Part shown: positions 1 through 28,824 of the stretch, piece after piece | How positions within the stretch are numbered: the stretch's first letter is position 1 | How the letters are laid out: each line of letters begins with the position of its first letter | IMG/VR virus record: IMGVR_UViG_3300044998_000190 | Location: 1 to 28,824 of that record | Strand: one strand, 5' to 3' | DNA length: 28,824 bases | DNA from: a virus | The notes under the pieces: generated by a model | Databases searched by the model: none | Told to the model about the DNA's origin: nothing | Seen by the model: only the letters and a program-made list of their open reading frames with translations | Position numbers and translations under genes: made by a program

Positions 1-120
1 TCCGGCGCCCGCTCCGGCGCCCGCTCCGGCGCCCGCTCCGGCGCCCGCTCCGGCGCCCGCTCCGGCGCCCGCTCCGGCGCCCGCTCCGGCGCCCGCTCCG
101 GCGCCCGCTCCGGCGCCCGC
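1..120. repeat. 12-bp tandem array (TCCGGCGCCCGC) x10
   Basis: Ten perfect head-to-tail copies of the 12-mer TCCGGCGCCCGC begin at the window edge, so the array may continue upstream; a degenerate partial copy follows to about 136. The unit is a multiple of three and is read in frame as alternating Pro-Ala by the ATPase gene that continues downstream. Copy number could change by slippage without breaking the frame. The perfect identity suggests recent expansion or homogenisation. Confidence 0.95.
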
Positions 121-1027
121 TCCGGCGGCGCCCGCCGATGCACTCGCCGCGGCGATCCGCGCGATTGCGGCTGGCACGGTTGCGGCGCCCGCGTTGCCGG
201 CTGAACTGCTCGACCGCCTGACCGCAGTCGAGACCGCGGTTGCGGCGTTGGGCGAACCGCGGCGCCTGATCGTGACGGACGGGGAAGGCCAGCCGCGCGG
301 ACAGGTTATTGAGCGCCATCACGCAGCACTGCCCGATCTGGTGCGTATCCTGACCGCGCGCGGGCCGGACGGTCACGGGCTTTCGGCCTTCCTTGTCGGG
401 CCCGCTGGTAGTGGCAAGACAACTCTGGCGGCACAAGCGGCGCACGTTTTGGGACTGTCTTTCGCCATGCACGGCGCCATGACGGACGCCAGCCAATTGC
501 TTGGCTTTGTGGACGCTGGCGGTACCTATCGCGAAACCGCTTTCGTCCGCGCCTATCGCGACGGTGGGTTGTGCCTGCTTGATGAAGTGGACGCGGGCGC
601 CGCAGACGCCATTCTGGCAATCAACGCGGCGCTGTCCAATGGCCATCTGTCGCTGTCGGACGGCACGGCCGTTCCGCGCCATCCCCGATTTCGGTGCATC
701 GCGGCAGGCAATACGTTCGGCACTGGCGCCACTCTGGACTATATCGGCCGGGCGCCGCTCGACGGTGCGACGCTGGATCGTTTCGTTTTCCTGCCGGTGG
801 ACTATGACGAGGCGCTGGAGCGTGCCCTCGCCGGTAACGACGCATGGGTGGACCGCGTGCAGCGTGCCCGCGCGGCCGCGCGCAAGGCCGGCTTGCGGGT
901 GATCGTCTCGCCCCGTGCCAGTTATCAGGGCGCGGCGCTGATCGCGGCTGGCATGGCGCCGGATCGCGCGGCGGAACTGACTTATCTGCGGGGCCTGGAT
1001 GCTGCGGCGCGCAAGGTGCTGGCATGA
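2..1027 (+). CDS. CobS/MoxR-like AAA+ ATPase with Pro-Ala N-terminal linker (5' partial)
   Basis: The frame is open from the first bases of the window, so the true start lies upstream; a TTG at 194 is probably internal. The visible N-terminus is a (Pro-Ala)n stretch from the 12-bp array, then an Ala-rich helix, then an AAA+ domain. Walker A GPAGSGKT is encoded at about 398-421, Walker B CLLDEVD at about 572-592, a sensor Asn in AAGNTFG follows, and an LDRF arginine-finger-like motif comes later. This pattern is that of the dynein-related/CobS-type AAA_5 family, whose members remodel partner complexes, often with a VWA protein. The stop overlaps the start of the next gene by 4 bp (ATGA), supporting a functional pair. 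The substrate cannot be told from sequence. The family call is strong and the role in the phage is unknown. Confidence 0.88.
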   Translation, partial: PAPAPAPAPAPAPAPAPAPAPAPAPAPAPAPAPAPAPAPAPAAPADALAAAIRAIAAGTVAAPALPAELLDRLTAVETAVAALGEPRRLIVTDGEGQPRGQVIERHHAALPDLVRILTARGPDGHGLSAFLVGPAGSGKTTLAAQAAHVLGLSFAMHGAMTDASQLLGFVDAGGTYRETAFVRAYRDGGLCLLDEVDAGAADAILAINAALSNGHLSLSDGTAVPRHPRFRCIAAGNTFGTGATLDYIGRAPLDGATLDRFVFLPVDYDEALERALAGNDAWVDRVQRARAAARKAGLRVIVSPRASYQGAALIAAGMAPDRAAELTYLRGLDAAARKVLA

Positions 1028-1956
1028 CCGCGCGCGCGTTCAATCCTGCCGATTTGCCCATCCATCCGGCGCCGCATGTCCTGACCGCGGCGCCTGACGG
1101 CACGCATTGGCAACTGCCGGTGTCGCTGGCCCCGGACGGCAAAGGGCCGGCCGGTCTTGTGTCGGTATGGCCAAGCGCGCGCGCGATGCTGGATGCAGTG
1201 CCGGACGGCGCGCTTGCCGCTTTCGTCCGGGAACACGGCGCCGGTTGGGTAGGTGCGGACGCGGCGGCTATCGCCGCGCGCGCAACGGACGGCGCGCCAC
1301 GCTTGCGGGACGTTCTGGCGCCGATCATGCGGCGCCTGACTGTCGACGCGCCGTTGGAAACCGGGCGCCGCGCCCGGGTTGCGGCCGTGGCTGGCACGGC
1401 ACCGCGGGTTGCCGCATGGATTGCAGGACAACCGCGCGCCATGACGCGGCGCGCGGCCGCAACGTCGCCAGTCGCCCCGCTACATGTCGTTGTCGATGCA
1501 ACGTCCGTATGGATAGTTCCGGCGGGTGCAGTCGCGCGGCGCGCTGCGGCGATAGCCGCATGGGTGCAACGCCTGTCGGCCGTTCGGCCGGTTGTGCTGT
1601 GGGGTGCGCAGTATGGTGAGGCAATCGGTTGCCGCGGCCGCTATAGCCTGACGTTGTGGCGGGTGCCGGCTTCGCTCGACCCCGCCCAGCTATGGCCTAT
1701 CGCGGCGCCAGAATGCCCGCGCGGCATTGTAACGACCCTCGGCATCGCGCTTCGCGGCAACGGTGCGGTGTATCTGAAGGGCGCCATGACGCCCGGCGCG
1801 CTTGCGCCGCTGTTCGCGCCGGGCGAGACGGTCGTTTGCCTGCCCGGTATCATGGGCACGGATCACGCGGCCGGGACTTTCGCAACGGACGCATCGACGC
1901 TGGCATGGCTGGAACGGACCAGCGCCGCCGCCGGGTTGCCGCTTCATGTGGCCTAA
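1024..1956 (+). CDS. ATPase-partner protein, possibly VWA-like
   Basis: This 310-aa protein starts at an ATG overlapping the ATPase stop by 4 bp. About residues 155-205 form a beta strand (PLHVVVDATS), an amphipathic helix rich in Ala/Arg and another strand (RPVVLWG), resembling the core of the degenerate VWA-like domains often encoded beside phage CobS-like ATPases (DUF7192 type, from memory). A canonical DxSxS metal site is not clear; DATS is the nearest match. The product is Ala/Arg/Pro-rich. The inference is that it is the substrate adaptor or effector for the upstream ATPase. Immediately after its TAA stop lies a 12-bp repeat array that is open in all plus frames. The function is not established, and the VWA assignment rests on context and a short pattern. 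Confidence 0.7.
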   Translation: MTARAFNPADLPIHPAPHVLTAAPDGTHWQLPVSLAPDGKGPAGLVSVWPSARAMLDAVPDGALAAFVREHGAGWVGADAAAIAARATDGAPRLRDVLAPIMRRLTVDAPLETGRRARVAAVAGTAPRVAAWIAGQPRAMTRRAAATSPVAPLHVVVDATSVWIVPAGAVARRAAAIAAWVQRLSAVRPVVLWGAQYGEAIGCRGRYSLTLWRVPASLDPAQLWPIAAPECPRGIVTTLGIALRGNGAVYLKGAMTPGALAPLFAPGETVVCLPGIMGTDHAAGTFATDASTLAWLERTSAAAGLPLHVA

Positions 1957-2112
1957 AGCGCCGGCCGCAGCGCCGGCCGCAGCGCCGGCCGCAGCGCCGG
2001 CCGCAGCGCCGGCCGCAGCGCCGGCCGCAGCGCCGGCCGCAGCGCCGGCCGCAGCGCCGGCCGCAGCGCCGGCCGCAGCGCCAGCCCGGGCGCCGGCCGC
2101 AGCGCCGGCCGC
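1957..2112. repeat. second 12-bp tandem array (AGCGCCGGCCGC) x13
   Basis: Thirteen 12-bp units start directly after the TAA of the upstream gene; eleven are perfect AGCGCCGGCCGC and two (2077-2088, 2089-2100) are diverged. The unit holds the palindromes GCCGGC and CGGCCG. A 13-bp direct repeat GCTGCACTCCGCT follows at 2111-2123 and 2128-2140. The array could be iterons or a protein-binding array in front of the replication genes, or the remnant of a coding Ala/Pro tail: the +1 frame reads Ala-Pro-Ala-Ala through it to a stop at 2153-2155. Confidence 0.93.
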
Positions 2113-2158
2113 TGCACTCCGCTTTCCGCTGCACTCCGCTGCTGACGTGTTTTAGCTG

Positions 2159-2187
2159 TTGACAGCCGCACAGGACGACGCTACTGT
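2159..2187 (+). promoter_or_regulatory. sigma70-like promoter for the replication operon
   Basis: A perfect -35 TTGACA (2159-2164) is followed after 17 bp by TACTGT (2182-2187), which keeps the key T1, A2 and T6 of the -10 box. The predicted start is near 2194, leaving a leader of about 35 nt before the ATG at 2230. It lies in the only sizeable non-coding gap on the left arm, just after the repeat array, where an early replication promoter would be expected. A host-type holoenzyme is implied. Confidence 0.6.
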
Positions 2188-2229
2188 TATCACGTCTACC
2201 ACGCTATCAGCATTACAGAAGGATCGGCC

Positions 2230-2685
2230 ATGCGCAAGATCGGACCTGTCCCGGATCGCATAGGGACGCTACGCGCTGCCCGCCGTGTGCACAGACTGCG
2301 GCAAGCCACCCTCGGGCTGCGCTACATCCAGACCTGGGTGTCCGCCGATGACGTGGAGCCGTTCCGGCGCGCGGCGCAGGTGTCGTCGCTGCGCGAGGCG
2401 CTGCGGCGGATCGACGACCCCAAGGCGCCTCTCGACGTGGCGCGCGCGGCTGCCAGCCGCCCCGCCCCGGACCTTTCGACCGTGGACCCCGCCACCCTGG
2501 CGCCTGCCGATGCCGCGCATCTGATCGAGGCGCGCGCGGCGGAACAACGCGCGAGCGATCCCGACCTGCATCCTGATACGGCGCTGCGCGAGGTTGCCCG
2601 CGCCTGGGTGCGATACCACATCGCGGCTATCGGCGCGGCTGACGAGCTCGCCGGATGGCGCCCCGGAAAGCCGCTGAGAACCTGA
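2230..2685 (+). CDS. ribbon-helix-helix-like small protein
   Basis: This 151-aa protein has a good Shine-Dalgarno (AGAAGGA, 2217-2223) 6 nt before the ATG. Residues about 20-50 (basic stretch, then RYIQTWVSADDVEPFRRAA) resemble the strand-plus-helix of a ribbon-helix-helix DNA-binding protein. The rest is Ala-rich helix with a Pro-rich break near residue 80. As the first gene behind the replication promoter it could autoregulate the operon, but that is inferred from position only. The stop lies inside the first copy of an 11-bp direct repeat, GAGAACCTGAC (2676-2686 and 2700-2710). Confidence 0.72.
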   Translation: MRKIGPVPDRIGTLRAARRVHRLRQATLGLRYIQTWVSADDVEPFRRAAQVSSLREALRRIDDPKAPLDVARAAASRPAPDLSTVDPATLAPADAAHLIEARAAEQRASDPDLHPDTALREVARAWVRYHIAAIGAADELAGWRPGKPLRT

Positions 2686-2711
2686 CGACCCGAGAACCCG
2701 AGAACCTGACA

Positions 2712-2730
2712 AGAGAGAGAGAGAGAGAGG
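2712..2730 (+). promoter_or_regulatory. (AG)9 dinucleotide tract forming the clamp gene RBS
   Basis: Nine AG dinucleotides plus a final G end 5 nt before the clamp ATG (2736), so the AGAGAGG at 2724-2730 is the only Shine-Dalgarno for this gene. A dinucleotide run at this place is a known type of slippage-prone site, and extra repeats would leave the SD spacing unchanged while altering upstream mRNA context. The function is an inference; the tract itself is plain in the sequence. Confidence 0.7.
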
Positions 2731-2735
2731 CTACC

Positions 2736-3968
2736 ATGAACACGAAAACGACCCTGATCCTGTCGCCCGCCGGTGTCGGCGCTGTGCTCGACGCCCTCAA
2801 GGGGTTGATCCCCTCGGGCATCGTGCGCGCCAAGGATGGCGTGATCGTCTACCGCTGCGGGCTGCTGTCGCTGTCGCCCGCCGGCGCCCCGCTGGTGCGG
2901 ATCGTGACCGATGACGACGCCCTGGAAATCAACCTGGGCGACGGCGCGCACCTGGACGGCGCCCCGGGCGGTGTCGAGATCGCCCCGCTCGTCGCTGCCC
3001 TGCGCGCTGCCAAGCCGCTGTGCGCTGCCAGCGGGCAACCCTTCCTCGTGGTGCTCGACCACGACAGCGGCGCCGCGACCTGCCACACGGGCGACAGGCA
3101 GTTTGCGGCGCATTTGGGCCGGTGCGTGCCGGACGGCGACTTTCCGCGCCCGGTGTGGGTCTATGCCAAGACGCCCGATGCGGTGGCGCTGCCCGCGTCC
3201 CTGCTGCGCGCGGTGCTGGCACACGCCGCGCCGCATATCAGCACCGAGGAAACGCGCTACTACCTCAACGGCGTCTATCTGCACCGCCGCGCTGGCGCCG
3301 ATGGCCCGCTCCCGGCGTTCGACCTGGTGGCCACCAACGGCCACACGCTCGGCCACGCCCGCGTCACTGTCTCACCGCTGACCGACGATGCCAGCCCTGC
3401 CGACATCATCTTGGGCGCCGAGACGGTGAAGTGGCTGCTGGCCGCGCTGCCCGACGCTGGCGACGATCTGGTGACGCTGACCACAGGCCCGCGCCTGAAA
3501 GTCGGCGGGTCGCTGGTGGAGGTCTCCGCGCCCGGCTGGCACCTGACGGCGCGCGGTATCGACGGCAGTTTCCCCGACTACGCTCGCGTCATGCCTGCCA
3601 TGCCGTCCGATCCCGCGACCATCGGCAACGCCGCGCAGATGACCGTTGCCGCGCTGGCAAAGGCGCCCCGCGACGGGACACAACCTGTTGCGCTGATCGC
3701 GGCACCGGCCGGCGGTCAGGCGGTCGTCCTGTCGGCTGACACGCCCAAGGACGCGCGCCCGGACTGCACCGCCGCCTACAATGCCCAGTATCTGGTCGCC
3801 GCGTTCGGGGGGCTGCGCAACGTCACCGCCGGACTGGCGCGCAGGGCCGTCGCCGCCCCGGTCCGGTTCCACAACCCGGGCAAGGGCGAGCCGTGCCGGA
3901 TCGAGCCTGCGGCGCTGTTGCCCGGTATCGAGGCGGCTTGCGCGGTCGTCATGCCGATGCGCGCGTGA
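2736..3968 (+). CDS. dnaN: DNA polymerase III beta subunit-like sliding clamp
   Basis: This 410-aa protein is a DnaN-type processivity clamp, a ring that tethers polymerases and repair factors to DNA. Recognisable family signatures are HISTEETRYYLNGVYLH at 167-183 (domain 2), DLVATNGHTL at 196-205, GSFPDYARVMP near 300 (compare the bacterial RFPDYRRVLP) and the C-terminal VVMPMR, which matches the end of E. coli DnaN almost exactly. It is somewhat longer than the bacterial protein (366 aa in E. coli). The ATG at 2736 is chosen for the AGAGAGG SD just before it; in-frame codons extend upstream to 2655 but overlap the previous gene. Its position in the replication run suggests it serves the phage polymerase. 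Confidence 0.93.
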   Translation: MNTKTTLILSPAGVGAVLDALKGLIPSGIVRAKDGVIVYRCGLLSLSPAGAPLVRIVTDDDALEINLGDGAHLDGAPGGVEIAPLVAALRAAKPLCAASGQPFLVVLDHDSGAATCHTGDRQFAAHLGRCVPDGDFPRPVWVYAKTPDAVALPASLLRAVLAHAAPHISTEETRYYLNGVYLHRRAGADGPLPAFDLVATNGHTLGHARVTVSPLTDDASPADIILGAETVKWLLAALPDAGDDLVTLTTGPRLKVGGSLVEVSAPGWHLTARGIDGSFPDYARVMPAMPSDPATIGNAAQMTVAALAKAPRDGTQPVALIAAPAGGQAVVLSADTPKDARPDCTAAYNAQYLVAAFGGLRNVTAGLARRAVAAPVRFHNPGKGEPCRIEPAALLPGIEAACAVVMPMRA

Positions 3969-3982
3969 AAGGACACCCGATC

Positions 3983-4279
3983 ATGTTCGAGCGTTACGAC
4001 TTCGAGCGCCTCACGGATGGCGCGATGGGCTGGCTGTGGTGCGACCCGGTGCGGCTGACTGCACTGCACCCCGCCCCCGGCGGCAAGGACCGCCTGGGCT
4101 GGTATCTGGTCTGCACCTTCGTTGACGTGGTGGAGGGCGAGGACCGCTGGTATCTGCGCGTCGTCGATCCCCGGGAACATCCCGAGGCAGGCGACATGGT
4201 ATGCGATCCGCACAAGTTCCACGGGCACCCCTACACGCGGCTGCACCCGCCGCCGTCCCTGCATCCTGTCGAGGTCTGA
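3983..4279 (+). CDS. hypothetical small protein
   Basis: This 98-aa protein starts at an ATG with AAAGGA about 10 nt upstream, 14 bp after the clamp stop. It is rich in Trp, Pro and His, with no membrane segment or signal peptide. A central WYLVCTFVDVVEG/RWYLRVVDP pattern looks like two beta strands, suggesting a compact beta fold. Its composition and its place between the clamp and helicase genes support a real gene in the same operon. I do not recognise the family. Confidence 0.75.
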   Translation: MFERYDFERLTDGAMGWLWCDPVRLTALHPAPGGKDRLGWYLVCTFVDVVEGEDRWYLRVVDPREHPEAGDMVCDPHKFHGHPYTRLHPPPSLHPVEV

Positions 4280-4281
4280 CC

Positions 4282-5622
4282 ATGCCAGCCCCGACCGATA
4301 CCCGGCCCCTGCTGCCGGTGCAGGAAGCCGACGCGGCCTTCCTCGTAGCAGGGCGCCACCGCGCCCTGTTCTCCGAGCCCGGCACGGGCAAGACGTTCAC
4401 GGCGCTGGAAGCCCTGCGGCAAAGCGGGCTATGGCCTGCGGTCGTCGTAGGCCCGCCCATCGCGCTGGGCATGTGGGCGCACGCGGCGGAAGCACGACTT
4501 GGCGTCAAGGCGTTCGCCGCTGGCGCTGGCACGCGCCCCGAGGACGTGCCAGCAGGAACCGACCTGATGGTGACGACCTGGACGATGGCGCAGAGGCACG
4601 CGGATCGCGTCCGGGCGGCGCGGGCGCTGGTGCTGGACGAGGCCGACGCGCTCAAGGGCACGGACAGCGACCGGACGGCGGCCTTCTTCGGCAAGCGGCT
4701 GCACATGCGGGACTGTCTGGCAGAGAACGCCGAACAGGTCTGGTGCCTGACAGGAACGCCGGTTCGCCGCTATGCGGATGACCTGTGGCCATGGCTGCGG
4801 GCGCTGCATGGTCAGGTGACCGCGACGGTCGGGCAGGCGCGGACGCTGCCGGAGTTTCAGGCCCGCTATTGCGTTCTGGCATCCCGCCAGTATCACCCCC
4901 GCCAACCGCCGCGCATGGTGACGACCGGCAACCGCAATCCTGAGGCGCTTCACGCCCTGATCTACGGGCAGAAGCTGGCAGTGCGGCGCCGCTTGCAGGA
5001 CGTGGCGCCCGACCTTCCCCCGGTCACGCTGCGGGAAGTGACGGTCGAGCACCAGCACAACCGCGCCCTCGTGGAGGCCACCAGGGAGGCGCGCGGTCTC
5101 GGCCCGGATCATCCGCTGATGGCCACCGCGCGGCGCCACCTGGGCGTGGCCAAGGCCCGTTCCGTCGCCGCGCATGTGCTGCGGGTGATCGAGGACGACG
5201 ACCCCGGCCCTGTCATGGTGCTCTACTGGCACCGCGAGGTAGGGGACGCGCTGCGGGCGGAGTTCGACGCCTACAGGCTGCCGACCGTGACAATCGACGG
5301 CCGGACCCGGCTGCCGGACAGGCAACGGATCGAAGTCGAGTTCAACGCCAGACGCCACCCTGTCCTGCTCGGGCAGATCGGCGCCATGGGCGTTGCGATC
5401 AACCTGCAAGAAGGTTCGCACCGGGCGGTGTTCGCGGAAGTCGACTGGTCGCCCGCTGCGCAGGAACAAGCCTTGCGCCGGGTCTGGCGCCTGGGGCAAC
5501 GTCATCGCGTGCAGGTGGATGTGTGCCTTGCGGATCATTCCGTGGACGACGCGGCGCGATGGGTGCTGCGCCAGAAGGCCGAAGGGGCCGACATGATCGT
5601 GGATGGAGGGACGAGAACATGA
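4282..5622 (+). CDS. SNF2-family DNA helicase/translocase
   Basis: This 446-aa superfamily 2 ATPase carries motif I EPGTGKT (32-38), motif II DEAD (119-122), motif III LTGTP (156-160), a motif V-like GAMGVAINLQEG and motif VI WSPAAQEQALRRVWRLGQR (about 389-407). The QALRRVWRLGQR signature is diagnostic for SNF2-type enzymes, which translocate on duplex DNA. It is short, made of the two RecA-like lobes with little else, as is usual for phage versions. It starts 2 bp after the previous gene and overlaps the nuclease gene by 4 bp (ATGA), suggesting joint action in recombination-dependent replication or replication restart. The exact phage role is inferred. Confidence 0.92.
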   Translation: MPAPTDTRPLLPVQEADAAFLVAGRHRALFSEPGTGKTFTALEALRQSGLWPAVVVGPPIALGMWAHAAEARLGVKAFAAGAGTRPEDVPAGTDLMVTTWTMAQRHADRVRAARALVLDEADALKGTDSDRTAAFFGKRLHMRDCLAENAEQVWCLTGTPVRRYADDLWPWLRALHGQVTATVGQARTLPEFQARYCVLASRQYHPRQPPRMVTTGNRNPEALHALIYGQKLAVRRRLQDVAPDLPPVTLREVTVEHQHNRALVEATREARGLGPDHPLMATARRHLGVAKARSVAAHVLRVIEDDDPGPVMVLYWHREVGDALRAEFDAYRLPTVTIDGRTRLPDRQRIEVEFNARRHPVLLGQIGAMGVAINLQEGSHRAVFAEVDWSPAAQEQALRRVWRLGQRHRVQVDVCLADHSVDDAARWVLRQKAEGADMIVDGGTRT

Positions 5623-6722
5623 CCGACGATACCTTGCGCGAGCCGCCCGACCTGCGCGCGCTGATCGAGGGCGCCGCCCTGTCGCGGGTGCTGGTGTCCT
5701 ACTCGGACGCTGACGACAGCCCCGTGGACCGTAGCGCCATCCTGACGGCCTCTGAGGCCGCCACCTGTCTGCGGCAGGTCTGGTATAGGAAATCCGCCGA
5801 AGGCCCATCACGGGGCAACTGGGGACCGCAGGAACGCGGCCACGCGGTCGAGGCGTGGATCGTGGACTTGATCGAGCGGGCGTTACCGCCCCCGGCGCGG
5901 CTCACGCGGCACGGCTGGCTGCAACGGACCCTGATCGACGTTACCCACGCCATCGGCGGCACGCCTGACGGGGTGCTCGTCTTTCCGAACCCCGCGGGGG
6001 AGCCGGTGCGCTGGCTGATCGAAATCAAGTCGGTGGACCCGCGCAAGAACTACCGCGCCATGACCGAGCCGGACCCCGCGCACGAGGCCCAGGTCCAGGT
6101 CAATCTCGCCCTGCTGGCGCTGCGGGGCGAGCGGTGCGAGGGGGCGCTGGTGCTCTACGTCGATGCGTCCGACTTCTCGCAGATGGTGCAATTCGTGGTG
6201 CGCCCCGACGCGCGGCCGTTCAACGAGGCGGCGGCGCGGGCGCGGCGGCTGTTCGCTGCCGAGGACGCGGCCGACCTTCCCGCCGAGGGGCTGCTGTATC
6301 CTGACGGCTGCAAGTGGTGTGCGTTCACGGCGCGCTGCGCCGAAGTGCAGGCCGCGAAGGGCGGTGCCACCCCGAAACCGGCTGGCCCGATGCCGGTGTT
6401 CGAGGCGCGCGGGATCGGCTCGCGGTTGCAGAAGCTGGCAGACAAGAAGGCCCGCCGCGCGCAGCTTGACGACGAGATCGCGGAACTGGAGACTGAGGTC
6501 AAGGAAGCGATGACAGCAAAGGAGGTGACACGATGGGCGAGCGGCGGCTACGTCGCCACGCTCACCCCTGTGGCGGGGCGCAAGACGCTGGATACGGCCC
6601 GTTACATCGAAGCGGCGGGGGTCGACCCCGCGCCGTTCTACAAGACCGGGGCGCCCTCGCTGCGCCTCAAGGTGGAAGCCGTTGACCAAGAGAACAGAGA
6701 ACAAGGAGACGACGCGAAATGA
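5619..6722 (+). CDS. Cas4-like PD-(D/E)XK nuclease with Fe-S cysteines
   Basis: This 367-aa RecB-family nuclease has H75 (RGHAVEAW), D117 (GGTPDGV), E135 and K137 (IEIKS) and Q158/Q160 (EAQVQVN), the expected catalytic set. C50 plus C231, C234 and C240 (CKWCAFTARC) match the four-cysteine iron-sulfur cluster arrangement of Cas4/AddB-type nucleases. A lysine/glutamate-rich helical segment near 290-325 looks like a coiled coil and is followed by a short extra domain. It starts within the helicase stop (ATGA) and overlaps the next gene the same way. It likely resects DNA ends during replication and recombination. There is no cas gene nearby, so a CRISPR role is unlikely. Confidence 0.9.
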   Translation: MTDDTLREPPDLRALIEGAALSRVLVSYSDADDSPVDRSAILTASEAATCLRQVWYRKSAEGPSRGNWGPQERGHAVEAWIVDLIERALPPPARLTRHGWLQRTLIDVTHAIGGTPDGVLVFPNPAGEPVRWLIEIKSVDPRKNYRAMTEPDPAHEAQVQVNLALLALRGERCEGALVLYVDASDFSQMVQFVVRPDARPFNEAAARARRLFAAEDAADLPAEGLLYPDGCKWCAFTARCAEVQAAKGGATPKPAGPMPVFEARGIGSRLQKLADKKARRAQLDDEIAELETEVKEAMTAKEVTRWASGGYVATLTPVAGRKTLDTARYIEAAGVDPAPFYKTGAPSLRLKVEAVDQENREQGDDAK

Positions 6723-7420
6723 CGAACCTTCCCACTCCCTTCGGCCCGTCCAAGGTCGCGCTGCGCGACGTGGACCGGCTGCGCCAGGCGCTTGAGGAAA
6801 GCGACCTGCACGCCCCCGCGGGCGGCGCCCCCGATGGCTCGGTGTTCCTCAACTTTTCCGGAAAGCACGGCGTCTACAAGCTGGGCAGGAACGGCGAGGC
6901 CATCGACCCGGACGACCTGTGGCTCGTCAACATCCTGTCCTTCGAGGACGGCTGGATGTGCTGGAAGGGGAACCAGCCCGTCGCGCAGCGGCTGGCCAAC
7001 ATCTACAGCGGCGTCCACATCCCGACCCCGGACCCGAGCGAGTTCGGGCCGTTCAAGGACAGTGAAGGCTGGATGCCCGCCAAGGGGATGATCCTCAAGA
7101 ACGTCTATGACGGTGTGCAGGCGTATTGGAAGGTCAGCAGCAAGAGCGCCGTGGACGTGTTCGCGGACCTGCGGCGCAACATACTGGCACAGATCGCCAA
7201 GGGCGGGCCGGCGTGGCCGCTGGTGCGGCTCGGCATGGAGAAGTTCGGCCAATACGACAACTGGAAGCCGACCATCAGCGTGCGCGGCTGGCTGTCCGAC
7301 GAGGCGGTGGCGGTGCTGGCCGAAGATCCTGACGCCGACATCGAGGACCTGATCGCGCAGTCCAATCCTGCCCCGGTGCCTGCCCCCTCCCAGGGCACCA
7401 AGGGCCGGCGGCGCCTCTGA
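6719..7420 (+). CDS. conserved-looking phage protein of unknown function in replication operon
   Basis: This 233-aa protein starts 4 bp inside the nuclease gene (ATGA), with GGAG in AAGGAGACG upstream. It is rich in Trp, Tyr and Phe in its centre, with possible beta strands (GSVFLNFSG; WLVNILSFEDGWMCWKG), then an Ala/Pro-rich linker and a basic tail GTKGRRRL. No catalytic motif is evident. Coupling to a recombination nuclease and position just before the polymerase make a single-strand DNA-binding or annealing role possible, but the acidic C-terminal tip typical of SSB is absent. I do not recognise the family with confidence. Confidence 0.82.
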   Translation: MTNLPTPFGPSKVALRDVDRLRQALEESDLHAPAGGAPDGSVFLNFSGKHGVYKLGRNGEAIDPDDLWLVNILSFEDGWMCWKGNQPVAQRLANIYSGVHIPTPDPSEFGPFKDSEGWMPAKGMILKNVYDGVQAYWKVSSKSAVDVFADLRRNILAQIAKGGPAWPLVRLGMEKFGQYDNWKPTISVRGWLSDEAVAVLAEDPDADIEDLIAQSNPAPVPAPSQGTKGRRRL

Positions 7421-7431
7421 CGGCGCCCTCA

Positions 7432-7464
7432 CCGGGGGCGGCGGGAAATCCCCGCCGCCCCCGG
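7432..7464 (+). terminator. strong GC hairpin before the polymerase gene
   Basis: A perfect 14-bp inverted repeat (CCGGGGGCGGCGGG at 7432-7445 and its complement at 7451-7464) encloses a 5-nt loop AAATC. It lies 11 bp after a stop codon and 29 bp before the polymerase ATG. No T-run follows, so it is not a textbook intrinsic terminator. It could act as an attenuator, an mRNA processing or stability element, or partial terminator. A strong SD (GGAGGGG, 7480-7486) follows. Confidence 0.7.
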
Positions 7465-7493
7465 CACCTGACACGCCGCGGAGGGGCTTCGAC

Positions 7494-9287
7494 ATGATAC
7501 CGGCCTATGTGATCGACACGCCCGAGGCCGCGCGGGCGCTTGTCGCCCGGATCGCCGCTGATGCGTCCGTCCATGCGCTCGACTTCGAGACGACCGGCCT
7601 GCACCCGCGCTTGGGCGCCGAAGTGCGGCTGACCGCCATTGCCGGGCCGACCGGCTCGTGGGTGATCGACCATACCTTTGCCGGCCCCTTCCGCGACTAC
7701 GCCCGCGACCTTGCGGCAGCCTGCGAATGGGCGGTGTTCAACGCCGGGTTCGAGGGTCGCTTCTTCGACGCCGCGACCGGCGGTCCCGATGTTGTGCTCT
7801 ACGATGTCGGCATCCTGTCCAAGGCGAAGCTGGGCGGGCGCCCGCTGGCACTGGCTGACATGGCCAAGCGCGACCTAGACCTCGTTCTGGACAAGGAGTT
7901 GCAGGCGTCGGACTGGTCGCAGCGCGACCTTACCCCGGAGCAATATGCCTATGCCCGGAGCGATGCCGATGTGACCTGGCGGCTCTGGCAGCACTGGTCG
8001 CGCGAGATCGAGGGGATGCTCTGGCACGGCTTCACGATCCTCAATGACGCCTGGCGCGGCACCGCCGAGATGGAGGACACGGGCATGACGCTCGACCTCG
8101 ACTGGCACGGGCGGCTCGTCGCCATGTGGGAGCGGAGACGGAACGCCGCCGAGGCGGCGCTGCGGCGCCTGGCGCCGCCCGACCTGCTGCCCAACCTGCG
8201 CAGCCGCGCGCAGGTCACGAAGTTCCTGCGCGAGCATGTGCTGGACGAGGCGTCCGCGAACGCATGGCCGCAGACCGAGAAAACCGGCCAGTTCGACCTG
8301 ACGCGCGGGCGGCTGCGCCAGATCAGCTACATGGCGCCCTACCCGTTGTCGCGCTGGCTGGCCGCCATGATGGTGTTCAACCGGGCCGACAAATACCTGT
8401 CCACCTACGGCGAGACGCTGGCGACCAAGCAGCGGCTTTCCGAGGACGGACGCATCCGGGGTCGCTTCAACATCGCGCAGGCCGTCACGGGGCGCTATTC
8501 GTCGTCCGGGCCGAACTTGCAGAACATCCCCCGAAACCCGATGGTGCGGCGGGCGTTCGTCGCCCCGCCCGGAACGGTCATGGTGCTGGCAGACTATTCG
8601 TCCATCGAGTTGCGGGTGCTGGCGGAATTGTCCAGGGATCAGGTGCTGCGCGAGGCCGTGATCCACGGCGACGTTCACGCCGAGAACGCCGCCGCGCTGT
8701 TCCGGGTGCCGCGGCACGAGTTCTTCGAGCGGCTCAAGGCGAAAGACCCGCGTGCCAAGGAAATGCGCAGCCGGGCGAAAGCCTTCTCCTTCCAGCTTAT
8801 CTATGGCGCCGGGCCGGGCGCGCTGGCAGTCGTCATGCGGTGCTCTGCCGACGAGGCCATCGACTACATCAACCGCTGGGCGAAGCGGCACCCCCGCGCC
8901 TTCGAGTATCGGCAGCGGATGTTCGAGCGGATGCAGGTAGACGGCTTCCTGCCCTGCGCGAGCGGCAGGACGATCTACGTCAGGCGCGAGGAACGGACGA
9001 TGCCGGTTGCCTCGAACTATCCGATCCAGGGATCGGCGGCGGACGTGATGTATGCCCTCGTCGCCCGGCTCGAACGGCGGGCGTGGATGGAGCCAGCCCT
9101 GCCCTATACGCTGTTGGCGAGTGTTCATGACGAGATGCTGCTGCTGACCCTGCCCGAGCACGGCGAAGCCGTGCAGGCGCTGTTGCAGGAGGAAATGACG
9201 GCGGCGTGGCTGGACATCTTCCCTGACACGGACACGCACCGGCTGCACGAGAGCGCGGTAGGCCTGTCATGGGCGGCGAAGGCATGA
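7494..9287 (+). CDS. family A DNA polymerase with 3'-5' exonuclease
   Basis: This 597-aa replicative polymerase joins a DnaQ-like proofreading domain (D30-x-E32 in DFETTG; YARSDADVTWRLW as exo III) to a Pol I-type catalytic domain. Motif A is VLADYSSIELR with D367, motif B is RSRAKAFSFQLIYG with K429 and F433, and motif C is SVHDE with D546. There is no 5' nuclease domain, as in phage T7-like enzymes. F433 at the position of E. coli Pol I F762 predicts discrimination against dideoxynucleotides. It starts after a strong SD and a hairpin, and ends with an ATGA overlap into the next gene. The clamp in the same operon may be its processivity factor. Confidence 0.95.
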   Translation: MIPAYVIDTPEAARALVARIAADASVHALDFETTGLHPRLGAEVRLTAIAGPTGSWVIDHTFAGPFRDYARDLAAACEWAVFNAGFEGRFFDAATGGPDVVLYDVGILSKAKLGGRPLALADMAKRDLDLVLDKELQASDWSQRDLTPEQYAYARSDADVTWRLWQHWSREIEGMLWHGFTILNDAWRGTAEMEDTGMTLDLDWHGRLVAMWERRRNAAEAALRRLAPPDLLPNLRSRAQVTKFLREHVLDEASANAWPQTEKTGQFDLTRGRLRQISYMAPYPLSRWLAAMMVFNRADKYLSTYGETLATKQRLSEDGRIRGRFNIAQAVTGRYSSSGPNLQNIPRNPMVRRAFVAPPGTVMVLADYSSIELRVLAELSRDQVLREAVIHGDVHAENAAALFRVPRHEFFERLKAKDPRAKEMRSRAKAFSFQLIYGAGPGALAVVMRCSADEAIDYINRWAKRHPRAFEYRQRMFERMQVDGFLPCASGRTIYVRREERTMPVASNYPIQGSAADVMYALVARLERRAWMEPALPYTLLASVHDEMLLLTLPEHGEAVQALLQEEMTAAWLDIFPDTDTHRLHESAVGLSWAAKA

Positions 9288-9946
9288 CCCGCCCCTTGCG
9301 CGTTCTGTTCGGCTGCGAGCGCAGCGGGATCGGGCGGAACGCGGCGCGGGCGCTTGGGCATGACGCATGGTCCTGCGACACCGAACCGGCGGAGGACGCG
9401 ACAGACCGCCATATCGTCGGGGACGTGCGCGAGGTTCTGGCAGATGGATGGGACATCGGAATATTCCATCCGCCTTGCACCCGACTGTGCCGATCCGGGC
9501 ACCGCTGGCTGTTCGGCCCCGACGAGACGCATCCCAGGGCGCTGCCCGCTGGCAGGACGTGGCAGGACATGCTCCGCGAGTTCGAGGCCGGCGTCGATCT
9601 GTTCCTCGCCTGCTGGAACGCCCCCATCCCGCGGGTGGCGGTGGAGAACCCTGTCATGCACAAGCCCGCCCGCGCGCGGATGCCTGCGGGGCTTCCCGCG
9701 CCGCAGATCGTTCAGCCGTGGTGGTTCGGACACCCCGAGTTCAAGGCTACCGGGTGGTATCTGCGCGGGCTCCCGCCGCTGGTGCCGGAGGGGCAACTGA
9801 CGCCCCCGAAGCCGGGAACGGACGAATACCGGGCGTGGTCGCGGGTGCATCGCATGTCTCCGGGGCCGGAAAGAGCGCGCTTGCGGGCGCGGTCCTACCC
9901 GAAAATGATGACCTCCGCGGTGCGCCAGTGGACGGCGAAGGCATAA
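9284..9946 (+). CDS. C5-cytosine methyltransferase-like protein
   Basis: This 220-aa protein belongs to a family common in phages that resembles a reduced DNA cytosine methyltransferase: RVLFGCERSGIGRNA near the N-terminus (motif I region), GHDAWSCD, HPPC (motif IV with the catalytic-type Cys) and VAVENPVMH (motif VI-like), then IVQPWWFGHPEFKATGW and a C-terminal RVHRMSPGPERARLR. A separate target-recognition domain is not apparent. An upstream in-frame ATG at 9269 exists; 9284 is preferred because it gives the ATGA overlap with the polymerase stop. Activity as a methyltransferase is a family inference; it could protect phage DNA from restriction. Confidence 0.85.
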   Translation: MTRPLRVLFGCERSGIGRNAARALGHDAWSCDTEPAEDATDRHIVGDVREVLADGWDIGIFHPPCTRLCRSGHRWLFGPDETHPRALPAGRTWQDMLREFEAGVDLFLACWNAPIPRVAVENPVMHKPARARMPAGLPAPQIVQPWWFGHPEFKATGWYLRGLPPLVPEGQLTPPKPGTDEYRAWSRVHRMSPGPERARLRARSYPKMMTSAVRQWTAKA

Positions 9947-9961
9947 TCACAGGAGGACAGG

Positions 9962-10501
9962 ATGACGGTTTACATGGGTATCGACCCCGGACTACCTCTG
10001 ACCATCGGGCTGCTGGACGAACACGGACGCAACCCGCGCATCGTCGAGGGCGAAGCCCTCGGGGTGCAGGTCAAGAAGGCAGGACGCAAGACGCCGACCT
10101 GGGACAATTCTCCTACGCTGCTGGCATCGGCGCTGCGCAGGATCGCCGAAGCGCATGACATTCCGTTCGTCGCGGTCGAGACGGCAACCTTGCGCAGGGG
10201 CGAGGGCATTGCCACGGGCGCCCGGTTCGTGGGATCGTATTGGCTGGCGGTCGGGGTCTGCGCGGCGCTGGAACTGCCGTGGACGGGAGTTGCGGCGGTG
10301 CGCTGGAAGAAGTTTCACGGCATCATCAAGAGCGAGGAAGCCGAGGACAGCAAGGAGTTGTCGCGGCAGGCCGCCATCCGCGCGTGGCCCGAGGCCGCGC
10401 ACCTGTTCAAGCGGAAGATGGACCACAACCGAGCCGACGCGCTGCTGCTCGCGCTGTGGGGCCTGCACACCGCCCGGTCGCAGACGCGCAGGGCGCCATG
10501 A
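9962..10501 (+). CDS. RuvC-like Holliday junction resolvase
   Basis: This 179-aa protein starts 5 nt after a strong SD (AGGAGGA, 9951-9957). The RNase H-fold acidic residues fit RuvC: D8 in MGIDPG, E73 in VAVETAT, and D154/D159 in MDHNRADALLLAL. The KKFHG-IIKS segment matches the basic region of RuvC-type enzymes. It would resolve branched DNA from recombination and help trim DNA before packaging. It overlaps the prim-pol gene by 4 bp (ATGA). The family is well supported; substrate preference is inferred. Confidence 0.9.
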   Translation: MTVYMGIDPGLPLTIGLLDEHGRNPRIVEGEALGVQVKKAGRKTPTWDNSPTLLASALRRIAEAHDIPFVAVETATLRRGEGIATGARFVGSYWLAVGVCAALELPWTGVAAVRWKKFHGIIKSEEAEDSKELSRQAAIRAWPEAAHLFKRKMDHNRADALLLALWGLHTARSQTRRAP

Positions 10502-12642
10502 CCACAGACCCAGCCGCCCTTCTGGACGCCGCGCTGGAATGGGCTGCGCAGGGCGTCCCCGTGTTCCCGGTCGCGCGGGACAAGCGCCCGCTCACCCGGC
10601 GCGGACATCTGGACGCCAGCACGGACCCCGACGCCATCCGCTCCATGTTCGCGCAGGCGGGGGCGCGTTGCTACGGCATCGGCGCCCGCATGGGCAAGGA
10701 CGCCGGATTGTTCGCCATCGACGCCGACCTCTACAAGCCGGATGGCGTGGGCGACGAGGCGAAGGCGTGGGTGGAAAGCCTGCAAGCGCGGGGGTTCATG
10801 CCGCCGACGCGGACGCATGCGACCCTCAGCGGCGGCGTCCACTACATCTATTCCAGCACGACCGCATGGCCGAACGTCAAGCCGTGCGATGGCGTCGAAG
10901 TAAAGGGCGAAGGCGGCTACATCGTCGTGCCGCCGACCCTTGGCTACCGGGTCGAGCGCGAGGGCGTCGTCGCCGCTCCCGAAGGTCTTGTGTCCGCGCT
11001 GACCGCCGCACGGGCGCACCTGGCGGCGCAGCCCGACGCCGACCTCGAAGCGGTCGTCCTGTCTGGCGCGTCGTTTCACGATCCTCTGACGCAGCTTGCC
11101 GCCCGGCTGGCATCGCGGATGCACAGCCCGGACGTGATCCGGGACAAGCTGCTGGCGCTGCTCGCGGCGTCCTCGGCGCGTATCCCCGAACATCCCCGGC
11201 ACGCGCGCTGGCAGAAGATGGTGACGGACGAAGGCAAGGAGTTCTCGCGGCTCTGCGAGAGCGCCACCGCCAAGTTCGACCCTCTGGCACCATCGCGGGG
11301 GCTCGCGGCGGCACTCGGGCACCTTGTTCCGCAAGCGCCGCCGCAGCCTTCGCCAGACCCGGCGCGGCCCCCGGAATGGCCGTTCGCAGACCGCCGGGGC
11401 TACTTCGGCGCGCAGCTTGACGGCGTGCTTGACCAGAAGTTCGTCATGCACCCGATCCTTGTGGAAGGCGAGACGACCCTTATCAGCGCCGCCCCGAAGG
11501 CTGGCAAGACGCTGGTGGCCGAAACGCTGGCAATGCATCTGGCCGCAGGTTTCGACCTCGGGAACCTGCTGGTGGCGGAACGGCGCCCGGTGATCTACTT
11601 CGCCCTCGAAAGCCAGATCGCCATACGCAAGCGGCTGATGGCCTGGAAGCTGACGCACGATCCGCATGGCGAGATTTTCACCGACGCCAATTTCCAGATG
11701 TTCGTCTGCGAGGCGCCGCTGAACCTGCTCAACGTCGAGACCCGCGCCGACACCGCCGCCCGCGTGGCGATGGCAGATCGCTGGTTTCAGGAGCGCGGCG
11801 CCGCTCCGCTCGGGCTCGTCGTCATCGACACGCTCACCAAGGCCATGCCCGGCGGCGACCAGAACTCCGTCGAGGACACCTCTGCTGTCTTCCATACCGT
11901 CGAACTAATCCGGCAGGCCGGGGTGACTGCCGCCATCATGATCGTCCACCACAACACCAAGCACGGAAACGCTCCGCGCGGTTCGAGCAACATTCAGGCC
12001 GAACCCGACACCCTGCTGACGCTGGACAAGGACGAGGACGGGCTTCTGCATCTGTCGGTGCTGCTGGCGCGGTCCATCGAGGACACGGAGAAGTGGGTAT
12101 TCCGCGTAGACAGCTACGATCTCGGCGTGACGGAGCAGGGCTACAAGATCACGGCGCCCGTACTCAGGCCGGGGCTGGCACGGCACAAGGACGCCGACGA
12201 CACCGGACTGGCGCTTGCGGACGCGCGCGCGTTCCTGGACATCTACAAGGCCATCGCGGACCTCGGCCCCGGAAGGCATCAGGCCCGCAAGGTGCACGCC
12301 TTCCTGACGCGCAGCCTGGGCTCCACGTCCTACAAGGCGCTGTCCGCCCTGCGCCCGCTGTCGCCGGAATGGTCCAAGGCGATCCTCGCCGTCATCCCTG
12401 TCCACGGCGCCCGCACAGAAACTGGTCTTGTCGTGTCCAGCCTCGTGCAGCGGCAAGGCCCGGCGTCGTGGATCGTGACAGGCTTCGAGGTCATCAGCCT
12501 TGAAGCCTACGCGCGGCCCCCGCCACCGGACCCGCAGCCGGTCGCGGCCGACGACATGGTTGCCCCGCCGGAGCCGCAGGTCATGGACGCCCAAACCCCC
12601 GCTTATACGTCGCGCCGGGGCCGCAAGAAGCTGCTCAAATGA
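10498..12642 (+). CDS. bifunctional primase-polymerase / RepA-like AAA helicase
   Basis: This 714-aa protein joins two domains. Residues 1-200 look like an archaeo-eukaryotic prim-pol: FPVARDKRPLTRRG, D75-x-D77 in FAIDADLY and H115 in SGGVHYIYS. Residues about 305-530 are a RecA/AAA_25 (RepA-like hexameric helicase) domain with Walker A SAAPKAGKT (330-338, K337) and Walker B VVIDT (D444), then IMIVHHNTKHG. A C-terminal domain of unknown fold ends with basic RRGRKKLLK. It would prime and unwind the phage fork. The ATG at 10498 overlaps the resolvase stop by 4 bp; the open frame upstream to 10240 is antedated by the resolvase. Confidence 0.92.
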   Translation: MTTDPAALLDAALEWAAQGVPVFPVARDKRPLTRRGHLDASTDPDAIRSMFAQAGARCYGIGARMGKDAGLFAIDADLYKPDGVGDEAKAWVESLQARGFMPPTRTHATLSGGVHYIYSSTTAWPNVKPCDGVEVKGEGGYIVVPPTLGYRVEREGVVAAPEGLVSALTAARAHLAAQPDADLEAVVLSGASFHDPLTQLAARLASRMHSPDVIRDKLLALLAASSARIPEHPRHARWQKMVTDEGKEFSRLCESATAKFDPLAPSRGLAAALGHLVPQAPPQPSPDPARPPEWPFADRRGYFGAQLDGVLDQKFVMHPILVEGETTLISAAPKAGKTLVAETLAMHLAAGFDLGNLLVAERRPVIYFALESQIAIRKRLMAWKLTHDPHGEIFTDANFQMFVCEAPLNLLNVETRADTAARVAMADRWFQERGAAPLGLVVIDTLTKAMPGGDQNSVEDTSAVFHTVELIRQAGVTAAIMIVHHNTKHGNAPRGSSNIQAEPDTLLTLDKDEDGLLHLSVLLARSIEDTEKWVFRVDSYDLGVTEQGYKITAPVLRPGLARHKDADDTGLALADARAFLDIYKAIADLGPGRHQARKVHAFLTRSLGSTSYKALSALRPLSPEWSKAILAVIPVHGARTETGLVVSSLVQRQGPASWIVTGFEVISLEAYARPPPPDPQPVAADDMVAPPEPQVMDAQTPAYTSRRGRKKLLK

Positions 12643-12974
12643 AGCCGCCGGCCCTGCCAAAGCATCCCGCCGCCTTGCTCGGCGCCGCTTGTGCGCACCG
12701 GGGGTTGAACCTCAAGCAGGCGCGAGCCCTGTTCGAGGCGATGATCGTGGCCGACGCGATCATGCTGGCAGCAGGGAACGAGACTGCCGCGGCGGCTGCG
12801 CTCGGGATAGATCGGGTCACGCTGCACAGGATGCAGGCGCGCAAGCATTACCCGTCACGGTGCCAGCCCAAGCCCGCGCAGGATGGCGTCGTCCTCGGAG
12901 GTCTCGGTGAAGTCGTTGAGGACGGAACCTGTCAGCCCGGTATACCCGCGTTCAAGAGCCGTCGCCGCCCGTAG
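12639..12974 (+). CDS. Fis-family HTH DNA-binding protein
   Basis: This 111-aa protein overlaps the helicase stop by 4 bp. Residues about 33-70, especially GNETAAAAALGIDRVTLHRM, match the Fis-type C-terminal helix-turn-helix (compare [20 protein letters not shown]). The last 40 residues are Pro/Arg-rich and lie over the 3' end of the convergent ejection-protein gene by 120 bp, so this tail may be little constrained. It may act as a regulator or DNA architectural protein at the end of the replication operon. The HTH family call is good; the targets are unknown. Confidence 0.83.
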   Translation: MKPPALPKHPAALLGAACAHRGLNLKQARALFEAMIVADAIMLAAGNETAAAAALGIDRVTLHRMQARKHYPSRCQPKPAQDGVVLGGLGEVVEDGTCQPGIPAFKSRRRP

Positions 12975-15515
12975 CTGTTCGGCCGGGCTGCTGCGGCTGC
13001 CTGCCAGAAGCGCCCGATACAGTTCGGGGTCCATGACGGCATCGCTCAGAAGCCGCTCGGCCCCGGACGAGTTGATCCGGTTCACGAGGGCGCGGGTGAA
13101 GCGGGTCACGCCGCTGGCATAGGACAGGGCGCCAGCGCCGCCGGGGTTGCTGCTCTCGGCTGCCCGCAGGCCGACATAGCGCCCGAGGAAGTCGATCCCG
13201 CGGTCGATGAAGTCCACCGGCAGGATTTCCTGCGCGGGCTGCTGGGCTGCGGAAAGTTCGATCCGTGTCAGATCGTCCGCGATGGCGTTCAGTCTGGCAA
13301 GCTGCTCGGCCGTGTAGATTTCGGACGCCGCCGCCCCCGTGCGCGGATCGTTCAGCGCGGCCCGAAGCTGGGTGCCGCGCAGGACGCGCCCGCGCCCCGC
13401 CGTCTCCACCGCTGCCCTGCTCATGAGCCAGTCCGTCATGGACCGCCGCACGCCCTCGGCTGCGCCGCCCGAAGGGTCTGCCAGCGCCTCCCGCATGAGG
13501 GCTTGAGCAGCGGCGGCGGGGTCAGGGGCGTTCAGCACGGACGTGATTTCCCGCGCCCCGCCCGCGTCCACGAACCGGGCGCCCGGCGTGTCGCGCACGG
13601 CCTTGAGGTCGCGCTCGACTTCACGGATGCCCTGCTGACGGGCGGCCGCCGCGTCGATGGCGTCCGTGAACTCGGCCCGAAGCTGCGGGCGACCTTCAAG
13701 CCATGCCGACCGCCGCAGCATCCGCGCCCCCGCCGCCGGGGTCAGGCTTCCCTGCGCGTCCACGAGCGCGTTCAGCAAGGTCTGCCGCAGGTAGTCGTCC
13801 ACGGCGGCGGAACCTTCCGGCGACCCGCGTAGTGCCGCGTCGATGGCGTCCAGCCGTGCCTGGCTGCCCTCGCGCGGGGTGCCGAGGATGGATTGCAGCA
13901 CACCGCCGCTGTCCGCGCCCGCCCCGCGGGCGTTGGTGTCGAACACCGCCCGCGCCGGGCCTCTGGTGTAGAGGTCGTGATACTCCCTCGTCGCCTGCCG
14001 CGCAGCGAGGAAGGGCGCCGCCTTCTCCGGGCTCTGGTTGATCGTGTCCAGCACGGCCTCCCGCGCCTGGATGGCCATGGCACGGCGCAGGTCGGCGTTG
14101 TTCACGCCGCGGCTTGCCTCAAGGCTGCGGATGTCGCTGCCAAGGCGGCTGTAGATGCGGTCCAGTTCGGCGGGCGGCAGGTCGTCCTTGCTCGCGGCAA
14201 CCCGGCGCACAATGTCAGGCACGAGGTCGGCGTTCGTCTCCCCGGCCTCGTCCACGATCCGCTGGAAGGCGCTGCGCACCGCCCCGGTATCGACGCTCGC
14301 CGTCTCCGGCACCGCCTCCCACAGCCTTCGCCGCTCCGCGTCCGCCGCCTGCCGCGCGGTCTCGATGCTCTCCTCGAACACCCGCGACCGCTCGGCTTGC
14401 GTGCCCGGCGTGCGCGGCCCGAGTGCGGCTACCGCGTCGTCGGCGGCGGCGCTGGCGCGTTCAAGCTGCTGTTGCAGCCGGGTCGTCGCCGCGTCCACAG
14501 TCGTGTCGAAGAACGTGCGGGCGGCTTCCGGGGTCGCGGCGCCGGTGATTTCGCGCGCCGCTTCCGCAGCCGCGCGCATGGCGGTCTGTTCCTGCTGACC
14601 TACCTCGACGCGCAGTTTCGGGTCTTGCGCGATGATGCCGCGTTCCAGCGCCATCAGGGCCGGGTCGCCCGTGCGCTGCGCGGTCGTCATGCCGGGCAGC
14701 CCTGGGGCGTCCAGCCCGGCAAGCGCCGCGTCCAGATCGCCCGCGCGCGACCGCAGCGCCCCGGACGCCCGCAGGCGGGCCGTCTGGTCCGGGCGCACGA
14801 GCCGTTCGAGCAGTTCAAGCCCCTTGTTGACGCCGGGCGCCCGCACCGCGGCGTTGACCGCAGCGCCGGTCCCGACTGCCAGCGCCCCCGGCGTGAACGC
14901 GCCCGCGATTTCGCCAAGCCCCCGCGCGACCGGCGGGCTGATCCACGACTGATCGTCTGCCAGATTTTCGGCGGCGAACCCGCCCGCGCCCATGGCGGCG
15001 CCGCTGGCAGCCTCAAGCCCGAGGGCGGCGCCCGGGGTGGCGACGAACGGTCGCGCCACCGTCTGCGCAATCCCGCGGGCGGCGCCGCCCGCCCGCGACA
15101 GGGCGCCCACCACCCCGGCCCCCGGAAGCAGCGTTCCGGCGGCCAGCCCAAGCCCTTCGGCCATGCGGGCGCCGAGGTTGTCAGCGGTGTCCTCGGGACG
15201 GGCAACGGCTATGCCGAGCCCGCGCATGGCGTCTCCTGCCATGGTGCTGGGGGCGCGGGGGTCGAAGCCCAGCGCCTTGCCAAGTTCCCGCGTCGGGTAT
15301 GTCAGCAGGTCGGGGATGGACCCGAGAGCGTCGACCAGCCCGCGGTTCAGGAACCCCATCGTCTCGGCCACTCCGCCGCCGCCCTGCTGCGGTGCCTGCA
15401 CGGGGGGCGGCGCCTGCACGGGGCGCAGCCCGGCCGGGGCGTTGCCGGGCTGCGGCGCGGCTTGCCCCGTCAGCGCGGCGATTTCGTCGGGGGTCAGCGG
15501 GCGGAGCGAGGACAC
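12855..15515 (-). CDS. internal virion (ejection) protein
   Basis: This 886-aa protein starts at a GTG, 4 bp after the preceding gene, with GGAGGG about 9 nt upstream. The N-terminus (LTPDEIAALTG) is followed by a Pro/Gln-rich linker, then Ala/Gly-rich hydrophobic segments at about 115-145 and 155-190 that could insert in membranes, and a long Ala/Glu/Arg helical region to the C-terminus. Length, helical content and position after a muramidase-like core protein fit podovirus internal core proteins that are ejected with DNA. No enzyme motif is seen. The assignment rests on composition and context. Confidence 0.78.
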   Translation of the reverse strand: MSSLRPLTPDEIAALTGQAAPQPGNAPAGLRPVQAPPPVQAPQQGGGGVAETMGFLNRGLVDALGSIPDLLTYPTRELGKALGFDPRAPSTMAGDAMRGLGIAVARPEDTADNLGARMAEGLGLAAGTLLPGAGVVGALSRAGGAARGIAQTVARPFVATPGAALGLEAASGAAMGAGGFAAENLADDQSWISPPVARGLGEIAGAFTPGALAVGTGAAVNAAVRAPGVNKGLELLERLVRPDQTARLRASGALRSRAGDLDAALAGLDAPGLPGMTTAQRTGDPALMALERGIIAQDPKLRVEVGQQEQTAMRAAAEAAREITGAATPEAARTFFDTTVDAATTRLQQQLERASAAADDAVAALGPRTPGTQAERSRVFEESIETARQAADAERRRLWEAVPETASVDTGAVRSAFQRIVDEAGETNADLVPDIVRRVAASKDDLPPAELDRIYSRLGSDIRSLEASRGVNNADLRRAMAIQAREAVLDTINQSPEKAAPFLAARQATREYHDLYTRGPARAVFDTNARGAGADSGGVLQSILGTPREGSQARLDAIDAALRGSPEGSAAVDDYLRQTLLNALVDAQGSLTPAAGARMLRRSAWLEGRPQLRAEFTDAIDAAAARQQGIREVERDLKAVRDTPGARFVDAGGAREITSVLNAPDPAAAAQALMREALADPSGGAAEGVRRSMTDWLMSRAAVETAGRGRVLRGTQLRAALNDPRTGAAASEIYTAEQLARLNAIADDLTRIELSAAQQPAQEILPVDFIDRGIDFLGRYVGLRAAESSNPGGAGALSYASGVTRFTRALVNRINSSGAERLLSDAVMDPELYRALLAGSRSSPAEQLRAATALERGYTGLTGSVLNDFTETSEDDAILRGLGLAP

Positions 15516-15519
15516 GGGC

Positions 15520-18327
15520 TCAGCCCTCCACGATGAAGTATTGGCCGTTCAGGACCACCACAGTCCCGGGGGGCAGAGCCAGGGCTTCCTCCATCGTGGA
15601 CACGACAACCGGCCCCTGCGGTTGCCCGCCGCCAGCGGCAGGCGCCGCGCCTGTCGGTCCAACGCGCCGCCCGGAGGCGTCGAACTGCGGCGGCGGAGCG
15701 TGCAGCACGCTCAGCGTATCGCGGATGTCGCGGGCGAGGGTCGCTTCCTCGTTGCGCTGACGCGCGGTCAGGCCGGGGTCGTTGGCGCGGCTGCGCGCCA
15801 GTGCTTCCTCGTTGCGGAGATACCTGTCGATCTCTTGCAGCTTGATTTCCAGCGTCCCGGGCGACATGGTGGCCGCCTTGTCGGGGGCAACGTCATCCAG
15901 CAGCAGCCCAAGTTCCTGCGCCAGAAGGCGCGGTGCGTTGCGGAAGGTGGCCACCGCCTTGTTGCGGAAGATGGCGAACTCCTGCGCCGCCCGCGCCTGC
16001 TCCGGGGCAATCGGCCCGCCGCCCAGGGCCTCCCATACCTGCCCCACCGACCCCCGTGCCAGATCGGCGGCGCGAGCGACGATGCCGGTAATCTGCGGTG
16101 CCCGGTTGAACAGCGATTGCCCGGTCTGGTCGTAGGGCACCGGCTCGTCAGGTCCGACCGCGCGGGGCGTGACGAAGGCGCCGGCATCCGGGCCGCCGAT
16201 CTGGACGACCCCCTCCGGCGTCACTCGGTTGTTCAGGACCACCTGCGCGGCCTGCTCCGGCGTCTCCCCGAAGTAGCGCACCCGCGCCTCGATGTCCCTG
16301 TCAGCGCCGGTCAACCGTTCCGGCCCTGCCAGCTTGATCGCGGTCTCGACGGCATCCTTCACTTTCAGGTTGCTGTCAGCCGACAGCAGGTCGGCGGCGG
16401 CCTGCATCACGGGGTCATTCCCGCTGCGCCCGCGCAGGATGAAGTCGGCGCGTTCCGCGGCCTGCTGTTCCAGCACCAGCCGCGCCTGTTCGGCCTGCGC
16501 GTTCCCGGCGCGAAGTTGCTCGAAGGTCAGGTATTGCGCCGGGTTCGTGCGGGCGGCGGCGCGCTGCTCCGGCGTCATGTTCGGCAGGCTGTCGATGTAG
16601 CTGCCCCACGCCTGCCGGCCTTCCTCGTCCCGCATCTCCTGCCGCGCCAGCCGTGCCTCCACGTCGCGGCGCTGCCGGTCGGTCAGGTATTCCGTCATGC
16701 TCATGGCGCCGCCAGCGATGGCCTGCGCCGCGTCAGGGTCGCCCCGCTCGTATGCCAGCGTTGCGGCGGCTTCGCGCCGCCGCTGTTCCAGCCGGTAGTC
16801 CACGGCAAGTTGGCGCTGCTCCGCCTGGCGCGCGGCGACCTGACCGAGGTCGGCAGGGGCGCCGACGCTCAGTTGCGAGAAGCCGACGCCGAGGCCGGTC
16901 AGCAGGTTGCCGAGGTCGAAGTTGCCCCGGCTGAACCGCTCCGAGTTCGACATGAGGCCGGGCATTTCGGCGCCCTGCATGATCTGCGCCAGCGCGGCCT
17001 CGGGCTGTCCGGTGGCGTAGTTGCTGCCCGGACCTGTCGCACCGCCGGCGTAGGACACGCCACCGCCGCCGCCCGCTCCGCCACCGCCGCCCGCGCCGCC
17101 GCTTCCTTGCTGGAAGTTCTCGAACGGCTCCGGCGGCCCTTGCGGCCCCTGCGGCGCACCGTCATCGCCACTCCTGTAGCGCGCGTAGCTGCTGTCGAAT
17201 GCTTGCCTGTTCCTGTCGTAGTTCACATTGAGCGCGTGCCAGGTCGGCCCGAGCGCCTGCGCGATCCTCGGGGTGAAGCCCTGCTGCTCAAGGTCGGCGG
17301 CGAGGTCGCGGCCCGTGTTGGTGCGGTAGGTCCGCTGTGCCAGCGCCCATGCGTAGCGGTCCTGGTTCTCCGGGGTGAACGGCGTGTTGGCCCCGGCGAA
17401 GTCGCGCCACGTCGACCATGTGAACTGATACCGCCCCGCGGCCGAGGACTGTCCGTGAGGGCCGGGCTCGAAAACGCGGGGGTGCTGCCCGGTCGACAGG
17501 TCGAACGGAGCGCCGCCGCGCGGCGTGTAGCGGATGTCGTAGCGCCCCGCGCTTTCGCCCCGCGCGATGGCGTTCAGGAGCGCCCGCCCGACCGGCGGGA
17601 CGCTGCGGTTCACGGGGTCCGTGGCAATCCCGCCGCGATAGGCCGATGGCGGCCCCGCCGCGCTGCTTCGCGGGGGCGGTGGCGCCGCCTCGCCCGCGCC
17701 GCCGGGAGCCGCCGCCTGCGCGCGCGGGCGCCCGGACACGCGGGGGTTCATGGTCTGGTCGTCAGGGTTCACGATGTCGTCCACGGCGCCCCTGGCGGGG
17801 CGCGCGCGCGGGCGCGGGGAAGTCTGCGGGGCGGCGCTTTCAGGCTCTGCGGGGAAGCGCAGGCGTTGCCCGCTGCCGCCCGGCGGGGGCGTGCCGAGGT
17901 CGGGGTCGAAGCCCAGCGACGGGCGCGGGCGCCGCTCGTCCATGGCGTCGGCAGACGGGAACGCGAGCGGCTGGTCAGGCTGGCTCGCCAGTCCGCGGCG
18001 CGGCGGATAGCCGACTGTCGGCGCAGGTCCGGCCACACCAGGCGGAAAGCCGAGCCCGGCGCCAAGCTGGGCGGCAGTCGGCGCCGCTGTCGGGCCGCCG
18101 ACGCCCGGGAACGCTGCCATGCGCGGGTCCGTGGCAAGAGCGGCGAAGGCGTCGAGCGTGGGCGGCGCCATGGTCGGGCGTGCCATGGCCGGCGTCCCCG
18201 GCGGCATCTGCAACCCGACTTCGCGGTTCACCCCTGCAAGGATTTGCCCGAGGGTCTGGTCGAGCGCGTCGACGCTGGCAGCCTGCCGTGCCAGAAGGGG
18301 CCGCATGAGGTAGTCGAAGCTGGCCAT
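15520..18327 (-). CDS. internal virion protein with muramidase/lytic transglycosylase-like domain
   Basis: This 935-aa protein contains a lysozyme-like domain at about 245-370: AIARGESAGRYDIRY with catalytic-type E258, then HGQSSAAGRYQFTWSTW (291-307) and FTPENQDRYAWAL, the pattern of lambda R/GH104-type enzymes. A Pro-rich linker precedes it and a poly-Gly stretch follows, then a long helical, Gln/Glu/Arg-rich C-terminal part. This fits an ejection protein that locally opens peptidoglycan during DNA entry, like T7 gp16 in principle. The ATG at 18327 is chosen because it overlaps the upstream stop (TGATG); the longer open frame up to 18903 lies over the neighbouring gene. Confidence 0.87.
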   Translation of the reverse strand: MASFDYLMRPLLARQAASVDALDQTLGQILAGVNREVGLQMPPGTPAMARPTMAPPTLDAFAALATDPRMAAFPGVGGPTAAPTAAQLGAGLGFPPGVAGPAPTVGYPPRRGLASQPDQPLAFPSADAMDERRPRPSLGFDPDLGTPPPGGSGQRLRFPAEPESAAPQTSPRPRARPARGAVDDIVNPDDQTMNPRVSGRPRAQAAAPGGAGEAAPPPPRSSAAGPPSAYRGGIATDPVNRSVPPVGRALLNAIARGESAGRYDIRYTPRGGAPFDLSTGQHPRVFEPGPHGQSSAAGRYQFTWSTWRDFAGANTPFTPENQDRYAWALAQRTYRTNTGRDLAADLEQQGFTPRIAQALGPTWHALNVNYDRNRQAFDSSYARYRSGDDGAPQGPQGPPEPFENFQQGSGGAGGGGGAGGGGGVSYAGGATGPGSNYATGQPEAALAQIMQGAEMPGLMSNSERFSRGNFDLGNLLTGLGVGFSQLSVGAPADLGQVAARQAEQRQLAVDYRLEQRRREAAATLAYERGDPDAAQAIAGGAMSMTEYLTDRQRRDVEARLARQEMRDEEGRQAWGSYIDSLPNMTPEQRAAARTNPAQYLTFEQLRAGNAQAEQARLVLEQQAAERADFILRGRSGNDPVMQAAADLLSADSNLKVKDAVETAIKLAGPERLTGADRDIEARVRYFGETPEQAAQVVLNNRVTPEGVVQIGGPDAGAFVTPRAVGPDEPVPYDQTGQSLFNRAPQITGIVARAADLARGSVGQVWEALGGGPIAPEQARAAQEFAIFRNKAVATFRNAPRLLAQELGLLLDDVAPDKAATMSPGTLEIKLQEIDRYLRNEEALARSRANDPGLTARQRNEEATLARDIRDTLSVLHAPPPQFDASGRRVGPTGAAPAAGGGQPQGPVVVSTMEEALALPPGTVVVLNGQYFIVEG

Positions 18328-19046
18328 CAGCGGAACCCACCCGGAAAGCCGACCCCTAGCGCCTGTAGCCCGAGCCCGAGGAAGTTCAGAAGCCCCGGCT
18401 TCTGCGTCGTCGTCTGCGAGGTCGCGGCGTTGAGCGGGCTGCCGCCCGCCGCTGCCGTGCGCAGCGCCAGCAGGTTCTGCGGCTGGTTGACATACTGCTC
18501 GAACATCGCCCGCGCGTCGTCGAGAAGCTGCTGGTTCATCGCTTGAAGTTGCAGCCCGTCGAGGCGCTGGTTCGCCTGCACCTGCTGGCCCATGCCGAAC
18601 TGCTGCCCGCCGAGCGCGCCGAGCGAACCCGCCGTGCCAAGCAGCCCGCCAGCCCCGGTCAGGCGCCGGTCGAGGTCGCTTCCTGCCAGCGCGGCGGCGG
18701 TGTTGAAGCCCTGCGAGCGCAGTTGCGCCGACAGGTCTCCAATACTGCGCTGGGCGGCGGCGTTCGTCTGCGCCTCCACGATCCCGTGGCGCGACCCGCC
18801 GAAGGCGCCCGCCCCCGTGGCCATGGCGCCGATCTGCCCCTGCTGCATGGCGGTCTGGCGCTGGATGGCGTCGGCGGTGCGCGCGACAACCTCGTTCTCC
18901 CACGGGTTGCGGTAGGCGCCCATGCCTTCCGCGATGGTTCCGGGATTGGCGAACATCATCCCCGCCGTCCGCGCGGCCAACCCGGCATCGCCAAGGTTCC
19001 CGGCCGCCTGCTCGTAGATGTTGCCCTGCTGGCCTCCGATGGACAT
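18327..19046 (-). CDS. small internal virion/adaptor-like protein
   Basis: This 239-aa protein has AGGAG about 9 nt before its ATG, 14 bp after the upstream stop. It is Gly/Ala/Gln-rich with long predicted helices (AQRSIGDLSAQLRSQGFNTAAAL; QLLDDARAMFEQYVNQPQNLL) and a Gly/Leu-rich C-terminus that may be weakly membrane-active. The pattern and its place ahead of the two ejection proteins fit a third, smaller core protein. I cannot name a specific family. Confidence 0.75.
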   Translation of the reverse strand: MSIGGQQGNIYEQAAGNLGDAGLAARTAGMMFANPGTIAEGMGAYRNPWENEVVARTADAIQRQTAMQQGQIGAMATGAGAFGGSRHGIVEAQTNAAAQRSIGDLSAQLRSQGFNTAAALAGSDLDRRLTGAGGLLGTAGSLGALGGQQFGMGQQVQANQRLDGLQLQAMNQQLLDDARAMFEQYVNQPQNLLALRTAAAGGSPLNAATSQTTTQKPGLLNFLGLGLQALGVGFPGGFR

Positions 19047-19060
19047 GCGGCGTGCTCCTG

Positions 19061-19492
19061 TCAGCTACCCCAGCCGGGGCGGCGCTGTTCGTTGTAGGGC
19101 AGGGGGGCCTCGGTGCCGGGCATGCCGGGGGTCATGCCGCCGCCCATGGCCGGGAGACCCGCCGTCATGAAGGACATGATAAGGGCGCGCTGCTCCGGGG
19201 TCAGGGCCGCAAGCGCCTGCTCGTAGAAGGCCATGGGCGAAGCCGGGCGGTCGGCGGGCTGCCCGCCCAGCGTCCCCACGCCGCCCTGCGGCAACCCGAA
19301 GGCTGCGGCGGCGAGGTCGTTGCCCTGCATGGCAGCGACCTGCGGCGCCGAAAACCCGGCGACGGTGTTGCCGCCATAGGGCATGTAGGGGATGCGGCCG
19401 ACCTGATCGGCCAGTGCAAGGTTTTCCTTCGCCGCCTGCTCAAGGGGCTTCGGAAGCTTCACCGTGGTCGTCTGCGAGCCGCCAAGCGCCAT
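19061..19492 (-). CDS. hypothetical virion-associated protein
   Basis: This 143-aa protein starts 53 bp inside the end of the GNAT-like gene; the ATG at 19492 is supported by AGGAGG just upstream. It is Pro/Gly/Met-rich, with an N-terminal KLPKPLEQAAKENLALAD helix and a SPMAFYEQALAALTPEQRALIMSFM helix. No catalytic motif is visible. Its place just before the core proteins suggests a structural role. The family is not recognised. Confidence 0.7.
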   Translation of the reverse strand: MALGGSQTTTVKLPKPLEQAAKENLALADQVGRIPYMPYGGNTVAGFSAPQVAAMQGNDLAAAAFGLPQGGVGTLGGQPADRPASPMAFYEQALAALTPEQRALIMSFMTAGLPAMGGGMTPGMPGTEAPLPYNEQRRPGWGS

Positions 19493-19946
19493 CCTGATCC
19501 TCCTGATCGTCGACGGCGCCGCACAGGACGCCGGAACTGTAGATCACCCCGACCTGCCGGAACCCGTGCCCGTTCAGCACTTTGGCCCACCCGGGGCGGC
19601 CTGCTATGGTGATCCGAGAGCAACCGGCGTCACGGGCGACCTTCTGCGCGGCTTCCCAGAGCCCCAGCAGATCGGGCAGGTCGCCCCCTCCCAGGAAGAT
19701 ATGGTAATGCGCTTCCCGAGGATAGGCAACGATTTCCGTTAGCGCGAAGCTGCCGCCCACGGACCACCAGTGCAGCCGCCCGGAAAGCGCCATGACGCAC
19801 ACATCGGCGAAGGTGTGCGCGCCCAGCCCCTCCGCCAGCGCCGCCTCGATCTGCGCGCGCTTGTGGAGCATGTCGGCCAGCAGATCGGACTGCTCTGCGA
19901 AAGTGCTGATCCGGTTCGGACGAACGCCTTGCTGCGGTAGGGTCAC
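19440..19946 (-). CDS. GNAT-like acetyltransferase-fold phage protein
   Basis: This 168-aa protein starts at a GTG that overlaps the preceding stop (GTGA), with GGAG upstream. The segment IVAYPREAHYHIFLGGG, then the helix LLGLWEAAQKVARDAGCSRITI and AGRPGWAKVLNGHGFRQVGVIYS resembles the GNAT beta-alpha-beta core, though the acetyl-CoA loop Q/RxxGxG/A is not clear. Similar proteins often lie beside internal virion proteins in podoviruses (recalled, not searched). Its last 53 bp overlap the next gene. It may be an inactive structural relative. Confidence 0.72.
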   Translation of the reverse strand: MTLPQQGVRPNRISTFAEQSDLLADMLHKRAQIEAALAEGLGAHTFADVCVMALSGRLHWWSVGGSFALTEIVAYPREAHYHIFLGGGDLPDLLGLWEAAQKVARDAGCSRITIAGRPGWAKVLNGHGFRQVGVIYSSGVLCGAVDDQEDQDGAWRLADDHGEASEAP

Positions 19947-20194
19947 TTCACGGTCTCCTGCATCATCTCCGCGTAGCGGGCGTGCAGCATCATGATGCCA
20001 GCGCCCAAGTGGAACATGGTGCCAGCCGCGCCTTGCCAGCCGTTGAAAGCAGTCTCGTTGGGCGCGCACCCGGCCCAGGCGATACCGCTGATTTCGCCGC
20101 GCTCGGCGCGCGCAAGAAGGTCTCGCAGCGCCTCGACCACTTGGGCGTCAGCCTCGCCGGGAAGCAAGACCTCGGTCAGCTTGTGGATTTTCAT
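19943..20194 (-). CDS. hypothetical small protein
   Basis: This 83-aa protein starts at an ATG overlapping the HTH gene stop (ATGA). An N-terminal VVEALRDLLARAERGEISGIAWA helix precedes a short Gly/His/Met-rich tail (FHLGAGIMMLHARYAEMMQETVK). It is coupled at both ends to neighbours, so it is probably a real gene. No family is recognised; a partner of the adjacent HTH protein is possible. Confidence 0.7.
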   Translation of the reverse strand: MKIHKLTEVLLPGEADAQVVEALRDLLARAERGEISGIAWAGCAPNETAFNGWQGAAGTMFHLGAGIMMLHARYAEMMQETVK

Positions 20195-20394
20195 GCTTCG
20201 CCTCTGTTGGCCCGCTTGAACCTGAACGCGCTTCGCGGCAGATCGTGCCCCGCCAGTCGCTCCAGCGTATCCAGCCACGCGGCGGGCAGCAGGTCCGCGC
20301 GTTGCGCCCGCTCCACCCGCTCGAAGGTGACGCCCAGGGCTTCGGCGGCCTTGTCCAGGCCGACATGTTGCAGGATGTCGCGCGGGGCTTTCAT
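20191..20394 (-). CDS. Cro/YdaS-like HTH DNA-binding protein
   Basis: This 67-aa protein has a predicted helix-turn-helix (LDKAAEALGVTFERVERAQRADLLPAAW) of the kind seen in small phage Cro/YdaS-like regulators, followed by a helix with LAGHDLPRSAFRFKRA. There is no good SD before its ATG, and the predicted minus-strand -10 lies so close that the mRNA could be leaderless. A 21-bp dyad sits just upstream. As first gene of the run leading to the ejection proteins it may autoregulate. The HTH is fairly clear; the repressor role is inferred. Confidence 0.72.
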   Translation of the reverse strand: MKAPRDILQHVGLDKAAEALGVTFERVERAQRADLLPAAWLDTLERLAGHDLPRSAFRFKRANRGEA

Positions 20395-20400
20395 GCGCCC

Positions 20401-20430
20401 ACACTAACGCGGCATTTATTACCGCGTCAA
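20401..20430 (-). promoter_or_regulatory. candidate minus-strand promoter of the HTH gene
   Basis: On the minus strand TTGACG (20430-20425) is separated by 18 bp from TAGTGT (20406-20401). The predicted start falls at about 20394, the first base of the HTH gene ATG, consistent with a leaderless transcript. The -10 is weak, so this is a moderate call based on the perfect placement and the overlapping dyad. Confidence 0.4.
20407..20427. promoter_or_regulatory. 21-bp dyad, candidate operator
   Basis: Arms ACGCGG (20407-20412) and CCGCGT (20422-20427) are perfect inverted repeats around a 9-bp AT-rich centre (CATTTATTA), the most AT-rich spot nearby. It lies between the -35 and -10 of the candidate minus-strand promoter. 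Its geometry fits binding of a dimeric HTH protein, plausibly the product encoded next to it. Confidence 0.55.
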
Positions 20431-20443
20431 GCCGACCCCGCGC

Positions 20444-20472
20444 TTGCCTCCGGCACAATCTGCCGCTAGTAT
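20444..20472 (+). promoter_or_regulatory. candidate divergent plus-strand promoter
   Basis: TTGCCT (20444-20449) and TAGTAT (20467-20472) are spaced 17 bp apart. The predicted start is near 20479, giving a 30-nt leader that holds the AGAAGGA SD of the first small plus-strand gene. It is back-to-back with the minus-strand promoter and within about 20 bp of the dyad. Confidence 0.5.
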
Positions 20473-20508
20473 CGTCGGGACCGATCCGTGGCGAGAAGGA
20501 CAAGACAG

Positions 20509-20847
20509 ATGAGTGACCTGTCCACAAAGGCACGTCTGGCCGCAGAGTTGCGCAAGGTCGCGGCCAAGGCCAGCCCAACCAACGCTGTCAAATACGAGGC
20601 GCTGGCGACGCGCGCAGAGACAGGCGAGTTTGACGATTACGGGGATGCGCACCCCTGCGGCCCAACCGCCCTTTTCCACGAGCTGATGCGGCTTGGATTT
20701 ACAAGGTTTGCCGCCCGCGTTCGGGATGGCGAGTTTGATGCGACACTTGAAGAAAGCGAGGAGTGGGCACGGAAACAGACCGACCATGAAGTTCTGTCTA
20801 TGATGGCCGCTTTGGGCATTGGCCCTGACAGGAGCCGGGATCAATGA
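20509..20847 (+). CDS. hypothetical small phage protein
   Basis: This 112-aa protein starts at an ATG 9 nt after AGAAGGA (20493-20499); an in-frame GTG at 20488 lies too close to the SD region to be preferred. It is mainly helical, with a Lys/Ala-rich N-terminal half and an acidic helix (FDATLEESEEWARKQTDHEVLSMMAALG). It is first of three overlapping small genes on the plus strand, divergent from the HTH gene. No family is recognised. Confidence 0.75.
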   Translation: MSDLSTKARLAAELRKVAAKASPTNAVKYEALATRAETGEFDDYGDAHPCGPTALFHELMRLGFTRFAARVRDGEFDATLEESEEWARKQTDHEVLSMMAALGIGPDRSRDQ

Positions 20848-21092
20848 TCAATCTCGCTATTGAAGGCACGACGCGCAGGATCGGAAAGTCGCAGGGCTAT
20901 CGCGGTCTGTGCGTCAAGGATTTCGTGTATGGCAATGGAACGCCCGCGATGCAGACAGCATGGGAGCCGACGCCGAGCGAAATCGCAAGAATTGTCGCTG
21001 GCGCACCCATTATCCTGACACTTCTAGGCATCGAGCATCCACCCGTGCTGATTGAAGTCGCAGACTTGGAGAAGGACCGGGCCGATGGATGA
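20844..21092 (+). CDS. hypothetical small phage protein (WEPTP type)
   Basis: This 82-aa protein overlaps the previous stop by 4 bp (ATGA), with AGGAG 9 nt upstream. The AWEPTPSEIARIVAGAPIILTLLGIEHPPVLIEV segment recalls a short protein seen in many phages and gene transfer agents, in which WEPTP-E-x-GAPI and HPP are conserved; this is from memory. Its function is unknown. It overlaps the next gene by 8 bp. Confidence 0.75.
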   Translation: MINLAIEGTTRRIGKSQGYRGLCVKDFVYGNGTPAMQTAWEPTPSEIARIVAGAPIILTLLGIEHPPVLIEVADLEKDRADG

Positions 21093-21345
21093 ACCTCTCG
21101 CGCGGTTCGGCTCGCCCGTCTCCGTGCGCCACCCCGACATGGAGGCCGACGCCCGCGATTTGGGGCTTCTGGTGCAGTATTCGGACGCGCCAGACGCGCC
21201 GGAATATGAACTGGTCCGGGCGCAAGGCGGCGAAGTGACCGTCAAGGTCGCCGCTCGCCTGGGCCGCCTGGGCCAGCGGGTAGCCATCGCATCGGCGCTG
21301 GCACGGGTCGTCGTGGCCGGTGGTATCAGGCCGAGGATGAACTGA
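21085..21345 (+). CDS. hypothetical small protein
   Basis: This 86-aa protein begins at an ATG overlapping the previous stop by 8 bp, with GAAGGA (21071-21076) upstream. It has an acidic N-terminal half and a basic, Ala/Val-rich C-terminal half ending GGIRPRMN. No motif is recognised. Its stop codon lies inside an inverted repeat shared with the convergent gene. Confidence 0.65.
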   Translation: MDEPLARFGSPVSVRHPDMEADARDLGLLVQYSDAPDAPEYELVRAQGGEVTVKVAARLGRLGQRVAIASALARVVVAGGIRPRMN

Positions 21346-21365
21346 ACCGCGCCCTTACGGTTCAG
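21342..21365. terminator. inverted repeat at convergent gene ends
   Basis: CTGAACCG (21342-21349) and CGGTTCAG (21358-21365) form a perfect 8-bp stem with an 8-nt loop. It contains the TGA of the plus-strand gene in one arm and the complement of the TGA of the minus-strand gene in the other. Symmetry suits a bidirectional terminator, though neither side has a U-run. Confidence 0.5.
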
Positions 21366-21589
21366 CCCAGCGCGGCCAGCAGTGCTTCGCGGTCGCCCTC
21401 GTGCATCAGCGCCGCCAGCCCCTTCCAGTCCAGTGCTGTCGCTGCATTGATCGTCGCCGCGATCACTTCGCCGTCGCGCAGGATTTCGGTAATGGTCTGC
21501 ACCTGCATACCCACGATCCTGTCTCCGTCAGGAGACCTGTCGAGACGAACGAGCAGTTCGTAGAACCGCGTGCGTTCTTCCAGTGCCAT
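21362..21589 (-). CDS. hypothetical small protein
   Basis: This 75-aa protein has GGAGG about 8 nt upstream of its ATG and starts 11 bp after the tail-fibre gene stop, so it is the last gene of the minus-strand tail operon. It is acidic and helical (EERTRFYELLVRLDRSPDG; LDWKGLAALMHEGDREALLAALG) with no membrane segment. A fibre-assembly or virion-associated role is possible by position. No family is recognised. Confidence 0.72.
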   Translation of the reverse strand: MALEERTRFYELLVRLDRSPDGDRIVGMQVQTITEILRDGEVIAATINAATALDWKGLAALMHEGDREALLAALG

Positions 21590-21600
21590 GCTTGCCTCCG

Positions 21601-22944
21601 TCAGGAAATGATCGCGCGGTCGGTGACGCGCCGCCAGTTGGTGCCGTCCGAGAAGGCGTGCACCGCGCCCCCGCTCTCGTTCGAGACGTAGATGATCGCC
21701 CCCGCGCCCATACCGCTGGCCGAGGGCACGGTGCCCACGGTGAAGCTGCCCACGCGGGCGGCGCCGTTGACGTGCAGGGGCGCGGTCGGGGCGGTGGTGC
21801 CGATGCCGAGGTTGCCGTCGCTCGCCAGCCGTACTCGCTCGCCGTAGCTGCCGCCCGAGTTGCGGGTGGCGAAGCGCAGGGTCGTCTGCATACCCCCGCT
21901 CGCGGGGGCGGCCTCGGTCGTCGCCACGATGCCCGCACCGACGACGAAGGCGCTGGTGTCGGAGACGCCATAGAACTGGATATCGCCGAGGTTATCGCCG
22001 GACTGCACCACCGTGTTGGTGCCGACCGTGGCTGCGCGGCTCTTGGCGAAGACCATCAGCGGGGCGCCGGCATCGGCGCTGTAGCGGAAGATGGTCATGC
22101 TCCCGGTCCCGGAGACACCCTGCACCTGAAGTTGAGCCTGAACGCTGCCGACGGTTTGCGAGGCGCCGCCGCCGATAATAAACCGCCGTGTCGAGTCCAG
22201 CCGCAGGCCCGCCACCCCGCCGGTGCTCCAAGCCAGCGTGTCCGCGGCCACCCGCCACATGCCGGTGTCGGGGTCGGCCGAGAAGCTGAACACCGGCGCC
22301 CCGGCCGAGCCGTCTGCGGCGAGGACCGGCAACGTCAGTGTCAGTGCGGTCGTGGACAGCAGCCACCGCTGCACGCCGCCGGTAGCCGCTCCGATCTGGT
22401 TGTCGGCAGGGCGCAGAAGCCCGGTGTCGGTGTCGGCGGAGAAGGTCAGTGCGGGGGCGGCGGCGGTTCCGTCCTGGGCCAGCACCGGCAGGGTCAGCGA
22501 CAGCCCTGTAGTGGACAGCAGCCACCGCTGCACGCCGCCGGTGGACGCTCCGATCTGGTTGGCGCCTGGGCGCAGGAAGCCGGTGTCGGTGTCGGCGGAG
22601 AAGGCGATCCCGGGCAGGGCCGCCGTGCCGTCAGGCGCCTTCCAGTCGAAGGTCTGCCCGAGGTATGTCAGCAGCGCGTTCGCCCGGTCGATAAGCACCT
22701 GCACGAGCCCCCGCGTCGGGGCGATGGCGTAGGGCTGGCCGGAGGCGGTCGATCCGCGATAGGCCGGGGCGATGGTCAGGGACGTGTCCGAGACGACCGT
22801 GACGATCTCGTAGATGTCGCCAGTAGGGCCGACGAAGGCGTAGCCCGGCTGCACTCCCGGCCCTACCCAGTTGGTCCCCGCCCCCGTTACCGTGGTCGAG
22901 GCGTTGGTCACGGTCACGGTCCCGGCGTTCACCCAGGTCGTCAT
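21601..22944 (-). CDS. tail fibre protein with 53-aa repeat modules
   Basis: This 447-aa protein overlaps the coiled-coil gene by 4 bp (ATGA). After a beta-rich N-terminal domain (1-110), a 53-aa unit with FSADTDTG, NQIG and GGVQRWLLSTT repeats at 112-164 and 165-217, with a diverged third unit from 218. The C-terminal part has NLGIGTTAPTAPLHVNGAARVG and SDGTNWRRVTDRAI, typical of phage tail fibres and host-recognition proteins. There is no C-terminal chaperone (S74) domain. It is probably a trimeric fibre contacting the host surface. Confidence 0.85.
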   Translation of the reverse strand: MTTWVNAGTVTVTNASTTVTGAGTNWVGPGVQPGYAFVGPTGDIYEIVTVVSDTSLTIAPAYRGSTASGQPYAIAPTRGLVQVLIDRANALLTYLGQTFDWKAPDGTAALPGIAFSADTDTGFLRPGANQIGASTGGVQRWLLSTTGLSLTLPVLAQDGTAAAPALTFSADTDTGLLRPADNQIGAATGGVQRWLLSTTALTLTLPVLAADGSAGAPVFSFSADPDTGMWRVAADTLAWSTGGVAGLRLDSTRRFIIGGGASQTVGSVQAQLQVQGVSGTGSMTIFRYSADAGAPLMVFAKSRAATVGTNTVVQSGDNLGDIQFYGVSDTSAFVVGAGIVATTEAAPASGGMQTTLRFATRNSGGSYGERVRLASDGNLGIGTTAPTAPLHVNGAARVGSFTVGTVPSASGMGAGAIIYVSNESGGAVHAFSDGTNWRRVTDRAIIS

Positions 22945-23741
22945 GGCGCAATCCTCAGTTCGATGTCCACGATCCGCGCAAGGATGCTCATGTCCGCGTC
23001 CTCGCGGTCAAGCCCTTCCTGAAAGATCAGGGTGCGCAGGTCGGAAGCGTCCAGTTCGAGCGCCGTCGCGCGGGAGGTCAGGGCGCCCACGTCGCCTTGC
23101 AGGGCGCCCACGTCGCCTTGCAGGGCGCCCACGTCGCCTTGCAGGGCGCCCACGTCCCCCTGAAGGGTAGAGACATCGCCTTGCAGGGCGCCCACGTCCC
23201 CCTGAAGGGTAGAGACATCGCCTTGCAGGGCGCCCACGTCGCCTTGCAGGGCGCCCACGTCCCCCTGAAGGGTCGAGACATCGCCTTGCAGGGTCGAGAC
23301 ATCGCCTTGCAGGGTGCCCACGTCGCCTTGCAGGGTAGAGACATCGCCTTGCAGGGTCGAGACATCGCCTTGCAGGGCGCCCACGTCCCCCTGAAGGGTC
23401 GAGACATCCCCCTGAAGGGCGCCAACGTCCCCCTGAAGGGCGCTGACATCGCCTTGCAGGGTGAGGATGTCGGCCTCGATCAGCGACAGATCGACGGTAG
23501 ACGCTTCGAGCGGCACCCACGTCCCGCCGCGCGACACTACCACCGCCGGGATACCTTGCGGGCGGAACATCAGGATGCCGTCCACGGTCGCCTTTTCGCC
23601 GCCGCGCTGGTGGCGCAGCAGGACGGCGGCGGGGGGCTGGTCGCCCGATCTGGCATCGGCAAGATACCGTGCCAGCTTGAGCGCCCATTCGCGCCAGTCG
23701 CGTTCGTTCTGCGGCGACGGGATGGGGGTGGGGTAACTCAC
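22941..23741 (-). CDS. coiled-coil tail fibre protein with 18 LQGDV heptads
   Basis: This 266-aa protein starts at a GTG within the previous stop (GTGA). A globular N-terminal region (1-90) that likely attaches to the tail precedes 18 heptads of the form LQGDV-S/G-A/T, then TSRATALELDASDLRTL and a helical C-terminus. The heptads have Leu and Val at the a/d positions, predicting a long trimeric coiled coil. It is the rod-like segment of a fibre; length would scale with repeat number. It is adjacent and coupled to the next fibre gene, suggesting a shared fibre. Confidence 0.87.
   Translation of the reverse strand: MSYPTPIPSPQNERDWREWALKLARYLADARSGDQPPAAVLLRHQRGGEKATVDGILMFRPQGIPAVVVSRGGTWVPLEASTVDLSLIEADILTLQGDVSALQGDVGALQGDVSTLQGDVGALQGDVSTLQGDVSTLQGDVGTLQGDVSTLQGDVSTLQGDVGALQGDVGALQGDVSTLQGDVGALQGDVSTLQGDVGALQGDVGALQGDVGALQGDVGALTSRATALELDASDLRTLIFQEGLDREDADMSILARIVDIELRIAP
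23085..23462. repeat. 21-bp tandem repeats encoding LQGDV heptads (18 units)
   Basis: Eighteen near-identical 21-bp units lie head to tail inside the fibre gene, differing only at a few bases that switch Ser/Gly, Ala/Thr and synonymous sites. Because units are multiples of three, gain or loss by slippage or recombination keeps the frame. The opposite strand and alternate frames are open too, but only as an effect of the repeat. Confidence 0.92.
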
Positions 23742-25270
23742 CGCCGTTCGCCCGGCTTGATGTTCACCCGCATGGAGCCGACGCGCCAGCCTGCCGTGCG
23801 ACCTTCGAGCCGCAGCGAGAACTGCCGCCCGCGCGCCCTGACGCCGACCGGCGAGGCCATGCTGTAGGGGCCGAGGACGGTTTCAGGACCGTTCGGCATG
23901 TCGCGCACCTTGAAGATGGCGGTGACGCCGCCGGGCGCGTTCTCGTCGGGATAGATGTAGTCCACATAGACGTGCTGATCGCCCGCGCCGATTTCGAGCG
24001 GGCCAGTCTCGACGAACGGGATCGGGCCGTCCTCGATGGAGACGTTGCGGAGTTCGTGGTTCCACAGGACGCCCATGGGATCGACCATGAGCACGTCGCG
24101 GGTCACGCCCCTGTCCAGCGCCATGCACCTGTCCAGCTTCCCCTTCGTCCAGTGCTGTTGCGCGTAGTCGAAGCAGATGTAGCTGTCAGGCTCGTCGGTC
24201 GGGCTGTCGTTGGACTGGTAGAGCCACCAGACCTCATCGAAGTCCCGCAGCATGAAGCCGAAGGTCTTGGACCTCTGCGCGAAGTTCACATCGTTCACGA
24301 AGAAGTCCGCGATGTCGCTCTCGATCCGCCGCAGCGTCCCGTCCCACAGCCAGACGCTCCGGGTCTCGGACAGCCAGATGGCGAAGCGGTCGGTCGTGAC
24401 AACCGCCGCCGCGCTGATGGCGCCGCAGCCTTCCCCGGCCTTCTCGAAGCCGTAGACGAACGGCGGGCCGATGTAGCGCGCGATGTGCAGGTCGTTCTCG
24501 CCGAGGATAAGCACCTGATTGAGCACCTGATGCAGGCTCAGCAGCTTGCCGAAGCCTGCCAGCCGCAGCGACCCGGCCTGATTGGTCTCGTCGGGCGTCC
24601 AGAGTTCGCGGTTCTCGCGCTCCGACCATGTGACGGTGCGCGGGTCGCGCCCGTCGCCCGTGCCGCCGATCCCCATGAGGATACGCTCGGTCGTCACCAC
24701 GATGTCCTGGAAGTTCTCGGGGGCGTTCGGCACCGGCGCAGGCTCGGGGTCGCCAACCGCCCACGCCCACACCGGCCCCTCGCCGCGCACCTGTGCCAGC
24801 AGTTCGGCGCCCCATGCCGTGAAGGACCATGTGATGACCGGCACGGGCAGGCGCCCGCCGCCCGACCGCGCGGTGCCGTAGGGACCGCCGCCGTAGGCCC
24901 CGACGCCGTAGCCGTTGGCGAACCCGGCGGACCGGGCGCCCACGATCAGGTCATACGGGGTGATGTCGGTGACAACGCCGCTGTCGGACAGATGGTAGAG
25001 CGAGCGGTTCGTGCCGACGACGACCTGCCGGGAAATCGTGTTGTCCTGCCACGAGAAGATACCGCGCGCCGCCTCGTCCGCGCTGGCATCCCACATCGGC
25101 GGGATGTCGGTCACTTCGTCCGAGGTCTTGCGCCGCTCCCAGCCGCCGACAACCCGGATGGCCCCGTCCTTCCAGCGCACTAGGTTGCTGTCGGCCCAGC
25201 GGCCCCGCCCGACATAGGGGGTGCCGGTGGCGTAGACGCCGGGGCGCAGGTCGAGGTTGACAAGGGTCAT
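23738..25270 (-). CDS. P22 gp10-like packaged DNA stabilisation / tail hub protein
   Basis: This 510-aa protein has GGAGG upstream of an ATG 1 bp after the preceding stop. The N-terminal LRPGVYATGTPY and RWADSNLVRWKDGAIRVVGGWERR are typical of podovirus head-tail stabilisation proteins of the P22 gp10 type, and the remainder shows many short beta strands with W and D residues (SVWLWDGTLRRIESDI; WWLYQSNDSP), consistent with a beta-propeller-like fold. It would bind the tail tube or portal and hold DNA in. The family call is from memory of the pattern; tail tube B-like roles are an alternative. Confidence 0.75.
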   Translation of the reverse strand: MTLVNLDLRPGVYATGTPYVGRGRWADSNLVRWKDGAIRVVGGWERRKTSDEVTDIPPMWDASADEAARGIFSWQDNTISRQVVVGTNRSLYHLSDSGVVTDITPYDLIVGARSAGFANGYGVGAYGGGPYGTARSGGGRLPVPVITWSFTAWGAELLAQVRGEGPVWAWAVGDPEPAPVPNAPENFQDIVVTTERILMGIGGTGDGRDPRTVTWSERENRELWTPDETNQAGSLRLAGFGKLLSLHQVLNQVLILGENDLHIARYIGPPFVYGFEKAGEGCGAISAAAVVTTDRFAIWLSETRSVWLWDGTLRRIESDIADFFVNDVNFAQRSKTFGFMLRDFDEVWWLYQSNDSPTDEPDSYICFDYAQQHWTKGKLDRCMALDRGVTRDVLMVDPMGVLWNHELRNVSIEDGPIPFVETGPLEIGAGDQHVYVDYIYPDENAPGGVTAIFKVRDMPNGPETVLGPYSMASPVGVRARGRQFSLRLEGRTAGWRVGSMRVNIKPGERR

Positions 25271-25271
25271 G

Positions 25272-26051
25272 TCAGACCGCCTCCATCGGCGGGGCGCGCA
25301 GATCGGGGAACACCGCGTCCGGGGCGGTGAGGCGGCGCCATTCCTTCGCGCAGTCGAGTTCCGCCATGGTCCACGGCTTCGGGCGCCCGGGGAAGAACAT
25401 CAGTCGCATCCCGGGCGGCGGCACCGGGCGCGCATGGCTGAGGTAGCCGTGCTGGCGCTGGTCGTAGAACAGCACCCCCTCGCGCGGCCCCCAGGTCGCT
25501 TCCCGGGGTCCGAGGACGAAGCTGATCCATGCCTGATCCGACCCGGTGAACCGCTGCGAAGCGGTTCTGGCACCGTCCAGCGTCAGCCCCGTGAACACGG
25601 TCGGTCGCGCCCCGGCGGTGAGCATGACCATGGAGCCGTTGTAGGGCCGCGCCTGCCGGCTCGGGGCGTGGAACAGAACGATGTCCTCGGGGCGGTCGAA
25701 CAGCGGATCGAGCGGCAGGTCGCCGCCGATCACGTCGATGTCCATGCTCACGATCCGCTCGGCGCCGAACAGGTCGGCGGCGTGCGGCGCGAACAGCGCG
25801 AGGCGCCGCCAGCATTGCGGATAGCCCATCGGCTCGGGCCAGCGCGCCGACGAGTAGTCCTCGAACAGCCCCGGCGGCGGAATGACCTCGATGTGCGGTG
25901 CCAGCCCTTCCGGGGTGTCTGTCACGCAGGCCAGCCGGTGCGGGATCGACAGGCGCGAGGCCACGATCTCCGCCCACACGTTCACATGCGCCGCCGTGTA
26001 GATCACGCGGCCGTTCGGTTGCGACCAGAGCCAGGTCAGCACCTTGAGCAT
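25272..26051 (-). CDS. DxD glycosyltransferase-like protein
   Basis: This 259-aa protein begins at an ATG overlapping the preceding stop (TGATG). It has an N-terminal nucleotide-binding-like strand set (HRLACVTDTPEG), the metal-binding DxD in IVSMDIDVIGG (D104, D106), and YNGSMVMLTAG followed by GSDQAWISFVLGP, a pattern of GT-A fold glycosyltransferases. The sugar donor and acceptor are unknown: possible targets are virion proteins, DNA bases or host surface sugars. It lies between the lysis cassette and tail genes, in the same strand and operon. Confidence 0.83.
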   Translation of the reverse strand: MLKVLTWLWSQPNGRVIYTAAHVNVWAEIVASRLSIPHRLACVTDTPEGLAPHIEVIPPPGLFEDYSSARWPEPMGYPQCWRRLALFAPHAADLFGAERIVSMDIDVIGGDLPLDPLFDRPEDIVLFHAPSRQARPYNGSMVMLTAGARPTVFTGLTLDGARTASQRFTGSDQAWISFVLGPREATWGPREGVLFYDQRQHGYLSHARPVPPPGMRLMFFPGRPKPWTMAELDCAKEWRRLTAPDAVFPDLRAPPMEAV

Positions 26052-26212
26052 CAGCGCGGTTCGCTCCACTCGGCGGCGTGCATGGCGTCCTTCCCGGCGT
26101 CCTGCGGCGCCTTCCGCGCGCGCCCGCGCTCGGTCATGGTGCCCATGTAGTAGCCGAGCGCGTAGGCCCCCGCGATCACCAGCGGCAGCAGGACAGTTCC
26201 GAGGGTGCTCAT
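26051..26212 (-). CDS. small single-membrane-segment protein (spanin/holin-like)
   Basis: This 53-aa protein starts at an ATG overlapping the endolysin stop (ATGA), with GGAGGG about 8 nt upstream; a TTG 10 codons earlier is unlikely. An N-terminal hydrophobic segment (about residues 3-23) is followed by a charged tail rich in Lys, Arg, Asp and Glu. Immediately after an endolysin, such a protein is often an inner-membrane spanin or a lysis accessory, but it is too short for a typical i-spanin and no outer-membrane partner is seen. Confidence 0.7.
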   Translation of the reverse strand: MSTLGTVLLPLVIAGAYALGYYMGTMTERGRARKAPQDAGKDAMHAAEWSEPR

Positions 26213-26871
26213 TGCCCGTCCCTCCGGCGCCACAGAACCCAAGCCAGCAGCCCGGCGAGCCCGATGGTGGCGATGGGCTGCACTTCGACCGGGAGTTCAC
26301 CGACGACGCGATGCACCACCGGCACGATTTCGGGCGGCAGCATCGCCAGCACTTCCGCCGCCACCAGCACCGCGCCCGCCCCCACGACAACCTTGGTCTC
26401 GGTCGGCACGGGCTGCGGTCCGACCGGAGGCATCTTCGGTTCCTCCGGGAGGCTCGTGGCGGGAGAGGCCGGGAAGGGGTCGCCCCACGTCCGCGTCGGG
26501 CCGGTGTCGATGTGGATGAAGCCCTGCTTCGGATAGGTGCCGATGCCGGAGAACCCGAAGGCTTTGGCGCTCTTGATGAACTCGGCGGGGTTGTGGTTCG
26601 CGATGGCGATGTCGAACGCCTTGCCCTGCATGTGGAAGCTGTCCTTCGCGCCGCCTACCTTGGCGTTGTGCGCCGGGGTCCGGTAGGCCGAAATCACGAT
26701 CATCGGCTTGTCCAGCGCCCTGCGCAGGGCTTGCAGCTTGTCCAGCGTAGGCACGTCCAGCAGAACGCTGCCATCGTCCTTCGATGCCAGTTCCCGGGGC
26801 GAGAAGTTCGGCCAGCGCCACATCCCGGACGGCACCTTCGACCAGTGGTCGGCCTTGATGGTCATGCTCAT
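26209..26871 (-). CDS. M15-type peptidase endolysin with C-terminal membrane segments
   Basis: This 220-aa protein has an M15_3-like peptidase domain at 1-130: SAYRTPAHNAKVGG, SFHMQGKAFDIAI with H80 and D87, and GFIHIDTG with H120 as zinc ligands. After a Pro-rich linker (132-158) come two hydrophobic segments (about 161-178 and 199-213) and a basic tail WRRRDGQ. It should cut peptidoglycan peptide cross-links, and the membrane part may anchor or release it like a holin. The ATG is chosen for its ATGA overlap with the preceding gene; an in-frame ATG two codons on is possible. Confidence 0.86.
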   Translation of the reverse strand: MSMTIKADHWSKVPSGMWRWPNFSPRELASKDDGSVLLDVPTLDKLQALRRALDKPMIVISAYRTPAHNAKVGGAKDSFHMQGKAFDIAIANHNPAEFIKSAKAFGFSGIGTYPKQGFIHIDTGPTRTWGDPFPASPATSLPEEPKMPPVGPQPVPTETKVVVGAGAVLVAAEVLAMLPPEIVPVVHRVVGELPVEVQPIATIGLAGLLAWVLWRRRDGQ

Positions 26872-27083
26872 GGCCTTTGCAAGTCCTCTCCATGGTTGCC
26901 GTAGGTCTGCTTGTAGAATTGCAGGCGGTCGTTCATCCGCTTCGCCATGTCGAACGCCATTTCGATCTCGGCCTTGATCGCGTCCGGGTCGCCGCCCTCG
27001 TCGCAAAGGCGCCACGCCTCTCGCAACCGCTGGCACAGCGTGTCACGCTGACTGCGGCGCCAGTGGTCGATAGGGTATTTCAC
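26868..27083 (-). CDS. hypothetical small helical protein
   Basis: This 71-aa protein starts at a GTG overlapping the preceding stop (GTGA); the longer open frame upstream lies over the neighbouring gene. It is strongly charged and helical (QRDTLCQRLREAWRLCDEGGDPDAIKAEIEMAFDMAKRMNDRLQFYKQTYG) with no membrane segment. It is coupled to the endolysin gene. A lysis regulator is possible by position only. Confidence 0.7.
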   Translation of the reverse strand: MKYPIDHWRRSQRDTLCQRLREAWRLCDEGGDPDAIKAEIEMAFDMAKRMNDRLQFYKQTYGNHGEDLQRP

Positions 27084-27421
27084 GGGGAACCGGCGAGGGT
27101 TTTCCACAGCAACGTCACTCCCGAACCGACCCCTGCGGCCATGACAGAGACCACCATGAGGGCGCCCTTGCCCATGAACCGCAGCGCCTCCATGCGCCCG
27201 ACCGTGGGCTGCATGGTGGCGACCGACCGTTCGAGGGCGTCCACCTTCCGCACCAGCGCGTTCAGGTCGGTGTGAACCGCTGCGCGGCTGGCGCTGCTGT
27301 CGGTCTGCATCTGCGCGACGGTCGCAATGAGGGCTTCGATCTTGCCATGCACCGTGCCAAGGGAATGGCTGATGCTGACCATCGTCGCCGCATGATCGGC
27401 TGCGTTCACGGTATTCTCCAT
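27080..27421 (-). CDS. coiled-coil protein with C-terminal TM segment (holin candidate)
   Basis: This 113-aa protein starts at an ATG overlapping the preceding stop (TGATG). Residues about 15-75 form a heptad-like helix (SLGTVHGKIEALIATVAQM; LNALVRKVDALERSVATM), and about 84-107 is hydrophobic (ALMVVSVMAAGVGSGVTLLW) before a short tail. The coiled-coil plus C-terminal membrane segment layout occurs in small phage membrane proteins near endolysins. It may be a holin or a membrane adaptor; one membrane segment alone leaves this open. Confidence 0.7.
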   Translation of the reverse strand: MENTVNAADHAATMVSISHSLGTVHGKIEALIATVAQMQTDSSASRAAVHTDLNALVRKVDALERSVATMQPTVGRMEALRFMGKGALMVVSVMAAGVGSGVTLLWKTLAGSP

Positions 27422-28173
27422 CACGAAATCCGCACGAACAGGGCAAGCGTGTAATAGGAGCCGACCCCGCCGGTTCCGCTGAACGTGGTGGTCAGCGCCC
27501 GCCATGTCCCGCTCAACGCCGAGGGCGCGACCTGCAAGGTAAAGTTCCCCGAGTTCTGAGGTTGTTCGACCATCGACGCCGGGCGCAGGAGCGACCCGGC
27601 GTAGGTGCTGCCAAGCGTAACCGCGCCGTCGATACGGCAGAGCATCGTTGTCCCGATTGCGCCCGGAGACAGGCTTGTAATGACAGAGAGCACCGCCGCC
27701 GTGAACGCGCTGTCGAACACCATCTTGGCGCCGGTCACGGACCCGTCTGCCAGCTTCGGCGTCGTCACGGCGCCGTTGTTGATCTTCGTCGTGACCACGG
27801 CGTTCGCCGCGATCTTGTCAGCGACCACGGCGCCGTTCGCCAGCATCCCCGAAGTGACCCCGAGCGCGGCGATCCCGAGCGCAACGTCGCCTGCCAGAGC
27901 GCCGCCGCCGGTCAGCCCGGCGCCTGCCGTGACCTGCCGCGTCGTCCTGACGACATCGGTGTCGACGGCGAGCGTCACGTCGCCGGTCAGGGCGCCGCCG
28001 CCGGTCAGCCCGCTGCCCGGAGCGGTCACGATCTGACGGGACGCCAGCGCCCGCGCGGCGATGGCCGTGTCCAGCGTCGTCATGTTGGCGTTCAGCTTGG
28101 TTCCCCAGGTGTCCGACGAGCCGCCGACTTCGGGCTGCGTCAGGTTGAGGTTCGGCGTGAAGCTGTCGGGCAT
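27421..28173 (-). CDS. tail fibre / host-recognition protein
   Basis: This 250-aa protein begins with NLNLTQPEVGGSSDTWGTKLNANM, an N-terminal motif common in phage tail fibres and baseplate proteins. Beta-rich repeats follow: SGLTGGGALTGDVTLAVDTDVV and AGLTGGGALAGDVALGIAALGV are two similar units, then a TT/V-rich stem and a globular C-terminus (SLLRPASMVEQPQNSGNFTLQV). It lies 12 bp after the partial gene upstream. Host receptor binding is likely. Confidence 0.85.
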   Translation of the reverse strand: MPDSFTPNLNLTQPEVGGSSDTWGTKLNANMTTLDTAIAARALASRQIVTAPGSGLTGGGALTGDVTLAVDTDVVRTTRQVTAGAGLTGGGALAGDVALGIAALGVTSGMLANGAVVADKIAANAVVTTKINNGAVTTPKLADGSVTGAKMVFDSAFTAAVLSVITSLSPGAIGTTMLCRIDGAVTLGSTYAGSLLRPASMVEQPQNSGNFTLQVAPSALSGTWRALTTTFSGTGGVGSYYTLALFVRIS

Positions 28174-28185
28174 GGGGCTGCGTCC

Positions 28186-28824
28186 TCAATCCGCTGGGTC
28201 CACGGGATACCAGATGTCGCCGCTTTCGTCCACAGGACGCCAGATGTCCACCTGCGTCCTGCGCCCGCGCCACCCCGCCGCGAGCGAGCCGCCGATGGCG
28301 TCCTCGAAGCGGCTGTCGGACGGCAAGGACAGCGCCCCGATCCAGTCGTCGGCTTCCGCGCTGCCTTCCGCCGAGAACGTGGCTTCGGTGACGATGGGTT
28401 CCACAGGGTCGGGAGGAATGTCGAGCGAGGTCAGCGCACCCTGCGCGTAGCGAACGAGGTTCGTGGTGACGTAGGGTGTGCTGGCGTAGCCGGTGAACGC
28501 CAGCACACCGAGCGCATCCTGCCAGACCACGCCGCGCCACGGCCGGTTGGTGCCCCCGGTGAACTCGGTGAAAGACCAGTCCGTGCCGTTCGCGGAGGTC
28601 AGATAGTGACTGGACACCGCAACGTCGCTGGCCCCGCAGGACGCCGCGACGAAGCGCCCGAGCCCCGCCGCCCAGATGATTTGTTGCGGCGTGTAGGTGG
28701 AAGTCGTCCCGCGCGAGGTCCAGGTCTCGCCATCGTCGGACGTAATGCGGATGCCCTCGTTCGCACCCCCGACCGCCGCGAACAGGCCAAGGGCAGGCGA
28801 CCACGCCACGCCATACATGACCTT
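28186..28824 (-). CDS. BNR/propeller-like tail protein (5' partial)
   Basis: The frame is open to the right edge, so the start lies outside; the ATG at 28818 is likely internal. The 212 visible residues hold two propeller-blade-like units (VAWSPALGLFAAVGG and TSDDGETWTSR; then a second related TSANGTDWSF unit), as in BNR/sialidase-like beta-propeller proteins, and end in a C-terminal part with GDIWYPV and VDIWRPV. It probably contributes to the tail tip or fibre. Catalytic residues cannot be judged from this fragment. Confidence 0.7.
   Translation of the reverse strand, partial: KVMYGVAWSPALGLFAAVGGANEGIRITSDDGETWTSRGTTSTYTPQQIIWAAGLGRFVAASCGASDVAVSSHYLTSANGTDWSFTEFTGGTNRPWRGVVWQDALGVLAFTGYASTPYVTTNLVRYAQGALTSLDIPPDPVEPIVTEATFSAEGSAEADDWIGALSLPSDSRFEDAIGGSLAAGWRGRRTQVDIWRPVDESGDIWYPVDPAD

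Follow-up and report, generated by a model that had tools for sequence, protein, structure and literature searches.

The window analysed here, a whole stretch of 28,824 nt from the viral record IMGVR_UViG_3300044998_000190, encodes on its minus strand a 220-aa protein (26209..26871, ATG to TGA) that we consider, with a probability of about 0.7, to be a phage endolysin in which a portable C-terminal hairpin of two hydrophobic segments tethers a zinc peptidase of the M15 type to the inner membrane. The likelihoods given here to this reading and to its rivals are overlapping and do not sum to one.

The catalytic domain comprises residues 1–133 (26473..26871, minus strand) and is supported by profile, alignment and fold. 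Residues 39–122 match Peptidase_M15_3 (PF08291) in Pfam with an E value of 6.1e-25 and 87.9 bits against a cutoff of 23.2. In PHROGs, the 220-aa protein matches phrog_17373 'peptidase' (E 8e-56), aligning to positions 6–192 of the 224 in the profile and leaving the last part of the hairpin uncovered; a relative with a hairpin of type C, defined below, matches over the full 1–224. The sole PDB sequence match is the Zn DD-peptidase 1lbu, which also ranks first by fold (E 1.9e-6, with a TM-score of 0.39 over the whole query), and the ligand region of the window protein aligns to it. H80, D87, and H120 (26632-26634, 26611-26613, and 26512-26514, minus strand), at positions that we take to be those of the M15 zinc ligands, are invariant in 43 of 43 aligned sequences, window included, and form the His-x6-Asp ... 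His pattern. An AlphaFold2 model built on the same 43-sequence alignment has block pLDDT values of 93–98 over residues 1–130 and a whole-model mean of 86.6. The domain also matches the MepK profile, below its cutoff. By profile and fold the protein is thus assigned to Peptidase M15. It is predicted to cut peptidoglycan by analogy with the assayed relative, the Jorvik M15 enzyme, which is reported to digest R. capsulatus walls (PMC10589892).

A Pro-rich linker follows at about residues 134–160 (26392..26472, minus strand), assigned by reading and of low pLDDT, with values falling from 79 to 43 over residues 131–170. It leads into the only two segments of the protein that stand out by Kyte–Doolittle hydropathy, residues 159–186 (peak 2.19) and 195–213 (1.64). 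The initial annotation, which had read an M15-type peptidase, a Pro-rich linker and two hydrophobic segments in one protein, is confirmed by these results. In the AlphaFold2 model, the first segment (residues ~161–191, 26299..26391, minus strand) is split around a Pro-Pro into helices 168–177 and 183–191, with block pLDDT values of 43–80, and the second (26221..26289, minus strand) is one long helix, 195–217, with pLDDT 84–88, that runs into a basic C-terminus (RRR). 'Two hydrophobic segments' is therefore a correct description, yet the model gives a full-length membrane helix only for the second. By the same hydropathy analysis, there is no N-terminal hydrophobic segment of the kind that gives a SAR endolysin its weak N-terminal TM signal.

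The layout had been likened to an endolysin joined to a holin-like domain. The fusion itself holds, with an enzyme joined to a conserved two-segment domain in a lysis-type neighbourhood (see below), but the label 'holin-like' is unproven: ten hairpins gave no significant match to holin families in Pfam, PHROGs, or NCBIfam (best scores Phage_holin_10, E 0.35, and phrog_4237 holin, E 0.51), and none at E ≤ 1 to the class II holin PF04971, a search in which the HMMER filters may hide weak matches. Membership of the hairpin in a known holin family, being unsupported in these three collections, was rejected. For EssD, which is presumably S21-type, the 80 viral relatives kept are 96–100% identical to one another and yield no useful profile, so no comparison is claimed. 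An in-frame ATG (26431..26433, minus strand), preceded by a GGAGG that ends 8 nt upstream, might give rise to a free hairpin. As a family feature such a start was rejected, since its frequency is close to the expectation from synonymous shuffling: internal start sites of this kind were counted in 10 of the 50 representatives where 9.5 would be expected, and, with ATG as the only start codon, in 4 where 2.3 would be.

The membrane tail on the M15 enzyme is more than chance. A profile search of viral contigs returned 243 relatives, and among the best 80 kept, near-duplicates included, a C-terminal TM segment is present in 74 of the 75 that bear a stop; L096 is the single exception, and the other five run off their contigs. 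Among the best 80 of 145 relatives from bacterial genomes, the hairpin is found in five (one Paracoccus, one Tritonibacter, and three Rhodobacteraceae) and is absent from 75. The sources of the relatives are phages of R. capsulatus and genomes of Rhodobacteraceae, and the same fusion, which the initial annotation had proposed to look for in other phages, is also present in gp2 of RcSpartan and RcTitan. By simple motifs, the hairpins of 79 TM-bearing relatives with a stop fall into types A (19), B (29), and C (27), with four others. The window hairpin scores 27.9 bits against a type B profile, where 300 segment-shuffled controls reach at most 12.2, and 20.6 bits against an A+B profile (shuffled maximum 11.4). 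With the profile of type A or type C alone it is not distinct, 35 of 300 shuffles reaching the score in each, and 1 of 300 does so with a broad profile built from type C together with non-M15 hairpins.

The two segments differ in character across 50 representatives (the window protein and 49 others, at 90% identity). Mean hydropathy is 1.30 for segment 1 and 2.11 for segment 2, and the threshold of 1.6 is passed by the first in three representatives and by the second in all 50, so that in 47 the second is the only strongly hydrophobic segment. The G/A/S/T content is higher in segment 1 in 49 of the 50. Mean K+R is 0.24 in the inter-segment loop and 3.66 in the C-terminal tail, with the tail exceeding the loop in every representative, a charge pattern that would fit a periplasmic loop and a cytoplasmic C-terminus. 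The window protein is among the three with a strong segment 1, its segment 2 lying near the threshold (1.64), and is therefore not typical of the family.

The surprising element is that the hairpin is common to three enzyme classes. In a search of 289 genomes with phrog_17373, 108 matched, as did 3 of 14 control genomes; most of the matches listed cover the enzyme part only, and three are confined to the hairpin part of the profile. A second search, of 385 genomes of the class of genome G001, titled a Paracoccus MAG, used a profile built from 13 hairpins of type C, each taken from an M15 protein, and scored at most 15 candidates per genome, so its counts are lower bounds: at least 18 C-terminal hairpins in at least 17 of the 385 genomes. 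When their frames were read and compared with PHROGs and Pfam, these 18 divided into six M15 enzymes, one of which carries an in-frame stop, six proteins of the Enc34/M4Lys type, and six GH24 lysozymes. The Enc34/M4Lys-type proteins, two of them partial, match phrog_873, a family also matched by M4Lys, and the protein at locus L374 shares 34% identity with M4Lys across 166 columns. The GH24 lysozymes with a hairpin in genomes of this class are L364, L366, L367, L369, L370, and L372; all match phrog_7 or PF00959 except L370, which was put in GH24 solely by motif and likeness to L367. In a set of 198 genomes of one family, 46 carry type C hairpins (48 by profile), and among 34 loci whose frames were read, M15 motifs are present in 32, the remaining two being truncated. 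The A/B-type profile, window included, gave two matches in the 385 genomes, so this type is hardly seen in genomes. Searches of the phage collection by tblastn with one type C hairpin and with the GH24-linked hairpin of L369 returned no match, a weak result with the low-complexity filter on.

Profile–profile comparison by hhalign supports this sharing. The trimmed hairpins of the three enzyme classes match one another with 98.9–99.2% probability, and 0 of 100 segment-shuffled controls reach the score. The A/B set, whose profile the window hairpin fits, matches the GH24 hairpins at 96.1% (E 3.1e-9), the Enc34-type hairpins at 89.8%, and type C at 82.5%, again with 0 of 100 shuffles in each case. 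For the Chivirus M4Lys hairpins, the probability is 90.4% (E 1.4e-6) with the GH24 set, 73.5% with the Enc34-type set, and 67%, across 25 columns, with the A/B set, each reached by none of 100 shuffles; with M15 type C it is 36% and 2 of 100 shuffles reach it. The direct resemblance of M15 hairpins to M4Lys is weak, so the link to Chivirus itself is suggestive, not proven. These comparisons use trimmed hairpins. In a separate comparison, the score of non-M15 hairpins against M4Lys is possibly inflated by shared linker residues, and in an untrimmed set two of seven comparisons were reached by controls (A versus M4Lys, 5/100; C versus B, 1/100).

Contig C5 of genome G297 carries two lysis cassettes, probably belonging to two prophages, which have common neighbours and a common hairpin around unrelated catalytic domains, M15 in L359 and Enc34-type in L374. 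Between the two loci, the upstream one-TM protein is 58% identical over 93 aa, the hairpin 43% over 75, the i-spanin-like ORF 62% over 45, and the lipoprotein-like, o-spanin-like ORF 65% over 75 (spanin labels assigned by position and form), and the catalytic domains give no BLAST match at 1e-4. The occurrence of the hairpin on three unrelated enzymes and the swap of enzymes within a cassette argue that it is the working part, and suggest a portable membrane part, found on three unrelated wall-cutting enzymes, that may aid the bursting of the host.

We then turn to the neighbouring genes, all on the minus strand, whose junctions from a tail-fibre-like gene through the 53-aa gene described below overlap by 1–4 bases. 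A 113-aa protein (27080..27421) has a coiled-coil-like N-terminal part and a C-terminal TM (86–106), resembles DUF1515 (PF07439, 24.3 bits, cutoff 22.2), and is a candidate partner. It is followed by a 71-aa ORF (26868..27083) whose GTG start overlaps the previous stop and whose own stop overlaps the ATG of the endolysin (ATGA), and, beyond the endolysin, by a 53-aa one-TM protein (26051..26212) at the place of the i-spanin-like one-TM ORF of the relatives. The coiled-coil TM protein and the small TM protein that the initial annotation had placed around the endolysin are thus both real, the coiled coils of the neighbour proteins being called by reading, and the 71-aa ORF, which it does not mention, separates the 113-aa gene from the endolysin. 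The 53-aa protein has no PHROG match and is short for an i-spanin, and a simple lipobox scan found no o-spanin-like lipoprotein in the window.

In the loci of the relatives, an i-spanin-like one-TM ORF lies downstream of the endolysin in 36 of 39, compared with 7 of 48 in a reverse-strand control. For an upstream one-TM ORF, a first test (34 of 48 loci versus 18 of 39 in the reverse-strand control) was dropped as too permissive; a conservation test, which requires a homolog at another locus, finds one at 25 of 50 loci compared with 7 of 50 in the control. The proposal that lysis control differs from a separate holin/endolysin pair is therefore half right: the fusion is there, but half of the loci also have a conserved separate one-TM neighbour, and fused layouts of this kind have already been published for other enzymes. 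These 25 proteins have an N-terminal TM and a tail in 15 cases and a tail and a C-terminal TM in 10, and K+R within 12 residues is higher on the tail side in 24, often by a single residue, and equal in one. The upstream proteins include one kind matching DUF6127, another matching XhlA below cutoff, and the DUF1515-like protein of the window. The window and RcSpartan fall outside the 25 loci; in the window, another gene separates the upstream one-TM gene from the endolysin, and for RcSpartan gp1 the set contains no homolog. The gene upstream of M4Lys, BSPM4_0037, encodes one TM and a long tail; PHROGs places it with the Rz-like spanins (phrog_7686, E 6e-58), which makes a holin role of the upstream partner less certain.

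Several other features of the window were observed. The structural gene at 23738-25270 has its nearest match in Octadecabacter Antarctic DB virus 2 (37.5%), and between this gene and the 53-aa gene lies a weakly glycosyltransferase-like ORF (25272-26051, minus strand; phrog_1962, E 0.008). The ORF at 22941-23741 (minus strand) encodes a protein of many near-identical LQGDV-type heptads that matches minor-head and tail-needle PHROGs and is perhaps a long coiled-coil tail part. On the plus strand, a Pro-Ala run (1 to ~125) stands ahead of an ATPase ORF (phrog_249 'porphyrin biosynthesis'), which we take to be CobS-like, and an RRPQ-type simple repeat is present in another reading frame at ~1950-2110.

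The analysis shows the domains, their conservation, the sharing of the hairpin by three enzyme types, and the gene context; for topology, tethering, trigger, and crossing we infer the following. Insertion would take place from the cytoplasmic side and leave the basic C-terminus in the cytoplasm. Segment 1, which most relatives have in a weak, Gly/Ala-rich form, would be marginal in the membrane, and segment 2 would be the real anchor. The enzyme would at first be kept tethered, apart from the peptidoglycan. A membrane event at a late stage, set off by the hairpins, by a separate one-TM partner or by both, would then allow the tethered domain to reach the wall. The hairpin would be needed for this step, and spanin-like proteins would then complete lysis. 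In favour of this working scheme we count the M15 profile, fold, and ligands, the retention of the hairpin and its sharing by three enzymes, the conserved upstream partner, the charge and hydropathy pattern, the wall digestion by the Jorvik enzyme, and the need for the TMD in two other endolysins. Removal of the C-terminal TMD abolishes lysis when M4Lys is expressed in E. coli; M4Lys expressed alone lyses the cells, and its TMD alone is bacteriostatic (PMC7143992). LysAP, a GH24 enzyme with a C-terminal TMD, likewise lyses E. coli when expressed alone and loses lysis when this TMD is removed (PMC8879335). Counted against the scheme are a topology predicted from charge and hydropathy only and the differing predictions of other authors, N-out/C-in for M4Lys (PMC7143992) and N-in/C-in, with two C-terminal TM domains, for the Siskin endolysin (PMC6498227). 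Sec dependence is contradictory, since neither holin nor Sec is reported to be needed for M4Lys (PMC7143992) and Sec use is reported for LysAP (PMC8879335). The broken first segment in the AlphaFold2 model, the atypical window protein and the position of the window and RcSpartan outside the loci with a conserved partner also count against it, as do the spanin label of BSPM4_0037 and the lack of an o-spanin-like lipoprotein in the window.

The most serious rival, which we hold to be possible though the less probable reading, is that the hairpin is only a passive anchor: a separate holin would make the hole, and anchoring would concentrate the enzyme or delay its release. The conserved one-TM protein beside the endolysin in half of the loci and the lack of a holin match for the hairpin are in line with this, as is the holin of the Siskin cassette, with an N-out/C-in N-terminal TM and regarded by its authors as a possible class IV holin (PMC6498227). 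A purely passive role is harder to reconcile with the lysis of E. coli by M4Lys and LysAP alone, with the bacteriostatic effect of the M4Lys TMD, and with the placing of BSPM4_0037 among spanins and not holins.

We think it unlikely that only the second segment spans the membrane, with export to an N-out, C-in state and action from the periplasm in the manner of the C-terminal SAR endolysin that LysAP was named (PMC8879335). The subthreshold first segment in 47 of 50 representatives, its break in the AlphaFold2 model, and the basic C-terminus would suit such an arrangement; a hairpin with a periplasmic loop, too, would agree with the nearly K/R-free loop of the family, and the Enc34 authors know of no route by which a C-terminal signal carries an N-terminal hydrophilic domain across (PMC8943055). 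Equally doubtful is an enzyme-agnostic, cis-acting release module, that is, an endolysin with its own hole-former. Here, M15, GH24, or Enc34-type domains would be exchanged within a single cassette, and flipping or oligomerisation of the hairpin, together with its weak first helix, would give any attached enzyme access to the wall; the internal ATG (26433) and GGAGG could also give a free holin-like hairpin in this phage. Finally, a virion-associated or housekeeping wall hydrolase is very improbable: the gene does lie between the tail-fibre-like gene (27421-28173) and the structural gene, chromosomal relatives exist, and MepK is matched below cutoff, but the i-spanin-like ORF follows in nearly all relatives' loci and the hairpin is missing from 75 of the best 80 of 145 bacterial-genome relatives.

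Compared with known systems, the preferred reading, a tethered M15 endolysin, describes a layout of a known kind. The fused arrangement is already in print for other enzymes, Siskin, M4Lys, and Enc34 with PHA02564 and LysAP with GH24 (PMC6498227, PMC7143992, PMC8943055, PMC8879335); new are the M15 version and the evidence for a portable hairpin. Among titles and abstract openings of the open-licence literature, we found no published M15 version or shared hairpin. The portions available of a spanin survey (PMC6139136) hold nothing on M15 endolysins, and the word 'transmembrane' is absent from the available main text of PMC8601537 and PMC10783043, on R. capsulatus or alphaproteobacterial phages. 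Cobavirus endolysins of other Rhodobacteraceae phages are described in the accessible part of PMC6775973 as free of membrane anchors.

Enc34, M4Lys (phage BSPM4), and Siskin share with the window protein an N-terminal enzyme, a linker, a C-terminal two-segment membrane domain, and a basic end; M4Lys also has its one-TM gene upstream, and the Enc34 endolysin has a two-helix C-terminal TMD with spanin genes downstream (PMC8943055). Their catalytic domain is PHA02564, whereas the window enzyme is an unrelated M15 peptidase, and phrog_873 is not among its PHROGs matches; judged on sequence, it has the layout of the Siskin/Enc34 endolysins and falls outside the Enc34 family. Also similar, by description, is LysAP from Acidovorax phage AP1, with a C-terminal TMD that is followed by basic residues and needed for lysis; it differs in its GH24 enzyme and the one TMD described (PMC8879335). 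According to the Enc34 paper, the C-terminal TMD layout is seemingly confined to Chivirus and some phages related to it, and the crossing of an N-terminal enzyme with a C-terminal anchor is unexplained (PMC8943055); LysAP is a further published case (PMC8879335). Natural chimeras and tail-less controls such as the Jorvik M15 make the crossing question testable. The Jorvik endolysin, gp3, has a related catalytic domain (46% identity) and a Pro-rich tail but, by reading, no membrane segment. The gp2 of the Titanvirus isolates RcSpartan and RcTitan combines M15, linker, and hairpin in 218 aa with a one-TM gene upstream; it is 39% identical to the window protein and annotated solely as peptidase or peptidase M15, so that the same kind of protein is carried by isolated phages of R. 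capsulatus.
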